From positions 1,293,501-1,357,500 of the forward strand of contig NZ_CP160680.1 of assembly GCF_040784935.1 (NCBI RefSeq): a DNA stretch of 64,000 bases, in the 5' to 3' direction. Below are positions 1 through 64,000 of the stretch, in pieces. The DNA comes from Lewinella sp. LCG006. Lineage in GTDB: Bacteria; Bacteroidota; Bacteroidia; Chitinophagales; Saprospiraceae. The stretch's first letter is position 1. The number at the start of each line of letters is the position of its first letter. The notes beneath the pieces are model-generated. The model saw only the letters and a program-made list of their open reading frames with translations. It made no database searches and was not told the DNA's origin. Position numbers and translations under genes: made by a program.

Positions 1-17
1 GTAATATGTGCGACTTG

Positions 18-60
18 ACGCTCCATTCGGAACAAACCGGGTGGAGCGTTTTATATTTTT
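18..60 (+). terminator. Rho-independent terminator of an off-window gene
   Basis: The stem ACGCTCCA (18-25) pairs with TGGAGCGT (42-49), with a possible inner CGG/CCG pairing, and is followed by the T-rich tail TTTATATTTTT. The tail is only on the + side, so it most likely ends a + strand gene lying left of the window. Confidence 0.6.
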
Positions 61-69
61 GGACAGTGT

Positions 70-921
70 TTATTTCATAATTCTCCTTACCCGCTTCACC
101 CGTTTCAATACCAAGATTCGAAGAACAAGCGCGGCAACAATGATCACCCCACCCACAATAGCCATGGCGCTGGGACGCTCACCAAAACCAATTGCTACCC
201 ATACAGGGTTGAACAGAGGCTCTAACATGGTCAACAAACTAGCTTCTGTAGCGGTGGTTCGTTTCAAACCATAAGTGAACAATAAATACCCGAGCCCCAT
301 CTGGATCAAGCCAAGATAGGCCAGCATCAGGTGTTCTGATCCCGTAAATGTTCCGGCAGCCAGAAAGCTGGGGAGGCCCACCAAGACCACCAAAAAATTC
401 CCCCAGAAAACTGCCGATACATGGTACTCGTGCGGATTCGCCCGCTGCCCGAGCATAAAACCGGCATAAGCAACACCCGACAGTGCAGCAATCAGGAGCC
501 CCCAGCCTCCAGAGACATCCAACCCGTCCATAAAAAAGAGGCTCATCCCCAAAAAGCACAAGACCGTCGTAATGATATTGATGGGTTGATATTTCTGCTT
601 GAAAAGCAAAGGCTCTAATAGCAAAACATAAGCCACGCCTGTGTACTGCAGAAAAATGGCATTCGCCGCCGTCGTCAACTTGGTCGCCGAAACAAAACAA
701 ATGAGCAGGGCTGCATAAAAAAGGCTGTTCCACAGGGTAAGCCAATTGAAAGTAAAGACCTTCAGCCGGTAAACCGCAAAAAAGACCAGCATTGTATACA
801 TGGCCCGGACGCAGAGAATGGTAAAGGCTTCTTGCGGCAACCACTTAATAAATAGTCCTGCACTGCTCCACACCAGTGCCGCCAACAAAACGGTGATTAA
901 ACCTTTGTTTCTTTCGTTCAT
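70..921 (-). CDS. EamA/DMT-family membrane transporter
   Basis: A 283-residue, ten-helix-type inner-membrane protein of the drug/metabolite transporter superfamily, with two EamA halves; such proteins export or exchange small metabolites, and the substrate cannot be read from the sequence. The start at 921 (protein begins MNERNKGLITVLLAALVW) puts the first hydrophobic helix right after a short charged N-terminus. An in-frame upstream start at 987 would overlap dacB by 56 bases and add 22 atypical residues, so I rejected it. The C-terminus is strongly basic (KRVKRVRR), fitting a cytoplasmic tail. It lies 10 bases downstream of dacB on the same strand and is probably cotranscribed with it. Confidence 0.85.
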   Translation of the reverse strand: MNERNKGLITVLLAALVWSSAGLFIKWLPQEAFTILCVRAMYTMLVFFAVYRLKVFTFNWLTLWNSLFYAALLICFVSATKLTTAANAIFLQYTGVAYVLLLEPLLFKQKYQPINIITTVLCFLGMSLFFMDGLDVSGGWGLLIAALSGVAYAGFMLGQRANPHEYHVSAVFWGNFLVVLVGLPSFLAAGTFTGSEHLMLAYLGLIQMGLGYLLFTYGLKRTTATEASLLTMLEPLFNPVWVAIGFGERPSAMAIVGGVIIVAALVLRILVLKRVKRVRRIMK

Positions 922-931
922 TTTACTGAAA

Positions 932-2398
932 TTATTCCGCCAGGCGAGCCATGATATCCAACAACTTCCGGCGGGCGTCGCCTCCACTTCCTTCGTAATT
1001 ATTCAGGAGCACACTAAAAGCCAGCACCTTCCCAGCGCGATTGGTAACATAACCAGAATAGGCTCTTACTTGCTCCAAAGAGCCACTTTTAGCGCGCAAT
1101 TTACCCTCCGCAGCGGTTCCTTTCAGGCTGTTCTTCAAACTCCCTGAACGGCCAGCTAAAGGAAGGCTCTCCCAAAATACCGACTGTATATCCTGGTCGC
1201 GATACATCGTACTAAGCAAAGCGCAAAAGAACGCTGGTGGCAGTACATTCCGCGGCGACATCCCCGAACCATCGTAAATTTGTACACCTCCAAGATCAAG
1301 CCCGCGACCTTCCCAATATTCATGGATAGCTGCGATACCGGCCGCTGCACTCCCCTCCCCTTTGACCTTGCTGCCGATGGCTCGCAATAGGGCTTCTGCG
1401 TATAGATTTACGCTCTCCATATTCGTCCGGTCAACGATTTTCCTTAATGGAAGACTTTGGTGCGTGTACAAAATCTTGGGATTACCCAAGGCTGATGCAG
1501 AAGTACCTAAACTACGCATCGTTGCTGGTGGGCGTAAGCAAAGAATCCCTACTCCTTCTAAAGCATCACGCAACTGCTGAGCGGCAAATAAGGGCGGATC
1601 AGGAATAGCACCCTTGATTGTAAACAAGCCACTCCCCACCGGAATGGTGCCACGCAGATGTCGTGTGTAAGTGTAAGGAGCGCCATAGATATAAGCATTG
1701 TCGCCCGATCCGCGTTCCGCACTCGTTATTTCATTGATAAATTGCAGTCCTGGCACCTTGGGTTGGGTAGTTACAACAGGAGGCACTGCATCTAATTGAC
1801 CCACTTGCTGAAAACGGAGGTAGTACAAATTATCGTGCAAATTCAGTCCAAATGCACCACATCCATAGTAGTTCCCCATGTCCAACCATTGCCAATGACT
1901 ACCATTCACTGCGGAGCTAAAAGCTCGTTCATCTGTGATGACACGGCCAGTAACTTGGCGGATACCTGCCTGTTGTACCGCCATTCGAAAACGCTCCAGG
2001 ATCGCCTCCAAGCCGGGGGTACCTTCCATTTCTGGCGAGCCCAGGGTAGGGTCACCACTTCCAATGAGATAGAGGTTGCCACTCAATACACCTTGTGCAT
2101 CAATGTAGCCATCATAGGCCAACTGGGTTGTAAAGCGATGGTCAGGCCCCAGTATTTTGAGTGCTGAAGCCGTCGTAAAGAGTTTTAGATTCGAAGCAGG
2201 TATAAGGCTTTTTTCACTACCAATCCCTGCTAATTCCTCCCCGGTAGCAGCATCCACCACGGAAACGCCCACACTGGCGTGTAAAAAATAATCATCTGCT
2301 GCCCACTGGTCAATACTTTTCTGTAAGGCCGTTTGTGCAACAAGGAATCCATCCACAAATAAGCTGATTAGCAAGAAAAAAACGGTACGACTATACAT
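932..2398 (-). CDS. dacB: D-alanyl-D-alanine carboxypeptidase/endopeptidase (PBP4 type, S13)
   Basis: A periplasmic penicillin-binding protein of 488 residues that trims or cuts peptidoglycan peptide cross-links. A signal peptide covers about residues 1-21. The three active-site motifs of family S13 are all present: SxxK as S69-N-L-K72, SxN as S329-V-N331, and K-S/T-G as K437-S-G439. The long insert between motif 1 and motif 2 is characteristic of PBP4 (Pfam Peptidase_S13). The length is normal for the family. The gene is followed by an EamA transporter; upstream is a 125-bp imperfect palindrome, so its promoter must lie in or near that hairpin. Confidence 0.93.
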   Translation of the reverse strand: MYSRTVFFLLISLFVDGFLVAQTALQKSIDQWAADDYFLHASVGVSVVDAATGEELAGIGSEKSLIPASNLKLFTTASALKILGPDHRFTTQLAYDGYIDAQGVLSGNLYLIGSGDPTLGSPEMEGTPGLEAILERFRMAVQQAGIRQVTGRVITDERAFSSAVNGSHWQWLDMGNYYGCGAFGLNLHDNLYYLRFQQVGQLDAVPPVVTTQPKVPGLQFINEITSAERGSGDNAYIYGAPYTYTRHLRGTIPVGSGLFTIKGAIPDPPLFAAQQLRDALEGVGILCLRPPATMRSLGTSASALGNPKILYTHQSLPLRKIVDRTNMESVNLYAEALLRAIGSKVKGEGSAAAGIAAIHEYWEGRGLDLGGVQIYDGSGMSPRNVLPPAFFCALLSTMYRDQDIQSVFWESLPLAGRSGSLKNSLKGTAAEGKLRAKSGSLEQVRAYSGYVTNRAGKVLAFSVLLNNYEGSGGDARRKLLDIMARLAE

Positions 2399-2460
2399 AA
2401 GGTCTGGATTTATTTTCCTGGCTGCAATATCGTAATAAGGGATGGTTTGAGAATGCTTAG

Positions 2461-2585
2461 TGACGGATCAAAAATAACTGATTCCATTTTTGATTCGCTA
2501 AAATTTTCTAAGCAAGCAACTAAAAGGAGCTTGCGTGAAAATATTTGCGAATCGTTGAAAAAAATGGAATCAGTTATTTCCGTCA
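2461..2585. repeat. Long imperfect inverted repeat (MITE-like hairpin)
   Basis: Both arms begin TGACGGA and share the block AATAACTGATTCCATTTTT, then ATTCGC, ATTTTC and GCAAGC in the same order. They are about 55 bases each, separated by roughly a dozen bases (AACTAAAAGGA). An open frame of 66 codons over this region (2410-2610, - strand) is a by-product of the hairpin. It sits upstream of dacB. It could be a miniature transposable element or a strong RNA hairpin; no transposase is nearby. Confidence 0.7.
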
Positions 2586-2597
2586 AATTACTTAGAT

Positions 2598-2664
2598 AAA
2601 AAAAGCTCACTGCCTTGGGAGATGCTTATTTTAGAAAATCTAAAAGAGCACTAAGGCAGTGAGC
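2598..2664 (-). terminator. Terminator of the secreted protease gene
   Basis: A perfect 12-bp stem (GCTCACTGCCTT at 2605-2616, AAGGCAGTGAGC at 2653-2664) encloses a second small hairpin (TTTTAGA/TCTAAAA). On the - strand it is followed by seven T residues (A run at 2598-2604). It lies 36 bases past the stop codon of the protease gene. Confidence 0.8.
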
Positions 2665-2700
2665 AGAAAACAGTAAACTGTTCTTTTGTATATTCCTTTA

Positions 2701-5700
2701 CTACTGTACCATTATTCTGGCCGTGGTTTGTGCCTTACCGCTTTGGAGTCGCAATAAATACGCACCTGCTGGCAAATCACTGAGGTCCAGTTGGTACCTA
2801 CCGCTCAGAGCCGACAAACGTACGTGACGCAACTGTTGGCCCTGAACACTTATTACATCAACAAAGAGGTCATCATTGAGTTCTGCACTTAAGGAAATTT
2901 GTACTGGCCCAGTCGTGGGGTTTGGCCAAATTTCCAAGCGTGTCCCAGCCAGTTCCAGCACCGCATTGCTTTCCACAACCGTGAATACAAAAAATCCGGA
3001 AAGGGACTCTCCACAATCATTGACAGCAGCTACTCGCCAGTAGTATTGGCCAATGGCTAAACTCGTAGCATAAGTTGTACCGTTGACGGTTTCGTTCACC
3101 AACACATCGGTGAAGGTATCGTCCGTAGCGATTTCTATTTGGTAGTTATCGGCACCAGCCACAGCAGTCCAGGAAAAGTCGACAGGAGTTCCACCTGGCA
3201 CTTCAGCGGTATTTGCTGGCACCTGCAAAGCAGACAATGTGGGTGCTGTTTCTACATTGACGGTTACCTGACCTACATTGGAATATCCTTCGCCGGTGAT
3301 GGTCACGGAAAGGACGTAGGTTCCGGGAGCGATTCCCAAGAAGTTGTTCCACACCAAGCTCAGTACACGACTACCAGCAGCAAAGCTGGAAGTAAATCCA
3401 CTAAAATCAGCAGCTGGATTTGCATTTACACTCACGCTCAGTTGATCACCAAAGCCTTCGCCCAGCGTAAACGTAGCGGTTGTTTGGTCTGCCAGACAAC
3501 TGTTGAGCGTCGGCTGACCAGTCGCTACTGTAATATCAGGGCTTGTTGTGAAACTAAAGATAGGACTGGCATTACCTGTACCACAATCGTTTTCGCCCAC
3601 TACTTGCCAATAGTAAGTGGTGTTATACATCAACAATCCCGTAGCTACCGAAGGATTCAAGGCAGGAAATACCAAGACGGGGTTGCTCAAGTCAGGGTTT
3701 GTTGAAAGGGTCATCACGTAGCCCGTGGCACTTGCCAGTGGGGTCCACTGCAATAGGGTCGACAAGTTTACATCTACCGCACCGTTAGCAGGAGCATTCA
3801 GTACCGGGGTACCTGGTGTTCCTACTACTTGCAAGTTGAGCATAGCAATGGCCGTTTCATTACCATCGGTACCTTGCAGGCTAATGTTAAAGTTACCGTT
3901 GCTCGTCAGGTTATTAAAGGTAACGGTGATCGTGCTGCCGGGTATAACAGGATTGGTTTCAAAATCAACGGTTGCACCCCCTGGTAGGTTGGAGGCACTG
4001 AGCGTTACAGGACCGTTGAAACCGGTTCCGATAGTTAAGTCAAATATACCAAAACCTCCGTTACAAGCACTTACTACATTCGTAGAAGGGACGAGTATTA
4101 CCTCCGAAGGTGCCAAGGTACAGATGTCCAGGTTCCAACCAAACAAGTTACCAGCGTCAGCGTCGGCGTTATCAACAATAGTGAGGGTCCAGAGACCATT
4201 TGCTTCTTCTCCTACAAAGGTACTGAAGGGCTGGGCTGGCTGAAAATCCCCCTGAATGGCAATGCCACCACCGTTGCAGGTAGCTTGAAAATCAGCGGCC
4301 GTATCGGTTGCATCGTCAGAAAAATTGGCCAAAATGCCACCCTGGTTACAATTAGGTCGGTTAAACAAAGTGATCACCGTTCCGGTTGGAGAAGTCAGGG
4401 TAGCGTTAAGGTCTCCCATGTAGGTATGGTTGCTGCTAAGGTTGCTCAGGCTCACCTCCTGGATTGCGCCCATTTGGTTCACCATCAAGGTAGAGGTAGT
4501 AATGGTACCATTAGCCGGGCCGATCGTAACCCCCTCCGTAGAAGCAGTATTGATGGCACAAGTAATGGCTATCGTTGTAAACTGAAAAGCCGCTGACCAT
4601 GCTCCCTCACCACAGATGTTGGTAGCACGCACACGCCAGTAGTAATTCGTTTGAATTTCCAATTCGGGGGTCTGGAAAGAGGTTTCCGTAAGGTTCATAC
4701 CCATCCCAACAATATTGGTAAAAGCAGGATCGGTAGCAATTTCTACATCATAATCAACACCTAGTGGTTCTGGCACCCAGGTAAGCAATACACTCGTAAG
4801 TTCATCAACAGCCATGTCTGTTGGACTCAATAATGTTGCTCCTGCAGGAGCTCCTGCAAGCACGGTGAGGCTGAGACCTTGCGTACTTTCATTGGTACCA
4901 TCGGTGCCGTCGAGAATGATATTAAAATTACCATCGGTTGTCAGACTACTAAAGGTGACCGTGATCGTGCTACCGGGCATAGCGGGGTTGGCTTCAAAAT
5001 CCACTACGGCTCCATTAGGCAGGTTGCTTGCACTGAGGCTTACAGGGCCTTCGAACCCGTTACCAATCGTCAAGTCTACTACCGCGAAGTCACCAACACA
5101 GGTGCCCAATTCATCGGTAGAAGGCGTCAGCGCAATTTCCGAAGTTACCAAAGTACAAATCTCCAAATTCCAGCCCAGCAAGTCTCCACCGTCCTGATTG
5201 GCATTATCGACAATCGTCAGTGTCCACAAGCCACTTGCTTCTTCGCCAACAAAAGTACTGAAGGGCTGAGCTGGTTGGAACTCGCCCTGAATGGCGATCC
5301 CGCCACCATTGCAAGTCCCCACAAAATCAGCGGCCGTAGCAGTAGCGTCATCCGCAAAGCTGGCCAGGATACCTTGCTGGTTACAAGAAGGTCGATTAAA
5401 TAAATTAATCACCGTCCCAGATGGCGAAGTCAACGTAGCATTGAGGTCTCCCATCCAGGTATGGTTGCTGCTAAGGTTGGTGAGCCTCAAATCAAGAATT
5501 TCTCCCGTTTGGGCAATCATCAAGGTCGAAGTCGTGATGGTACCGTTGTTTGGACCAATGGTAATCCCCTCCGTAGCGGCGGTATTGATTGCACAACTGA
5601 CCGCAGCCGTTGTGAATTGGAACGCCGCTGACCAAGCGCCATCGCCACAGATATTTGCGGAACGAACGCGCCAGTAGTAATCCGTCAAGATGTCCAGGTT

Positions 5701-7554
5701 GGGTGTTAAAAACGAAGTTTCAGTAAGATTCATCCCCGAACCAATGATATTGGTAAAGTTGGGATCTGTAGCAATTTCCACATCGTAACTCTCCACAAGT
5801 GGCTGTCCCATCCAGGTAAGCAATAAACCCGTAAACTGATCAACAGCCATATCTATAGGGCTCAGTAAAGTTGTTGCAGCAGGGGTTCCTGAAAGAATGG
5901 TCAGGGTGAGGGTCTGGTTGCTCACGTTGGTGCCATCGGTACCGTTGAGTACAAAGGAATAAACACCCTCGGGAAGGTTCTCGGTGCCGGTGATCGTCAT
6001 TTGCGTGCCTTCTCCGGGATTGACTATTGTTTCGTCAAAAACAGCGGTCAGCCCTATTGGAAGATTGACCAAGGTCAGGTTAACAGGGCCAAAAAAGTTT
6101 TCATTTACGCTGATATCGTAGGTAGCGGTTGATGGCGCACATAGCGTTTGTACCGCAGGAGTAGCTCCAGCGAAGAAGCTGCACTGAAGCTGGGCACGAC
6201 CAGGAATTTCCAGTACACCGGTATTGTCTGGATCCAGCCAATCGCGTAAGCGCGTACTGGGAGTCCCGCCTCCTTCCCAGGAAGTAAAGAACCAACCATA
6301 ACTATCGTAGGAGTCGTTGTTGCAAGATGCGGCACCACCATGTAGCTGGCCAATGACTTGCTTGTTGCTATTAAAAATAGGAGAGCCTGAAGAACCTCCT
6401 TCGGTGGTACCAATGTCCCAATCTTCAATGATGAGGTGGTTGCCATCAGGAACAGGTGTAGCACCCGAACCCCAATTACCCGTATAAACGCCATCAAACT
6501 CAAAGCTAATGCGCTTTTCGTCGGTGCTAGGGTGATGAATCCCGATAATTGTATCCTGCGCTAATACTTCGCGCGCATCCCAACCGGCAAACCAGGCGTC
6601 TGCTGTTTCGGAAACAGGATCGTCGAGCTCTACCAGGGTCATGTCGGAAGGTGCATAAGCAGCACGGAAAATTGATCCCGTATTGAAATCAGCAAGGCTA
6701 CCATCGCCATTGCCACCGCTGGCAGGTGAGCCGGGTTGGCGACAGACGCTGTTGATATAATTCCAATACACCACCAAACTAGGGGCGTTGCCATTGTTTA
6801 TCCCACAGTGATTGGCCGTCATAAAGAAAGGGGCACAATCCTGGCGAGCATTGCTCACCAGGAAACCAGTACAAAAAGTCCCACCTCCGGTAGAGATCAC
6901 CCCAACCGACTGGATAATATCTCGGTAATTATCCACGATACCCCAGCCGTCGGCAGCTCCACAAACAACATCCAGGTTACAAGAACCCGAAAGAACGCTA
7001 GAAGCAATATCACCAAAACCAAGAAAATCATGGTTAACGGATTTCAGATGAAGCCTTAGCTCGCTCTGTCGAGCCGCAGGTAGGCTCACTTCAATGACCA
7101 GCTCATCGCCGGGGATGACTGGTGTCCATAGCTCTTCGTGGTCTTCGTTATCAGCAGGCGTAAATGGGCCTTGCACCAACGAACCATCCGGGGTATAGAG
7201 CATCAGCTGCCCGCCAGGAGGCATCCGGTACTGATCGAAACCAAAATTGATGGACTTGGCCCCCGGCGAAGGTACCCGCAGTCGCCAAACGGCCGTACCA
7301 TTGGCCACTTCCCAGGTACCATGTGTATTGGGCGACACATTGACTTCAATGGTTTCCGCAAAACGAGGAGCCCGCCCTGGTGCGCGACGTGCTTGTTCGG
7401 CTTGTAATAATTCCTTATTGTCGAGCCTAGGTAGTTGTAATTGTTCAACTTCACTAAGCGGCGTAGATGTTGCTGCTAAATTTTGTGCGGCGAGGCCATT
7501 GAGCGTAAGGCATACCGTTGATAGCAGCAAAAGCATAGTAAAAAGCTTTTGCAT
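2701..7554 (-). CDS. Secreted trypsin-like serine protease with two P domains and T9SS anchor
   Basis: A 1617-residue exported protein. The start at 7554 (MQKLFTMLLLLSTVCL...) gives a clean signal peptide ending near LAAQN; an upstream ATG at 7596 would add 14 polar residues. The protease domain has the chymotrypsin-fold triad: H249 in TANHCG, D304 in SDMTLVEL and S389 in GGSSGSP, resembling lysyl-endopeptidase-type enzymes of Bacteroidota. After it come Ig-like and fibronectin-III-like segments and two closely similar proprotein-convertase P domains (each with SSNHT.MGDLNATL and STFVGEEA.GLWTLTI). A T9SS type A sorting domain (EIWPNPTTGPVQISL...) ends the protein. It probably degrades extracellular proteins and is released or anchored at the surface. 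It is monocistronic, with its own terminator. Confidence 0.9.
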   Translation of the reverse strand: MQKLFTMLLLLSTVCLTLNGLAAQNLAATSTPLSEVEQLQLPRLDNKELLQAEQARRAPGRAPRFAETIEVNVSPNTHGTWEVANGTAVWRLRVPSPGAKSINFGFDQYRMPPGGQLMLYTPDGSLVQGPFTPADNEDHEELWTPVIPGDELVIEVSLPAARQSELRLHLKSVNHDFLGFGDIASSVLSGSCNLDVVCGAADGWGIVDNYRDIIQSVGVISTGGGTFCTGFLVSNARQDCAPFFMTANHCGINNGNAPSLVVYWNYINSVCRQPGSPASGGNGDGSLADFNTGSIFRAAYAPSDMTLVELDDPVSETADAWFAGWDAREVLAQDTIIGIHHPSTDEKRISFEFDGVYTGNWGSGATPVPDGNHLIIEDWDIGTTEGGSSGSPIFNSNKQVIGQLHGGAASCNNDSYDSYGWFFTSWEGGGTPSTRLRDWLDPDNTGVLEIPGRAQLQCSFFAGATPAVQTLCAPSTATYDISVNENFFGPVNLTLVNLPIGLTAVFDETIVNPGEGTQMTITGTENLPEGVYSFVLNGTDGTNVSNQTLTLTILSGTPAATTLLSPIDMAVDQFTGLLLTWMGQPLVESYDVEIATDPNFTNIIGSGMNLTETSFLTPNLDILTDYYWRVRSANICGDGAWSAAFQFTTAAVSCAINTAATEGITIGPNNGTITTSTLMIAQTGEILDLRLTNLSSNHTWMGDLNATLTSPSGTVINLFNRPSCNQQGILASFADDATATAADFVGTCNGGGIAIQGEFQPAQPFSTFVGEEASGLWTLTIVDNANQDGGDLLGWNLEICTLVTSEIALTPSTDELGTCVGDFAVVDLTIGNGFEGPVSLSASNLPNGAVVDFEANPAMPGSTITVTFSSLTTDGNFNIILDGTDGTNESTQGLSLTVLAGAPAGATLLSPTDMAVDELTSVLLTWVPEPLGVDYDVEIATDPAFTNIVGMGMNLTETSFQTPELEIQTNYYWRVRATNICGEGAWSAAFQFTTIAITCAINTASTEGVTIGPANGTITTSTLMVNQMGAIQEVSLSNLSSNHTYMGDLNATLTSPTGTVITLFNRPNCNQGGILANFSDDATDTAADFQATCNGGGIAIQGDFQPAQPFSTFVGEEANGLWTLTIVDNADADAGNLFGWNLDICTLAPSEVILVPSTNVVSACNGGFGIFDLTIGTGFNGPVTLSASNLPGGATVDFETNPVIPGSTITVTFNNLTSNGNFNISLQGTDGNETAIAMLNLQVVGTPGTPVLNAPANGAVDVNLSTLLQWTPLASATGYVMTLSTNPDLSNPVLVFPALNPSVATGLLMYNTTYYWQVVGENDCGTGNASPIFSFTTSPDITVATGQPTLNSCLADQTTATFTLGEGFGDQLSVSVNANPAADFSGFTSSFAAGSRVLSLVWNNFLGIAPGTYVLSVTITGEGYSNVGQVTVNVETAPTLSALQVPANTAEVPGGTPVDFSWTAVAGADNYQIEIATDDTFTDVLVNETVNGTTYATSLAIGQYYWRVAAVNDCGESLSGFFVFTVVESNAVLELAGTRLEIWPNPTTGPVQISLSAELNDDLFVDVISVQGQQLRHVRLSALSGRYQLDLSDLPAGAYLLRLQSGKAQTTARIMVQ

Positions 7555-7750
7555 ATCCCTGATGTTGTTTGATGATGTTGAGCGACGGGCAATCATTAAC
7601 TGTCAGGTTGTCAAGTAGAGGTTTTGACAGTTATTGATCATACATCGCAAATCCACCCAAAATTAATGGAATTGTGTAGATGCCCCAATAAGGCTCGATA
7701 TTTTAGCACATTGGAGACAAAGAAAGTGGCTTTATGTTCCGTAAAAGATA

Positions 7751-8182
7751 TCATTCGTAGACAAAATCAAAGCGCAGGTTGATCCAGTCATTTTCTTCAC
7801 GCAAGCATTCCATGAAGTCCGCATCTAGCGGAATCTCCCACGTCATGAATCCGTGATCGGGCAAGGGTTCAGCTATGTTGGGCACCACCAAGGTGCAGTA
7901 ACCATTATCCACAAAAAGGGTTTCTGCCAACAGGTTGCCCGACACCGTACAATAACGGAGCTTTAATAAGGGGGCATCCCAATCAAAATCTACCGAAAAA
8001 TCTGGTTGGCAGCCCAACAAGGACATTCCGCCAGGATGCCAATTTTCGGCCCATGAAAAAAGGTTGTCTTCGAGATCGTAGGCAATCTCAATGTGCGTCA
8101 CGTTGGGTGACGGTGTCGTAGGCTGACAAGCTCCAAAACTTAAGAGGAGCAGCCCCAGGAGTAAGTTGGTTAAGTTTCTCAT
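7751..8182 (-). CDS. Small hypothetical lipoprotein
   Basis: 143 residues with an N-terminal lipoprotein signal (hydrophobic stretch, then lipobox LSFGAC with Cys19). The mature part is acidic and rich in Trp, Cys and Leu, with no family I recognise. It is probably exported and lipid-anchored. It stands alone between the protease gene and the RhuM-like gene. Confidence 0.75.
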   Translation of the reverse strand: MRNLTNLLLGLLLLSFGACQPTTPSPNVTHIEIAYDLEDNLFSWAENWHPGGMSLLGCQPDFSVDFDWDAPLLKLRYCTVSGNLLAETLFVDNGYCTLVVPNIAEPLPDHGFMTWEIPLDADFMECLREENDWINLRFDFVYE

Positions 8183-8261
8183 GGAGCCAATATGCAGGGA
8201 GAAAGTCCCAAAATCTGGGACTTTTGGATTTTTTTTTAAAAAATCGTATCCACTGCAAGCT

Positions 8262-9269
8262 TTATTTTTTCTTCTTTTCCTGATTTATCAATTTTATCTC
8301 ATTTTCAAGCTCTTTGAGACTTTGCTCTTTTTCTTCTAGCAGTCTTTTTTCTTTGTACTTATCATACTCTACGGTAGCAATTTCATCAGCAAGACTTTTA
8401 CGTACTTTACCTGCATCTTCCAAAATTTCTCTTTCATTGATCGTCAAGATGTCATTGAGCTTTTTTATCCAGTCTTTCATGTACATCGGCTTCTTCGCTT
8501 GTGCCTGTGCTTGAGCAAATGCCAAATATTGTTCGACAAGCAGATTCAATTGTTTAAGCTCATCTTCAGATAAATAGTTCTTTGCAACCGTGACATCAGA
8601 TTTCCTGATTTTCTCACCTTTCCAGGTCGTTAATCCCATATTTTGCTTTTCAGCATTGACCCGTTTTTTTATCAACTCAGCCGCAGTATGTTGATGGACA
8701 GCCCAATGCAATTTGTTTTGAACCGTTGCATAAAAATCTTTACTTAAATCAGCATTTGAATCATAATCAATACTTGTCGTATAGATATCCTTTACTTTTT
8801 GATAAAATATCTTCTCGGAGCTCCGGATATCCCGAATCCTCTCCAACAGTTCATCAAAATAATTCATTTGATTCCCTGACTTCAAACGCTCATCATCTAA
8901 AACGAAGCCTTTTATCAGGTATTCCTTGAGTTGCTGTGTCGCCCAAATTCGGAACTGTGTACCTCTGTGAGAATTCACTCTATAGCCAACAGCAATAATT
9001 ATATCGAGATTAAAATAGATGATTTCTCTCCGGACACTCCTCTCCCCTTCTTCACGAACTTGTGCAATTTTTGCACAAGTTGATTTCTCATCTAGCTCAC
9101 CCGTCTTATAAATATTTTTGATGTGCCGAAGTATAGAAGTTCTATCTGTTTGAAACAATTCCTCCATTTGGGCATGATTCAGCCAAACAGTTTCATTATC
9201 TAAGACTACTTCAATCTTGGTTTGCCCGTTCTCGGTTTGGTATAAAATTATTTCTCCATTCATATTCAA
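8262..9269 (-). CDS. RhuM-family protein
   Basis: A 335-residue protein with the RhuM (virulence RhuM, PF13310) fold. The N-terminal half carries the family's hallmarks: WLNHAQMEELFQTDRTSILRHI-type text, then REIIYFNLDIIIAVGYRVNS and FRIWATQQLKEYLIKGF. The C-terminal third is a charged coiled coil (KYKEKRLLEEKEQSLKELENEIK). Family members are cytoplasmic, occur in pathogenicity or defence islands, and have no agreed biochemical function. The gene is visibly more AT-rich than its neighbours, suggesting horizontal acquisition. It has no partner gene here. The start could also be the second ATG, two codons downstream. Confidence 0.85.
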   Translation of the reverse strand: MNMNGEIILYQTENGQTKIEVVLDNETVWLNHAQMEELFQTDRTSILRHIKNIYKTGELDEKSTCAKIAQVREEGERSVRREIIYFNLDIIIAVGYRVNSHRGTQFRIWATQQLKEYLIKGFVLDDERLKSGNQMNYFDELLERIRDIRSSEKIFYQKVKDIYTTSIDYDSNADLSKDFYATVQNKLHWAVHQHTAAELIKKRVNAEKQNMGLTTWKGEKIRKSDVTVAKNYLSEDELKQLNLLVEQYLAFAQAQAQAKKPMYMKDWIKKLNDILTINEREILEDAGKVRKSLADEIATVEYDKYKEKRLLEEKEQSLKELENEIKLINQEKKKK

Positions 9270-9394
9270 AGCATATTAGCGTCTAGGTAAAATTACAAAA
9301 AAAAACACCTACAATAGCACTTTTTGTTTTTTTTAAAAAAATTTAAAACAAAACTCCGCTCCTGGTCTCTTTGCTTAATAGTAACAACCCGTAT

Positions 9395-10564
9395 TTACTT
9401 CAAATACACATACAAAAACTCGTGAAGCTCCATCTCTCCATTATCTGAACGGTATAAAATCTCTCCTGTAGGTGCAATAAGAACATAGACAGGATACCTA
9501 TCAATTTCCAAAAATCGAATCAAGGTGTTGGCACCATCTAACCTTTCCACAACGGATATTCCTGGAATTTCACGCTCGGTGATGTAGGCATCAATTTCTG
9601 CGTCTGACTCCAAGTGTTGTGCCGTCACGCTGATCATATCCTTCCCATTACGTTGCAAAAGGGGATAAAGGCTTTGAAGTTTTGGAATCTCCTCCTGGCA
9701 GGCTCCACACCACTTTGCGCCGAAGTAGATCAGGTGAGGAATCGTTCGGTCTATCCCAAGGTTATCCCAGTTGATGTGGGCATTATCCTCTACGGCCCAT
9801 TCCTGAAAAAGGGTGCCTTTTTTATAACCATAAAGCGGTTCTTCGGCAGCCAGCTCTTCCAACTGAATTGTTTTCTGAAGATAATTAAACGCTGAAAACT
9901 TAAACTTACGGCCCGCTAAAATAAATATTTCTTGCTCTTTGTAATAGTTGTTTGCCGAGCTGAGCAAACTAAAATCTCCTTCCCCATCAACTTTGATCTT
10001 CACATCTGGCAAGAAAGGCCAGACCGTTACTTCATAGGCGACATCCTCTACTTGAAAGGACGCGTTATAAAGCTGATAAGGACTTAAATAGATGTGCTTT
10101 CCATCCCCCTTTACCTTCACGGGAATAACTACCATATCAGCGTCTCTTCCCTGGTTTGCAAAGGGATAGAATCTTAGTACCACACTATCAAGAAGAGGTA
10201 AAGGGTAAATATCGTGTTGCTGAAAAACAGCATCCCCATCACTATCCACAATCAGGTAATCATGGTTTTGGTGACGCAAATGCGCATAATAAATGGGGAG
10301 ATAAGCCATCTTCTCCACCGCTTCCCCTCGTAAAAGGTTGTGAATTTCCAAGCGATGGATATCCGTGATACGCCCAGAAGAAAAGGTATCCAGATTGAAT
10401 TCAAAATCCGAAGCATCCAGACTTGGTGCTGAACCGTGATAAGTAATTTTACCCTTCAGCCTCATGGTATCCTGTAAAAAGATGGTTGTTTGGCTATTTG
10501 CCACCAGCGTGGCGAATAGGAATAAGCAAAAGCATATACCGACTTTTAGTTGCGGAGAAAGCAT
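9395..10564 (-). CDS. TlpA-like thiol-disulfide oxidoreductase with N-terminal extension
   Basis: 389 residues. A signal peptide (about 1-24, ending ANSQTT) is followed by a roughly 230-residue region of beta-rich unknown structure. A thioredoxin-fold domain then has the active site WCGAC in the context IYFGAKWCGACQEEIP, with a cis-Pro region near RYPVYVLIAPTG. This layout (unknown N-domain plus redoxin/AhpC-TSA domain) is common in periplasmic or outer-membrane-facing TlpA homologues of Bacteroidota, which reduce or isomerise exported protein disulfides. Substrate unknown. Monocistronic. Confidence 0.82.
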   Translation of the reverse strand: MLSPQLKVGICFCLFLFATLVANSQTTIFLQDTMRLKGKITYHGSAPSLDASDFEFNLDTFSSGRITDIHRLEIHNLLRGEAVEKMAYLPIYYAHLRHQNHDYLIVDSDGDAVFQQHDIYPLPLLDSVVLRFYPFANQGRDADMVVIPVKVKGDGKHIYLSPYQLYNASFQVEDVAYEVTVWPFLPDVKIKVDGEGDFSLLSSANNYYKEQEIFILAGRKFKFSAFNYLQKTIQLEELAAEEPLYGYKKGTLFQEWAVEDNAHINWDNLGIDRTIPHLIYFGAKWCGACQEEIPKLQSLYPLLQRNGKDMISVTAQHLESDAEIDAYITEREIPGISVVERLDGANTLIRFLEIDRYPVYVLIAPTGEILYRSDNGEMELHEFLYVYLK

Positions 10565-10649
10565 AGCGTTTAATATGTTTTGAATAAAAGCGTAGCGTTA
10601 CCTATATCAAGTATAATGCAGATTGGAACAATAGTAACACGCTCTCCTT

Positions 10650-11849
10650 TCAATACGACCACTTCACCCTTAAGAAAACCGCCTGCAAAGGGCTACGATA
10701 CCCCTCTGCCTCCTGGTCAAAAACGAGCTGGCCCACCGCATCCAGGCTCCAATTTCCTGCGATCGAAACCGCCACGGTAGGATTGAGGAAAAGCGCATGG
10801 CTAGCTACCGGACTGTAGATGCTCGTAAGCCCCGCATTCACCAGCGGAGAGACGGGGTAAGAAAGGCTCACAAAGCTGGCCCAGCGGTAAGGATAGAGAT
10901 TGCGGGCTGAGAGTTCGAAGGTAAATAATTGGAGGATACCGCCCTCCTTTTGGCCCTCGCTGTTGTAGAGGCCACCGGCGTTGAGGTACAAGCCTTTTTC
11001 GAAAGCGTAATCAATGTTGGCAGTTACGGCCAAGCTGCTCTTATCGGTTTCGGGCGCATAAAACCAGCTGGCTTCGCCTTTGAATCCAGCATTTTTGAGG
11101 TTACCTGCCCAACCTGTGCCGAGTACCCAATGGTCTTGTGCATAACCGCCAATGAACTGCAGATCGTAGCCACCGGTATTGACGACCCAACGCCCGGCCA
11201 GAATGCTTTCCTCTAAACGATCACCAGCCCGGGCGGCCAGTTCCAGACTACCGGTGTAGCCTGTATAGTAGCGCACCCTCACGGCGTCAGCTCCCGGGCG
11301 TTCTTCGTAATCAAAGTCAGTAAAGGAATAGGCATTGAAGATATCATTAGGGTTCCAAACGGTGCTAATGCCCCAGTTTACGCGCTGTCGACCCAATCGT
11401 ATCTCCCAACTTTCTTTCGTGTACTCTCCGTAGAAACGATCAAGGACGGTATGGCCTATTAGTTGGCTATTGTCCAGCCAAAGGACATCCAGGTTGAGCC
11501 AATCATTGCTGCCAGAAGAGATTTGCTCGCCGTATTGCGGGTTGGATTTGACGACATCGCCGTAGAACAATCGGGTTCTCAAGCCTCCATGTACTCGCCA
11601 GTGTTCGCCGTGCGCCCATTCAATATTTAGCCGATGATGAAAAAAATTATCCAGTAACAAGGTATCCGTCCCTTGAAAGCTGGGCGGTGCCAGAAAGGAA
11701 GCGTTGAAAAAATTAAAACTTTGCAACTGCTTCACGTAACCGGAGAACAACCACGAATTGGCCTTCTCCTCTTCCTGGCCTAGCAACAAGGTGCTACTTA
11801 AAAGAAGTATTCCGGAAAAGAGAAGTATTTTATTGATTGGAATACGCAT
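10650..11849 (-). CDS. Outer-membrane beta-barrel protein of the TetR/ABC operon
   Basis: 399 residues with a signal peptide (about 1-24, ending LLLGQE). Alternating aromatic/polar strands are typical of an outer-membrane barrel, ending in a C-terminal aromatic residue (VKWSY). The segment RLGRQRVNWGISTVWNPNDIFNAYSF resembles DUF1302-type barrels, in which R-x-G-R-Q-x-x-x-W-G is a recurring signature. Its start lies one base after the stop of the ATPase gene, so it is the last gene of a six-gene operon. The context (LolA-like chaperone plus LolCDE-like ABC complex) suggests it is the outer-membrane acceptor or exit for the lipid or lipoprotein handled by the operon. Confidence 0.75.
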   Translation of the reverse strand: MRIPINKILLFSGILLLSSTLLLGQEEEKANSWLFSGYVKQLQSFNFFNASFLAPPSFQGTDTLLLDNFFHHRLNIEWAHGEHWRVHGGLRTRLFYGDVVKSNPQYGEQISSGSNDWLNLDVLWLDNSQLIGHTVLDRFYGEYTKESWEIRLGRQRVNWGISTVWNPNDIFNAYSFTDFDYEERPGADAVRVRYYTGYTGSLELAARAGDRLEESILAGRWVVNTGGYDLQFIGGYAQDHWVLGTGWAGNLKNAGFKGEASWFYAPETDKSSLAVTANIDYAFEKGLYLNAGGLYNSEGQKEGGILQLFTFELSARNLYPYRWASFVSLSYPVSPLVNAGLTSIYSPVASHALFLNPTVAVSIAGNWSLDAVGQLVFDQEAEGYRSPLQAVFLRVKWSY

Positions 11850-11850
11850 G

Positions 11851-12558
11851 TTATCGCCTTTCGTCGCTTACAATCGCCCCATCCTCCAGTGTCACGACTC
11901 GCCGGGCTCGGTCAATGACTCGCTGATCGTGGGTGCTGAAGACGAAGGTGACGCCCTCCTCCTTGTTCAACCGAGCCATTATATCCAGTAAATTGGTGGT
12001 AGAGGCAGAATCCAGGTTGGCGGTCGGCTCATCCGCCAGGATGAACGTAGGCTTGGGAGCCAACGCTCGGGCCACAGCGACGCGCTGCTGCTGCCCACCG
12101 GACATTTCAGCGGGGCGTTTATGTGTTTGGTCGGCCAGGCCTACCGCTTGTAGTAGTTCTGCCGTCCGTTGCTTACGTTCCTCAGCAGGGCGTTTTTGCA
12201 ACAGCATCACAAAGGCTACATTTTCCTCCGCCGTGAGTACAGGTATCAAATTATAGGCTTGAAAAACAAAACCGATATGATCCTTGCGGAAGTCAATCAA
12301 TTGATTGTCCGATAGGTCATTGATAGCTGTACCTCCTACTTCTACCCTTCCTTCCGAAGGGCGGTCCAAGCCACCGATGATATTGAGCAAGGTGGTCTTA
12401 CCTGAACCTGAAGGCCCAACAATAGCCGTGAACTCTCCGGCTTCGATCGCCAGATCCACGCCACGCAGCGCATGTACAGGAACACGATCAGGATTGTAAA
12501 CTTTGGTAACCCCTTGGGTTTTGATAATTGACATGGTGTTATTTTGATTCTCTGACAT
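11851..12558 (-). CDS. ABC transporter ATPase, LolD/MacB type
   Basis: 235 residues. The nucleotide-binding domain is complete: Walker A GPSGSGKT (48-55), signature MSGGQQQR, Walker B FILADEPTANLD, and an H-loop in FSTHDQR. Sequence and neighbours place it in the LolD/MacB/FtsE group that powers FtsX-fold permeases, which push substrates out of the outer leaflet of the inner membrane rather than through a channel. A second ATG eight codons in (12534) is an equally good start. It follows the second permease gene by 16 bases. Confidence 0.92.
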   Translation of the reverse strand: MSENQNNTMSIIKTQGVTKVYNPDRVPVHALRGVDLAIEAGEFTAIVGPSGSGKTTLLNIIGGLDRPSEGRVEVGGTAINDLSDNQLIDFRKDHIGFVFQAYNLIPVLTAEENVAFVMLLQKRPAEERKQRTAELLQAVGLADQTHKRPAEMSGGQQQRVAVARALAPKPTFILADEPTANLDSASTTNLLDIMARLNKEEGVTFVFSTHDQRVIDRARRVVTLEDGAIVSDERR

Positions 12559-12574
12559 TTCCTCAACTCAAGGA

Positions 12575-13789
12575 TTATATTTTTCTAATCGCTTCTACCG
12601 GCCGTAAGCGAATTGCTCGCCAGGCCGGATACAAGGCACCAAGCAGGGCGGTAAGCGCAACAATGATCGCTAATTGCACATAAAACCCCGATTGCAACTG
12701 AGGGTAAACGATATGCGACATCCCAAACTGGGACAGGCCATTTCCGAAGGCCGATAAATCAATGCCTTTTTTTGCTAAAATGGCAACGGTGCCCCAGCCC
12801 AACAGCAGCCCCGGAATAATCGCAAGCAGGGCCAGGAAAAAAGTCTCCAGCACGATCATCCCAAATACCCGGCCCTTGTTCATGCCTACCGCCATCAGCA
12901 TCCCCAATTCGCGGTAACGCTCCAGTACCGCCATCAGCATCGTATTGACGATTCCGAAGAGCAAAGCCAGCATGATGATGGTCATAAAGATGGTGGCCGA
13001 AGTCTGTATTTGCCCTTCGTAAAGCTGCAAATCAGGAGCTACCTCTCGATAGTCTTCCACTAAAAGATTGGGTAGGATCGCCTTTGTTTCCGCTTCTACC
13101 TCCACCAATCGCTGTGGGGTATCCAGAAAAAAAGAAAGCTCGTGCGTCATTGCGTCCTCTCCTAGTAGGCGATTGATATCCGTACGGCGAACAAAGATAT
13201 TTCCTTCATCAAAAGGCTTGTTTCCGGTATCAAAAAGACCAACTACCCGAAAAGCGCCAGCCGTAATCTCGTGGTTGAGATCTTGAAAGGTAAGTACCAC
13301 CTTGGAACGGACTTTCACCTTTAGTTTAGCCGCTAAGGCGGAACTTAGCAAAATGGGATTACGCCCCTCTTCCGAAAAGTATTCCCCAGCAACAATTCTT
13401 TGATCAAGTTCCGTCACCAGGCGTTCCGCCGCGGGGTCGATGCCTCGAATTTGTACGCCGCGGGTATTGCGGGTCGATCCCACCATGGCATTGACCAGCG
13501 TGCGGGGGGCTACTCCTTTCACCCCTTCGAGTGCTGCCAACTCCTCCAAAGTCGTCGGATCGATATCAAAATAATAAGCGAGCTTGGCCTCTTCGCGAAA
13601 ACTATCCTGGTGTACTTGCAAATGGCCAATACTCGTAGCGATAGCATCATCTACATAAGATTGCACCATCCCCACCGTAAAACTGATCATGAAGACCAGC
13701 GCCCAAATCCCGAGCACAATGGCCCCGATCACCACAAAAGAGCGGGTACGGGATCGCCAGATATTTCGCCAGGCTATGGTTGTAAGCAT
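12575..13789 (-). CDS. ABC transporter permease, FtsX/LolC-E type
   Basis: 404 residues with the MacB/FtsX architecture: one N-terminal membrane helix preceded by MLTTIAWRNIWRSRTRS, a large periplasmic MacB_PCD-like domain (about 45-270), then three C-terminal helices (FMTIIMLALLFGIVNTMLM..., IVLETFFLALLAIIPG..., LAIIVALTALLGALYPAW) ending in the conserved RPVEAIRKI tail. It probably forms a heterodimer with the permease encoded just upstream. Gaps are 14 bases to the preceding gene and 16 to the ATPase gene. Confidence 0.9.
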   Translation of the reverse strand: MLTTIAWRNIWRSRTRSFVVIGAIVLGIWALVFMISFTVGMVQSYVDDAIATSIGHLQVHQDSFREEAKLAYYFDIDPTTLEELAALEGVKGVAPRTLVNAMVGSTRNTRGVQIRGIDPAAERLVTELDQRIVAGEYFSEEGRNPILLSSALAAKLKVKVRSKVVLTFQDLNHEITAGAFRVVGLFDTGNKPFDEGNIFVRRTDINRLLGEDAMTHELSFFLDTPQRLVEVEAETKAILPNLLVEDYREVAPDLQLYEGQIQTSATIFMTIIMLALLFGIVNTMLMAVLERYRELGMLMAVGMNKGRVFGMIVLETFFLALLAIIPGLLLGWGTVAILAKKGIDLSAFGNGLSQFGMSHIVYPQLQSGFYVQLAIIVALTALLGALYPAWRAIRLRPVEAIRKI

Positions 13790-13803
13790 AATTGGTATTT
13801 TAT

Positions 13804-15033
13804 CTACCCTTCCCGCATCGCGGCAATGGGTTGTAGTTGGCTAATTTTCCACCAGGGATAGAGGGCTAAGATGGTGGTAATGGAAAAAACGATCACCGCC
13901 TGCCAGAGAAATATTGCCGGATCAAGCAAGGCTGGCAAGATGGGTTCCATCCCAAATTTTTCGTAGGTCTGAACGGCCTCCTCCCCCATTACACTGAGGT
14001 CAATGGGATTCAGTTTTAGGTAATACACCAAAGGAAGCGACAGGCAAATCCCAACGATGGTCCCCAGGAATCCCAACAATATTATCTCTAGCCATACGGT
14101 TAGGCCCAATTGCCAGCGGTGCATTCCAATTCCGGTGAGAACGCCAAACTCGTAGCTGCGCTCCCGAGTCATCATCAGGATCGTCCCAAAGATTCCGAAA
14201 GAGATGATCAGGTACAATACGATGAGTACGAGATTATTGCCAGCGGCATCCAGTTCTTTGGCGTCAACCAGGTCAGGGATCATTTGTTCCCACCCCAGAA
14301 TGGCGAACTGGGAGGTATCAAGGCTGGAATCAAGTTGTTGTATGATTCCAGGTACTTGTTCTTTATGGTCAATATCCAGGGCCAGGGTTGTCGCCATGCC
14401 TTCTGCACCGAAAAATTGTTCGGCCTCCTGGCGAGGAAGATAGACCATCCGCTTGTTCAAATCGGGAGAACCAAATTTCAACACCCCGGTGATGGGGTAC
14501 TTCCCCGCAGCGTTGACGCCATGATAGCCCTGACTCAGTAGAATGATCGTGTCCTGTAAGCCCAACCCAAGTCGTTCCATCACACCAGTTGCCACCAATG
14601 CGCCCTGTGCCTGGGCTGGCCAGTAGTGCCCTTCAACGACTCGATCAGCTAAAGTCGTAAGTTGATTTTCTGCTTCCGGAGAAACGCCCACTACCAAAAC
14701 ACCCGTCGTGAGATCTGCTCCTGCTGCGAGAGCAAAACTCTCCAGCCGAGGAGCTACTTGTTGGACGCCTTCCGTTTCAAGGATTTTTTGTTCCAATTCC
14801 GGCGTCCACATCAGTGCCTCATCCAGTGATTGTTCCTCCCAATATCCTGCCTTCTGGACTTGGGCGTAGCCGAAATAGAAATTGACGACGTTGTCCAGCA
14901 TGTGATCCCAAGCGCCTTTTTGGATGCTTTGCATAAATGCGGCAAAAAAGACCGCAAAGGCTACCGAAGCCAGGGTGATGAATGTCCGCCTTTTGTTGCG
15001 CCAGATATTGCGCCAAGCCATGGTAAAGAGCAT
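13804..15033 (-). CDS. ABC transporter permease, FtsX/LolC-E type
   Basis: 409 residues, paralogous to the next gene and with the same layout: N-terminal helix after MLFTMAWRNIWRNKRRT, a periplasmic domain and three C-terminal helices, ending in QPIAAMREG. Two different FtsX-fold permeases with one ATPase is the LolC/LolE/LolD arrangement. The gene starts 16 bases after the LolA-like gene. The substrate is not visible; a lipoprotein or lipid is inferred from the neighbours. Confidence 0.9.
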   Translation of the reverse strand: MLFTMAWRNIWRNKRRTFITLASVAFAVFFAAFMQSIQKGAWDHMLDNVVNFYFGYAQVQKAGYWEEQSLDEALMWTPELEQKILETEGVQQVAPRLESFALAAGADLTTGVLVVGVSPEAENQLTTLADRVVEGHYWPAQAQGALVATGVMERLGLGLQDTIILLSQGYHGVNAAGKYPITGVLKFGSPDLNKRMVYLPRQEAEQFFGAEGMATTLALDIDHKEQVPGIIQQLDSSLDTSQFAILGWEQMIPDLVDAKELDAAGNNLVLIVLYLIISFGIFGTILMMTRERSYEFGVLTGIGMHRWQLGLTVWLEIILLGFLGTIVGICLSLPLVYYLKLNPIDLSVMGEEAVQTYEKFGMEPILPALLDPAIFLWQAVIVFSITTILALYPWWKISQLQPIAAMREG

Positions 15034-15049
15034 GATCTTAATGTTTGAA

Positions 15050-15805
15050 TTAGCGTACCCGCTTCATATTTTGCACCGAAAAGAAGTCATCCTTGAGGTT
15101 GACATTAAAATCAAGGGTGATGTATTCCAGGATGGTCTTATGCCCTTCTTCCTCTGCCGGAATCACCTCCATGATGGAAGGCAGTAATTTGCCTCCGAGT
15201 TGCTTGATCGCTTTGCCCTGCATGGTATTCACGAGGTAATCGTCTTCATCGTAAAAGGTGGTTTTTAGTTGTAAGTAATCGGTCTTATCAATCCACATTT
15301 GAATCTTTCCCCACACCACTGCAGCCTCGGGCTTAGGTTGTAGTTCGATTTTCCAGCATTTGCGATCGCCGATCATTTCTTCTCCCAGGATGCGATGATT
15401 GTAGTCTTTGAGGATGGAAGATTCTCTTACCAAATCATCGTTGGTGAAATCAGACCCCATCCAGCTTTGCATCATCATGCTTGGGGGCATCTTGATGCTT
15501 CGATCAATGGTCGGTTGCCAGTTCCAGATCTCTTGATCACGTTTTAGAAACGCAACACCTTTATCACGGGCAGGGCCAGTGATCAGAATGAGCGACTTTT
15601 CGGTGCCGACGCTCCAACTTTTCAGGGTTACTTCCCGCGACCAATCCGGGCGTACGACGGTCATTTTCATCTCGCTATAGCTAGATGCGCCTCGCAATTT
15701 GTCTTCGGCCCTGCGGATGATTTCAGCAGCGTCTTGTGCATTTGCAAAGTTCATACTGAGCACAAAAACCGCCAGTAAAGAGGTGAATTTCATTAAATTT
15801 TTCAT
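15050..15805 (-). CDS. LolA-like outer-membrane lipoprotein-sorting protein
   Basis: 251 residues with a signal peptide (ending MNFANAQ) and a LolA/LolB-like fold of the 'outer membrane lipoprotein-sorting protein' family (PF17131-like). Signs are the repeated beta strands SYSEMKMTVVRPDW.REVTLKSWSVG, KGVAFLKRDQEIWNWQP and GDRKCWKIELQPKPEAAVVWGKIQMWID. Such proteins shield an acyl chain while crossing the periplasm. It sits between the TetR regulator (3-base gap) and the two permeases. This is not the canonical lolA context, so a dedicated lipid or lipoprotein cargo is inferred. Confidence 0.85.
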   Translation of the reverse strand: MKNLMKFTSLLAVFVLSMNFANAQDAAEIIRRAEDKLRGASSYSEMKMTVVRPDWSREVTLKSWSVGTEKSLILITGPARDKGVAFLKRDQEIWNWQPTIDRSIKMPPSMMMQSWMGSDFTNDDLVRESSILKDYNHRILGEEMIGDRKCWKIELQPKPEAAVVWGKIQMWIDKTDYLQLKTTFYDEDDYLVNTMQGKAIKQLGGKLLPSIMEVIPAEEEGHKTILEYITLDFNVNLKDDFFSVQNMKRVR

Positions 15806-15808
15806 TGG

Positions 15809-16411
15809 TTAGTCAGGTAGTTGGTGATGGTATTTCCGATAACGATCAAGCAAATGATCGGCAATTTCTTGTATGGGATAATGAGCGCCCAGGCTGAGAT
15901 ACTGTAAGAACATACCGTCTAAAGCAGCACTGTACAGCAATGCTTCCTTTTCGGGAAAAGGAACACCCAATGCTTCAAACAGCGCGGTAGCCTGAGGCTG
16001 GAGTGTCGTCACTTTTTGCTCGAATATGGCCTCCATGCCTTCTAAAACGTGGGGTTGGAACATGAGTGACGTTAATAGCCGCCAATGGTGCTCATCTTCT
16101 TGAACCACCTGCAGGGACTTTTTAGTCACTTTTTCGATTTTTTCAAAAGGCGATACATCCAAGGCCAGAATCTCCTGCCACCATTGTTCTCCTTCTTCCA
16201 TATTGGTCAGGACTATCTGTTGGAGTAAATCTTGCTTGCTTTCAAAATAATTATACATCAGCCCTTTGGACACCTCTGCCGCCTTGGCTATTTGATTGAT
16301 AGAGGTACTCGCATAGCCACGGGTACCGAACAGCTCTAGGGCCGCAGCCATGATGCGCTGGCGGCTTCGCTGCCTAATTTCATCAAATTGTGCCGTAGTA
16401 CGTGGAGACAT
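15809..16411 (-). CDS. TetR/AcrR-family transcriptional repressor
   Basis: 200 residues. The N-terminal helix-turn-helix (about 12-58) reads RQRIMAAALELFGTRGYAS..SINQIAKAAEVSKGLMYNYFESKQDLL, the classic TetR signature; the C-terminal ligand-binding domain is variable. It is the first gene of the six-gene envelope operon. A palindrome lies 10-29 bases upstream of its start and touches the promoter, so autorepression that also controls the transporter genes is likely. The inducer is unknown; in such systems it is often a hydrophobic compound. Confidence 0.92.
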   Translation of the reverse strand: MSPRTTAQFDEIRQRSRQRIMAAALELFGTRGYASTSINQIAKAAEVSKGLMYNYFESKQDLLQQIVLTNMEEGEQWWQEILALDVSPFEKIEKVTKKSLQVVQEDEHHWRLLTSLMFQPHVLEGMEAIFEQKVTTLQPQATALFEALGVPFPEKEALLYSAALDGMFLQYLSLGAHYPIQEIADHLLDRYRKYHHQLPD

Positions 16412-16420
16412 TTTCTATTA

Positions 16421-16440
16421 TTGACCAAACGTTCATTCAA
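16421..16440. promoter_or_regulatory. Candidate TetR operator
   Basis: TTGACCAAACGTTCATTCAA has 14 of 20 positions symmetric in the form TTGA-N3-AACGTT-N3-TCAA. It lies 10 bases upstream of the tetR start codon and overlaps the downstream edge of the -7 element, where a bound repressor would block RNA polymerase. Confidence 0.65.
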
Positions 16441-16445
16441 AGATA
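16438..16445 (-). promoter_or_regulatory. -7 promoter element of the TetR operon
   Basis: On the - strand this reads TATCTTTG, an exact match to the Bacteroidota TAnnTTTG element. Transcription would start about 20 bases before the tetR ATG, inside the operator palindrome. Confidence 0.6.
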
Positions 16446-16571
16446 TAGCATTTATAAATACCGCGCAAGAGGTCAAAGTGAAATACTGATTAAGTGAGTA
16501 GTAATCGAAGAAATGATTAAAGAAACGTGAGGTTGGTACACAAAGCTCTTGAAACTTGAGGGGTCCCGTCA

Positions 16572-16650
16572 CCCAACCTCACTGTATTAAGTACTTAGTA
16601 CTAGGTACTTAGATAGAACACCTTTTTAATCCAAGTACGGTGAGGTTGGG
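16572..16650. repeat. Hairpin enclosing GTACTTA heptamer repeats
   Basis: CCCAACCTCAC (16572-16582) and GTGAGGTTGGG (16640-16650) are perfect inverted copies. Between them at 16584-16611 lies a 7-bp tandem array GTATTAA, GTACTTA, GTACTAG, GTACTTA. Related heptamer arrays occur at 40316, 47222, 48068, 62891 and 62952. Confidence 0.6.
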
Positions 16651-16861
16651 GAGTAGTAATTTCCTGATGATCAGCTTTTTAACCCCCAACCTAATATTAA
16701 AGAAAGCAAATCATATCAAATTAATTATAATAAACAAAGACTGACAACTAAATATAAGTAATTAAAAATCAAATTTTTATGTAAAAATTTGATCTAATTT
16801 TAAAAAAATAAAGCACAACAAAAACACAAAACCTCATCTAGCATTGAGCTAATTCGCCCCT

Positions 16862-16869
16862 TATCTTTG
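16862..16869 (+). promoter_or_regulatory. -7 promoter element of the candidate small RNA
   Basis: TATCTTTG matches TAnnTTTG exactly; a TTG at 16844-16846 may act as the -33 element although the spacer (15 bases) is short. It precedes the hairpin-rich transcript candidate. Confidence 0.5.
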
Positions 16870-16874
16870 AGTTG

Positions 16875-17028
16875 TTATTAAGGATATAGGAAATCAGATT
16901 CACATGAAAATAGGATCGTAGCATCCTAAAAAATTACACGGTTTTTTTAAGATACTCCGTAATGACGGAGCATCTGAGTTTTAGGGTACCAAAACCGGAC
17001 ACTTCCCCTAGTGTTCGGTTTTTTTTAT
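16875..17028 (+). ncRNA. Candidate small regulatory RNA
   Basis: About 150 bases lacking a plausible reading frame but with a gene-like structure: an exact -7 promoter element just upstream, hairpin 1 (TAGGAT 16911-16916 with ATCCTA 16923-16928), hairpin 2 (GATACTCCGT 16951-16960 with ACGGAGCATC 16965-16974, one mismatch, loop AATG) and a strong terminator hairpin at 16993-17026. The flanks are AT-rich and non-coding. I do not recognise the family; a 6S-like or trans-acting RNA is possible. The start is inferred from the promoter. Confidence 0.5.
16993..17026 (+). terminator. Terminator of the candidate small RNA
   Basis: AACCGGACAC pairs with GTGTTCGGTT (one G-T wobble) around the loop TTCCCCTA and is followed by a run of T residues. 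No protein-coding gene on the + strand ends here, which is why a small RNA is proposed. Confidence 0.75.
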
Positions 17029-17130
17029 CCTTTCTTTACAAAACAGCATGTTAAGTAATGCAATCGAGAATACCCAAATGGATGGAGAATCCTGGGCTTG
17101 GGCACGCAACTAACTTCAAAAGGTAGCATT

Positions 17131-17164
17131 AAAAAACCTCCGTACTTAACCAAGTACGGAGGTT
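17131..17164 (-). terminator. Terminator of the DoxX-family gene
   Basis: A perfect 13-bp stem, AACCTCCGTACTT (17135-17147) with AAGTACGGAGGTT (17152-17164), loop AACC. On the - strand it runs into six T residues. It lies 30 bases after the DoxX stop codon. Confidence 0.8.
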
Positions 17165-17194
17165 TTCTTATTGTAAAGTTGGTTGTTTGATCAA

Positions 17195-17563
17195 TTACCC
17201 AATTACACTGTCATCTTTAGCCATGTGGCCAGCGTACATCCAGGAAGCTCCTGCGATGATCAAATCCTTCAAAAGACTGGTAGTTGACATTTGGTCACCA
17301 TCCATTGCGCCCTTAAGGTGAAGGGTAAAGACAAAGATCAGCATCAAGACCCCCAGAAGGAAGGTCGCCAATTTATCCATTTTACCCATAAAAACGGAAA
17401 TAGCCGCTGCAATCATACCGACACCGGTAAGGTATACCCAAATGATTCCGCCTGGAATAGGCACCATACCAGCCATTTGCTCCGCAGCCATAAAGTGGAA
17501 AGCCCCAAAAACGAGAAAAGGTACAGCAAAGAGATATTTGCCGAGGTTGAGTAAAGCATTCAT
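17195..17563 (-). CDS. DoxX-family membrane protein
   Basis: 122 residues with four hydrophobic helices, typical of the DoxX/TQO small-subunit-like family (KYLFAVPFLVFGAFHFMAAEQMAGMVP...). Members are inner-membrane proteins linked to quinone or redox chemistry, but many have no assigned role. The start at 17563 (MNALLNLGKY) is preferred: the upstream in-frame extension to 17740 is a Leu/Phe-rich translation of AT-rich intergenic DNA. Monocistronic, followed by a strong terminator. Confidence 0.82.
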   Translation of the reverse strand: MNALLNLGKYLFAVPFLVFGAFHFMAAEQMAGMVPIPGGIIWVYLTGVGMIAAAISVFMGKMDKLATFLLGVLMLIFVFTLHLKGAMDGDQMSTTSLLKDLIIAGASWMYAGHMAKDDSVIG

Positions 17564-17767
17564 ATCGTTTTGTTTTGATTCACAATCGCTACATTTATTG
17601 TAGCTACATTCCTCTACAATAATGAGAAATAATAACCAAACAAACAACTGAATCAACACAAAAATACAAAACAATAACCCGAACAAAAAAGACAAACCAA
17701 AAATAGTAGCTACATACAACAAGAAAGCAAAATAACACAAAAGGACTCAGAGAGCTACTCCTGTGAT

Positions 17768-19036
17768 CTAAGCTGCTTTCAAACGGGCCAACTTGGACCG
17801 TCCCAACTTCTCTTCCGCATAGCTGGCCGAAATTTCAAAAGTTGTGACTTCCTTTTGTCCTGGTAGTTCAAACATGGCGTCCGTCATGATGGCTTCACAA
17901 ATGGAACGCAAACCACGGGCGCCGAGATTAAACGCTAGTGCTTTTTCGGCGATCAATACAATGGCGTCTTCGGTAAAGCTGAGTTCGATACCTTCTAATT
18001 CGAACAGCTTCTTGTATTGACGTACTAAAGAATTTTTGGGTTCCGTCAAAATCCGAATTAAAGACTCCTTGTCCAGTGGATCAAGGTAGGTAAGGATTGG
18101 CAAACGGCCCAGCAGTTCGGGAATCAAGCCAAAAGACTTGAGATCTTGATGGTTGACATAGCTCAGCATGTTTTCCCGATCAATTTTTTCCTTGGCATCA
18201 CCACGGTAACCGATGACTTGGGTGTTTAAACGACGGCTGATGACTTTTTCAATGCCATCAAATGCACCGCCACACACAAAGAGGATGTTGCTGGTATTGA
18301 TTTTTACCAACTTTTGCTCTGGGTGTTTGCGCCCTCCCTGAGGGGGAACATTCACATCCGTACCTTCCAGCATTTTCAGCAAAGCCTGCTGCACACCTTC
18401 CCCTGATACATCACGGGTAATACTGGGGTTATCGGATTTGCGAGCAACTTTATCTATTTCATCTATATATACAATGCCACGCTCGGCGGCAGCAACGTCA
18501 TAATCACATACCTGCAATAATCGACTAAGAATACTCTCCACATCTTCTCCTACGTAGCCTGCTTCCGTAAATACTGTCGCATCAACGATAGCAAAGGGAA
18601 CATTGAGCAAACGAGCAATCGTCTTGGCTAGTAATGTTTTACCTGTACCCGTACGCCCAACAAAAACGATATTGCTTTTTTCAATCTCTACCCCATCATC
18701 AGCTGTTGGTTGAGCCAAACGCTTATAATGGTTATACACCGCTACCGAAATGACTTTTTTGGCATCATCTTGCCCGATGATGTATTCATCGAGATGCTTC
18801 TTGATTTGCTGTGGGTTATAATTGATCTTGCCACTGTAAACCGGTGGTTCTCCCGGTTTGCCTTCTAAAGGTGCATTAGGATTAGCGCCACCATAAAGTT
18901 CTTCTTGTACAATCTCGCCAGCCTGTTCTACACAAACTTCACAAATATGTCCTTCGATGCCAGCAATAAGGATCATCGCTTCTGACTTATCCCTGCCACA
19001 AAAAGAACAACGGTAGTTTTGTTTGGTACGACGCAT
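17768..19036 (-). CDS. clpX: ATP-dependent Clp protease ATP-binding subunit ClpX
   Basis: A 422-residue AAA+ unfoldase that delivers substrates to ClpP. The N-terminal zinc-binding domain has C10, C13, C32 and C35. Walker A is GRTGTGKT, Walker B IVYIDEID, the pore-1 loop EAGYVGED, the RKH loop GGRKHPEQ, and sensor 2 lies in NLGARGLR. The ClpP-docking tripeptide appears to be IGY (in TQVIGYRG) rather than the usual IGF. It lies downstream of clpP on the same strand, separated by 285 bases that hold a long inverted repeat. Confidence 0.97.
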
Positions 19037-19121
19037 AACACTTTTTTAAAATTCTTCTTTTACTAAAAAATAAAAGAACCCACATTAAGAAGTTCTCTAA
19101 AGATACTCATAAAAACAGCAC

Positions 19122-19282
19122 AAAAATGAATTGAGCCTTCGTTTTGCAAATAGATGACTAAGCGTCCAGTTCTCCCCGAAGGAATCACTAAGTGAGATAC
19201 TTATGAGAAAACCTGCTCGCCAAACGGGTAAGCAAGCGTGTCAACTATTTGAAAAACCTTAAAGAAGGCTCAATTCATTTTT
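19122..19282. repeat. Long inverted repeat between clpP and clpX (MITE-like)
   Basis: A 19-bp perfect inverted pair (AAAAATGAATTGAGCCTTC at 19122-19140 and its complement at 19264-19282). The arms continue imperfectly inward: GTTTTGCAAATAGATGACTAA on the left against the complement of the bases before 19264, reading GTTTTTCAAATAGTTGACA. The total is 161 bases with arms of about 45. It fills most of the clpP-clpX gap. Confidence 0.7.
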
Positions 19283-19321
19283 TGCGCAATAAATGGCTGG
19301 GTTCTTATCCAGCCTTTACAG

Positions 19322-20032
19322 TTATTTCTCTTCGCGAGAGCTGTTGCGGTCGAGTACTTCGTCCACCAGGCCGTAAGCTTTTGCTTCACCTGCAACCATC
19401 CAATTATCACGATCACAATCCTTCTCGATGGTATCGTAATCTTGTCCGGTGTGGTGTGCCAGGATGTCGTAAAGCTCTTTCTGCATCTGCTTGATGAGCT
19501 TGTAGCTAATTTCCATATCAGAAACCTGACCCTGCATACCACCCAAAGGCTGGTGAATCATCACGCGGCTGTGCGCCAAACAAGTACGCTTACCTTTGGT
19601 ACCAGCAGCAAGTAATACTGCACCCATGGAAGCTGCCAAACCGGTACAAATCGTACCTACGTCTGGGGCTACGTACTGCATGGTATCATAAATCCCTAAT
19701 CCAGCGATCACCGAACCACCAGGGCTATTGATAAACATCTGTACATCCCGCTTGGGGTCAGTAGATTCAAGGAAAAGCAACTGAGCCTGAATAACGTTGG
19801 CTACATAATCATTTACGGGTACTCCCATAAAGATGATACGGTCCATCATCAGGCGGCTGAATACATCCAGACCTACGATATTCATTTGGCGTTCCTCAAT
19901 AACATTAGGAGTAAAACCCTGAATATTAGGTGCCATAACCGGGCCAGACTTCTCAGCATATTTTTCAAGATGCATGCTACTCATACCCAAATGTTGGGTA
20001 GCATACTTCATGAATTCATTCTTATGAAACAT
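19322..20032 (-). CDS. clpP: ATP-dependent Clp protease proteolytic subunit
   Basis: A 236-residue serine peptidase forming the double-heptamer ClpP chamber. The catalytic triad is S135 (GLAASMGAVL), H160 (SRVMIHQP) and D209 (CDRDNW). The first 40 residues are longer than in E. coli and probably include a propeptide removed by self-cleavage. The start at 20032 is supported by the AT-rich gap before it; an internal ATG at codon 8 is the alternative. It sits 58 bases downstream of tig, the usual tig-clpP-clpX order. Confidence 0.96.
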   Translation of the reverse strand: MFHKNEFMKYATQHLGMSSMHLEKYAEKSGPVMAPNIQGFTPNVIEERQMNIVGLDVFSRLMMDRIIFMGVPVNDYVANVIQAQLLFLESTDPKRDVQMFINSPGGSVIAGLGIYDTMQYVAPDVGTICTGLAASMGAVLLAAGTKGKRTCLAHSRVMIHQPLGGMQGQVSDMEISYKLIKQMQKELYDILAHHTGQDYDTIEKDCDRDNWMVAGEAKAYGLVDEVLDRNSSREEK

Positions 20033-20090
20033 GTAGGTTAATTTTTATTACTTCTTATTAACAACAAGCAGCCCGGGAGGTTGACTTGAA

Positions 20091-21509
20091 CTACTCTTCT
20101 TCTTCAAGAAGGAGGTTTTGGGCCTCATTTTCCGCCTGAATCTTGGCTACAATTTCCTGCAATTCATCGGGGGTAATCACCTTATCGGTTAAGGTAAATT
20201 CTTCTTGTATGCGGATGCTGAGTTTATCGTTCATCAGTTCATCGAACTTATCGCGAACGCTTTTCTCCTCCTTCATCATACGATCAACCATACCGTTGAT
20301 CATCTCATCACCTAACCACTCGGGGCGCTGGCCACCAAAATAGCCCATCACTTGTTGGGCAAAACCTTGGCGTACCTCTTCAGGCTTCACTTCCAGTTCA
20401 AACTGCTTGACGAGTTTCTCCCGGATCAAGGTCCATTGCAATCCTTTTACGAAGCCTTCAAAACCAGCTTCGACGCTTGCTGGCGTATTCTTTTCGTTAG
20501 AAACCAGCAACCAACGCTTGAGGAAGGTCTCTGGAAATACGACTTGATTCTTCTCCATCAATAGATCCTGGGCCGAGCGGAACAAAAGTGCGTTGGTTTG
20601 TCCTTCGAAATAACCACGGTAATCTTGCTGGATTTTAGCCAGCGCTTCCTCCTCACTGCTTACATCTCCTTCCCCAAAAGCTTTCTGAAAGAAATCTTCA
20701 TCCAGTTCCGCTAGCTTATGGCGGCTAATCTTATCGATGGTTAAAGAAAAAGCTTCAGAAATATCGCGATCATCGTCTTCGTCCAAACCTAAAAGGTACT
20801 TACGTACATGTTCTTCACTGGTTTTTGCTTCGAGATTGAAAACGTCCAAGATCGCCGTATCACCAATTTTCTTACCTAAAAATGCCTCTCTGGCATCGTC
20901 GGTGATATTCTCAATAAAAAGGGTGAATTCGTTTTCGATACCCCCTTCTTTAGGCTCCTCTCCTTCCAGCTCTACTGCTTTGAGGGTAATGATGTCGCGC
21001 TCCGCTACCGCGTCTTCTACTTCTTCAGACACGCCAAAACGACGACGTAGGTTCATCAACTCTTCCGCAAGTGTAGCTGCATCAGGTTCTACCACATATT
21101 TCTCCAGGGTTTCCTCATTGCCCAAGCCCTGCACCTCAAATTGTGGTGCCAGCCCCAGGTCAAACTTGAAAACGTAATCGCCTAAATTAGAAACACTGAA
21201 TTCAAACTCTTCCTGCTCTTCAGAAGGGATAGGCTGCCCCAGAAAATCGATCTCAGCATCTTCGGCGTAAAGAAATTTAGACATTTCTTCCTGCAACTCC
21301 TTGTTAACAACTTCCGCCAGGATGCTGCGTCCGAACATTTTCCGTACCACCGACATCGGGATATTTCCTTTGCGGAATCCCTTGAGGCTAGCCTGTTTAC
21401 GGTAACGCTTGAGTTCTTTCTGAAAATCTGCTAAATAATCTTCCTTCGCAACGGTCACCGTAAGGGCAACGTTCAAAGCATCGATATCCTCTCGTGCAAT
21501 AGTAGCCAT
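20091..21509 (-). CDS. tig: Trigger factor (ribosome-associated chaperone)
   Basis: 472 residues. The ribosome-binding loop signature is present near residue 44 as GFRKGNIP (consensus GFRxGxxP), within a typical N-terminal domain. The middle PPIase-like domain looks diverged, as in other Bacteroidota, and the C-terminal arms are long and acidic, ending in LLLEEEE. It assists folding of nascent chains at the ribosome exit tunnel. First gene of the tig-clpP-clpX group. Confidence 0.93.
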   Translation of the reverse strand: MATIAREDIDALNVALTVTVAKEDYLADFQKELKRYRKQASLKGFRKGNIPMSVVRKMFGRSILAEVVNKELQEEMSKFLYAEDAEIDFLGQPIPSEEQEEFEFSVSNLGDYVFKFDLGLAPQFEVQGLGNEETLEKYVVEPDAATLAEELMNLRRRFGVSEEVEDAVAERDIITLKAVELEGEEPKEGGIENEFTLFIENITDDAREAFLGKKIGDTAILDVFNLEAKTSEEHVRKYLLGLDEDDDRDISEAFSLTIDKISRHKLAELDEDFFQKAFGEGDVSSEEEALAKIQQDYRGYFEGQTNALLFRSAQDLLMEKNQVVFPETFLKRWLLVSNEKNTPASVEAGFEGFVKGLQWTLIREKLVKQFELEVKPEEVRQGFAQQVMGYFGGQRPEWLGDEMINGMVDRMMKEEKSVRDKFDELMNDKLSIRIQEEFTLTDKVITPDELQEIVAKIQAENEAQNLLLEEEE

Positions 21510-21636
21510 AGAATATTAGACAAGTATAATGTGCAAAAATTTGATCGTTCGTTATTGACCAACAACTCAATGAGATCTACAGTTGTGTCGACGATCATTA
21601 TTCAAATGCCACCTACCATATTGAATGGTTTCGGAC

Positions 21637-21675
21637 AAAAAAAGGATGGCAGCGAACCTACTCACTCCATCCTTT
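21637..21675 (-). terminator. Terminator downstream of tRNA-Leu
   Basis: AAAGGATGG (21641-21649) and CCATCCTTT (21667-21675) form a 9-bp stem. On the - strand it is followed by seven T residues (A run at 21637-21643). It lies about 50 bases past the 3' end of the tRNA. Confidence 0.7.
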
Positions 21676-21725
21676 CGATATATTCTGTATAAAGAGCCCA
21701 ACTAGGAACTCTTTTTTTCTGTATG

Positions 21726-21807
21726 TGCGGGTGGAGGGACTTGAACCCCCACGCCGTGAAGCACTAGATCCTAAGTCTAGCATGTCTACCAATTTCATCA
21801 CACCCGC
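21726..21807 (-). tRNA. tRNA-Leu (anticodon UAG)
   Basis: An 82-base cloverleaf on the - strand: acceptor stem GCGGGTG/CACCCGC, D-arm ATTGGTAGAC, anticodon stem CTAGA/TCTAG with loop CTTAGGA (anticodon TAG), a long class II variable arm (TGCTTCACGGCGT) and T-arm GTGGGGGTTCAAGTCCCTC. CCA is not encoded. It reads CUN leucine codons. Confidence 0.96.
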
Positions 21808-22035
21808 AATAAATACCAAGTAAGCAACCTGTGAAGCCTACTGCTTTGTTAAAAAGCGACGCAAAAATACACCTTATTTTCTTAACAATCCAATTTTTTA
21901 AACAAGTTTTTTACTTCAAGATTGTTTTTCCTGGACTCCATGCTCCGTTGGCAGGGTTTGAAACCTACGGAGCAGGGAGCATCGTGATATATAAATAACG
22001 AGGAACCAACAAAAAGAAACTTTTTGAGACTGCCT

Positions 22036-22800
22036 TCACCAACTCAACCGAGTAGCCTTACCGTTGCCTAAACTTTCCAAATTCCCCACATAAACCGCTT
22101 TTACCCCATTCGCTATCGCCGCGAAAGCATTGTCCAATTTGGGCAGCATCCCAGAATGGACAATGCCTTCTTGTTTCAGTTCCGCGTAGCTTGTGGGGTT
22201 CAGGTGCCCAATTACACTTTTATTATCCTCTGCATCCATCAAGACACCAGGTTTTTCAAAGCAGTAAAGCAGTTCAACCTCATAGGCCGCTGCCAGTGCT
22301 ACGGCAATGCTGGAAGCGATGGTATCCGCATTGGTATTCAATAGTTGCCCCTGCTTATCGTGGGTGATGGCACAACATACCGGGGAGAAGCCCCCCTCCA
22401 GCAGCGACTTAAAACCTGCGGTATTAACCGCATCAATATCTCCGGCGAAGCCGTAGTCGATATCCTTGACGATCCGTTTATGCGCCCGGATGAGGTTGCC
22501 GTCGGCTCCAGTAACGCCCAGGGCGTTGCAGTTTTTGGCTTGTAGTTGAGCCACCAGCTGCTTATTGAGTAAACCAGCGTAGACCATCGTGACAACTTCC
22601 AGTGTAGCGGCATCTGTAATCCGGCGACCATTGACCATTTTGGCTTCGTGGCCCATCTTTTTGAGCAGATCACTGGCTTCACGGCCGCCCCCGTGCACCA
22701 GTATGGCAGGGCTTTGGTAATCAGCAAAAAACGAAAGCGCCTGGTCCAATGCCAGAGGGTCGGCCAAAACATTGCCACCAATTTTGAGAATACGTAACAT
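22036..22800 (-). CDS. argB: Acetylglutamate (or succinylglutamate) kinase
   Basis: A 254-residue amino-acid-kinase-fold enzyme that phosphorylates N-acylglutamate, the second step of arginine synthesis. Motifs: KIGGNV near the N-terminus (phosphate binding), VHGGGREASDLL (acylglutamate binding) and LLNTNADTIASSIA towards the C-terminus. The start at 22800 (MLRILKIGGNV) is chosen because kinases of this family begin just before the K-x-G-G motif; the in-frame extension to 22821 adds seven residues. In Bacteroidota with a succinyl-type ArgF', as here at 24998-25942, the true substrate may be N-succinylglutamate. Confidence 0.92.
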   Translation of the reverse strand: MLRILKIGGNVLADPLALDQALSFFADYQSPAILVHGGGREASDLLKKMGHEAKMVNGRRITDAATLEVVTMVYAGLLNKQLVAQLQAKNCNALGVTGADGNLIRAHKRIVKDIDYGFAGDIDAVNTAGFKSLLEGGFSPVCCAITHDKQGQLLNTNADTIASSIAVALAAAYEVELLYCFEKPGVLMDAEDNKSVIGHLNPTSYAELKQEGIVHSGMLPKLDNAFAAIANGVKAVYVGNLESLGNGKATRLSW

Positions 22801-22823
22801 ACGGCTGCTTTTGTACAGCAAAA

Positions 22824-24074
22824 CTAATACCGCGCGGTGACAATCTCCAGTAAGGTATGAGATTCTTTGCTCACAAAAATCTCCAACTCCTTGTTCAAAA
22901 GCCCCGTCGAGTAAAATTTGGACGGAGCAGTCAGTTTTTTAATACCATACCGATTAGGCTGCAAAATCAGGTAGGCAGTGCCATATTCTTCCGCCATATC
23001 CCGGATTCTGACCTTGACCCTGATCTTCTTGCGGTTGGCAATATCTTTGCCTATTTTCAGGTAACCAGGTAGAAAAGCAATAGCGGAAATGATGCCGTAA
23101 AAAGTCAGGCAGATTAAAAACACGTAGCCCAATGTTGCCGCTCCGCCAGAAAAGATAGCGGCAATGATGAAGCCAAATAGAAAAAATCCTGCCAACAAAA
23201 ACAACTGCTTGACGATACTTTGGCGAGCATCATAAAGTGCAAAAATATCCTTGGAGGTCATTTCTTCCACCTTGGAGTTGCCTTGCTCTTTGGCGGAAAA
23301 ATTACTGGAGGTGTTGGTGGATGTTGATGTATAGGTGTTTGACTGATGATCGGTAGTTGGTTCTTGATGATGAGTTTCGGCAGCTGATCCGGTAAAATTG
23401 GCTTGTGCCGAAGCGGTGCGCGCCTGCGAATTTGCGGCATCAGCCGTTTCAAATTGCCTTCCTTTATGCAGGTAAGCGGCTATTTCTGTAAACAAAACCT
23501 GGTTGGCAGGTGTAGCAGCAATGGTTTTCTGGTAATAGGCCAAGGTATAGAGGAGTGGAAAATTTTCTTTGCTTACCGCCTTGCTCCTGATGTCTTCTTC
23601 CCAATCCAGTTTAAGAAACTTACCAAAGTACACTTTCAATAATTCGCTGAAGAGTGATTTCTGCACATTTTTCGGCAAGTACTCCGGTGACATATTGTAC
23701 AAAAAGGCCTTTCCGAAAATCCGTCGTTGGGTTTCCTCCTCCTTATTTACGCTGGAATGTGCCACCCAGGAATAAATACAAAAACCAATCAGGGCCAAAC
23801 CCAGCAACATGTAAATAGCCTTCATCACCCCACCCGAAGAGGGAAAACTGGAAGCGTACATCAATCCTCCAATCCCAAGAAGTCCAAAGTGAATTTTTGC
23901 GTAAGCATGTAAAATATCTTTGCCCCCCATTGGAATTTCTATCCCCAGATTGTCACTGATTTTGTAGATACAACTCGTGGGAAACAAAGGTAAACCAAGG
24001 ATAAAAAAACGAGTTCTGAGGCTCTGCCCATGGTAACTGTTACGTCCAGGCATATTGATGACTCCTATTCTCAT
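22824..24074 (-). CDS. Membrane protein of unknown function
   Basis: 416 residues, unrecognised. Visible features: a short polar start, a hydrophobic hairpin of two helices at about 62-78 and 84-105, a soluble region of about 150 residues including a Ser/Thr/Asn-rich low-complexity linker (QSNTYTSTSTNTSSN), then a second pair of helices (about residues 287-340, IVKQLFLLAGFFLFGFIIAAIF... and VFLICLTFYGIISAIAFLPGYL) and a basic C-terminal domain. It probably sits in the inner membrane. Its stop lies 23 bases upstream of the argB start, so the two may be cotranscribed, though a metabolic link is not evident. ATGs at codons 1 and 8 are both possible starts. Confidence 0.7.
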   Translation of the reverse strand: MRIGVINMPGRNSYHGQSLRTRFFILGLPLFPTSCIYKISDNLGIEIPMGGKDILHAYAKIHFGLLGIGGLMYASSFPSSGGVMKAIYMLLGLALIGFCIYSWVAHSSVNKEEETQRRIFGKAFLYNMSPEYLPKNVQKSLFSELLKVYFGKFLKLDWEEDIRSKAVSKENFPLLYTLAYYQKTIAATPANQVLFTEIAAYLHKGRQFETADAANSQARTASAQANFTGSAAETHHQEPTTDHQSNTYTSTSTNTSSNFSAKEQGNSKVEEMTSKDIFALYDARQSIVKQLFLLAGFFLFGFIIAAIFSGGAATLGYVFLICLTFYGIISAIAFLPGYLKIGKDIANRKKIRVKVRIRDMAEEYGTAYLILQPNRYGIKKLTAPSKFYSTGLLNKELEIFVSKESHTLLEIVTARY

Positions 24075-24284
24075 GTTCTAAGTCTTTTTCTTTGTGACAA
24101 TTTTTGTTGTGTATGTACACTTCTATTGCTTAGAGAAGAAATGAGTAACCAACACAATCTGACTAAAAGTGTATCATGGATCAATACGCCGGTCTTTCTT
24201 ATCAAGAAAAGTAATTCCACCCTATTTCGTAAAAAATCGTTATTTTTCTAAAACGCCCTAATCACCACCACCAAATCGTCCCCG

Positions 24285-24950
24285 ATGAAGTCTAAATTTT
24301 TCCTTCCCGCTAAATACAAAGCAGCTATAGTGTTGCTTCTGATGATTACAATGTTGTTGGGAGGTATTCTCCTCGAACGACATTTTTTTCAAAAAATCAA
24401 CTCCGCCTCTACTGCATTGTTCGAAGATCGGCTAATGCCCTCCACTTTCGTTTACCATCTTACCGATTTTATTCATCAGCGGCACCGGGTGGTTGAGAAA
24501 ACTATCCTGATTCCGTCGTCCAAGCCAACCGCTCCAACAATTGATGAAATTAGCACTTATCGCCAGCAGATGGATTCGATTATGGTTGCTTTCCAAAGCA
24601 CCTTTTTAGTAAAAGAGGAAATGATGTCTTTAGAACGATTGAAAACTGCCTTGAAAACATACGAAAATGTAGAGCAGCAATTGCTATCAACACCTGCTAC
24701 TGATAAAAACATCAAAGATTTAGAGTTCCATCTTGATGCCATTCGTACCGAATTATTTATGCTTAGCAACATCCAAACCACGGTAGGCAAAGAACTCCTC
24801 ACAGACTCTGACCACGTAGTGGCTACGGCTTATGCTTTGAACAAATTCCAGATCAGCATCTTAATCATCTGCTGCCTTATTGCCCAGGTATTTATTCTGC
24901 GTTCTAAAATCGTTCGTTCACCAATCCCACAGCAGCCCAACCTTAATTAA
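24285..24950 (+). CDS. Orphan four-helix-bundle (4HB_MCP-like) sensor protein
   Basis: 221 residues: an N-terminal membrane helix (about 12-30), a roughly 145-residue helical periplasmic region resembling the 4HB_MCP ligand-binding domain of chemoreceptors, then a second membrane helix (about 188-206) and a short cytoplasmic tail. No HAMP, kinase, methyl-accepting or cyclase domain follows, so any signal must pass through a partner. It is the only + strand gene among the arginine genes and overlaps none of them. Confidence 0.65.
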   Translation: MKSKFFLPAKYKAAIVLLLMITMLLGGILLERHFFQKINSASTALFEDRLMPSTFVYHLTDFIHQRHRVVEKTILIPSSKPTAPTIDEISTYRQQMDSIMVAFQSTFLVKEEMMSLERLKTALKTYENVEQQLLSTPATDKNIKDLEFHLDAIRTELFMLSNIQTTVGKELLTDSDHVVATAYALNKFQISILIICCLIAQVFILRSKIVRSPIPQQPNLN

Positions 24951-24997
24951 GTCGGACCTAGAAAAAAATCGCAGCCAAATTTGTGGTAATTCCAATA

Positions 24998-25942
24998 CTA
25001 TCCCTTCTCTAACATCCGCTGCAATACGGCTTGCGCAGCGTAAAGTCGGTTACCGGCTTGCGGCAATACCAATGATTGTGGTCCATCCAAAACAGCATCA
25101 CTCACCACTACATTTCTACGTACCGGGAGGCAGTGCATAAAGTAGCCCTCATCCGTCAGGGTCATTTTCTCGGCAGTTACCTGCCAATCCTTCGCTATCG
25201 GCTGGGGTTTTCCGTAGGGATTTAGCGGCGACCAGTTTTTGGCGTAGATAAAATCAGCACCCGCAAATGCTTCTTCCTGATCATAAACTACGGGGGTGTC
25301 TTTCACAAAGGAGGGGTCAAGTTCATAGCCTTTAGGGTGGGTTAACACCAAATCTACCGGAGCTACTTGCATCCACTCCAGAAAGGAATTGCTCACCGCT
25401 TGGGGTAAGGCACGGGGGTGGGGCGCCCATGTGAGCACTACTTTTGGACGAATACGCTTTTTGTATTCTTCTATAGTCACCCAATCAGCCAAGCTTTGCA
25501 GCGGGTGGCGAATAGCGGATTCGAGGCTCACCACAGGCACGGTTGCATGTTTGATAAAAGCGTTCATCACCTCGTCTGCATAATCTCTGTCCTTATCCTC
25601 CAGATCAGGAAACGACCTTACGCCCAAAATATCGGCATACTGGCTCATCACTCCGGCGGCTTCGCGAATGTGTTCGGCGCTGCCGCCATTCATCACGGTT
25701 CCATCGGCAAACTCCAGTTTCCAGCCATCGGCTACGTTGAGGGTCATCACATTACAGCCCAGGTTTTTCGCCGCAAGCTCCGTACTCAGGCGGGTACGCA
25801 GGCTGGGGTTGAAAAACACCAAAATAACGGTCTTGTTCTGCCCCAATGCTTGATTGGCATAAGGTGCCTTCTTTAAGGCTAGTGCTTCCGCCACCAAACT
25901 GGCTGGATCATCAATGTCGTAGACGGAGGTAAATTGCTTCAT
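24998..25942 (-). CDS. argF': N-succinylornithine (or N-acetylornithine) carbamoyltransferase
   Basis: A 314-residue transcarbamylase: the carbamoyl-phosphate loop is SLRTR (47-51, in FFNPSLRTRLST), with HPLQ and the C-terminal HCLPVRRN motif. It closely resembles the Bacteroides ArgF' enzyme, which carbamylates N-succinylornithine instead of ornithine, including WAPHPRALPQAV and GADFIYAKNW. In the 80s loop (GGSAEH, residues 86-91) an alanine stands where, from memory of the family, succinyl enzymes have Pro and acetyl enzymes Glu, so the acyl specificity is uncertain. It acts in the arginine pathway with argB 2.2 kb away; argC, argD and argE are not in the window. Confidence 0.88.
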   Translation of the reverse strand: MKQFTSVYDIDDPASLVAEALALKKAPYANQALGQNKTVILVFFNPSLRTRLSTELAAKNLGCNVMTLNVADGWKLEFADGTVMNGGSAEHIREAAGVMSQYADILGVRSFPDLEDKDRDYADEVMNAFIKHATVPVVSLESAIRHPLQSLADWVTIEEYKKRIRPKVVLTWAPHPRALPQAVSNSFLEWMQVAPVDLVLTHPKGYELDPSFVKDTPVVYDQEEAFAGADFIYAKNWSPLNPYGKPQPIAKDWQVTAEKMTLTDEGYFMHCLPVRRNVVVSDAVLDGPQSLVLPQAGNRLYAAQAVLQRMLEKG

Positions 25943-26040
25943 CGCTATTGCTTTTCGGAGAAAGTTCCAAAAATGCAGCTTTTACGTGAAAAACAGGGAT
26001 TACAAGTAGGCAGATTTTATCGGGAGTTCCACTCGCTAAG

Positions 26041-26695
26041 GCTCGGGATGGTGCTCTCCCGATGCTCGGGATCGCGGTAGTGTTCTCCGCCTGCGGCGGT
26101 TCACGGGGGTGCTCATCCCGAAGCCTCGGGATTCGCGGGGGGGGGTCGCTAGCGCTCACGAGGTGGGGCTGCATCGGCTTTGCCGGTATTGGGAAGCCTC
26201 TGCCGCCCTTCGGACTAGGATTTTCACATAAGCTTACATTGTCCAGCGCTTTTTTTGCATCATCATCTACTAGGCCCTAGTCCTGAAAGGATGATATACG
26301 CTGGGATGGGACGTAAGTCCTATCGCCCTATCACACACAAAGGGTTTTCAAGGTCGGAAGTGAGAATTCGGAAGTCGGAAGTAATGAGATACGCGTAGCT
26401 CTTCGGGCGTATAAGGCTCTGCACACCCCCGCCAGTAGGGGAACAAGATATTGCGTTGATTAGAGGCCTAATTCCCTGGATAGTTCACGGCTAAAGCAAA
26501 GATAGTTTGAGTCTAAATATTCCAACTAGAACACAAAGAAAAGTAGTATTCCCTATCAACTGGGGCACCTAAGCCCGCTCGTCCCGAGACTTAGGGGCGA
26601 GCACAACCACGATCCCGAGCATCGGGAGAGTACCCCCGCGAATCCCGAGGCTTCGGGATGAGCCCCCCCGTGAGCGCCAGCGAACAATCCCGCGA
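26041..26695. repeat. Palindromic repeat cluster in an 830-bp gene-free region
   Basis: The region between argF' and atpG holds no convincing gene. Two GC-rich blocks, 26041-26160 and 26575-26695, are partial inverted copies. Each contains the palindromes TCCCGA-N3-TCGGGA (26057-26071; 26613-26627) and ATCCCGA-N4-TCGGGAT (26115-26132; 26642-26659). The left block also has CCGCCTGCGGCGG. A unit of about 40 bases (TCACGGGGG..GCTC, then the second palindrome, then TCGCGGGGG) matches in opposite orientation, at 26100-26139 and 26639-26675. The middle part (26170-26570) is less structured. Related copies lie at 57996-58100 and at the window end. Confidence 0.7.
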
Positions 26696-26717
26696 GTGCA
26701 ACGAGCACTACGAGCAC

Positions 26718-26752
26718 AAAAAAGGCCATCCCGCCGAAGCAGAATGACCTTT
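26718..26752 (-). terminator. Terminator of the ATP synthase operon
   Basis: AAAGGCCAT (26721-26729) pairs with ATGACCTTT (26744-26752) with one wobble. On the - strand it ends in six T residues (A run at 26718-26723). It lies 24 bases after the atpG stop codon. Confidence 0.7.
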
Positions 26753-26776
26753 TACCTTTACTTTAAACATATATCA

Positions 26777-27673
26777 CTAAGCACTTTCCAGGGCTGCCGC
26801 ACCACCGACAATCTCGAGGATTTCGTTGGTGATTGCCTCTTGACGTGCTTTGTTGTAGGATATTTTCAGATCACGCAGTAAATCGTTGGCGTTCTCTGTT
26901 GCAGAATCCATGGCAGTCATCCGGGCCCCATGCTCAGAAGCTTGGGTATCCAGGTTGAACTTGTGGAACTGCGTTTGTAGAATACTTGGCACCAAGTGGC
27001 TCAGTAAGCCCTCTTTGCTTGGCTCGAAGATATAGTCTGCGCGAAGATTGGTATCACCTTCCTCCATTTCCACCTTCGGTACTGGCAGAAAAGGAACATG
27101 AACCGTATTTTGGATAGCTGCATTGCGGAATTCACCGTAAGCAACCTCTACCGCGTCAAAACGTCCATCTTTAAAATTGTCCATCAGGTAAGTAGCTACC
27201 TTCTTGGTATTGTCAAAACTCAGGTCATCAAACAGGTTGACGTAATCGGAAATGATGTTGACTGAGTCAGCGTAACGCTTCTTGAAATACTCATTGCCTT
27301 TCTTACCAATAAACAGCATCGTGAGGTTGCCACGTGCGTGAACATCAGCAAACTTACCGTTCATGGCGGCCAGTGCTGCTTTGATCACGTTGGTGTTAAA
27401 CGCTCCACAAAGACCACGATTGGAAGTGACGACGACAATACAGGCACGTTCTACTGGACGTTCCTGGCCAAAAACAGTACCGGCATCTCCTTCCAGGTTA
27501 GAAAGGATATTGCGCAGCATACTGTCCAGCTTGTTGGCGTAAGGGCGCATCTGAGTGATCGCATCCTGTGCACGCCGCAGCTTGGCTGCCGAAACCATCT
27601 TCATGGCTTTGGTGATCTGCTGAGTATTTTGGACCGAAGCAATCCGGTCACGGACTTCTTTTAAATTAGCCAT
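26777..27673 (-). CDS. atpG: ATP synthase F1 subunit gamma
   Basis: 298 residues forming the central rotating shaft of F1. The start MANLKEVRDRIASVQNTQQITKAMKMVSAAKLRRAQ is the family's conserved N-terminal coil, and the C-terminus ATENANDLLRDLKISYNKARQ.AITNEI is the second coiled-coil half. ATG at 27673 fits the family; a TTG three codons earlier is in frame but unneeded. Last gene of the atpBEFHAG operon. Confidence 0.96.
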   Translation of the reverse strand: MANLKEVRDRIASVQNTQQITKAMKMVSAAKLRRAQDAITQMRPYANKLDSMLRNILSNLEGDAGTVFGQERPVERACIVVVTSNRGLCGAFNTNVIKAALAAMNGKFADVHARGNLTMLFIGKKGNEYFKKRYADSVNIISDYVNLFDDLSFDNTKKVATYLMDNFKDGRFDAVEVAYGEFRNAAIQNTVHVPFLPVPKVEMEEGDTNLRADYIFEPSKEGLLSHLVPSILQTQFHKFNLDTQASEHGARMTAMDSATENANDLLRDLKISYNKARQEAITNEILEIVGGAAALESA

Positions 27674-27731
27674 CGGGGGCAAACTTTATTAAGTATTCAC
27701 AATTCGAAACAGTATGCTAGTGCCCTACTGC

Positions 27732-29318
27732 TTACTTCTTGTACTGAGCCGTTAGCTCCTTTGCCAAAGCTTCCAGCTTCGCAAGGTCTTCATCCTGGTA
27801 TTTACCAGCACGGAAGTTGTCCAGTACTCCTTGTTCGCGGCGTTCCATTTCAGAGAGGAAGAACTCTTCGAATTCTTTCACTTTCTCAACAGGAACATCA
27901 CGCAACATACCTTTGGTACCCAAGTAAATGATAGCTACCTGCTTTTCTACCGCTACCGGAGAATACTGAGGCTGCTTCAGGATTTCCACGTTACGCTTAC
28001 CTTTTTCGATCACCGAAAGGGTAGCCGCATCGAGGTCAGAACCGAACTTGGCAAATGCTTCCAATTCGCGGTACTGTGCCTGATCCAGTTTCAAGGTACC
28101 AGATACTTTCTTCATTGACTTGATCTGCGCAGAACCACCTACCCGGCTTACAGAGATACCTACGTTGATCGCCGGACGAATACCTGCGTTGAACAGGTTG
28201 GATTCGAGGAAGATCTGACCGTCGGTAATCGAAATTACGTTGGTAGGGATATAGGCAGAAACGTCACCAGCCTGGGTTTCAATGATCGGCAATGCCGTCA
28301 AAGAACCACCACCTTTAACGATACCTGCTTCTTTCAAGCTATCCGGAAGGTCATTCATATTCTGAGCCAAGCCATCATCAGCGATTACCTTAGCGGCACG
28401 CTCCAACAGACGACTGTGCAGGTAGAATACATCACCAGGATAGGCCTCACGACCTGGAGGACGACGCAGCAGCAGCGATACCTCACGGTAAGCTACGGCC
28501 TGCTTAGACAAATCATCATAGATGATCAGTGCTGGGCGGCCAGTATCCCGGAAGAACTCACCGATAGATGCACCTGCAAATGGTGCGTAGAACTGCAAAG
28601 GAGCAGGATCAGCGGCAGAGGAAGACACGATCACCGAGTAAGGCATAGCACCGTTCTCTTCGAGTACACGTGCTACTTGTGCTACGGTTGAGGCCTTCTG
28701 TCCACAAGCTACGTAGATACAGTAAACAGGCTCACCGCGATCGTAAAATTCTTTCTGGTTCAGGATGGTGTCAATAGCGATCGCTGTCTTACCCGTTTGG
28801 CGGTCACCAATGATCAATTCCCGCTGGCCACGACCGATAGGAATCATCGCATCGATAGCTTTGATACCCGTCTGTAGGGGTTCGTTTACTGGCTGGCGGT
28901 AGATTACACCAGGAGCTTTACGCTCCAAAGGCATCTCGTAAGTAGTGCCAGTGATTTCTCCCTTACCGTCGATAGGCTCACCCAATGGGTTCACTACGCG
29001 GCCAAGGTATCCCTCCCCTACGTTAATAGATGCAATACGGCCAGTACGATGAACCCGTGAGCCTTCACGAAGACCATCACTAGGCCCCATCATAACCACA
29101 CCAACATTGTCTTCTTCCAGGTTCAGTACGATGGCCTGAACGCCAGTTTCAAATTCAACGAGCTCACCCGCACGGGCGTTCAACAAACCGTAAACGCGGG
29201 CGATACCGTCACCCACCTCTAATACGGTGCCATATTCCTCTAGCTGCGTAGCACTGTCAAAACCAGACAGTTGCTGCTTAAGGATTGCGGAGATTTCATC
29301 AGGTTTTACGTCAACCAT
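27732..29318 (-). CDS. atpA: ATP synthase F1 subunit alpha
   Basis: 528 residues, non-catalytic nucleotide-binding subunit of the F1 hexamer. The P-loop is GDRQTGKT, preceded by [15 protein letters not shown]; the arginine-finger region is [11 protein letters not shown]. Length and domain order (beta barrel, nucleotide-binding, C-terminal helical) are standard. It follows atpH by 46 bases and precedes atpG by 58. Confidence 0.98.
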
Positions 29319-29364
29319 GATTTATAATTATTTTTAAGAATAATAATTTAGTTCTTAGTACTGC

Positions 29365-29904
29365 TTAGCTAAGCAGGCTGCGCTTCACTTCTTCCAGTTT
29401 CTGCGCGACACTGGCGTCGTAGATTTTGTCATCCAACTCCAGGATAAATCCACCGATCAGTTCAGGGTTTACCGCTGTTTCGATCTCTACCGATTGGGCC
29501 GTTGCATCACTTACTGTAAGTTTTGCCTTCAACGCTTCCATAGCAGCAGCCGTCATGGGCTTTGCCGTAGTCACTTTTACAGTAGAAATGTGCTTGATCT
29601 TTTTGTACTGAGTAATAAACTCTTCCGCTACTTCTGGCAGGTAAGGCTCACGGCCTTTATTTACCAGAATGCGCAGAAAAGCCATCGTCATCTCATCGTA
29701 CTTATCCTTGAACAAGGCATCGAGGATGGAAAGCTTCTTGCGAGCATTAACGATAGGGCTCTTTAACAGCAGGTAGAAGTCCCGGTTTTTGCTGGCAGCC
29801 TGAAAAGACTTCACGTCTTCCAGTACCCGGTCGAGCTTGTTTTGCTCCCGAGCCAAGTCCAACAAGGATTTAGCGTAGCGTCCTGCGATTCTTTGTACTG
29901 ACAT
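29365..29904 (-). CDS. atpH: ATP synthase F1 subunit delta
   Basis: 179 residues. N-terminal six-helix domain with RIAGRYAKSLLDLA at the start, and C-terminal VNPELIGGFILELDDKIYDASV, the OSCP/delta signature. It joins the b-subunit stator stalk to the top of F1. It is preceded by about 100 bases containing a small hairpin, then atpF. Confidence 0.95.
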   Translation of the reverse strand: MSVQRIAGRYAKSLLDLAREQNKLDRVLEDVKSFQAASKNRDFYLLLKSPIVNARKKLSILDALFKDKYDEMTMAFLRILVNKGREPYLPEVAEEFITQYKKIKHISTVKVTTAKPMTAAAMEALKAKLTVSDATAQSVEIETAVNPELIGGFILELDDKIYDASVAQKLEEVKRSLLS

Positions 29905-29979
29905 GCGCCTGTGTTATTATATTACACGCCTTTTAGAGCGTCTAGATCTTGATACGCCTATGCATGGCTTTTCGATCTG

Positions 29980-30000
29980 ATACGCCAAAACATGGCGTAT
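29980..30000. other. Intercistronic hairpin between atpF and atpH
   Basis: ATACGCCA (29980-29987) and TGGCGTAT (29993-30000) form a perfect 8-bp stem with a 5-base loop. A degenerate second copy of the unit (GATACGCC..TGCATGGC) lies at 29951-29968. In the operon mRNA this could stabilise upstream segments or tune atpH translation. No T run follows on the - strand, so it is not a simple terminator. Confidence 0.55.
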
Positions 30001-30009
30001 TTACTTCAA

Positions 30010-30528
30010 TTAATTGAGCTTGATATCGTCTACCAAAGTATTGACAAACTGCTCCTGCTCTTTGTCGCCGGCCAGTTGCTTGCGCAATACTTTTTCTGCG
30101 ATACCAATCGCCATAGCACCAACTTCTTTCTTAAGCTCGGCCATCGCTACCTTACGCTGGTTCTCGATTTCCTGCTGGGCATTGGTCACGATCTTCTTCG
30201 CTTCTTCGCGCGCCTGATCTTTGGCCTCTTTGACGATCTGATCCTTCGTTTCTTTGGCTTCTTTCAACATCCGAGCACGCTCTTCGCGAGCTTCCGTCAG
30301 GAGCTTTTGGTTTTCCGCCTGCACGTTCGACATCTCTTCGCGCGCCTTCTTAGCTTCATCCAATGCTTCTTGGATATCGTTGTCACGCTTTTTCAAAGCG
30401 TTCTGAATTGGCTTGAAAGCCATCCGACCTAGTACCGTCCACAGTACAATAAAGATGATAGACGTCCAGAAGATCAAACCTGGATCTGGTTTGATAACAG
30501 AAAAATCAGCTAACAGAAAAATATTCAT
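30010..30528 (-). CDS. atpF: ATP synthase F0 subunit b
   Basis: 172 residues: a single N-terminal membrane helix (about 15-37, PGLIFWTSIIFIVLWTVLG) and a long, highly charged helical stalk (ALKKRDNDIQEALDEAKKAREEM...) that dimerises as the stator. Normal length. 119 bases separate it from atpE upstream. Confidence 0.95.
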   Translation of the reverse strand: MNIFLLADFSVIKPDPGLIFWTSIIFIVLWTVLGRMAFKPIQNALKKRDNDIQEALDEAKKAREEMSNVQAENQKLLTEAREERARMLKEAKETKDQIVKEAKDQAREEAKKIVTNAQQEIENQRKVAMAELKKEVGAMAIGIAEKVLRKQLAGDKEQEQFVNTLVDDIKLN

Positions 30529-30647
30529 TGTCTATATATTTTGATTTTGCTTGACGCAAAAAGAAAATGGCAATTCTTTTTAAAGATCAACCGTGGCCGC
30601 AGCCAACCGCTACGGCCACTGGTTGGTTCTTTGATCGTTTGCTAAAA

Positions 30648-30842
30648 TTAGCCAGCCAAAAGGCCTACTACGATAGCAAACAGTGCAGCACCTTCTACGA
30701 GGGCCGCAGTAACGATCATGTTGTTACGAATATCACCAACAGCTTCTGGCTGACGTGCGATAGCATCCATTGCGTGGCTACCAATCAAACCTACGCCGAT
30801 TCCGGCTCCTAATGCGGCAATACCTGCTCCAATTGCACCCAT
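30648..30842 (-). CDS. atpE: ATP synthase F0 subunit c
   Basis: A 64-residue two-helix hairpin: GAGIAALGAGIGVGLIGSHAMDA (helix 1), the polar loop ARQPEA, and helix 2 with the ion-binding carboxylate E50 in TAALVEGAALF. The residue after the glutamate is Gly rather than the Ser-Thr type pair seen in many sodium-binding rings, so proton coupling is likely. It is shorter than many c subunits because little precedes helix 1; a non-ATG upstream start cannot be excluded. Confidence 0.93.
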   Translation of the reverse strand: MGAIGAGIAALGAGIGVGLIGSHAMDAIARQPEAVGDIRNNMIVTAALVEGAALFAIVVGLLAG

Positions 30843-30881
30843 GATAAAGGGAATTTTGTGATTAAAAAAAGTATCTTAAAA

Positions 30882-30897
30882 ACGCGACGCGTCGCGT
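30882..30897. other. Perfect 16-bp palindrome between atpB and atpE
   Basis: ACGCGACGCGTCGCGT is completely self-complementary and very GC-rich in an otherwise AT-rich 59-base gap. It lies 4 bases past the atpB stop and about 40 before the atpE start. It could be an mRNA structure linked to the high expression needed for subunit c, or a protein-binding site. Confidence 0.6.
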
Positions 30898-30901
30898 CTG
30901 A

Positions 30902-32206
30902 TTAATGTGCGTGTTCGTGGTCGTGGTGTTCGTGCTCTTCTACCGCAGCTCCAATGTAAGAGGCCGTCAGGATAGCAAAGATGAACGCCTGTAGGAAGGC
31001 TACCAACAACTCGATCAGGTTCATAAAGGCGGTAAACAAGCCACCGATGAATGCGCCTGTTGCAGCACCACCAACGCTTGCACCATTCTCACCAAACAAG
31101 AAGATCAAACCGATCAAACTGAGGATGATAATGTGACCTGCAGAAATGTTGGCAAACAAACGAATCATCAACGAGAACGGCTTGATGAAAAGTCCTAATA
31201 CCTCTACGATAGTTAGAATTGGCTTTACGAACGTCGGTACACCCGGCATCCATACTACGTGCTCCCAGTAATGTCCGTTGCCATGGATATTAGTGATGAT
31301 AAAGGCCAGTACAGCCAAAACCAAGGTCACAGCCAAATTACCCGTTACGTTGGCACCACCAGGGAAGAAAGGAATCAACCCTAGAAGGTTACAAAACAGG
31401 ATAAAGAAGAACAAGGTCATGATAAACGGCTGAAAGCGCTCGTACTTAGGCCCGATCATCGGCTTCGTTACCTCATCACGAATAAAGGTAAAGAAAGGCT
31501 CGAAGAACGACTGAATGCCCGAAGGAGCTTTGCCTTCATTTTTCTTGTAACCTTTAGCAACAGCTCCCCAGATGAAGATCAACAGCAATGAAGCCAGGAT
31601 CATGGTGAACACGTTCTTGGTAATAGAGAAATCGTAGAAAGAGGTTATACCTCCACCTAAAATACCACCATCTAAGGTAGATGGCTTGTCCAATTTCCAA
31701 AGTTCACCTTTCGCACAAGCGAAGTAAACGTCTTTCTCTTTGGTCTTTCCTTTGTCGTCGGTAATGGTTTCTACTTGGTGTAGAATGCCGTCAATGTGTA
31801 CTTCGCCCATAGGGAAGCTGTCATCAGCAATACGATTGGCACGTCCATGGTTGAGAACATAACCATCAACAGCTGCATGTCCGTGGTGAAACATACTACT
31901 CGTACCTATTGTCCAGCCATGCTCAGGGGCATAAAGAAATACGGGGAGTGGAATATGAAGATCTTTCCACACGTGGAACTCGTTGGCATCAGCAATGTGA
32001 TTCATTACTGTAGATACCGGATCGTACTCGCCATCCTCGGCATGATCGCCACAACCGCCGTGCTCACCTGGGGAGGTGGTAGCTGCGGCATCATGGGAAT
32101 GATCATGACCATGCTCGTCATGATCGTGCTGAGCAAAAATGGGGCCTGACAATAGTGCCAGCACCACTACGAAAAGATAAGATGAGAAACGGGAAGATAC
32201 TTTCAC
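30902..32206 (-). CDS. atpB: ATP synthase F0 subunit a, with His-rich extension
   Basis: 434 residues, longer than the E. coli subunit. A signal peptide (about 1-25) and a His/Asp-rich stretch (HDHDEHGHDHSHD, 27-39, plus a second patch with CGDH) precede a roughly 150-residue periplasmic region. The membrane part has five to six helices, with the essential arginine in LMIRLFANISAGH. The C-terminus is again His-rich (EEHEHHDHEHAH). N-terminal extensions are known in Bacteroidota AtpB; the double His-rich ends suggest metal binding but no role is established. First gene of the operon. Confidence 0.93.
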   Translation of the reverse strand: MKVSSRFSSYLFVVVLALLSGPIFAQHDHDEHGHDHSHDAAATTSPGEHGGCGDHAEDGEYDPVSTVMNHIADANEFHVWKDLHIPLPVFLYAPEHGWTIGTSSMFHHGHAAVDGYVLNHGRANRIADDSFPMGEVHIDGILHQVETITDDKGKTKEKDVYFACAKGELWKLDKPSTLDGGILGGGITSFYDFSITKNVFTMILASLLLIFIWGAVAKGYKKNEGKAPSGIQSFFEPFFTFIRDEVTKPMIGPKYERFQPFIMTLFFFILFCNLLGLIPFFPGGANVTGNLAVTLVLAVLAFIITNIHGNGHYWEHVVWMPGVPTFVKPILTIVEVLGLFIKPFSLMIRLFANISAGHIIILSLIGLIFLFGENGASVGGAATGAFIGGLFTAFMNLIELLVAFLQAFIFAILTASYIGAAVEEHEHHDHEHAH

Positions 32207-32242
32207 GCTACGTCGCTTTTTGGTCGTTTGTTAAAACCTGCG

Positions 32243-32250
32243 CAAAAGTA
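32243..32250 (-). promoter_or_regulatory. -7 promoter element of the ATP synthase operon
   Basis: Reads TACTTTTG on the - strand, an exact TAnnTTTG match, 37-44 bases upstream of the atpB ATG. No clear TTG -33 element at the usual spacing was found. Confidence 0.5.
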
Positions 32251-32571
32251 GATACTTTAACCCGTTTAAAAAAACTCCCTTTATCTTTTTTTAACACAAA
32301 GTAACCGGGAGGAAATACTGATAAACAGTAAGTTAGCAAGCAATACCCCTTTTTTACTTCCGGTACATTAGTCAGATGATGCGCAGAGCCGTCAATTGTT
32401 TGCTGAAAAAACTTTAGTGCAAAATATATATTGGCATTCTCGTTTTTATTCCGTCCTTGCCTTTCAGCTAATTATTCCGCCCACTTATCTTGTCCCGAGT
32501 ATACTTTTATTTTACCTTGTTTGAAAATCCACCACCAAAGTTATTTTTGTTCCGTCACCAAAAGCAATGCC

Positions 32572-33867
32572 ATGTACGGATTGATCATCGTTGTCTTTGT
32601 TCTAGGATACATTTTCATTGCTTTCGAGCATCCACTCAAAATTGACAAAGCGGCTTCCGCCATCCTTACGGGTGTACTTTGCTGGACGTTATTGGTCATC
32701 GGGCAAGAAGCCATTTTACCCGAAAGTGGTGAAGGGTTTATTGATGAAGCCATCCTCCATCATGTTGGAGAAATTGCGGAAATATTATTTTTCCTCCTCG
32801 GAGCGATGACTATTGTAGAACTCGTTGATGCTCATGAAGGTTTCGCCGTGGTGACCGCCCGTATTTCTACCACCAACAAGGTCAAACTTCTCTGGATTAT
32901 TTGCATCGTCACCTTCTTTTTTTCGGCGGTACTCGACAATATGACTACAGCTATTGTGATGGCAGCCTTGTTGCGCAAACTCATTGTTAAAAAAGAGGAT
33001 TTGTGGTTTTTCGCGGGTATGGTGGTACTTGCTGCTAATGCTGGCGGTGCCTGGTCGCCGATCGGAGATGTAACCACTATCATGCTCTGGATTGGAGGGC
33101 AAGTGACGGCACTTAATATCGTCATCGGCGTATTTTTACCTAGCTTGGTCTGTCTTATTGTGCCTTTGCTGGTAGTGACCTTTACCCAGAAGGGAGAAAT
33201 TAAACGGGCCAAAAAAGCAGACCACGAATCCGTCTCCGGGCGGCCGACTCCAAAAGAGCAAGCGCTCATCTTTTGGCTGGGAGTAGCCGGTTTGTTGTTT
33301 GTACCGGTATTCAAAAACCTCACCCACCTTCCCCCATTCATGGGTATGTTGCTGAGTTTGGGGGTCTTGTGGGTAACCACCGAAATCCTGCATCGCGACA
33401 AAACTACCGATAATCGTCGGCACCTTTCTGTGGCGGGTGTCATCAGGAAGGTCGATACACCTAGTGTGCTTTTCTTCCTGGGCATCTTGCTGGCCGTAGC
33501 GAGCTTGCAAACAGCAGGCCACCTTGGCCAGTTGGCCACAGCCATGAACGAAGAAATTGGTAATATCTACCTTATCAATGTCCTCATTGGCTTACTCTCT
33601 TCGGTTGTCGACAATGTGCCACTGGTAGCAGGTGCGATGGGCATGTATCCACTATCCGTCTACCCTACTGATGCTACCTTCTGGGAATTTTTGGCGTACT
33701 GTGCCGGTACGGGTGGAAGCGCATTGATCATCGGCTCAGCTGCAGGTGTAGCCATTATGGGGATTTTGAAAATAGACTTTCTCTGGTATTTCAAAAAAAT
33801 TACCTGGCTGGCCTTACTTGGCTATTTTTCGGGTGCCTTGGTGTATTATTTACTTCATGCAGGTTAA
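32572..33867 (+). CDS. nhaD: NhaD-type sodium/proton antiporter
   Basis: 431 residues, 11-13 membrane helices, ion-transporter (ArsB/NhaD) superfamily. Recognisable features are FSAVLDNMTTAIVM in one half, SSVVDNVPLVAGAM in the other, and NAGGAWSPIGDVTTIMLW between them; the two D-N pairs are the inverted-repeat core of NhaD. It exports Na+ or Li+ in exchange for protons, as suits a marine bacterium. ATG at 32572 (MYGLIIVVFVLGYIFIAFEH) is chosen; the 47 upstream in-frame codons look like untranslated leader. It lies 18 bases before the patatin gene and is probably cotranscribed with it. Confidence 0.93.
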   Translation: MYGLIIVVFVLGYIFIAFEHPLKIDKAASAILTGVLCWTLLVIGQEAILPESGEGFIDEAILHHVGEIAEILFFLLGAMTIVELVDAHEGFAVVTARISTTNKVKLLWIICIVTFFFSAVLDNMTTAIVMAALLRKLIVKKEDLWFFAGMVVLAANAGGAWSPIGDVTTIMLWIGGQVTALNIVIGVFLPSLVCLIVPLLVVTFTQKGEIKRAKKADHESVSGRPTPKEQALIFWLGVAGLLFVPVFKNLTHLPPFMGMLLSLGVLWVTTEILHRDKTTDNRRHLSVAGVIRKVDTPSVLFFLGILLAVASLQTAGHLGQLATAMNEEIGNIYLINVLIGLLSSVVDNVPLVAGAMGMYPLSVYPTDATFWEFLAYCAGTGGSALIIGSAAGVAIMGILKIDFLWYFKKITWLALLGYFSGALVYYLLHAG

Positions 33868-33885
33868 TGGTCTAAATTTGCAGCA

Positions 33886-34665
33886 ATGCAAAATAAAGAA
33901 AAAACAGGCTTGGTTTTATCGGGCGGTGCCATCAGGGGTATCGCGCACTTGGGCGTCCTTAAGTTCTTGCAAGAAGCGGATCTGGAGCCAGACATCATCG
34001 CTGGTGCCAGCGCCGGTGCTTTGGTGGGTGCTTTTTACGCGGCGGGCTATACTGCCGAAGAATCGCTGGCCTTTTTCCTTAAAAACAAACCGATCACCTG
34101 GCGCAATTATGCTCGCCGAAAACCAGGGATTTTGGTCTTTGACCGATTTGCCCAAAGTCTGGCCGAACAATTCCCTGTAGATCAGTTTTCAGCTTTAGCA
34201 AAACCGCTCTTTATTACGCGCACCAATCTTGAAACGGGCCTCGGAGAAATTGTCAACCAGGGGCCTTTGATTAAAAATTTACTGGCTTCCGCCGCTTTTC
34301 CACTGCTGTTTGCCCCCATTGAAATCAATGGCGTATTGTATTCCGACGGAGGAATCACCAACAATTTCCCCATTGAGCCTTTGTTGCCTCTTTGCGAAAA
34401 AACATTGGGCGTCTACGTCAACCCGCTCCCCTTGAAGCCCGCCTCCAAGTTAAAAACAGCCTTCACGGTTGCCGAAAGAGCTTTTCAAATCAGCGTCACC
34501 CAAACCTCCCTGCCTAAGTTTCAAGCATGTGATATGGTTATCATTCCCAAGGAGTTGGAAGAATACAGCCTCATCAATACCAGACGGATTAAAGAAATTT
34601 TTCAGATCGGTTACCAGGCTGCCTTAAAAGAACGGAAAGCCCTGGAAAAATTATTTGCAAAATAA
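33886..34665 (+). CDS. Patatin-like phospholipase
   Basis: A 259-residue lipid acyl hydrolase of the RssA/YchK type. The oxyanion loop is SGGAIRG (12-18), the nucleophile elbow GASAG with Ser42, and the catalytic aspartate D154 is in SDGG: the Ser-Asp dyad of patatins is complete. No signal peptide, so it is probably cytoplasmic or membrane-peripheral. Located 18 bases behind nhaD. Confidence 0.92.
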   Translation: MQNKEKTGLVLSGGAIRGIAHLGVLKFLQEADLEPDIIAGASAGALVGAFYAAGYTAEESLAFFLKNKPITWRNYARRKPGILVFDRFAQSLAEQFPVDQFSALAKPLFITRTNLETGLGEIVNQGPLIKNLLASAAFPLLFAPIEINGVLYSDGGITNNFPIEPLLPLCEKTLGVYVNPLPLKPASKLKTAFTVAERAFQISVTQTSLPKFQACDMVIIPKELEEYSLINTRRIKEIFQIGYQAALKERKALEKLFAK

Positions 34666-35263
34666 TTGTCTTCAACGGTAACGGTAGCCGAAACGAACTT
34701 ATCAATAAATGACTCGTACCACAAACAAGTAATAGTGGAATTCATGGTATTTTATATAAATCTATGGACTTCCTCTTTCACGCATGTGAAAAAACCCCTA
34801 TATTTAAGTGTCTAAAACCAGAGCTTATTATCATCTCCCCCTTGGGTGCATGATAAAAATCCTAAAAACAAAACCCTCCCGTAATGCCAAAACTCAACAC
34901 ACCCCGCTTCTATTGGAATACTTTCCTACCATCTTTTATCATTCATTTTGTAGCACTTTCCCTGAGGATAAATGCTAGCAAATTCAGCCGGATAAAACAT
35001 CAACTAACCTTCTCTACTTCTGTGATTTAACAGAAATAGCCCACTCAACCAGTCGTTCTTACCCCTTTACAAAGCTTCTTCTTTATCGTCTCATTTGAAT
35101 ATTGAGCGGGTCAGTGACCTGTCGTATTCCATTTCCATTTCCTGGCTTTACCCCCAGGCAAAGGCCGTGTGATACTTCGGGACACCTAAGTGTTTTGACG
35201 GAAACAAGTCTAGCACTAAACCTACCATTTTGATAACACCTTAATTCAACAAAATTTTCCATT
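34666..35263 (+). other. Gene-free 598-bp leader region of the metzincin gene
   Basis: No reading frame of note, no tRNA and no terminator-like hairpin stands out. It contains AT-rich stretches and, near 35223-35231, TACCATTTTG, which is one base away from the TAnnTTTG spacing and could be the promoter of the following giant gene. The 3' end of the nhaD-patatin transcript must also lie here. Confidence 0.4.
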
Positions 35264-38200
35264 ATGAAAAAATTTTCCTCGTACTATCGGAGTATTTGTT
35301 TCGCGATAGTCTGCCTATTATTCATGAGTGCTATTGGTGCCCAATCCAATTCACTTATTGGGAAAAAACTCAACGCCAAACACCCTGCCCTCAACGAAAG
35401 CTTCGCTGAATACGAAGTGTTTGAACTCGACATTACCAAGCTACAAGCCCTCACCCGCAGCGGAAATGCGTTTGAGTTCTCCTTACAACTCGACCAGCAA
35501 ATATGGGAGGTCTACTTAGAGCACAATGACCTGCGTGGCCCGAACTACCGGGAAGTAGCGATTACCGACCGCGGCCACGAGGTTCTTCCTCCCCGCCCCA
35601 ACATCACCTTCAAGGGACGTACAGGAACCGACGATACTCGCTTCACGATCACTGAGGACTACCTGATTACCCGCTTGGTAAGCGGAGACAATATTTATTA
35701 CCTCGAACCATTAAGCCGATTAATTGATGGATTGCCTAAAAACCAGTACGTTTTTTACGAAGTAAACGACATCTTGACAGACCCTGAGGTGGAGTGTGTT
35801 CACAATGCTGGTAAGCGTTACGCAATACCTCATCCTGACGACCCGAAAGGAACTACCGACCCGCTGAAAATGATGGAATGCCTGGAAGTGGAGATGGCGA
35901 CGGCTGGAGACTTTACGATGTTTACCAGATATGGTTCGGTAATGGCCGTCAACGATTTCATCCTCAACGTCACCAACCTGATGGAACCGTTGTATGACGA
36001 TTTTAGCCTGAGCTTTGTGATTATCGATCAATTCGTAGCAACAACACTGGCATCCGATCCTTTCGATGCGGCAGGTACCGAAGCGTTCAATATCCTGGAT
36101 GCTTTCCGGCCGTGGGCGGGAGTGAACTTTGCCAGCCATGATCTTGGTCAACTTTGGACAGCCAAGGACATCCGAGGCTGTAATGAAGATGACGACGACG
36201 ACATCTCTACTAACTTCGGGTTAATCGGTTGTGCTGATGCAATCGGGGATGTGTGCGGCAGCAACCGTTACAACGTATGTGAAGACTTTTCAAACTCTTC
36301 CAACTGTCTTCGGGCTTTGAGTGCCCATGAGATTGGTCACGTTTTCGATGGTGTTCACAGCGAAGCAAACAACACCACCATCATGTGGCCAAACATCGTT
36401 TGTGGTGCTACCACCTGGACGGCGAATAACATTACCCGCATTCAGAACCATATTGATTCACGCGACTGTCTTGGTGCTTGTGGAGACTGTACCATCGATC
36501 TCATTGCCATCGTTTTTGACGAATCCTGCCCTGGCGAAAATGATGGTAATATTTTCGGTATTCCATCCAATAACGCCGGCCTCGTCACTTTCGTCCTGAG
36601 CGGCCCCGTAAACGACAGCAACACCACAGGTGACTTTGGCCCATTGCCTCCTGGCAACTATACCCTGCGCGCCGAGGACGACGGTGGCGGTTTAAACTGC
36701 TTTGACGAAATCAACATCACAGTTAACCCATCTCCTGACACTGCACCTCCCTCCAATAGCTGTGGTGCCTTCAGTCAAAATTTTGAGGCTTGTCCCAGGC
36801 TTATTGGCCCCAACATTCCTAACAATACTTGGTTTACCATTGGTCCCGACCTCAGCTTCGAAAGTGTAGCTGGTGGTATCTACGTTCAAACGGTTGATCT
36901 GGATGGCTGTGTAAGTGATACCTACACTGATCTGGCTGATATTGAAATCAGCCTCGTTGATTCCTACTCGGAAGGTATCTGCCCGAAAACCATTGTAAAT
37001 GAATATCTCATGCGCGATGAGTGTGGAAACGTATCCACAGATCTCATCGTGGTCCGTCATGTCTTTAGCGAAAGTATTGCTCCAGTCTGGGATCTGGGTT
37101 GCCAAATTGATGTCGTCTTTACCACAGAAGACGGTAATGTATGCCCTGCCGATGCCACCATCTCTCTTAGTGAAGGTGATGAAATCACGGTCAACGACGG
37201 TTGGTCCGTTGGCGGAATCCCTATCCTCCCGCTCAGTGGATGCGTAGAAGATGAGTGTACAATCGATAACAATCTGATCATCAGGGTAGACGATATCACC
37301 ATTGTCGACGATGGCACTTGCAGTCGAACGATTACCGTGACCTTTCTCGCTATTGATGAGTGTGGCAATACGTCATTACCCTTTGTATGTAACTACACCT
37401 TCATCGACAATACCGCCCCCCTAGTGAGCTTCAACGGAATTCCCGACGGAGGTACCTATGTGATCGAATGTGATCTCCCTTCTACCACCTGGGATCCGCT
37501 CACCGATATTGGTGAACTAACCATTTCTGACAACTGCTCCGCCATCGATTTTGCCGGCATTACCGAAGTGTTGACGCAGTTGTACGACGGCCCTTGTGTG
37601 GGCAATGTACTTACGCGCTGGCAGCAGGTGTTTACCGTGCAGGATGTCTGTGGCAATACGACCGTCTATACCTTGTTTACTGAAATTATTGACACTACGC
37701 CGCCGGTGTTTAGCTCCTCACCCACCGATGTGACCATCGAGTGTGATGAGACCGCTCCGCTACCGGACATGGAAGCATTCGACTCCTGCTCCGAGGTCGT
37801 TTACGGATTCACGGAAGTACGTACCGACGGCAGTTGCCCCCACAACTATACCCTCACCCGTACCTGGACCGCTACCGACGGCTGTGGCAATAGCAGCAGC
37901 GAAGTACAAGTAGTAACCGTGGAAGACACCACCCCACCGGTCATCGTATTCACCGATGAATATGTTGATCAGTACGAACCTGGCCAGGATGTTTTTGTGG
38001 AATGTTCCGAATACGGCAACATCTCCCAGATCATCGCCAACAGTGCGAAGGCGACCGACAATTGCTCTGGAAATACCCCGGTGACTTACATCCTGGAAGA
38101 CATGGGTAACTTCGACTGCCAGGAATACGGCTACTCTGGCCACTTCGTCAGCACCTGGACCAGCACGGACGAATGTGGCAATACCGCCACCGCCACCATC

Positions 38201-40309
38201 AACTGGTTCCTCGTGGACGAAACCGCACCTGTATTCCAGGGACTACCCGAAGATGCCTGCGCCAGCCTGGATAACCTGCCTCCGGTAGCGGATGTGCAAG
38301 CCGTAGACGACTGTGAATTGGCGGTGCTGACCTTCAGCCAGTCGGACCCGATTGACTGTGACGGCGGCCAATACATCGAGCGTACCTGGACAGCAGAAGA
38401 TGCCTGTGGCAACAGTGCCTCTTACACCCAGCGCATCAGCCTCAACGGCACCAGTGGCCCCACCATCACCATCGACTACCCAGAAATTGGGGACGTGATG
38501 GACGGTGATTTGATCCAACTGCCCGTGGATTGTGATCAGGACATTGCCTTCTCCGTAGCAGATCTGGAAGCCGCCATCAGCGTAGGTGCAGGCTGCGGCA
38601 GCGGCTCCTCCAGCATCGAACTCAGCCTCATGGACGAGGGCGACTGTCAGGAAAATGGCTACTTCGCTCGCTACCGCCTCAATGTGACGGCCACCGACGC
38701 TTGTGGCAATACTTCTAATTTGAGCATTACGATTGACTTCGTGGACATGACGCCCCCCGTAGTGAGCAGTGCCAACGAGCTGACGCTGAACTGTGGCGAC
38801 GAGATCCCCATGATCGAAGCAACGGACGCTTGCGGCGAAATTGCCAGCATGACCTTTGTGGACAGTGCGCCCATTGACACCAGCTGCCCGGATAACCCCG
38901 TGGCCTACGACCGCACCTGGACGGTGACGGACAATTGCGGCAACGCGACGACCTTTGTCCAGAGCATCATCGTGCTCGACAATGCAGGCCCCGTATTCAG
39001 CGGCGTACCCGCCGACATGTGTAACAATACCGGCATCGATGTAGTCGTAACCGCAGTAGACGGCTGTACCGGCCAGCAGGCCCAGGTCTTCTTTGAAGAA
39101 GTGATGAGCAGTGAAAGCGGTTGCGGCGAAGTACTGACCCGCACCTGGACAGCAACAGATGCCTGTGGCAACACTTCCGTAGCGACGCAGCAAGTCTTCT
39201 TTGATGACGACGTGGCGCCAGAAATTGAATTCACCAGTGACCTGGTCTTTGGTCTGGAAAGTGGTGACGAACTGTTCCTTACCGTAGGTGACGGACTTGG
39301 TGATCCTAACGATCCGCTGTTCCTGACTGCTGACGATGTGACCGTGACGGACAACTGTGCTTCCATTACCGCACAAGTAATTGTGGAAACGACCATTTCC
39401 GACGATTGTGCCGCTGATGGTTACCTGGCCCGCTACGACTACAAATTTATCGCGACTGATCCTTGTGGTAACACCAGCTCGGCTAAGCTGACCGTCTTCT
39501 ACGTGGACAACAATGCACCGGACTTCTTCAACGTACCGGATGATGTGGATGTATTCTGTACCGCGGTACCAGAAGTAGCTAACGTCATTGCCAGCGATGA
39601 TTACGACGAAGAAGTGGAAGTGATCTTCTCCGAAACTTCGACGACTACGCCGGAGGGACTTTTGATCACTCGCACCTGGAAAGCTTCCGATAGCTGTGGC
39701 AATACCAACTCGGTAAGCCAGAACATCCTGGTGCTGAACAACGACATCAACGCTACCTTCAGCTTCGGCGGCCCCGTCATTGAGTGTAACAGCGACAACA
39801 ACCGTCTGGGTGTGACCCCCACCGGTGGCACACCGCCCTACACCTACCAGTGGCAGCTGACCTTCCCGCTGGAAGACGGCTACATCACGACCGATCCTAC
39901 CCTTCCGGGGATCCTGTTCACGATGGGGTACATCACGCAGACCTTCAGTGTATTGATCACCGATGCCAACGGTTGTGAGTACCTCGCTTCAGTAACCGTA
40001 GTCTGTGACTTCTCTGACGACGAGGGAGACTTTACCGGAAACGGTAATGATGGCGCATTCAGCATGAATGTGTACCCGAATCCGGTGAGTGACCAGCTTA
40101 TGGTGAAAGCCAAGGTGCAGGAAGACAGGCCGGTGACGGTGGCCATGTACAACCTCTTCGGTCAGGAACTCTTCCGCCAGGAAATGGATACCTGGACGCA
40201 AGAAGGACTGAGCATTGACACCCGCCGTTTCCCTAACGGGACTTACCTGCTGCGCCTAACGGCTGGTGAGCAGGAAGTGCAGACGAGAGAAGTGGTGATT
40301 TTGCATTAA
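35264..40309 (+). CDS. Giant secreted metzincin metalloprotease with repeat stalk and T9SS anchor
   Basis: 1681 residues. A signal peptide (1-25, ending AIGAQS), then a propeptide-like region (about 30-190) and a reprolysin-like zinc protease. Its zinc motif is H355-E-I-G-H359-x5-H365 and a Met-turn candidate is M374 (NTTIMWPN). After residue about 400 come some ten Cys-rich HYR/Ig-like repeats, each with a D-x-x-x-P-x-V/F start and a D-x-CGN signature, then a PKD/SprB-like module (ECNSDNNRLGVTPTGGTPPYTYQW). A T9SS type A sorting domain (MNVYPNPVSDQLMVKA...) ends the protein. It is presumably exported by T9SS and surface-attached. The last roughly 1080 residues are shared, partly at near identity, with the next gene. 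Confidence 0.88.
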   Translation: MKKFSSYYRSICFAIVCLLFMSAIGAQSNSLIGKKLNAKHPALNESFAEYEVFELDITKLQALTRSGNAFEFSLQLDQQIWEVYLEHNDLRGPNYREVAITDRGHEVLPPRPNITFKGRTGTDDTRFTITEDYLITRLVSGDNIYYLEPLSRLIDGLPKNQYVFYEVNDILTDPEVECVHNAGKRYAIPHPDDPKGTTDPLKMMECLEVEMATAGDFTMFTRYGSVMAVNDFILNVTNLMEPLYDDFSLSFVIIDQFVATTLASDPFDAAGTEAFNILDAFRPWAGVNFASHDLGQLWTAKDIRGCNEDDDDDISTNFGLIGCADAIGDVCGSNRYNVCEDFSNSSNCLRALSAHEIGHVFDGVHSEANNTTIMWPNIVCGATTWTANNITRIQNHIDSRDCLGACGDCTIDLIAIVFDESCPGENDGNIFGIPSNNAGLVTFVLSGPVNDSNTTGDFGPLPPGNYTLRAEDDGGGLNCFDEINITVNPSPDTAPPSNSCGAFSQNFEACPRLIGPNIPNNTWFTIGPDLSFESVAGGIYVQTVDLDGCVSDTYTDLADIEISLVDSYSEGICPKTIVNEYLMRDECGNVSTDLIVVRHVFSESIAPVWDLGCQIDVVFTTEDGNVCPADATISLSEGDEITVNDGWSVGGIPILPLSGCVEDECTIDNNLIIRVDDITIVDDGTCSRTITVTFLAIDECGNTSLPFVCNYTFIDNTAPLVSFNGIPDGGTYVIECDLPSTTWDPLTDIGELTISDNCSAIDFAGITEVLTQLYDGPCVGNVLTRWQQVFTVQDVCGNTTVYTLFTEIIDTTPPVFSSSPTDVTIECDETAPLPDMEAFDSCSEVVYGFTEVRTDGSCPHNYTLTRTWTATDGCGNSSSEVQVVTVEDTTPPVIVFTDEYVDQYEPGQDVFVECSEYGNISQIIANSAKATDNCSGNTPVTYILEDMGNFDCQEYGYSGHFVSTWTSTDECGNTATATINWFLVDETAPVFQGLPEDACASLDNLPPVADVQAVDDCELAVLTFSQSDPIDCDGGQYIERTWTAEDACGNSASYTQRISLNGTSGPTITIDYPEIGDVMDGDLIQLPVDCDQDIAFSVADLEAAISVGAGCGSGSSSIELSLMDEGDCQENGYFARYRLNVTATDACGNTSNLSITIDFVDMTPPVVSSANELTLNCGDEIPMIEATDACGEIASMTFVDSAPIDTSCPDNPVAYDRTWTVTDNCGNATTFVQSIIVLDNAGPVFSGVPADMCNNTGIDVVVTAVDGCTGQQAQVFFEEVMSSESGCGEVLTRTWTATDACGNTSVATQQVFFDDDVAPEIEFTSDLVFGLESGDELFLTVGDGLGDPNDPLFLTADDVTVTDNCASITAQVIVETTISDDCAADGYLARYDYKFIATDPCGNTSSAKLTVFYVDNNAPDFFNVPDDVDVFCTAVPEVANVIASDDYDEEVEVIFSETSTTTPEGLLITRTWKASDSCGNTNSVSQNILVLNNDINATFSFGGPVIECNSDNNRLGVTPTGGTPPYTYQWQLTFPLEDGYITTDPTLPGILFTMGYITQTFSVLITDANGCEYLASVTVVCDFSDDEGDFTGNGNDGAFSMNVYPNPVSDQLMVKAKVQEDRPVTVAMYNLFGQELFRQEMDTWTQEGLSIDTRRFPNGTYLLRLTAGEQEVQTREVVILH

Positions 40310-40315
40310 AAGGAA

Positions 40316-40350
40316 GTACGGGGTATTTGGTACTCGGTACTTAGTATAGC
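40316..40350. repeat. Heptamer tandem repeat
   Basis: Five 7-bp units just past the stop codon: GTACGGG, GTATTTG, GTACTCG, GTACTTA, GTATAGC. Copied at 47222-47256 by the duplication. Confidence 0.65.
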
Positions 40351-40355
40351 TAAAA

Positions 40356-40390
40356 GGCGCCTCGGGACGGTTGTTCCGGGGCGTTTTTGT
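40356..40390 (+). terminator. Terminator of the metzincin gene
   Basis: CGCCTCGGGA (40358-40367) pairs with TTCCGGGGCG (40374-40383), with wobbles, around a 6-base loop and is followed by TTTTTG. An identical copy follows the second giant gene. Confidence 0.8.
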
Positions 40391-40458
40391 TTGTTTGGAA
40401 CCACATGAGGCACTGGAAGGCACATAAGTGTTTTTTTGAACCATACGAGGGATTATAA

Positions 40459-40620
40459 GGGCATTTAAGGAAGGGGATTACAGGGCAAATTCACGAATTT
40501 ACCTAACGCACGAATTTGCCAATGCAAAACGGAATTTTGCGTAAACACCGACGCAGGCGAAGCCAACGCCGAACAGGGGGCATTTAAGGAAGAGCAGTAA
40601 AGGGCAAATTCACGAATTTG
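40459..40620. repeat. Direct repeats in the spacer between the giant genes
   Basis: A block of about 43 bases starting GGGCATTTAAGGAAG and ending GGGCAAATTCACGAATTT occurs at 40459-40501 and, with small changes, at 40578-40620. A third copy lies at 47365-47407 as part of the duplication. Between the first two are further CACGAATTTGCC fragments. Together with 40620-40807, where I see only AT-rich sequence before the next start codon, this fills the roughly 500-bp spacer. Confidence 0.6.
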
Positions 40621-40807
40621 CCTGACGTTCAAATCCGGCTTTATTTATTTTTTCTTGCAACTAACAGAATTCATAGAGTAGCCAAATTTCAGAAAAGGGG
40701 TACATAGCGTTAACTTTCAAATAATACATTTGGGTCATATTTGCATACGAACCCAAAAGCAATATGGACACCAACTACATTTAATCATTTTTTTTAAACC
40801 CTATTTG

Positions 40808-43800
40808 ATGAAAACATGCAACACCAGCATTGGGCGCTATTGCTCCCTATCTAGTATTCTTTTTCCAAGATCATTTTTAATTCTCCTTTTATCAACGGTC
40901 AGTCTTGCCTTGAGTGCTCAGTTGGCCACTTGGGATTTTGAAGGGGAGGTAGCGGCAGCCACTACGGTAGCTCCTAACGTAACCGCTACAGCAGCCGTAT
41001 TTGGCCCAGGAGTTGGAAGCGTTTCTTTTCCGGCGGGAAATGGCAGCACCGACGCTTACTCCGGAAATGGCTGGCCCACGGGTGGTCTCGCAGCCGACCG
41101 GTATCTCCAAATTTCGGTGGAAACCACCGACCCTTGCTTCGAGCTCAACGTCACTGGCATCAGTTTTGATGAGCGGCGTTCGGGAACTGGGCCTGCTACC
41201 CTTGATGTCATTTGGTCGGCGGTAGACGCTTTTTCCCCTAACCAGTTGTATGGAGGCAGTATTGGCACGGCAATTCCTGACAATACGGATTGGCGTACGC
41301 AGACCTTTATGCAGACTTTGAACGAGTCGAAGGTGATCTTTAGAATTTACGGCTACAATGCAGAAGCCGGCACCGGTACCTGGCGTTTTGACAATATAGA
41401 AATTCAAGGCACGGTTACTGGGGACAATACGCCACCCAGCGTGACCTGTGCGACGTTCACTCCCAGCTTTGACTCCCGTTGTCCAGATGATGTGAGTGCC
41501 AACAACCCCAATGGTAACTTTGGTCCCATTCCCGCCAATGGTATTGTGTCTCTTGGCCTGGGCTTCCCGGGAACAGTATTCTATGATCTGGACCTTAGTG
41601 CCTGTGCAAGTGATGATGTCTCCGCACTGGGTGAATTAGGTATTCGCCTGCAAAGCTCTATCCTTGGCACCAGTGATGGTTGTAGCCAAACGCTGACGAA
41701 TACCTACGAGATCAAAGATGCTTGCGATAATATCTCTCCGGACCTGATAACCATCATAGCTACTTTTGAAGATAACGAAGGCCCGGAGATCACCTGTGCA
41801 GAATTTACAGCAACCTTTCAGGATTGCCCAGATGGCCTAGGCCCGAACAACCCTAGCGGTGATTGGATAGCTGTACCAGCCAATGGCATCTTCCAATCCA
41901 CCTCCGGTGGTAGTTATACGGTAGATGTCGACCTCAATAGCTGCGTAAGTGACAATTGTGGTGATTTCGAGGATTTTGAATACACTCTTGTTGATTCTTA
42001 CTTCGAGGATTTTGTAGCAGGCTGTGCGATCACTTTGGTCAATGAGATTGCCCTGCGCGATGGTTGCGGCAATGTATCCGACAATAACATTATCACCAAA
42101 ATTACGATTGATAACAGTGCGGCTGATACTCCTCCATTGATCACCTGTCCAGCCAATGCCATGGTAGCCTGTGGAATGCCTACTGACCCTGATGCTACCG
42201 GCATGGCAACAGCTACTACCGACTGTGGAACACCAACCGTTACTTTTAGCGACAGCTCGGCACCTGGCTGTGGGAATACCGAAACCATTAGCCGTACCTG
42301 GACCGCTACCAGTCCTTGTGGAATGACCAGTACTTGTGTACAAACCATCACCGTCGTAGATGATACCCCGCCGACGGTTAGCTGTGCTGATTTTACGACG
42401 ACTTTTAGCAATGGCTGCTCTGCTGACTTAGCTCCGAACGTCCCCAGTGGTAACTTTGGTGCTTTAGCAGCCAATGGTATGGTCAACATCGCTCTGGGAT
42501 TAACAGGCGGTAGCTTGGGTGGTCTTTATCAATTAGATTTAAGTGGCTGCGTAAGTGACAACTGCTCTACAGACTTTACCGGCTTTGGCATCAGACTGGT
42601 CAGTTCTGATGTCGTTGACAATCCCAATGGTTGTGGCCAAATACTTACCAATACCTACGACATCCGCGATGCTTGTGGTAACATCTCTACCGATTTAGTG
42701 ACCATTGTCGCTAACTTTGAAGACACCTCAGCACCAGTGGTTAATTGCGCCGAGTTTACAGCCACCTTTGAAGGCTGCCCCGGCCCCTTAGGCCCCAACA
42801 CCCCGACTGACGAGTGGTTTGCGATCGGTCCGGCTGGTGGATTTACTGCTGCTTCTGGTGGTGGTGGCCCGTACTCCCTCTTCCTGGACTTGAGTACCTG
42901 TGTCACCGATAACTGTTCAGACTTAGCCGATTTAGAATATACTTTATTCACTTCTTACGAAGAAAACACAACCGACTGCAGCACCACACTCGTCAACGAA
43001 TTTTCCATCCGAGACCAGTGTGGTAACATCGCGGAAGATCGTATCATCACTCGCTTTACAATTGAGAATACGTCGGATGCGATGATCACCTGCCCAGCGC
43101 AGGTGGATCTTACTTGCGGCGACTCAACCGATCCGGCCGATACCGGCATGGCAACAGCAACGGATGAATGTGGTAACGTGCCCGTAACTTACACTGATGA
43201 AATCACGATGCGCTGCAACAACGGTGCCTACGTGATTATCCGTACCTGGACCGCTGAGGGTTGTGGAGAGCCTGTCTCTTGTGAGCAGTTTATCATTATT
43301 AGAGACGAGGAAGCACCCGTCTTTAACGATGCTTGTCAGACGGACTTCTCCTTCAATACCGAGGGAGGTAGCGACTGCCCGGCCGATGCGACCATCTCCC
43401 TCAATGAAGGAGATGAGCTTACTTTAAGCGATACCTGGACCGTAGGAGGCAATACCGTTCCTTCCCTAGCTGGCTGCGTAAGTGACAACTGTGCCCTTGA
43501 CGAAGAAATCACCGTGACGGTGGAAGACATTACAATCACACACGCCAGTAGTTGCAGTCGCATCTTTAGCGTGACCTTTATCGCGGACGATGGCTGTGAC
43601 AACAACTCCGAGCCGTTTACATTCACTTATACCATCGAAGACAATACCATTCCGGTGTTCGATGCCGCTTGTCAAGTTGACCAGACCTATACCACGGAAA
43701 CGGGTGGAGTCTGCCCAGCGGATGCTACCTTCTCCTTCAACGAAGGCGATGAATTTGGGGTGAACGATGTGTTCTCTGTGGGAGGTAATGCACAGCCTAC

Positions 43801-46800
43801 TTTGGCCGGTTGTATCTCCGACAATTGTGGAACAGAAGACGACTTCATTGTCATCGTCGACGATATCACCGTAACGGACAATGGCACTTGTAGTCGTAAT
43901 ATTGCTGTAACCTTCATCGCCGACGATGGCTGTGGTAACCTCTCCGAGTCCTTTACCTTTAACTACCTCTTCATTGATGATACCGCCCCAGTCTTCGACC
44001 TGGCTTGCCAGATTGATGCGGTATTTACCACCGAAGATGGCAACGTCTGCCCCGCCGATGCCACCATCTCCCTCAACGAAGGCGATGAGATCGACGTGTT
44101 TACCGGCTGGACGGTAGGTGGCGTTGATATTCTCCCACTCCAAGGTTGTGTAGGTGACAACTGCACCGCCGAAGGCGATTTGACCATCACCGTCGATGAT
44201 ATTACCGTGGTGGACGATGGCACCTGTAGCCGCGTTATCACCATTACCTTCATTGCGGACGATGGTTGTGGTAACTTCTCCGAGCCTTTCGTGTGCAACT
44301 ACACCTTCATCGACAATACTGGCCCCGAGGTGAGCTTCAACGGTATTCTTGACGGAGGTACTTATGTCGTAGAGTGCGACCTACCTTCGACGACTTGGGA
44401 TCCCTTGATCGATATTGGCGAACTGACGATTTCTGACAACTGCTCCGCTATCGATTTTGCTGGAATTACGGAGGTCTTGACACAACTGTACGATGGCCCC
44501 TGTGTGGGCAATGTACTTACGCGTTGGCAGCAGGTGTTTACCGTGCAGGATATTTGTGGCAACACGACCGTCTACACCCTCTTCACCGAGATCATCGACA
44601 CCACTCCGCCCGCCTTTACCTCTTCGCCTGCTGATGTGACCATCGAGTGCGATGAGACCGCTCCCGTACCTCAGCTGGAAGCGTTTGACTCCTGTTCGGA
44701 AGTGATCTACAATTTCAACGAAGTACGTACCGATGGCGACTGCCCCAACAACTACACCCTCACCCGCACCTGGCTGGCTTCTGATGGTTGTGGCAACACC
44801 AGCGTAGAAACGCAGGTCGTGACCGTAGAGGACACCACCCCACCCGTCATCGAGTTTACCGACGAATATATTGATCAGTACCAACCTGGCCAGGATGTGT
44901 ACATCGAATGTTCCGAATACGGCAACATCTCCCAGATCATTGCCAACAGCGCCCTTGCTTTTGACAATTGCAGCGGCCAGACGGAAGTGAGTTATTCCCT
45001 GGAAGACATGGGTAATTTCGATTGTCAGGAGTACGGTTACTCTGGTCATTTCGTAAGTACCTGGAAAACCAAAGACGAATGTGGCAACGAAAGCATAGCC
45101 ACCATCAATTGGTTCCTCGTGGATGAAACAGCACCGGTATTCCAAGGACTACCCGAAGATGCCTGCGCCAGTCTGGACAACCTGCCTCCGGTAGCGGATG
45201 TGCAAGCCGTTGACGACTGCGAATTGGCGGTGCTGACCTTCAGCCAGTCGGATCCGATTGACTGTGACGGCGGCCAATACATCGAGCGTACCTGGACAGC
45301 AGAAGATGCCTGTGGCAACAGTGCTTCTTACACCCAGCGCATCAGCCTCAACGGCACCAGTGGACCCACCATCACCATCGACTACCCAGAAATTGGGGAC
45401 GTGATGGACGGTGATTTGATCCAACTGCCCGTGGATTGTGATCAGGATATTGCCTTCTCTGTAGCAGATCTGGAAGCCGCCATCAGCGTAGGTGCAGGTT
45501 GTGGCAGCGGCTCCTCCAGCATCGAACTCAGCCTCATGGATGAGGGCGACTGTCAGGAAAACGGCTACTTCGCTCGCTACCGCCTCAACGTGACGGCCAC
45601 CGACGCTTGTGGCAATACTTCTAATTTGAGCATTACAATTGACTTTGTGGACATGACGCCACCCGTGGTGAGCAGCCCCAACGAACTGACGCTGGACTGT
45701 GGCGATGAGATCCCCATGATCGAAGCGACGGACGCTTGCGGCGAAATTGCCAGCATGACCTTTGTGGACAGTGCGCCCATCGAAGTGAGCTGCGCGGCCA
45801 ACCCGGTAGCTTATGATCGCACCTGGACGGTGACCGATGCTTGCGGCAACGCAACGACCTTTGTCCAGAGCATCATCGTGCTCGACAATGCAGGCCCCGT
45901 ATTCAGCGGCGTACCCGCCGATATGTGTAACAATACCGGCATCGACGTAGTCGTAACTGCCGTAGACGGCTGTACCGGCCAGCAGGCCCAGGTCTTCTTT
46001 GAAGAAGTGATGAGCAGTGAAAGCGGCTGCGGCGAAGTACTGACCCGCACCTGGACAGCAACCGACGCTTGTGGCAACACTTCCGTAGCGACACAGCAAG
46101 TCTTCTTTGATGACGACGTGGCGCCGGAAATCGCCTTCACCAGCGACCTGGTCTTTGGTCTGGAAAGTGGTGACGAACTGTTCCTTACCGTAGGTGACGG
46201 ACTTGGTGATCCTAACGATCCGCTGTTCCTGACTGCTGACGATGTGACCGTGACGGACAACTGTGCCACCATTACTGCACAAGTAGTTGTGGAAACGACC
46301 ATTTCCGACGATTGTGCCGCTGATGGTTACCTGGCCCGCTACGACTACAAATTTATCGCGACTGATCCTTGTGGTAACACCAGCTCGGCTAAGCTGACCG
46401 TCTTCTACGTGGACAACAATGCACCGGACTTCTTCAACGTACCGGATGATGTGGATGTATTCTGTACCGCGGTACCAGAAGTGGCTAACGTCATCGCCAG
46501 CGATGATTACGACGAAGAAGTCGAAGTATTCTTCTCCGAAACTTCGACGACTACGCCGGAGGGACTTTTGATCACTCGCACCTGGAAAGCTTCCGATAGC
46601 TGTGGCAATACCAACTCGGTAAGCCAGAACATCCTGGTGGTGAACAACGACATCAACGCTACCTTCAGCTTCGGCGGCCCCGTCATTGAGTGTAACAGCG
46701 ACAACAACCGTCTGGGTGTGACCCCCACCGGTGGCACACCGCCCTACACCTACCAGTGGCAGCTGACCTTCCCGCTGGAAGACGGCTACATCACGACCGA

Positions 46801-47215
46801 TCCTACCCTTCCAGGGATCCTGTTCACGATGGGGTACATCACGCAGACCTTCAGTGTATTGATCACCGATGCCAACGGCTGTGAGTACCTCGCTTCAGTA
46901 ACCGTAGTCTGTGACTTCTCTGACGACGAGGGAGACTTTACCGGAAACGGTAATGATGGCGCATTCAGCATGAATGTGTACCCGAATCCGGTGAGTGACC
47001 AGCTGATGGTGAAAGCCAAGGTGCAGGAAGACAGGCCGGTGACGGTAGCCATGTACAACCTCTTCGGTCAGGAACTCTTCCGCACGGAGCAGGACACCTG
47101 GGCACCAGAAGGCTTGAGCATTGATACCCGCCGTTTCCCTAACGGGACTTACCTACTCCGCCTAACGGCTGGTGAGCAGGAAGTGCAGACGAGAGAAGTG
47201 GTGATTTTGCATTAA
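40808..47215 (+). CDS. Giant secreted repeat protein with beta-sandwich head and T9SS anchor
   Basis: 2135 residues, starting at 40808 (MKTCNTSIGRYCS...), which gives a signal peptide ending LALSAQ; an upstream in-frame start would add 26 residues before it. The head (about 38-200, QLATWDFEGEV...TWRFDNIEIQGTV) looks like the jelly-roll module often found in Bacteroidota extracellular proteins; no catalytic motif is visible. Then come many Cys-rich HYR/Ig-like repeats of at least three sub-types, the same PKD/SprB-like module and the same T9SS type A sorting domain as in the preceding gene. A likely adhesin or cell-surface fibre. The C-terminal roughly 700 residues are almost identical to the metzincin protein. 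Confidence 0.86.
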   Translation: MKTCNTSIGRYCSLSSILFPRSFLILLLSTVSLALSAQLATWDFEGEVAAATTVAPNVTATAAVFGPGVGSVSFPAGNGSTDAYSGNGWPTGGLAADRYLQISVETTDPCFELNVTGISFDERRSGTGPATLDVIWSAVDAFSPNQLYGGSIGTAIPDNTDWRTQTFMQTLNESKVIFRIYGYNAEAGTGTWRFDNIEIQGTVTGDNTPPSVTCATFTPSFDSRCPDDVSANNPNGNFGPIPANGIVSLGLGFPGTVFYDLDLSACASDDVSALGELGIRLQSSILGTSDGCSQTLTNTYEIKDACDNISPDLITIIATFEDNEGPEITCAEFTATFQDCPDGLGPNNPSGDWIAVPANGIFQSTSGGSYTVDVDLNSCVSDNCGDFEDFEYTLVDSYFEDFVAGCAITLVNEIALRDGCGNVSDNNIITKITIDNSAADTPPLITCPANAMVACGMPTDPDATGMATATTDCGTPTVTFSDSSAPGCGNTETISRTWTATSPCGMTSTCVQTITVVDDTPPTVSCADFTTTFSNGCSADLAPNVPSGNFGALAANGMVNIALGLTGGSLGGLYQLDLSGCVSDNCSTDFTGFGIRLVSSDVVDNPNGCGQILTNTYDIRDACGNISTDLVTIVANFEDTSAPVVNCAEFTATFEGCPGPLGPNTPTDEWFAIGPAGGFTAASGGGGPYSLFLDLSTCVTDNCSDLADLEYTLFTSYEENTTDCSTTLVNEFSIRDQCGNIAEDRIITRFTIENTSDAMITCPAQVDLTCGDSTDPADTGMATATDECGNVPVTYTDEITMRCNNGAYVIIRTWTAEGCGEPVSCEQFIIIRDEEAPVFNDACQTDFSFNTEGGSDCPADATISLNEGDELTLSDTWTVGGNTVPSLAGCVSDNCALDEEITVTVEDITITHASSCSRIFSVTFIADDGCDNNSEPFTFTYTIEDNTIPVFDAACQVDQTYTTETGGVCPADATFSFNEGDEFGVNDVFSVGGNAQPTLAGCISDNCGTEDDFIVIVDDITVTDNGTCSRNIAVTFIADDGCGNLSESFTFNYLFIDDTAPVFDLACQIDAVFTTEDGNVCPADATISLNEGDEIDVFTGWTVGGVDILPLQGCVGDNCTAEGDLTITVDDITVVDDGTCSRVITITFIADDGCGNFSEPFVCNYTFIDNTGPEVSFNGILDGGTYVVECDLPSTTWDPLIDIGELTISDNCSAIDFAGITEVLTQLYDGPCVGNVLTRWQQVFTVQDICGNTTVYTLFTEIIDTTPPAFTSSPADVTIECDETAPVPQLEAFDSCSEVIYNFNEVRTDGDCPNNYTLTRTWLASDGCGNTSVETQVVTVEDTTPPVIEFTDEYIDQYQPGQDVYIECSEYGNISQIIANSALAFDNCSGQTEVSYSLEDMGNFDCQEYGYSGHFVSTWKTKDECGNESIATINWFLVDETAPVFQGLPEDACASLDNLPPVADVQAVDDCELAVLTFSQSDPIDCDGGQYIERTWTAEDACGNSASYTQRISLNGTSGPTITIDYPEIGDVMDGDLIQLPVDCDQDIAFSVADLEAAISVGAGCGSGSSSIELSLMDEGDCQENGYFARYRLNVTATDACGNTSNLSITIDFVDMTPPVVSSPNELTLDCGDEIPMIEATDACGEIASMTFVDSAPIEVSCAANPVAYDRTWTVTDACGNATTFVQSIIVLDNAGPVFSGVPADMCNNTGIDVVVTAVDGCTGQQAQVFFEEVMSSESGCGEVLTRTWTATDACGNTSVATQQVFFDDDVAPEIAFTSDLVFGLESGDELFLTVGDGLGDPNDPLFLTADDVTVTDNCATITAQVVVETTISDDCAADGYLARYDYKFIATDPCGNTSSAKLTVFYVDNNAPDFFNVPDDVDVFCTAVPEVANVIASDDYDEEVEVFFSETSTTTPEGLLITRTWKASDSCGNTNSVSQNILVVNNDINATFSFGGPVIECNSDNNRLGVTPTGGTPPYTYQWQLTFPLEDGYITTDPTLPGILFTMGYITQTFSVLITDANGCEYLASVTVVCDFSDDEGDFTGNGNDGAFSMNVYPNPVSDQLMVKAKVQEDRPVTVAMYNLFGQELFRTEQDTWAPEGLSIDTRRFPNGTYLLRLTAGEQEVQTREVVILH

Positions 47216-47221
47216 AAGGAA

Positions 47222-47256
47222 GTACGGGGTATTTGGTACTCGGTACTTAGTATAGC
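47222..47256. repeat. Heptamer tandem repeat, duplicated copy
   Basis: Same five 7-bp units as at 40316-40350 (GTACGGG, GTATTTG, GTACTCG, GTACTTA, GTATAGC), copied with the segmental duplication. Confidence 0.65.
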
Positions 47257-47261
47257 TAAAA

Positions 47262-47296
47262 GGCGCCTCGGGACGGTTGTTCCGGGGCGTTTTTGT
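47262..47296 (+). terminator. Terminator of the second giant gene
   Basis: Same hairpin and T tract as at 40356-40390, duplicated with the 3' flank (CGCCTCGGGA begins at 47264). Confidence 0.8.
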
Positions 47297-47459
47297 TTGT
47301 TTTGAACCACATGAGGCACTGGAAGGCACATAAGTGTTTTTTTGAACCATACGAGGGATTATAAGGGCATTTAAGGAAGGGGATTACAGGGCAAATTCAC
47401 GAATTTGTCTGACACACGAATTCATGAATCTGCCTGACAGGTTTTACCACCGTAATCCC

Positions 47460-47996
47460 TTAATACTCCGTCGGCTCCGCTTCTGAAAGCACAAAGGGGA
47501 TGTGCTCACGAATTTTTCGCTGCTGAGGTTCACTCAATTCGGAAAACCGCTGTTGAAATCGATGCTGGGCAGCTTCTTCCCACAGTTCATTGTAGGCGGC
47601 TTTCAGTTCGTTGTAAACATTGAGGTAAATATCGTAGCTGGTACTGCGATCATTGATCAAGGATATGATGGCTTTATTAGGAGTCTCCGCTAAATCAACG
47701 TCACTGGTCGGATTCATAATAAAATTCTTTGCTCCCTCGCGGACATCCCCTAAACTAACCACTTTACTTTCGATCAGGATTTGATCATTAGCATTGATGG
47801 CGACGCGTAAAATATTACGGGAATTAACCGACCCTGGTTCACTCAGCGGATCCCAGGGCGGCAACTTCACCAATATGCCACTGTCGGACATGATGGTGGT
47901 GGTAACCAAAAAGAAAATCAGGAGGAGGAAAGCGATGTCGGCCATGCTTCCGGCATTTACTTCCGGAGCGGCTCTTCTGGCAATGGTTCTTTTCAT
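47460..47996 (-). CDS. ExbD/TolR-family biopolymer transport protein
   Basis: 178 residues: a short basic N-terminus (MKRTIARRAAPEVNAGS), one membrane helix with the functionally essential aspartate D20 (MADIAFLLLIFFLVTTTIM), then a periplasmic domain. ExbD proteins form the proton-driven motor that energises TonB or Tol complexes. No exbB or tonB gene is adjacent in the window, so it is either an extra copy or an isolated gene. The C-terminal half is longer and more charged than in E. coli ExbD. Confidence 0.87.
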   Translation of the reverse strand: MKRTIARRAAPEVNAGSMADIAFLLLIFFLVTTTIMSDSGILVKLPPWDPLSEPGSVNSRNILRVAINANDQILIESKVVSLGDVREGAKNFIMNPTSDVDLAETPNKAIISLINDRSTSYDIYLNVYNELKAAYNELWEEAAQHRFQQRFSELSEPQQRKIREHIPFVLSEAEPTEY

Positions 47997-48067
47997 GACA
48001 GGTAAGATTGTAGGTCAGCTCGGTAGTTAGTCATCGCTAGTAGGCGTCACTCGTTGCCGACCTGCCA

Positions 48068-48098
48068 GTACATGGTACTGGGTACTTAGTACTTGGTA
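48068..48098. repeat. Heptamer tandem repeat
   Basis: Units GTACATG, GTACTGG, GTACTTA, GTACTTG and a partial GTA in the 240-bp divergent spacer between exbD and hemJ. Confidence 0.65.
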
Positions 48099-48237
48099 AA
48101 GCGAATTTAACTCACAATACTGATGGATTTGATAATTTTACTTACCTGGTAGTTTATGCATACCCAGACAAGATGATGCCAGTGCTAGAAATGGTGCTTA
48201 CCTTTGTGATCAAACACAAAAAAGCAAGCTCAATTAT

Positions 48238-48819
48238 ATGGACGCCAACTTTTTCTTCAAGGCCCTGCACGTGGTCGGTTTCGTTTCCTGGTTTGCAGGT
48301 CTATTCTATCTGGTGCGCATTTTCGTGTACCTGGTCGAAGCTGACGAGCGGGACGAACCTGCGCGCAGCATCCTCACCGAACAGTTTCAAGCGATGGCCT
48401 GGCGTGTCTATAAAATCATCTGCAATCCAGCGATGATGATCACCTGGCTAGCTGGGCTTACCATGCTGGGGCTTGATTTAGCAGGCGTGACGTCCTATGG
48501 CTATTTTTCAACGGGTACTCCTGGGTGGTTGCACCTAAAACTGCTGCTGCTCGTACTCCTTACCGCTTATCATCTTTATTGCAAAAAACTAATTATCAGG
48601 ATGGAAGCTGGAGAGCGACCGTTTTCCGCCTGGCAGTTTAGGATATTCAACGAAGTACCTACCCTCTTTCTCGTGAGCATTTCTTTCATTGCCGTTTACG
48701 GAAAGGTGGGGAGGCTCAACTACCTGTATTTACTATTAGGGGTAGGGCTTTTTGCCGGACTGGTCTATCGTGGAGCTGTTGCTTACCGCAAACGACGTGC
48801 GTTGGATAACAAAGCGTAA
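48238..48819 (+). CDS. hemJ: Protoporphyrinogen IX oxidase, HemJ family
   Basis: 193 residues, four to five membrane helices. The N-terminus FFKALHVVGFVSWFAGLFYLVRIFVY is the UPF0093/HemJ signature, with the essential histidine H11; GWLHLKLLLLVLLTAYH in the middle supplies a second conserved His/Lys pair. HemJ oxidises protoporphyrinogen IX to protoporphyrin IX in haem synthesis where HemG/HemY are absent. The start is the ATG at 48238. Monocistronic, convergent with the following kinase gene. Confidence 0.92.
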   Translation: MDANFFFKALHVVGFVSWFAGLFYLVRIFVYLVEADERDEPARSILTEQFQAMAWRVYKIICNPAMMITWLAGLTMLGLDLAGVTSYGYFSTGTPGWLHLKLLLLVLLTAYHLYCKKLIIRMEAGERPFSAWQFRIFNEVPTLFLVSISFIAVYGKVGRLNYLYLLLGVGLFAGLVYRGAVAYRKRRALDNKA

Positions 48820-48837
48820 GCACGTTTGAAACATGGA

Positions 48838-49854
48838 TTACACTAAAACACCGGGCTCATCGAGCACCTTACGTTTTGCCCTTTCCTTTTGATCTTTAAG
48901 GGTAAAGACAAAACAGGTTCCTCCTGTGTTGACGGGCTCAAAATAGATGTCTCCTTGATGCATTTTCACCACCTTGCGGCAGATGGCCAGCCCAATACCC
49001 ATACCGTTGGTTTTCTGTTTATCCAGGCGCTGGAAGGGAGAAAAGACTTTTTCCTGAAACTGCTCTTCGATACCAATACCATTGTCGGAAAATCTAAACA
49101 ACCACTTCTTTCCTAATGGTTTGCAAGAGATTTTCACCACCGGGTTTTCTTCTGATCTAAACTTGATAGCATTGGCTAGCAAGTTTTGAAAAAGCTGTAT
49201 AAACCCAACTTGATTGCCATGAATGGTTGGTAAATCATCACTGATGATCAGCACTTGATGATCGCTGATCTCTTTCTTCAGATTTGCTTTTACGATGGCC
49301 ATCACCTTGTTGAAGTCGGTATCTACGAAGGTTTCTGCTTGGTTGTTCACTTTTGCATACTCCAAGAGTGCATTGATAACCTCATTCATCTGAAGTACTC
49401 CTTCCACCATGAAATCCAGAAATTCTTCTCCTTTATCGTCCAAGAGATGACCGTAGTGTTTTTTAAGAAGTTGCGCAAAACTGCCAATGGTTCGTAGTGG
49501 GCTCTTCAGGTCATGGGAAGCGATGTAGGAGAACTCCTCTAGCTCCTTGTAAGAGTGTTCCAGCTTTTGGATATTTTCAGCTAGCTGCAAGGATTTTTTC
49601 TCGATCAGGGTTTTCTGTTCAGAAAGCTGTTCATTGGCTTGCTCGATGATCGACTGCTTTTTTTCTAAATCTTCGATCGTCGCGTTCAAAATATTTACAG
49701 CTATGGTCTTGTCCTTTTGAATACGGCGCAGCTGAAAATCACGACGTTCTATCTCCTTTTGCATTTGAGACACGTCGTCATGCAATTGCTTTCTGTCCTT
49801 TTCGCTAATATCTTTGAGAGACGCTATGGTTGTTAACAACGCTTTTACGTCCAT
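48838..49854 (-). CDS. Soluble sensor histidine kinase
   Basis: 338 residues with no membrane helix. N-terminal 110 residues form a long coiled coil (QMQKEIERRDF..., EKKQSIIEQANEQLSEQK). The HisKA phospho-acceptor is H114 (SYIASHDLKSPL), and the HATPase domain has FQNLLANAIKF (N box), DNGIGIEEQ (G1) and GMGIGLAICRKVV (G2). It starts one base after the FIST gene stop, so the two are translationally coupled: the FIST protein probably senses a ligand and controls this kinase. No response regulator is adjacent. Confidence 0.92.
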   Translation of the reverse strand: MDVKALLTTIASLKDISEKDRKQLHDDVSQMQKEIERRDFQLRRIQKDKTIAVNILNATIEDLEKKQSIIEQANEQLSEQKTLIEKKSLQLAENIQKLEHSYKELEEFSYIASHDLKSPLRTIGSFAQLLKKHYGHLLDDKGEEFLDFMVEGVLQMNEVINALLEYAKVNNQAETFVDTDFNKVMAIVKANLKKEISDHQVLIISDDLPTIHGNQVGFIQLFQNLLANAIKFRSEENPVVKISCKPLGKKWLFRFSDNGIGIEEQFQEKVFSPFQRLDKQKTNGMGIGLAICRKVVKMHQGDIYFEPVNTGGTCFVFTLKDQKERAKRKVLDEPGVLV

Positions 49855-49855
49855 A

Positions 49856-50974
49856 CTATTTTTCTTTTAATATGGCCAATGAACAAGTCGAATTATGAAA
49901 TTCGCAACGCCCCTCACCAGTATCCCCAAACTCACCATAAGACAAGAATCCAATCATGGGTTTCTTCCATTCTCTAAAAATGCCGTTCACCTCATCTTCC
50001 AGCAAGGGCCCAAAAGCGCCATGCCTGCCTTTACAAGAAAACAGGATCAGAGCATCAGCGTCTGCCACCTTTTGATGAAAATCTTGGAATTTTGAGATAG
50101 CCATATCTATGACTTCGAAACCTGGCGAGCTGGAAAATCGAAATTTTTCTCCTTCTTTCACGCTCGCTGATAAGGTAATTGAACCATCCTTATCATTGAC
50201 TACAATGGGCGAGCGTAGCACAGAATAGCCTCCTTCTTTATAAATCTGCAATGGGTAGTTCGTTTGAATAGAAATCAATACATCTTCTTCAGACAAGCCA
50301 AAATAGCGAATAAAAACATCATAAGCTCGCTCGTCATTGATGGTATAGATAATGTTGCCTTCTGCCTTGGTAATGGTATTGACTCCTCCAATCGGCTCCC
50401 AACCACTTACAGCTACACCTTGCAGGCTGACATGATCCGTATCAAGCACCAGCAACAAAAGACCTTGCGATGAAACCGTTACATTATCAAAAATGATAGT
50501 CTCCCGCATTTCCAGATCATCTCCTGCCATTCCTCCATACATGGGGATGCTTTTACCTGCTCCTTTTCTAAGGCTCTCTATGACCAATTCAGCGTCAATC
50601 GTTAAACCACCGGTCAGCATAATACCGCCAGGATGTTTAAAAGCAGCTACCGCCTGCTTGCCCAAGGCTTCGGCAGTGGGGCCAACTCCCTGCGCATCAA
50701 ATGTTTCAAGAAGTACCCGATAGAAGCTACGATCAATCGCCAGCAGCATCACAACAATGGATTGCTCATAAAGTTGAGCATCGGCGATTTCCCCCGCCGT
50801 CGTACACCCTACCAGATCAATGGCCAAAGCATTAAAGACCGATCTAATGGCATTAATATCCTGCCCACTGGAGCAGAATACGACTGCCAAAGTAGGCTGA
50901 AATGCAGGATACTGCTCAAGGACCATCTTTTTCAACTCCTCTGGAGATTCACAATGGAAGGAATGTACTTTCAT
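49856..50974 (-). CDS. FIST-domain sensor protein
   Basis: 372 residues covering FIST_N (about 30-215, with VVFCSSGQDIN, GCTTAGEIADAQ and GMAGDDLEMRET) and FIST_C (about 220-360, with AYDVFIRYFG and ALILFSCKGRHGAFG). FIST domains are cytoplasmic sensors, thought to bind amino-acid-like small molecules and usually linked to signalling proteins. Here the kinase immediately downstream is the obvious partner. Confidence 0.9.
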   Translation of the reverse strand: MKVHSFHCESPEELKKMVLEQYPAFQPTLAVVFCSSGQDINAIRSVFNALAIDLVGCTTAGEIADAQLYEQSIVVMLLAIDRSFYRVLLETFDAQGVGPTAEALGKQAVAAFKHPGGIMLTGGLTIDAELVIESLRKGAGKSIPMYGGMAGDDLEMRETIIFDNVTVSSQGLLLLVLDTDHVSLQGVAVSGWEPIGGVNTITKAEGNIIYTINDERAYDVFIRYFGLSEEDVLISIQTNYPLQIYKEGGYSVLRSPIVVNDKDGSITLSASVKEGEKFRFSSSPGFEVIDMAISKFQDFHQKVADADALILFSCKGRHGAFGPLLEDEVNGIFREWKKPMIGFLSYGEFGDTGEGRCEFHNSTCSLAILKEK

Positions 50975-51050
50975 AAAGGGCGGGTACTAGCTTATAAATA
51001 TAAAAAATATTATGATACAAAAAAAACGACAGGTGCGTAGCTAGAAAGGT

Positions 51051-51058
51051 CAAAATTA
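51051..51058 (-). promoter_or_regulatory. -7 promoter element of the FIST-kinase operon
   Basis: Reads TAATTTTG on the - strand, an exact TAnnTTTG match, with a TTG 15 bases further upstream. It lies about 80 bases before the FIST start codon. Confidence 0.45.
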
Positions 51059-51175
51059 CAATTGCCATACATTCAAGCATCTAAATATCAAGCCAAATTT
51101 TAATAATTAGATTTTATTACCTAAATTAGACACCTATTCCTCTCTTTTTCTGAAACGATATTGTTGAAAACAAAA

Positions 51176-51532
51176 ATGCTCTTAATGGGGAGCAATAATG
51201 GCAGCTTTATACACCGCTTCTCTAATCCTGATAAACCTTACCAAGGATTTGTCGCTGGATCAGACAGTACTAACAACGCTCTTATGATTGCGACGACGGC
51301 CTGTCCGATCAGCGAATTTCGGGAACCCATGTTTACAGTGTTTGCCAGTGGACCTACCCAGGTGTCGCCCGGCATCGGCCCGGACTATCTTTATTCTTCT
51401 TACTACCACAACTGTGACAGTACGGTAACTTACCATTGGGAAATCAGCTGGGATTACGGAAATACTTTTTCTCACCTCTCTTTTGCCGAAGATAATTACA
51501 CAAAAACACCCCTAATCCTCACCCGATCATGA
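51176..51532 (+). CDS. Hypothetical protein overlapping a lipoprotein gene
   Basis: 118 residues from the ATG at 51176 (MLLMGSNNGSFIHRF...); in-frame TTG codons just upstream are alternatives. No signal peptide and no known family. The second half (GPDYLYSSYYHNCDSTVTYHWEISWDYGNTF) reads like part of an extracellular beta-sandwich protein, so this may be the remnant of a larger secreted protein. Its stop overlaps the ATG of the next gene (ATGA), which favours real translation of both. Confidence 0.45.
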   Translation: MLLMGSNNGSFIHRFSNPDKPYQGFVAGSDSTNNALMIATTACPISEFREPMFTVFASGPTQVSPGIGPDYLYSSYYHNCDSTVTYHWEISWDYGNTFSHLSFAEDNYTKTPLILTRS

Positions 51533-52095
51533 AAAAACTACTGTTATTGCTGCTTCCCGTCATGTATTTTAGCTGTTGCGACGACGACGATGCCGTCCCG
51601 CAGCCCCCGCCACCGCCTGCTTGCCTGGAGGTGCTGTGCGAAACAGAAGAAGAGTTCTTTGGCAAAGCCATCAGAAACAGCGAGTGCTGGATAGCGGATT
51701 ATGTGAGGTTTAGAGGGCCCGGTTCGTCAATTTATTTGTATCAGGAAAGATCGGATGGCTTTACGGAACGTTTGAGTTTTCCACTGAACCGTAATACCGA
51801 TCTAAGTGATACCATCTGGCTGGGCTTTACCAATAGCGGCAACCCCTCGCCCCATATTGTTGATGCCAACTACGGTTACAATACGGATCACGGAATTCCG
51901 GGGGAATTTATATTCGAGTACGGAAGCGAACCTAGCTACCAGGATTTCCTGATTATCGATTACTTCAATGCGGACACGAGTATACTAGAGGGGCGCTTTC
52001 AGGTAAATTTCCCTCCTGCCAATCCCATTCCGTTTGTCAATCCTCCTGATAGCATGCGGTTGGGCTGCGGGAGTTTTCGGGTGAAAGAGGAGTAG
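51529..52095 (+). CDS. Hypothetical lipoprotein
   Basis: 188 residues. Lipoprotein signal MKKLLLLLLPVMYFSCC with a lipobox Cys at 16 or 17, followed by an Asp cluster (DDDDA) and a Pro run (PQPPPPPPA) as a flexible tether. The remainder is acidic, with no recognised domain. An Asp-rich stretch straight after the Cys resembles Bacteroidota lipoprotein export signals for surface display. Start overlaps the preceding gene's stop. Confidence 0.7.
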   Translation: MKKLLLLLLPVMYFSCCDDDDAVPQPPPPPACLEVLCETEEEFFGKAIRNSECWIADYVRFRGPGSSIYLYQERSDGFTERLSFPLNRNTDLSDTIWLGFTNSGNPSPHIVDANYGYNTDHGIPGEFIFEYGSEPSYQDFLIIDYFNADTSILEGRFQVNFPPANPIPFVNPPDSMRLGCGSFRVKEE

Positions 52096-52148
52096 GGGGG
52101 GCTGGTTGGGCTTTTAAGGCAGCCTGCTCTTAGTTGTGGTATATCCCT

Positions 52149-53564
52149 CTATCCTCTACCCTCTACCCAAAGTCTCTCTACCACCTCCGCAGAAAAATCC
52201 AGATAGAAACAAGTCCCTTTCCCCAGCGTACTCTCTACCGTAATCTTTATCCCCAGCGCAGCGCAAGCTTTCTTCACGATGGACAGCCCCAGGCCGTTGC
52301 CCTTGATGTCTTTGTGATCCAGTGCCTTTGAGCGGAAGAAAGGGTGGAAGATTTGTTCCTGGTGCTCGAGTGGGATACCCATGCCTTGATCAATGACAAG
52401 TGCCTTGATATGACCGTTTTCGGTCCAGCCACGGATGCTTATTTCTTTCCCTTGTGGGGAATATTTACTGGCATTCGTCAGCAGGTTTTCGAAGATCAAA
52501 TCAAGGTAATAGGGAGCGGCATTGACCTCAAGGTTGGGTGCTATCTCGACCTTGATAGACTGTTTCTTTTCTTCAATAAAAGGCTGGTACCGCTTCACGA
52601 TATTATTCACCAGCGGCAGCAGTTGTATTTTTTCTGGCGTGAGCGCACTCGTTTCGCTGTCAAAGCGGGCCAGCAATAAAAGCTGATCGGCCAACACCGA
52701 AAGGCGATCAATTTCCTGGATACTGATTTTTATTTTTTCCTGGTATTCCTCTGGCGTTCTGGGCCTGCGCAGGGTCACCTCCAGGGTACCTTTGAGTACC
52801 GCGAGTGGGGTGCGCAGTTGGTGAGAAGCATCGGCGGTAAATTGCTGCTCTCTTTCCAGGGCATTTTGGATGCGTTCCAGCAGCTCGTTGATGGAGGAAG
52901 TAAGGGTAAAGAGCTCGTCCTTGATCGCCGGTAAGGCAATACGTTCGTCAAGACTGTTCTGGGTGATCCGGTTGGTCGTGGAGGTGATCAACTGCACGGG
53001 CTTGATACTCTGGCCTGCCAGAAAGCGCGTGATAAAAAACAGGCCCGCCAGGACCGCCGGGAAAAGCCATAGCAACAACTTTTTGAGGCTGGCAAGTACC
53101 AGCTTTGGCCCCTCCAGCGACATGGCCGCCAGGATATAGCCTTTTAGTTGAGCGTCTTGCTTGATGGGCAGCTGGATTTGCCGGATTTCCTGCTGGTTGA
53201 GGCCCGTATCAAAATGGAGATCGAAAGCTTTGCTAGGATCAAAAGAAAGTGCATCTCCCATGAGGTTGGGCGATTTATCCATCACTTTTCCGGCATTGTT
53301 GACCAACTGGATAAATACCGGATTGACGCGCACCTCACGGTGTTCCCGTTCAGCCCATTCATTTTTGTTTTTGAAAAAGATACTGTCGTTACGAAGAAAA
53401 ATTTCCTCCGAATGCTTGTGTGCTTCGTAGGATAAGTCATCGTCCAGCTCTTGATAAACAGCCGTTTGTACCACAAAATAGATGAGTACAAAGACGACTG
53501 TCACCATGCTGGCAGTTGCCAGGAGGTAATAAAGTGCAATCCGATTTTTAAACGATAATTTCAT
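52149..53564 (-). CDS. Membrane sensor histidine kinase
   Basis: 471 residues: membrane helix 1 (about 10-34), a periplasmic sensor region (35-160), helix 2 (about 163-180), HAMP (180-235), HisKA with H248 (ADASHQLRTPLAVLKGT), then HATPase with FENLLTNASKY (N), DQGMGIPLEHQ (G1) and GNGLGLSIVKKA (G2). It lies directly behind the response regulator gene, with the start codon adjacent to its stop. Heavy-metal or envelope-stress type (CusS/RprX-like) by architecture; signal unknown. Confidence 0.94.
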   Translation of the reverse strand: MKLSFKNRIALYYLLATASMVTVVFVLIYFVVQTAVYQELDDDLSYEAHKHSEEIFLRNDSIFFKNKNEWAEREHREVRVNPVFIQLVNNAGKVMDKSPNLMGDALSFDPSKAFDLHFDTGLNQQEIRQIQLPIKQDAQLKGYILAAMSLEGPKLVLASLKKLLLWLFPAVLAGLFFITRFLAGQSIKPVQLITSTTNRITQNSLDERIALPAIKDELFTLTSSINELLERIQNALEREQQFTADASHQLRTPLAVLKGTLEVTLRRPRTPEEYQEKIKISIQEIDRLSVLADQLLLLARFDSETSALTPEKIQLLPLVNNIVKRYQPFIEEKKQSIKVEIAPNLEVNAAPYYLDLIFENLLTNASKYSPQGKEISIRGWTENGHIKALVIDQGMGIPLEHQEQIFHPFFRSKALDHKDIKGNGLGLSIVKKACAALGIKITVESTLGKGTCFYLDFSAEVVERLWVEGRG

Positions 53565-54230
53565 TTAATCTTTTGCTATATAACCCACGCCGCGCACGGT
53601 TTGGATCAAGTCTTCGTCTTTGTCCAATGCCAGTTTTTTACGGATGGCATTGATGTAGACGTCAATGACGCCCGTGTTGTAGTCGAAGTGAATGTCCCAG
53701 ACGCTTTCGATGATCCTGGAGCGTCGGCAGACTTTGCCTTTGTTGCGGATCAAGTATTCCAAAAGGGCAAATTCCTTCTGGGTGAGGGCTACTTCTTCAC
53801 CCGCTTTCCATACCTGGTGGGCAGCCACATCCAGCACGATGTTTCCCAGTGTAAAACGCTCGTGTTCGCCATTGTTGGGGCGCAATTGCACTTTGATGCG
53901 TTCCAGCAGTTCCTCAAAATGGAAAGGTTTTTTGATGTAATCATTGGCCCCAGCTTGCAGCCCCTGTAGGGTATCTTGCAAGGTGTCTCTGGCCGTCAGA
54001 AAAATAACGGGGGTATTAATATGGTGCTTGCGGATTTCCTGACAAATTTCCAGCCCGGTTTTACCGGGGAGCATCCAGTCGAGCAACATAATATCATAGG
54101 GGTTGGTCATGGCCCAGTCCAGGCCCGTCACGCCGTTGTCGGCTACGTCCACAGCATAGGCTTCTTCTTCCAAGCCTTGCTTGATAAAGTTGGCAATACC
54201 CGCTTCGTCTTCTACAACTAGAATTCTCAT
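53565..54230 (-). CDS. OmpR/PhoB-family response regulator
   Basis: 221 residues: receiver domain with phospho-acceptor D51 (YDIMLLDWMLPG), acidic pocket E7/D8 and K101-type lysine in DYIKKPFHFEELLER, then a winged-helix DNA-binding domain (ALTQKEFALLEYLIRNKGKVCRRSRIIESVWD...TVRGVGYI). It partners the kinase encoded immediately downstream. Target genes are not evident in the window. Confidence 0.95.
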   Translation of the reverse strand: MRILVVEDEAGIANFIKQGLEEEAYAVDVADNGVTGLDWAMTNPYDIMLLDWMLPGKTGLEICQEIRKHHINTPVIFLTARDTLQDTLQGLQAGANDYIKKPFHFEELLERIKVQLRPNNGEHERFTLGNIVLDVAAHQVWKAGEEVALTQKEFALLEYLIRNKGKVCRRSRIIESVWDIHFDYNTGVIDVYINAIRKKLALDKDEDLIQTVRGVGYIAKD

Positions 54231-54264
54231 GGGGCAAATTTACAAACTCGTGCACTTAGTTATC

Positions 54265-54945
54265 TTAAGAATGGCTTAAGATACGAGCTTGTTGCATTTG
54301 TGCTAAACGGTGCTGTACATCCTGCTGATGGCGCAACTGAGTAGGTGCATCTCCGAAGACACCGGGTTCCGTTTTTTTGATGGCCTGCTTAGGCAAGGCA
54401 TAGAAGACGCCACCATCCACCCGCTGGATAATCCCCTTCACCGGATCGTAGATGCGAGCATCTCCCGTGACGTTTTCAATGGCTTCAGGGAAACCGTAGA
54501 CGTGCAAACTCAGAAAGGGCTGCTGGGTAGGATTACCCATCTGGTGAATCAAGTCGTGGCCAACAGGAACAATATCCCCCGGCTGTACCTGCCAACGGGC
54601 AGTAGTACGCAACTGCTGCTGACGAACCCGGAAGGTAGCGTGCTCGGCCTGCCCGAAGATTTGTACGGCCCCCCACTGGGTGTGACCGTGATCGTGGATG
54701 GCCGAAAAATCACCTGGCAACCAGGACATGACCATCACTTCAAAATTAGGCCCCCGCGCTACGAGTTGACGACCATAGCTGTCGGCTGGAGAATGATGAA
54801 AGTCGGCATAGGCTACTAAGTCTTGCGCTTTAACATCGGCTGACTTGACAAGCTGTACGATGCTGCGCGGATCTAATCTTTTCGCAACTTTTAATGTAGC
54901 TACAATGTATTTAAGAGAAGTCGGTAATGGCGGGGCGTTCAACAT
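54265..54945 (-). CDS. Cysteine dioxygenase-like cupin
   Basis: 226 residues. The cupin iron-site motif is H84-x-H86 (AIHDHGHTQWGAVQIFG) with a third ligand probably H134 (GHDLIHQMGN). This is the 3-His layout of cysteine dioxygenase, which adds O2 to thiols, making cysteine sulfinate in the model enzymes. The crosslinking Cys of mammalian enzymes is not apparent, as in many bacterial homologues. A thiol other than cysteine is possible. It is divergent from the thioredoxin-YeeE operon and shares a GTGA-N6-TCAC palindrome with it, supporting a role in sulfur metabolism. Confidence 0.82.
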   Translation of the reverse strand: MLNAPPLPTSLKYIVATLKVAKRLDPRSIVQLVKSADVKAQDLVAYADFHHSPADSYGRQLVARGPNFEVMVMSWLPGDFSAIHDHGHTQWGAVQIFGQAEHATFRVRQQQLRTTARWQVQPGDIVPVGHDLIHQMGNPTQQPFLSLHVYGFPEAIENVTGDARIYDPVKGIIQRVDGGVFYALPKQAIKKTEPGVFGDAPTQLRHQQDVQHRLAQMQQARILSHS

Positions 54946-54975
54946 CTGATATTTATGATTCTTTTTTTATAAACA

Positions 54976-54983
54976 CAAAGTTC
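54976..54983 (-). promoter_or_regulatory. -7 element of the cysteine-dioxygenase-like gene
   Basis: Reads GAACTTTG on the - strand (nAnnTTTG). Its first base, 54983, is 29.5 bases from the centre of the palindrome at 55006-55019, the same distance as in the divergent promoter. Confidence 0.55.
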
Positions 54984-55005
54984 TTCCTCTTTACGGAATA
55001 GGACT

Positions 55006-55019
55006 GTGACGTACATCAC
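55006..55019. promoter_or_regulatory. Candidate Crp/Fnr-type operator serving two divergent promoters
   Basis: GTGACGTACATCAC: inverted half-sites GTGA and TCAC with a 6-base spacer, the Crp pattern. It is centred 29.5 bases from the -7 element on each side, equal to about -42 from either start site (class II position). A near-identical site, 11 of 14 bases, precedes sulP. The Crp/Fnr protein at 58136-58786 is the likely binder. Confidence 0.7.
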
Positions 55020-55041
55020 CAACTGTTGTATTCACCGGCCT

Positions 55042-55049
55042 TAATTTTG
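55042..55049 (+). promoter_or_regulatory. -7 element of the thioredoxin-YeeE-porin operon
   Basis: TAATTTTG matches TAnnTTTG exactly and is followed by GCATTGCAAAA, which resembles the bases after the sulP -7 element. The predicted start site is about 10-15 bases before the ATG at 55068. Confidence 0.6.
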
Positions 55050-55067
55050 CATTGCAAAACAAATGCT

Positions 55068-55280
55068 ATGTCAGACTTTATCAATGACTGGAAAATGGTG
55101 ATACTCGCCTGCTTACTGCTAGGCTTGGCACCTTTCTATCCTGAACCCCACCTGTTTGGAAAGCTCCGCTGGTTGGCTGGTGGTGCCAAAGGGATGGCGA
55201 TGATGGACTGGTTTGACTTGGTTTGGCACGGCTGGCCTTGGGTGCTACTCTTGCGTCTGGCTATTAAATCTGTAAAATAA
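55068..55280 (+). CDS. Small membrane protein of the sulfur operon
   Basis: 70 residues: [20 protein letters not shown]... starts a membrane helix (about 8-24), followed by a Gly/Trp-rich segment and a second hydrophobic stretch (about 52-64, [13 protein letters not shown]). ATG at 55068 is preferred because the promoter -7 element lies at 55042-55049, inside the longer in-frame extension. No known function. First gene of the operon, seven bases before the thioredoxin gene, so a link to thiol or YeeE transport is inferred. Confidence 0.75.
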
Positions 55281-55287
55281 CTCCCAA

Positions 55288-55599
55288 ATGAGTAATAAAA
55301 AATCTTTCAAAGAGCTGATCAACAGCGAGCAGCCAGTTTTAGTGGATTTTTCTGCTGAGTGGTGTGGCCCTTGTAAAGCCATGGCTCCAATTCTCAAAGA
55401 AGTAGCCGCTGAAGCGGGTGAAAAAGCTAAAATCATCAAGATTGATGTGGATAAAAATCCTGCACTGGCGAACCAGTTGGGGATTCGAGGGGTGCCTACT
55501 TTTATTTTATACCAAAATGGTGAAATAAAATGGCGCCAGTCGGGCATGCAGTCCGCTACTGCTTTACTGAACGTAATTAACCAGGCAACTACAGCCTAA
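55288..55599 (+). CDS. trxA: Thioredoxin
   Basis: 103 residues, no signal peptide, complete thioredoxin fold with the active site W25-C-G-P-C29 and the cis-proline in [12 protein letters not shown] cytoplasmic reductant. Its place in an operon with YeeE/YedE sulfur transporters suggests it reduces imported thiosulfate or a persulfide rather than being the housekeeping thioredoxin. Confidence 0.95.
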
Positions 55600-55626
55600 T
55601 AGAAATCTTAGACTAACTACTTTCCA

Positions 55627-56214
55627 ATGATTGCATTTGTAACTTTCACGTCCTCCTTCCTGGACCTTATTCGCCAACCTTGGCACTGGTCGGTTTCAGG
55701 AGTGGCGATCGCATCCATCTTGTTTTTGATGACCTGGATGGGGCGCAGTTTTGGTGTTTCTACGGCTTTTCGCAACTTCTGTACGATGGCGGGTGCGGGG
55801 AAACGCCATTCTTTTTTTGATGTAGACCTCAAAGACGAAAGCTGGCGAATGGCCTTTGTGCTTGGGTCTGTCTTGGGTGGTTTTATTGCTGTTTACTTTT
55901 TGGGGAGCCCCGAAGCAGTAGCTATTTCTGAAAGCACCGTTAGCCATCTTAAAGAAGATTTCGGGATGAACTATCCTCAGGGTCACGGCTATTTGCCGGC
56001 GGAGCTTTTCAATTTTTCCAACCCTAAAGGAATCATCCTGGCCATTATTGGCGGCTTTCTGGTGGGTTTTGGGGCGCGTTATGGCCGGGGGTGTACTTCG
56101 GGGCACGCGATCACCGGGCTTTCACACCTTCAGCTTCCTTCACTTATCACCGTTATCGGCTTCTTTATTGGAGGCTTGTTGATGACTTGGGTGATTATGC
56201 CTTTGATCTTTTAA
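55627..56214 (+). CDS. YeeE/YedE-family sulfur transporter, N-terminal half type
   Basis: 195 residues with four to five hydrophobic helices. The signature GFGARYGRGCTSGHAITGLSHL carries the conserved cysteine of the YeeE/YedE (TsuA) family, which conducts thiosulfate across the membrane by relaying it along cysteines. In this organism, as in many others, the transporter is split into two genes; the second half follows 23 bases downstream. A cytoplasmic domain lies around residues 57-76 (GKRHSFFDVDLKDESW). Confidence 0.9.
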   Translation: MIAFVTFTSSFLDLIRQPWHWSVSGVAIASILFLMTWMGRSFGVSTAFRNFCTMAGAGKRHSFFDVDLKDESWRMAFVLGSVLGGFIAVYFLGSPEAVAISESTVSHLKEDFGMNYPQGHGYLPAELFNFSNPKGIILAIIGGFLVGFGARYGRGCTSGHAITGLSHLQLPSLITVIGFFIGGLLMTWVIMPLIF

Positions 56215-56237
56215 AGAACAGCACAAAACAACTACAG

Positions 56238-56654
56238 ATGAAACAATTCATATCCTTTTTTACGGTAGGAACGGTCTTTGGCATCATTATGACCAAGTCG
56301 GAGGCCGTATCCTGGTTTCGTATTCACGAAATGTTCCGTTTCGAGAGTTTTCACATGTACGGCATTATTGGTACTGCTGTGGTGCTGGGAGCCATCATTA
56401 TTGCTTTGATGAAACGCTTTAAGGTGAAAACCTTGCGAAATACTTTTGTTGACTATATGCCGATGCAACTGCACATTCCCCGCCATTTGCTTGCAGGCAG
56501 CATCTTTGGCCTGGGGTGGGCTTTGATGGGGGCTTGCCCAGGCCCAATGTTTGTACTGCTTGGGCAAGGTTTTGGTATCATGGCACTCGTTATTCTAAGT
56601 GGCACACTGGGTACTTATACCTATGGTGTCGTAAAAGATAAGTTGCCTCATTAA
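56238..56654 (+). CDS. YeeE/YedE-family sulfur transporter, C-terminal half type
   Basis: 138 residues, four hydrophobic helices. The signature FGLGWALMGACPGPMFVLLGQG supplies the matching conserved Cys of the second half of YeeE/YedE. ATG at 56238 is chosen; upstream in-frame codons overlap the first-half gene. The two proteins probably assemble into one thiosulfate-type (or related sulfur anion) channel. Confidence 0.9.
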   Translation: MKQFISFFTVGTVFGIIMTKSEAVSWFRIHEMFRFESFHMYGIIGTAVVLGAIIIALMKRFKVKTLRNTFVDYMPMQLHIPRHLLAGSIFGLGWALMGACPGPMFVLLGQGFGIMALVILSGTLGTYTYGVVKDKLPH

Positions 56655-56677
56655 TTTTTGAACATCTTCCTCGATTT

Positions 56678-57946
56678 ATGCCTCATCTACGGTTTTTAGT
56701 AATCACCTTGATTTTTACAGTTGTTTCCGCGAATGCTCAAACTTCTGAGACGTCCAACCCTCCGCTGTGGAAACAGGTAAAAGTAAATCCCATTGCTGCG
56801 ATGCAAGTGTGGACAACTTATACGATGGGAGCAGAAGTATACCGCTCCGACGAGGCTAAGTACGAGGCCGTAGATGATCGGCTCAATTTTCAACTCCGCC
56901 GTTCCCGGTTTGGTTTCAAAGGCGATGTGGGGGATCGGGTGAAGTTTAATTTCACGGTAGCGGCTGATTTGGTTGGACGGGATGTATTGGCTGGTACCGA
57001 TGGTGGTGCCAACAATGGAGCTTCTCCTCAAGTTCGTTTGTGGAATGCTTACGTACAATGGCGCCTGAGTCCGGAAAGCGAAAAACTTTACTTGGTTACG
57101 GGGTATCAGGTACCTCAAATTGGTCGCGAGAGTATCACTTCTGCCTTGCGGAGCAGCTCCCTGGAGAAAGCCTGGGTACAAAACTATCTGCGCAGGCATT
57201 TGGTAGGTACCGGGCCGGGCCGGGCGGTAGGGGTGAATGTTGGTGGTTTGTTATTACATGAAAAATTGTCTTGGGGTTATGATATTGGGGTTTTCAACCC
57301 GGCAATGAATGCAAATAGCGGCAACTCGGTAGGAGAAGTTTATTCCCCACTGCTTACGGGGCGTTTAGTGACTTACCTTGGAGACCCCGAATCAAAATCT
57401 TACACCACCGATCACAAGCTCAATTATTTTGGCCAGCGCCGGGGACTGAGTCTTGCCTTAGAAGGTGCCTGGCAAGCGAAAGGAGATGCTTTTCAGGACA
57501 ATTATGGCTACGGGTTCGACTTTCTGGGCGATTATGACGGATGGAGTTTGGATGGAGAGTACATGGTACTGGGGCGTCGTGGTGAGGAAGCTATTGCTAC
57601 CTCCGCACAAACCGCTTACCTACGTATGAGTTATACTTTTGAACTTGGTGAATACTGGCTGGAGCCCAGCGGGATGTTGGCGCAGTTGAGTGGACCTGTT
57701 TCCGCAGAGGATCAAGCTGCTGCCGCTACGCTGTCTGCCTTCGCGGGTGAAGAAAGCGTGGTAGACCTTGGCGGTAACTTCTATTTCACCCCCAACCTGA
57801 AGCTAAGCCTGCACTATACTTTCCGGAAAGGAGACGCTGGCGCAGCAGGACCTGGGGCTACCGTGAATAATTATTTTTTCCAAAGCGGTGTAGGGCCTAT
57901 CTTGCGAGGAGATTGGCTGGGCCTGGGCTTGGTGGCAATTATGTAA
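56678..57946 (+). CDS. Outer-membrane porin, phosphate-selective porin O/P type
   Basis: 422 residues, signal peptide ending VSANAQ, then a beta-barrel of the OprO/OprP group (RLNFQLRRSRFGFKGDVGDRVKFNFTVAADL near residue 70 is the typical N-terminal region; GYQVPQIGRESITSALRSSSLEKAWVQNYL follows). These porins favour anions. As the last gene of the YeeE operon it plausibly admits sulfur oxyanions across the outer membrane. Confidence 0.85.
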   Translation: MPHLRFLVITLIFTVVSANAQTSETSNPPLWKQVKVNPIAAMQVWTTYTMGAEVYRSDEAKYEAVDDRLNFQLRRSRFGFKGDVGDRVKFNFTVAADLVGRDVLAGTDGGANNGASPQVRLWNAYVQWRLSPESEKLYLVTGYQVPQIGRESITSALRSSSLEKAWVQNYLRRHLVGTGPGRAVGVNVGGLLLHEKLSWGYDIGVFNPAMNANSGNSVGEVYSPLLTGRLVTYLGDPESKSYTTDHKLNYFGQRRGLSLALEGAWQAKGDAFQDNYGYGFDFLGDYDGWSLDGEYMVLGRRGEEAIATSAQTAYLRMSYTFELGEYWLEPSGMLAQLSGPVSAEDQAAAATLSAFAGEESVVDLGGNFYFTPNLKLSLHYTFRKGDAGAAGPGATVNNYFFQSGVGPILRGDWLGLGLVAIM

Positions 57947-57995
57947 TGGCTTGTAGCTTTTGAAATTGCGGGTTTAAGCTTGGTACGTTGAGCTT

Positions 57996-58100
57996 TTTGG
58001 GTGGCGCTCGTCCCAAAGCCTCAGGACGGCTTACCGCCGACGCAGTCGGCACCACCGTGATCCCGACGAAAGTCGGGAGAACATCACCGCGAGCACTAGC
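57996..58100. repeat. Palindromic repeat element upstream of the Crp/Fnr gene
   Basis: Contains GCCGAC-GCA-GTCGGC (58036-58050) and TCCCGAC-GAAA-GTCGGGA (58061-58078), the latter with a GAAA tetraloop. Its complement shares the string TTCTCCCGA...TCGGGAT and CGGTnGTG with the copies at 26041-26695. It occupies most of the 190-bp gap between porin and regulator genes. Confidence 0.65.
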
Positions 58101-58135
58101 AAACTTAATCCCTTAAATAAAAAACCAATAGCATC

Positions 58136-58786
58136 ATGACTTTTGAAACCGGAGATATCAGTACGATCTTACACCAGCATTTTCCACAAATTGCAGAACG
58201 GGAGCTACAGGCGGAGGTAGCCGAAGTGGGCCAATTGATGCATTTTCGGGCAGGTGAAGTCATCATGGACTACGGCAGCTACATCAAAATGGTTCCCCTG
58301 ATTATCAAAGGAAGTATTCGGGTCACTAAAGAAGATGATCTTGATGGAAGAGAAATATTGCTCTACTTTCTCAGTGGTGGCGATACCTGTTCTATGTCCT
58401 TCAGTTGCTGCATGATGAATAAAAAAAGCATGATCAGGACGGAGGCAGTGGAAGATACCACCATGATCGGCATCCCCATCAAATACGTCGACCAGTGGAT
58501 GAGCAAATACCAGAGCTGGAAAAATTTTGTCATGCTCAGCTACGACAACCGCCTCATCGAGTTGGTGAAAGTCATCGATAGTATTGCTTTCAATAATATG
58601 GATCAGCGCTTACAGGAATACCTTACGGCCCGCCGAGAAGCAACCGGCAATGCCCTTATTGAGGCGACTCACCAGGAGATAGCCAATGACCTCAATGCCT
58701 CTCGCGAAGCCATCTCCCGCCTGTTGAAGAAAATGGAAAACCTGGGCAAAGTAGAACTCGGGCGCAACCAGGTGAGGTTGTTGTAG
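58136..58786 (+). CDS. Crp/Fnr-family transcriptional regulator
   Basis: 216 residues: N-terminal cyclic-nucleotide-binding-type barrel (about 20-120), long dimer helix (120-160) and C-terminal winged helix (165-216). The recognition helix S189-R190-E191-A-I-S-R195 has the R-E-xxx-R spacing by which E. coli Crp reads GTGA. The effector barrel lacks the usual cAMP-binding RxS pattern but has a cysteine group C85, C91, C92 (DTCSMSFSCCMM), suggesting a thiol or redox signal. It sits between the YeeE operon and sulP, both of which have a GTGA-N6-TCAC site. Confidence 0.92.
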   Translation: MTFETGDISTILHQHFPQIAERELQAEVAEVGQLMHFRAGEVIMDYGSYIKMVPLIIKGSIRVTKEDDLDGREILLYFLSGGDTCSMSFSCCMMNKKSMIRTEAVEDTTMIGIPIKYVDQWMSKYQSWKNFVMLSYDNRLIELVKVIDSIAFNNMDQRLQEYLTARREATGNALIEATHQEIANDLNASREAISRLLKKMENLGKVELGRNQVRLL

Positions 58787-58859
58787 GTACTTGTTACTGC
58801 GCATTTCTACCTCATGCTTGACTATCCCTGAAATACGTTGACAACAAATTTAGTTAAAA

Positions 58860-59267
58860 ATGAAGTCAACGAATAAGGTTAATCGGCCCAAAAGGCGTCG
58901 TAATTACAGTGAAACCTTTAAAAAAGCGCGAGTTAAGGACTATGAAGAAGGTACCTTTAGCGTGGCCCAGATAGGTCGTTTATACAGCATCCATGTAAAT
59001 ATTCTGTACCGCTGGATAAGTAAGTACAGCTCGTACGATCAACAAAAAGCGATAATAGTGGAAGTACCAAATTCCCAGACGGAGAAGGTTAAATTGCTGG
59101 AAAAGCGGGTGGCTGAACTAGAACGTTCTCTAGGTCAAAAACAAATTAAATTGGACTACTATGAGAGCTTTATAGAGGAGCTTCGTGAAGCAGGAATAGA
59201 TGTTGAAAAAAAAAGTGGTTTTACGACTCCCTTGTCCGGCTCTTGTCGAAATACAGATCAGAAATGA
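58860..59267 (+). CDS. IS3-family transposase OrfA
   Basis: 135 residues. N-terminal helix-turn-helix (YSETFKKARVKDYEEGTFSVAQIGRLYSIHVNILYRWISKY, about 15-55) and a leucine-zipper coiled coil (KVKLLEKRVAELERSLGQKQ). It binds the element's ends and probably regulates transposition. An A9 run at 59206-59214 allows a -1 shift into OrfB; unshifted translation stops at 59267. Confidence 0.9.
   Translation: MKSTNKVNRPKRRRNYSETFKKARVKDYEEGTFSVAQIGRLYSIHVNILYRWISKYSSYDQQKAIIVEVPNSQTEKVKLLEKRVAELERSLGQKQIKLDYYESFIEELREAGIDVEKKSGFTTPLSGSCRNTDQK
59206..59214 (+). promoter_or_regulatory. Programmed -1 frameshift site
   Basis: Nine A residues in the orfA frame (GAA AAA AAA AGT). The orfB frame is open from immediately after a TGA at 59204-59206, so slippage by -1 on this run makes an OrfAB fusion reading ...KWFYDSLVRLLSKYRSEM.... 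This is the standard way IS3 elements make active transposase. Confidence 0.8.
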
Positions 59268-60265
59268 AGAGTCCAAGTAATGAACAAGTATATGCTGCAC
59301 TAGGTACTTCGCGTCAATCGCTGTCGCAATATTTACGTCGGCGAGCGGATTATCAGGACGGGGTGTATTCAGCGGAAGCAATGCTGTTGACACACCGTGC
59401 AGATCACGGAGGTTTGGGTCTTGAAAAGGCCTACTATATGATCCAGCCAGAAGGACTAGGTCGCGATGCATTTATTCGAGAGATGACTCTATTGGGTCAT
59501 TCGCTGGAACGAAAAAGGAGCTATGTTAGAACTACGAAGAGTGGTGGTTTACGGTATCCTAATTTAGTTAAGTTGCTTACTATCATAGGTTTAAACCGAG
59601 TTTGGCAATCGGATACGACTTACTATCGCCTAGAGGACAAGTATTACTATCTGACGTTTATCATAGATGTGTATTCCCGGCTTATAGTGGGCTATAGCGT
59701 AAGTGATAACCTCCGAGCTAGAGCAAACATAGAGGCTCTGAAAATGGCCTTTCGTTTGCGTCGTGGTATGGATTTGAGTGAACTGATCTTCCACAGTGAC
59801 GGGGGCTCCCAGTATCGCAGCAATGACTTTATAGAAGTATTGAGGTCACGAGGAATCAGTTCTAGCATGTGCATTACAGCATTGGACAATGCGTACGCAG
59901 AGAAGCTCAATGATGTGATCAAGAATGAATACCTTGAGCACTGGCCAATCAGAGATTATAGAGCACTGAGAAGGTACGTGAAGAGGGCTGTAGAGAACTA
60001 CAACAAAGTGCGTCACCATAGTCAGTTACCGCTGCGAATTGCACCTTTGGGATTTGAATGTTATCTTGAGGAGAGTAAGGGGCAAAGACCACCATCGTTG
60101 TTGATACGAGACGGCGAAGCAAAAGAGTTGGAATACCAGCCAATGGCGGCTCAGAATCTGACTTATCCCAGTAGCGGAGCTTTTGATGGGACAAGTCAGA
60201 TTCTGCCCGCATTTGTTAAGCTTGGTTTGCCAAAAGAAGATGGACAACTAGCACTCAGCTTTTAA
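59243..60265 (+). CDS. IS3-family transposase OrfB (integrase core)
   Basis: 340 residues as counted from a TTG at 59243, but more likely made as an OrfAB fusion by frameshift. The DDE catalytic residues are D124 (WQSDTTY), D186 (FHSDGGSQY) and E220 (DNAYAEKLN), in an rve integrase core. The frame is intact, so the element may still be active. Confidence 0.92.
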   Translation: MSKYRSEMKSPSNEQVYAALGTSRQSLSQYLRRRADYQDGVYSAEAMLLTHRADHGGLGLEKAYYMIQPEGLGRDAFIREMTLLGHSLERKRSYVRTTKSGGLRYPNLVKLLTIIGLNRVWQSDTTYYRLEDKYYYLTFIIDVYSRLIVGYSVSDNLRARANIEALKMAFRLRRGMDLSELIFHSDGGSQYRSNDFIEVLRSRGISSSMCITALDNAYAEKLNDVIKNEYLEHWPIRDYRALRRYVKRAVENYNKVRHHSQLPLRIAPLGFECYLEESKGQRPPSLLIRDGEAKELEYQPMAAQNLTYPSSGAFDGTSQILPAFVKLGLPKEDGQLALSF

Positions 60266-60373
60266 GTAGAATGATTGATAAACCTGTCAACGTTATTTAG
60301 GGAAGGTCAGCTGGTCGCTATACATCTGTCCCTATACCATCTACCAACTTTACTATGGGCAAAGCCCAACTAA

Positions 60374-60417
60374 GTGATACACATCACTGATTGCTTAGAG
60401 GAGTTTGCTCACCTTTG
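60374..60417 (+). promoter_or_regulatory. Candidate Crp/Fnr operator and -7 element of sulP
   Basis: GTGATACACATCAC (60374-60387) lies within the longer perfect palindrome AGTGAT-ACAC-ATCACT. CACCTTTG (60410-60417) is an nAnnTTTG element whose first base is 29.5 from the palindrome centre, identical to the two promoters at 54976-55049. The following bases GCACTTGTAAAA also resemble GCATTGCAAAA of the thioredoxin operon promoter. Confidence 0.7.
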
Positions 60418-60446
60418 CACTTGTAAAAAGTATAATTTAGTTCCTT

Positions 60447-62180
60447 ATGTCCTTGAATGCATTTATTCCTTCCCTTTCCTGGTTGAAAAATTATTCTAAA
60501 GACCAATTGAAAGGTGATCTTTCAGCGGGTCTTACCGTCGGCGTAATGCTGATTCCCCAGGGGATGGCTTACGCAATGATTGCGGGCCTACCGCCTATTT
60601 ATGGTCTTTATGCGAGTACCTTGCCGCTCATCATTTACGCCTTGTTGGGTACTTCACGCCAATTGGCGGTGGGCCCGGTAGCGATGGTATCTTTATTGAC
60701 CGCCGCAGGGATTGGTGTCTTGGCCGAAGGAGGCACTGAAGCTTACATCGCCATGGCCATCACTTTGGCCTTTTTGGTGGGGATCATTCAGTTTTTACTC
60801 GGCATATTTCGTTTGGGTTTTCTCGTCAATTTTCTTTCCCATCCGGTGATTAGCGGTTTTACTTCGGCGGCAGCCCTGATCATTGGACTGAGCCAGCTCA
60901 AGCACTTACTTGGAGTAAGCCTCGAGCGGAGCCACTATGTTCACGAAATCATACTGGAAGCGCTAGGACAACTAGGGTCAATCAACTGGGCGACTTTCAG
61001 CATCGGGATAGGAGGAATCGTACTGATCATGGGCGTGAAAAAAATCAATAAAGCCATCCCCGGACCATTGCTGGCGGTACTCTTCGGTATTTTAGCCGTT
61101 TGGGGATTGGGGCTCGTAGACCAGGGCGTAAAAATCGTAGGGACAGTTCCCGAAGGCTTACCTTCTTTGGGCTTACCAGATTTTAACCTGACGACAATTC
61201 AGTCCTTACTTCCGATTGCATTGGCGATTTCTTTAGTGAGTTTTATGGAAAGTATTGCGGTAGCTAAAGCCATTCAAGCGAAACACAAAAATTATAAAGT
61301 CTTACCCAACCAGGAACTGATCGCACTTGGATTATCCAATGTAGGTGGATCTTTCATTCAAGCTTATCCGGTTACCGGAGGGTTTTCGCGCACGGCAGTC
61401 AATGATCAGGCGGGTGCAAAAACAGGCATGGCTTCCATCATTAGTGCTTTACTGATCGTCACCACCTTGTTGTTTCTGACGCCACTGTTCTACTATCTCC
61501 CCAATGCGATTCTGGCTTCGGTTATCATGGTCGCTGTTTTTGGGTTGATCGACTACAAAGAAGCAATTCATCTCTGGCGTGCAGATCGTTCTGACTTTTG
61601 GATGCTGATCATTACTTTTATTGCCACACTTAGTCTGGGAATTGAGCAAGGCATTGGTGTAGGGGTCATCTTATCACTGGCAATGATCATTTTTGAAACC
61701 ACTCGCCCCCATATCGCTCAGTTGGGTAAAGTACCAGGAACGCATTTTTATCGCAACCGGGAGCGCTTCGGACAAGTAGAAATTCGTAAGGATTTACTCA
61801 TCGTTCGCTTTGATGCGCAGCTATATTTTGCCAATCTCAATGTTTTCCGTGAACGGATCGACGAATGGATGGCAGCAAAAGGCCCCGGCCTAGAGGCACT
61901 TATCATCAATGCGGAAAGCATCAATACCCTCGATAGTAGTGCCTTGCATCTACTGGAAGACCTTTTGGAAGACTTGAAAGCACGAAATTGCCAACTCCTA
62001 TTTACAGGCGTTAAAGGCCCCGTTCGAGATGCCCTCGTAAAAGGGCACCTGGTGGCCAAAATTGGAGAAGACAACTTCTTTATGAGCGTCCAAGAGGCCG
62101 TCGATGCCCACGATGAACGTAAGACAACAAAAGGTGCAGGCAACGTGTACAAGGAATTTACCTTGCAAACGAACGTGTGA
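60447..62180 (+). CDS. SulP-family inorganic anion transporter
   Basis: 577 residues: a membrane domain of about 14 helices (about 15-410), with the signature LTVGVMLIPQGMAYAMIAGLPPIYGLYAS, and a C-terminal STAS domain (about 440-555, LIINAESINTLDSSALHLLEDL). SulP proteins move sulfate, bicarbonate or other anions, commonly with Na+ or H+. Given the regulatory site it shares with the sulfur operon, sulfate or a related sulfur anion is the best guess; bicarbonate is the alternative, and a gamma-carbonic-anhydrase-like gene lies convergently downstream. Confidence 0.9.
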   Translation: MSLNAFIPSLSWLKNYSKDQLKGDLSAGLTVGVMLIPQGMAYAMIAGLPPIYGLYASTLPLIIYALLGTSRQLAVGPVAMVSLLTAAGIGVLAEGGTEAYIAMAITLAFLVGIIQFLLGIFRLGFLVNFLSHPVISGFTSAAALIIGLSQLKHLLGVSLERSHYVHEIILEALGQLGSINWATFSIGIGGIVLIMGVKKINKAIPGPLLAVLFGILAVWGLGLVDQGVKIVGTVPEGLPSLGLPDFNLTTIQSLLPIALAISLVSFMESIAVAKAIQAKHKNYKVLPNQELIALGLSNVGGSFIQAYPVTGGFSRTAVNDQAGAKTGMASIISALLIVTTLLFLTPLFYYLPNAILASVIMVAVFGLIDYKEAIHLWRADRSDFWMLIITFIATLSLGIEQGIGVGVILSLAMIIFETTRPHIAQLGKVPGTHFYRNRERFGQVEIRKDLLIVRFDAQLYFANLNVFRERIDEWMAAKGPGLEALIINAESINTLDSSALHLLEDLLEDLKARNCQLLFTGVKGPVRDALVKGHLVAKIGEDNFFMSVQEAVDAHDERKTTKGAGNVYKEFTLQTNV

Positions 62181-62185
62181 TTAGC

Positions 62186-62242
62186 GTGAGGGTTATCTGG
62201 TGTAAAGCCTCCTTATGGGCAGAATAAACAGATAACCCTCAC
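62186..62242. terminator. Long perfect hairpin between convergent genes
   Basis: GTGAGGGTTATCTG (62186-62199) and CAGATAACCCTCAC (62229-62242) form a perfect 14-bp stem with a 29-base loop. It starts six bases after the sulP stop and reaches the stop codon of the convergent gene. No T run follows on either strand, so it may block readthrough or protect 3' ends rather than act as a classical terminator. Confidence 0.55.
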
Positions 62243-62757
62243 TATTCCTTAAACCACCCCGCATACTTCAGGTAAGCATTAGAGATCCTGTCAATCGTAT
62301 CCCCAAATTGCTCCTGACTCAGTGCCTTGACTTTCTTGGCGGGTACCCCGGCGTAGATATGGCCACTTTCGCAGCGTGTGTTTTCCAATACCACCGCACC
62401 AGCGGCAATGAGCACGTGCTCTTCAATCACCGCGTTGTCCATGACGATGGCTCCCATGCCTATCAACACATTGTCGTGAATCGTGCAGCCGTGTACCAGC
62501 GCACGGTGGCCAATACTCACATTGTTTCCAATGGTAGTTGCCGCGCGTTCAAAAGTACCATGAATAACAGCTCCGTCCTGAATGTTGACCTTGTTCCCAA
62601 TCCGGATGCTGTTGACATCTCCCCGTACCACCGCCTGGAACCAGATACTACAGTCATCGCCCATCGTCAGATCACCGATAAGGGTCGCATTTTCGGCCAA
62701 AAAGCAATTCTTGCCCCACTGTGGGGTGAAGCCCCGTACACTTTTTATCAAAGCCAT
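62242..62757 (-). CDS. Gamma-carbonic-anhydrase-like hexapeptide protein
   Basis: 171 residues from the ATG at 62757 (MALIKSVRGFTPQWG); an in-frame extension to 62826 is unlike the family. Left-handed beta-helix of hexapeptide repeats with the metal-binding histidines H66, H84 and H89, spaced as in gamma-carbonic anhydrases (YrdA/CaiE/PaaY group). Many such proteins bind zinc but have weak or unknown activity. Confidence 0.9.
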   Translation of the reverse strand: MALIKSVRGFTPQWGKNCFLAENATLIGDLTMGDDCSIWFQAVVRGDVNSIRIGNKVNIQDGAVIHGTFERAATTIGNNVSIGHRALVHGCTIHDNVLIGMGAIVMDNAVIEEHVLIAAGAVVLENTRCESGHIYAGVPAKKVKALSQEQFGDTIDRISNAYLKYAGWFKE

Positions 62758-62890
62758 AGGTCGTTGTTTATTTAAAGTGAGGTTTACTCCGGTGCTGCCG
62801 GCCGGCCATTTCACCTTAGTTTGCACTGCTACTGCCTAGAGAACACAAGTCTATTAGTAATCTGAGCTTTATCAAGCCCCATTGAATATG

Positions 62891-62972
62891 GTACAAAGTA
62901 CGTGGTACTTGGGATAATGTCGAATTTAGGACTATTAAATCCCTATACCCCGTACTAAGTACCTAGTACCGT
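62891..62972. repeat. Two heptamer tandem arrays
   Basis: GTACAAA, GTACGTG, GTACTTG at 62891-62911 and GTACTAA, GTACCTA, GTACCGT at 62952-62972, in the 273-bp gap between the carbonic-anhydrase-like and AIM24 genes. Same 7-bp family as at 16584, 40316 and 48068. Nothing else is apparent in this gap. Confidence 0.6.
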
Positions 62973-63030
62973 GAGGTTTACCTTGGTCTCCTTCCATTTA
63001 AGGAACACTAGAAGGTATACATCACGATAG

Positions 63031-63837
63031 CTACCACCCATCACCATCCACAATATCACCGAGCGTACCCAGGATGCTGCCTTCCCCTTTACTACCGCCC
63101 TTGCCATAGCGGCGAGAAGCAGCCATGATGCGATCACTTAAGCGGCTAAACGGCAAACTTTGTACCCAGACCGTTCCAGGTCCTTGCAAGCGTGCATAAA
63201 ACAAGCCCTCTCCAGCAAAAAGCACATTGCGAATGCCTTTGATCATCTCAATGTCGTAGTCTATGTCACGGGTGAAGGCCACCAGGCAGCCTGTATCTAC
63301 GCGCAGTGATTCGCCTACTCCCAGCTGGCGTTCTACCACGTGGCCACCAGCGTGCACAAAAGCCAATCCATCGCCTTCCAGCTTTTGCATAATGAAGCCT
63401 TCGCCACCAAAGAAGCCGCGGCCCAGTTTTCTGCTGAATTCTATTCCTACACTCACCCCTTTGGCGGCACAGAGGAAAGCATCTTTCTGACAAACGATTT
63501 TTCCACCCAATTCGCTAAGGTCCATGGGGATGATCTTTCCAGGATAGGGAGAAGCAAAACTAACGGTCTTTTTTCCTACGCCTTGATGCGTGAAGGCTGT
63601 CATAAAGAGGCTCTCGCCGGTGATGATCCGTTTGCCGGCACTTAGGACTTTGCCCCAGAGGCCCTGGTTTTCTTCCTGGTGGCTGCCATCCCCAAAAAGG
63701 GTCGACAGTTCAATATCATCATCCATCATCATGAAACTGCCGCTTTCGGCCACGACCGTTTCGTAAGGGTCCAATTCTACTTCTACAAATTGCATTTCTT
63801 CGCCTAAAATGCGGTAGTCAATCTCGTGAGCGTTCAT
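63031..63837 (-). CDS. AIM24/TIGR00266-family protein
   Basis: 268 residues, double-stranded beta-helix protein of the AIM24 family. Characteristic text: DPYETVVAESGSFMMMDDDIELSTLFGDG near the N-terminus, ITGESLFMTAFTHQG in the middle, and GEGLFYARLQGPGTVWVQSLPFSRLSDRI towards the C-terminus. No signal peptide. The biochemical role of bacterial members is unknown. Monocistronic in view. Confidence 0.88.
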   Translation of the reverse strand: MNAHEIDYRILGEEMQFVEVELDPYETVVAESGSFMMMDDDIELSTLFGDGSHQEENQGLWGKVLSAGKRIITGESLFMTAFTHQGVGKKTVSFASPYPGKIIPMDLSELGGKIVCQKDAFLCAAKGVSVGIEFSRKLGRGFFGGEGFIMQKLEGDGLAFVHAGGHVVERQLGVGESLRVDTGCLVAFTRDIDYDIEMIKGIRNVLFAGEGLFYARLQGPGTVWVQSLPFSRLSDRIMAASRRYGKGGSKGEGSILGTLGDIVDGDGW

Positions 63838-63964
63838 CTGGTATTACAATTTTTGGTTCGTTGCCAATATTACAGCTTTTCGCCTAAACGTCCTTAACAT
63901 TGTTCTACGAAAAAGGGGAGGATATCGACGAAGGTTGCTCCTGCTTGAGCGTGTCTCTCTTATG

Positions 63965-64000
63965 TTTTTTATGGGCGATGCCGTACCTGCGGTCGGCACC
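63965..64000. repeat. Partial palindromic repeat at window end
   Basis: The final bases (ATGCCGTACCTGCGGTCGGCACC) resemble GCCGACGCAGTCGGCACC within the 57996-58100 element. Cut by the window boundary. The stretch 63838-63964 shows no gene or other feature. Confidence 0.4.

Follow-up and report, generated by a model that had tools for sequence, protein, structure and literature searches.

A single stretch of the Lewinella sp. LCG006 genome carries a gene for a Crp/Fnr-family protein between genes that are predicted to handle sulfur compounds, and the question it raises is whether this protein controls its neighbours, from which position at their promoters and in response to which signal. The window, by which we mean the whole 64,000-nucleotide stretch that was analysed, contains the following features.

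54265-54945, minus strand: cysteine-dioxygenase-like cupin of 226 aa (PF05995, CDO_I, E 1.7e-7)
54976-54983, minus strand: GAACTTTG, the -7 element for the cysteine-dioxygenase-like gene, separated from operator 1 by 22 bases
55006-55019, no strand: operator 1, GTGACGTACATCAC, common to two divergent promoters
55042-55049, plus strand: TAATTTTG, the -7 element for the membrane-protein/thioredoxin/YeeE/YedE/porin operon, separated from operator 1 by 22 bases
55068-55280, plus strand: small membrane-like protein of 70 aa, with relatives in L011 (94%) and L013 (74%)
55288-55599, plus strand: thioredoxin (TIGR01068, over cut-off)
55627-56214, plus strand: YeeE/YedE half 1 (Sulf_transp; PF04143, E 1.3e-16)
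56238-56654, plus strand: YeeE/YedE half 2 (DUF6691/Sulf_transp; PF20398 over cut-off, PF04143 just under)
56678-57946, plus strand: outer-membrane porin, Porin_O_P (PF07396, E 1.5e-12)
58136-58786, plus strand: Crp/Fnr-family regulator, with C85, C91 and C92 in the cassette region and an R190-E191-R195 recognition helix
60374-60387, no strand: operator 2, GTGATACACATCAC, upstream of sulP and identical in L011 (10907-10920)
60410-60417, plus strand: CACCTTTG, the -7 element for sulP, separated from operator 2 by 22 bases
60447-62180, plus strand: SulP-family anion transporter with STAS domain (TIGR00815 over cut-off; Sulfate_transp+STAS)

One operator geometry at three promoters

The preliminary description had placed palindromes at 55006-55019 and 60374-60387, and both are present there. 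It had also claimed that the palindrome centre lies 29.5 bases from the first base of an nAnnTTTG element at all three promoters; a scripted scan reproduced this, giving a palindrome-to-element gap of exactly 22 bases in each of the three directions. Pfam recovered its gene calls (CDO_I, thioredoxin, two Sulf_transp-type halves, Porin_O_P, HTH_Crp_2 and Sulfate_transp+STAS), and the recognition-helix residues R190, E191 and R195 were verified in the protein. Aligned with the solved bacterial cysteine dioxygenases 4qm8 and 3eqe, the cupin keeps the HDH and later His residues. YeeE/YedE half 1 matches the TsuA model partially and far under its cut-off, and Pfam and NCBIfam profile searches gave no match for the 70-aa protein.

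A scan of the own genome for the pattern at gaps of 18-26 bases, a check of the kind that the preliminary description had proposed, returned 10 matches, compared with 2 for the reversed-pattern control. Five of the 10 precede the cysteine-dioxygenase-like gene, the membrane-protein operon, sulP, a dioxygenase-type gene or a DUF983 gene, and the remaining five stand before other genes or none of note. A looser scan with TTTG at gaps of 11-41 listed 43 matches against 32 in the control; among those listed, 10 had TTTG at offset 27 and 4 at offset 26, the latter count rising to 5 with the sulP site, which was listed under a nearer TTTG, and every other offset occurred at most twice. Moreover, two metallo-beta-lactamase/rhodanese (persulfide-dioxygenase-type) genes outside the window are preceded by the same operator geometry or one that is 1 base longer. 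The dioxygenase-type target in this genome contains Lactamase_B and two rhodanese stretches and matches 3tp9, 3r2u (which we take to be CstB), BpPRF 5ve3 and ETHE1 4chl; it thus has the metallo-beta-lactamase and rhodanese domains of a CstB/PRF-type persulfide dioxygenase, an activity that is predicted for it.

Allowing one mismatch gave 9 matches against 3 in the control. By eye, two further one-mismatch matches (L401 and L402, with TTTA for TTTG) precede FA_hydroxylase-like and YgaP-TM-like proteins; they are plausible members of the regulon and were kept out of the firm counts. We rejected the assumption that all genome matches belong to this regulator: the sites before hemN-like (L008) and feoAB-like (L010) genes resemble a second regulon, as do those next to the genes of a Crp clade of about 30% identity, and L006, L007 and L009 were left unassigned.

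Genes downstream of the sites and the likely signal

Across relatives, the genes downstream of sites often encode metallo-beta-lactamase/rhodanese proteins of persulfide-dioxygenase type, rhodaneses, SulP, YeeE/YedE, thioredoxin, cysteine-dioxygenase-like proteins or the regulator itself; certain genomes add an SQR-like protein, cytochrome bd and peroxiredoxin behind sites, and Flavobacteriia add TauE. Sites with the window spacing are not random with respect to function, because a sulfur-cluster gene follows 37 of the 50 correctly spaced sites in 41 Glu-type regulator loci, compared with 3 of the 64 wrongly spaced ones. Outside the regulator regions 120 of the sites listed were examined, from genomes that include two bearers of borderline orthologues (G054 and G042). 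As raw counts among listed sites, 32 core and 7 extended of 63 gene-start sites precede a recognised sulfur-cluster gene and 24 of the 63 another gene, and 30 of 100 sites have no nearby gene start. The preliminary description had proposed that the regulator activates uptake and oxidation of sulfur compounds as one unit; the shared sulfur regulon is supported, and sulfide/persulfide (sulfane-sulfur) handling describes it better.

The regulator itself belongs to the Crp-type winged helix-turn-helix proteins (PF13545, 35.9 bits against a cut-off of 27; PF00325, 24 against 21). PF00027 scores 25.1 bits, slightly below its cut-off of 27.5, and the AF2 model (pLDDT 83.9, pTM 0.63) matches CRP/FNR structures, with 3dv8 first (TM 0.57) and 4ev0 at TM 0.71, so that the N-terminus is modelled as the cyclic-nucleotide-binding-like beta-roll of the Crp/Fnr superfamily. 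It does not appear to be a cAMP-dependent CRP: the CRP equivalog PRK11753 gives 39 bits against a cut-off of 266, and the cAMP phosphate-binding cassette is not kept in an alignment with Vfr. The only cysteines of the window protein are the three in this cassette region. Among 123 homologues C85 is present in all, C91 in 115 and C92 in 99, C92 being missing from 24.

FNR needs four cysteines for its [4Fe-4S] cluster, and with three the window protein does not qualify as an FNR oxygen sensor. A possible, if doubtful, alternative is that the sites are real but respond to oxygen, nitric oxide or the overall redox state, sensed for example by a metal or Fe-S centre that the cysteines would hold, and that the sulfur genes are one output among others. 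The cytochrome bd genes and peroxiredoxins behind some sites would fit such a signal, as would the similar-type sites before hemN-like and feoAB-like genes, which are perhaps read by a distant paralogue; the number and position of the cysteines argue against it, as do the commonest targets, namely sulfur transporters and proteins of the dioxygenase and rhodanese types.

Spacing is conserved across relatives

The palindromes are kept upstream of orthologues: Lewinella cohaerens (L011) has them at all three promoters, L012 has three sites, and others have fewer. At the orthologue of operator 1, in L011 (6967-6980) and in L012 (7154-7167), the -7 elements stand 22 bases away on either side, and GAACTTTG is present in both with the gap unchanged. 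The regulator of Lewinella cohaerens DSM 23179 is 97% identical to that of the window. We counted TTTG around the 58 palindromes (116 oriented sites) of 53 regulator-centred loci, after dropping L013, L015 and L017 as duplicates of L111, L119 and L131. TTTG lay 26 bases past GTGA-N6-TCAC at 45 of the 116 oriented sites and 27 past at 5, a fixed distance as at class II Crp-dependent promoters, and any other distance up to 59 occurred at no more than 4; on at least one side, 43 of the 58 palindromes have TTTG at 26 or 27. In the logo of 56 Glu-clade sites chosen solely for TTTG at offset 26, TA-N2-TTTG emerged (T 64%, A 80%), and in 30 Val-clade sites the TA of the -7 element reached T 86% and A 93%.

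Scans at gaps of 22-23 bases gave 228 matches in 80 family genomes, compared with 27 for the reversed control; the 35 genomes in which the regulator's best match reached an E value of about 7e-62 or better contributed 181 against 14, and the other 45 contributed 47 against 13. The regulon reaches well beyond three promoters, and 23-base gaps occur alongside 22.

Persulfide sensors such as CstR and SqrR/BigR are repressors according to PMC9774590, which would favour a repressor role for the 58136 protein at these promoters too. A repressor would have no need of an exact distance to the -7 element, and of the 50 sites with TTTG at 26 or 27, 45 use offset 26. This operator position is that used by class II activators, and repression is quite unlikely.

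Residue 191 varies together with the half-site

All 123 homologues carry R190 and R195, and at position 191 they have either Glu (79) or Val (44) and no other residue. We scanned all 256 half-sites in 76 Glu and 44 Val loci, excluding L293 and L294 (own genome and duplicate) and with L016 not included. GTGA ranked first in Glu loci (62 of 158, 3.6 expected) and GTAA first in Val loci (30 of 138, 3.1 expected); no site was present in 40 of the 76 Glu and 17 of the 44 Val stretches, 28 of the 120 scanned stretches extending only 1.5 kb each way. Loci with a single site type comprised 33 Glu with GTGA, 2 Glu with GTAA, 26 Val with GTAA and none Val with GTGA. The half-site type agrees with residue 191 in 62 of 64 scorable rows (Fisher 6e-16, ignoring relatedness; certain rows come from one locus or nearly duplicate each other, the regulators of L022 and L025 being identical, and the two-site-type rows L129 and L279 were left out), and the discordant rows are 2 of the 38 scorable Glu rows, which carry GTAA sites (L369 and L397). 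In E. coli CRP, Glu181 makes contact with the cytosine of the G4:C4 pair in T1G2T3G4A5, and Arg180 and Arg185 with guanines (PMC11253593).

On the tree, Glu and Val interchange 4-5 times. Only 2-3 independent pairs have scorable sites, and these are concordant in nearly all random pairings; a sign test on so few is too small, and therefore no p value is given for the independent-pairs test. Within a Val clade a reversal to Glu (L298, L371, L378) comes with GTGACNAAAGTCAC where Val relatives have GTAAC-N4-GTTAC. No GTGA sites were found in nine loci of Flavobacteriia (L018-L026); we dropped the reading of this class as failed conservation, since an open 256-half-site scan of 11 Val-type loci gave GTAA. 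A second, Glu-type homologue is present in 5 of 9 Val-type genomes with GTGA matches (G350, G269, G119, G330, G164), compared with 1 of 10 without (G285); at the threshold used, the other four with GTGA matches have none (G278, G243, G270, G371).

The covariation of Glu/Val with GTGA/GTAA indirectly supports a tie between the regulator and its predicted sites. Another Crp/Fnr paralogue of the genome might read them instead, as GTGA-type sites also lie next to the genes of a more distant Crp clade (∼30% identical), which appears to use a similar GTGAC-N4-GTCAC site, and therefore not every genome match belongs to this regulator. We consider this very unlikely for the sites discussed here, because half-site type tracks residue 191 of the local regulator and, in several genomes, the regulator gene itself has sites beside it and upstream. 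Chance as the source of the three window matches is negligible: GTGA-N6-TCAC alone is common, and in regulator loci 66 of the 116 oriented sites have TTTG at neither 26 nor 27, but the exact spacing, the reversed-pattern controls and the functional bias rule it out.

Proposed mechanism

Taking geometry, conservation, regulon content, Glu/Val covariation and cysteine conservation together, all read from sequence, the Crp/Fnr-family regulator is very probably an activator of class II type that serves a sulfide/persulfide regulon of Bacteroidota. We infer its dimerization, binding, activation and signal as follows. A homodimer of the 58136-58786 protein would bind GTGA-N6-TCAC, whose centre lies 29.5 or, at some promoters, 30.5 bases before the -7 TAnnTTTG, and from this class II position, which would replace the -33 element, it would recruit RNA polymerase. 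Persulfide-dioxygenase-type proteins and rhodaneses would then convert sulfane sulfur, while YeeE/YedE, SulP and porin (TauE in Flavobacteriia) would move sulfur anions; thioredoxin, the cysteine-dioxygenase-like enzyme and, in some genomes, the SQR-like protein, cytochrome bd and peroxiredoxin would join them. The protein is likely to be switched by sulfur chemistry at Cys85 together with Cys91/Cys92, which lie in the segment that holds the ligand in cAMP-CRP.

A wider proposal, on which our judgement is evenly divided, is that a Bacteroidota-wide Crp/Fnr subfamily serves as a dedicated persulfide sensor, with Cys85-x5-Cys91-Cys92 in the old cyclic-nucleotide cassette, and that repeated Glu/Val toggling has produced GTGA and GTAA sulfur regulons, sometimes in one cell as parallel lines insulated by one residue. 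It would suggest a means of controlling sulfide/persulfide detoxification in a major phylum of environmental and gut bacteria, and the fixed activator geometry could be used for regulon prediction on Bacteroidota promoters. A one-letter protein change accompanies a one-letter DNA-site change across a large bacterial group, which offers a candidate natural recognition code of one residue, Glu for GTGA and Val for GTAA, with both regulator types in some genomes. A search of open-licence papers, in which 'Crp/Fnr' with its slash was unsearchable, found no earlier report on this regulator, and the accessible text of PMC9774590 and PMC7315123 does not name the protein family as a sulfur sensor.

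Comparison with known systems

Like CstR, SqrR/BigR and FisR, the window regulator is predicted to control sulfide-oxidation or persulfide genes, and BigR controls yeeE-yedE-pdo2 in Acinetobacter (PMC7315123). Unlike those regulators, which belong to the CsoR, ArsR and sigma54-activator families, its Pfam and fold matches are Crp/Fnr, and membership in their families was rejected. Persulfide-responsive regulators sense via cysteines (PMC9774590), and the accessible portions of PMC9774590 and PMC7315123 name no Crp-type sensor of persulfide. The Crp of Acinetobacter baumannii is persulfidated at a cysteine opposite the ligand pocket, with unknown effect (PMC7315123); as described there, that protein is close to E. 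coli Crp and Vfr and, in contrast to the role proposed here, is not a dedicated sulfur regulator.

The nearest solved sequence is PDB 3dv8 (E 5e-16), a putative Crp/Fnr regulator from Eubacterium rectale, which we take to represent another phylum. It is also the first fold match by E-value, and its cysteines align with C85 and C91, with Ile at the C92 position. CstB/PRF-type persulfide dioxygenases are counterparts of the predicted targets and not of the regulator. With cAMP-CRP of E. coli and Vfr the regulator shares the fold, the R-E-x-x-x-R helix for GTGA-N6-TCAC and an operator whose centre lies 29.5 bases ahead of the point where the -10/-7 element begins, which is the class II arrangement; it differs from them in that the alignment with Vfr shows cysteines in place of a conserved ligand cassette, and in that its promoters are of the TAnnTTTG type, the Bacteroidota consensus.

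Predicted operators in the window and their conservation

The preliminary description placed two predicted operators (palindromes GTGA-N6-TCAC) and three -7 elements (nAnnTTTG) around a Crp/Fnr-family gene, and all five were recovered at exactly the positions proposed. A sequence scan showed that the spacing from palindrome to nAnnTTTG was 22 bases, identical in all three directions. The gene calls (cysteine-dioxygenase-like, thioredoxin, two YeeE/YedE halves, Porin_O_P, Crp/Fnr and SulP) were likewise upheld. The features discussed here are:

55006-55019, predicted operator
55068-55280, 70-residue membrane-like protein
58136-58786, regulator gene (crp)
58860-60265, IS3-like element between crp and sulP, with two genes (an HTH_Tnp_1 protein and an rve integrase protein)
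60374-60387, predicted sulP operator

The IS3-like genes are absent in Lewinella cohaerens (L011), where crp adjoins sulP and the sulP operator is identical; in the window this operator sits downstream of the IS3-like genes and is retained. The 70-residue protein had no match in Pfam or NCBIfam; several genomes have a relative of it behind the operator.

Scanning public genomes with the regulator as query returned 16 loci, and in L. cohaerens the palindrome and the 22-base gap proposed for the window were retained at all three promoters. Sites in the related locus L012 lie between the CDO and Trx genes, upstream of sulP, and upstream of a metallo-beta-lactamase/rhodanese (persulfide-dioxygenase-type) gene, the last with a correct TTTG offset and without the A of nAnn. 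Locus L013 carries one site upstream of the membrane-protein operon and another (gap 23) upstream of a dioxygenase-type gene, and L017 has a single site, upstream of crp-sulP-porin. Adding 40 family-genome stretches and removing 3 duplicates gave 53 loci (878 kb) with 58 GTGA-N6-TCAC palindromes, that is, 116 oriented sites. TTTG stood at offset 26, the 22-base gap, in 45 of these and at offset 27 in 5, while any other offset from 0 to 59 occurred at most 4 times; a correctly spaced TTTG was present on at least one side of 43 of the 58 palindromes and on both sides of 7. Homologues of the regulator were found in 55 of 198 genomes of a phylum-wide sample (E 1e-40 or better), in 170 of 295 genomes across the class with a Flavobacteriia query (1e-35), and at 1e-20, which admits paralogues, in 65 of 80 genomes of the family.

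Genes behind the sites

At 41 loci whose regulator has Glu at residue 191, the first gene behind 50 correctly spaced sites belonged to the sulfur cluster in 37 cases, was another gene in 5 and was lacking in 8; the corresponding numbers for the 64 other sites of the same loci were 3, 9 and 52. Outside the regulator regions, the raw counts for 100 distinct sites in orthologue-bearing genomes, among the matches listed, were 32 core, 7 extended (families chosen from the genes behind such sites themselves), 24 other, 30 without a gene start and 7 cut by the stretch end. A further 20 sites came from genomes whose orthologue is borderline, distant or absent (4 core, 1 extended, 7 other, 8 none). Extra recurrent members were FA_hydroxylase-like, YgaP-like membrane and SQR-like proteins, cytochrome bd, peroxiredoxin and TauE.

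Elsewhere in the window's own genome (contig C1), metallo-beta-lactamase/rhodanese genes follow sites at C1:1405594 (L036; TTTG offset 26, A of nAnn missing) and C1:1177237 (L002; offset 27). The site at C1:690752 (L001; offset 27) precedes a DUF983 gene, which has a relative in the L017 (=L131) cluster. The best solved structures for the L036 protein were 3tp9 and 3r2u, with BpPRF and ETHE1 lower. Five of the ten matches of the own-genome pattern scan (L006-L010) lacked a sulfur-gene explanation. Two of them, each GTGA-N6-TCAC with TTTG at offset 27, lie upstream of a hemN-like unit (L008, C1:6184874) and a feoAB-like unit (L010, C1:7176815), and apparently represent a second Crp-type regulon. 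In several genomes such palindromes also adjoin a Crp clade of ~30% identity. At C1:4429407 (L401) and C1:5601672 (L402), good palindromes whose -7 element is of the TTTA type precede a fatty-acid-hydroxylase-like protein and a YgaP-like membrane protein, respectively; in other genomes, too, both families are repeatedly encountered behind such sites.

Residue 191 and the half-site

No GTGA site was found in the Flavobacteriia loci L018-L026, where the regulators have Val at residue 191. When 11 Val-type loci were scanned for all 256 four-base half-sites with the spacing unchanged, GTAA scored 11 of 74 (expected 1.5); all 11 matches read GTAAC-N4-GTTAC. Two of them represent a single palindrome in its two orientations, and two come from loci with identical regulators. 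We enlarged the set to 120 loci of the class Bacteroidia with 123 regulators, in which R190 and R195 were invariant and residue 191 was Glu in 79, Val in 44 and nothing else. The same scan gave GTGA 62 of 158 (expected 3.6) and GTAA 3 of 44 at Glu loci, and GTAA 30 of 138 (expected 3.1) and GTGA 1 of 8 at Val loci; half-site and residue types agreed in 62 of 64 scorable rows. The Glu/Val label requires 4-5 changes on the regulator tree; the 2-3 independent pairs that bear sites are too few for a test, and were concordant in nearly all pairings. One clade (L298, L371, L378) is apparently a Val-to-Glu reversal, with sites of the form GTGACNAAAGTCAC. In E. coli CRP, changing Glu181 to Val yields mutants that accept GTAA. 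According to a CRP study, Glu181 touches the cytosine of the base pair that differs between GTGA and GTAA (PMC11253593).

Nine Val-type genomes had GTGA matches. Five of these carry a Glu-type regulator as a second homologue; in the other four no Glu-type homologue was found at the threshold used. In one genome (G350) the Glu-type homologue lies ~20 bases from a GTGA site upstream of YgaP-TM, YeeE and YedE genes. Among ten Val-type genomes without GTGA matches, one (G285) had a Glu-type homologue.

Regulator, probable signal and known systems

The operator centre lies 29.5 bases upstream of the T of TAnnTTTG, the value at class II Crp promoters, and the TA appears in the site logo although it was not part of the selection. 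The regulator is Crp/Fnr by profile and by fold. Aligned with Vfr, it does not retain the ligand cassette, and three cysteines occupy that segment (C85 in all 123 homologues, C91 in 115, C92 in 99). Because of these cysteines, and because dioxygenase-type proteins are the commonest target, sulfane sulfur is inferred to be the likeliest signal. The nearest solved homologue, 3dv8 of Eubacterium rectale, has cysteines aligned with C85 and C91; judged from sequence, the motif may thus reach beyond Bacteroidota, a hint of a wider cysteine-bearing Crp class. Two loci each hold a pair of adjoining regulator paralogues (L134 9206-10529, L135 9060-10603); the full cysteine motif is present in one member of the pair, and the other has C85 but lacks C91 and C92.

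With the terms tried, we found no description of this regulator in the open-licence library searched. Persulfide-responsive regulators include CstR, SqrR/BigR and FisR, according to a review (PMC9774590), and MarR-, OxyR- and other families are also among them. An Acinetobacter study reports that BigR controls yeeE-yedE-pdo2, and that Crp is persulfidated with an unknown effect of the modification (PMC7315123). As these sources describe them, the regulator described here differs from CstR, SqrR/BigR, FisR, the MarR- and OxyR-type proteins and the BigR and Crp of Acinetobacter, none of which appears there as a dedicated Crp-type sulfur regulator.
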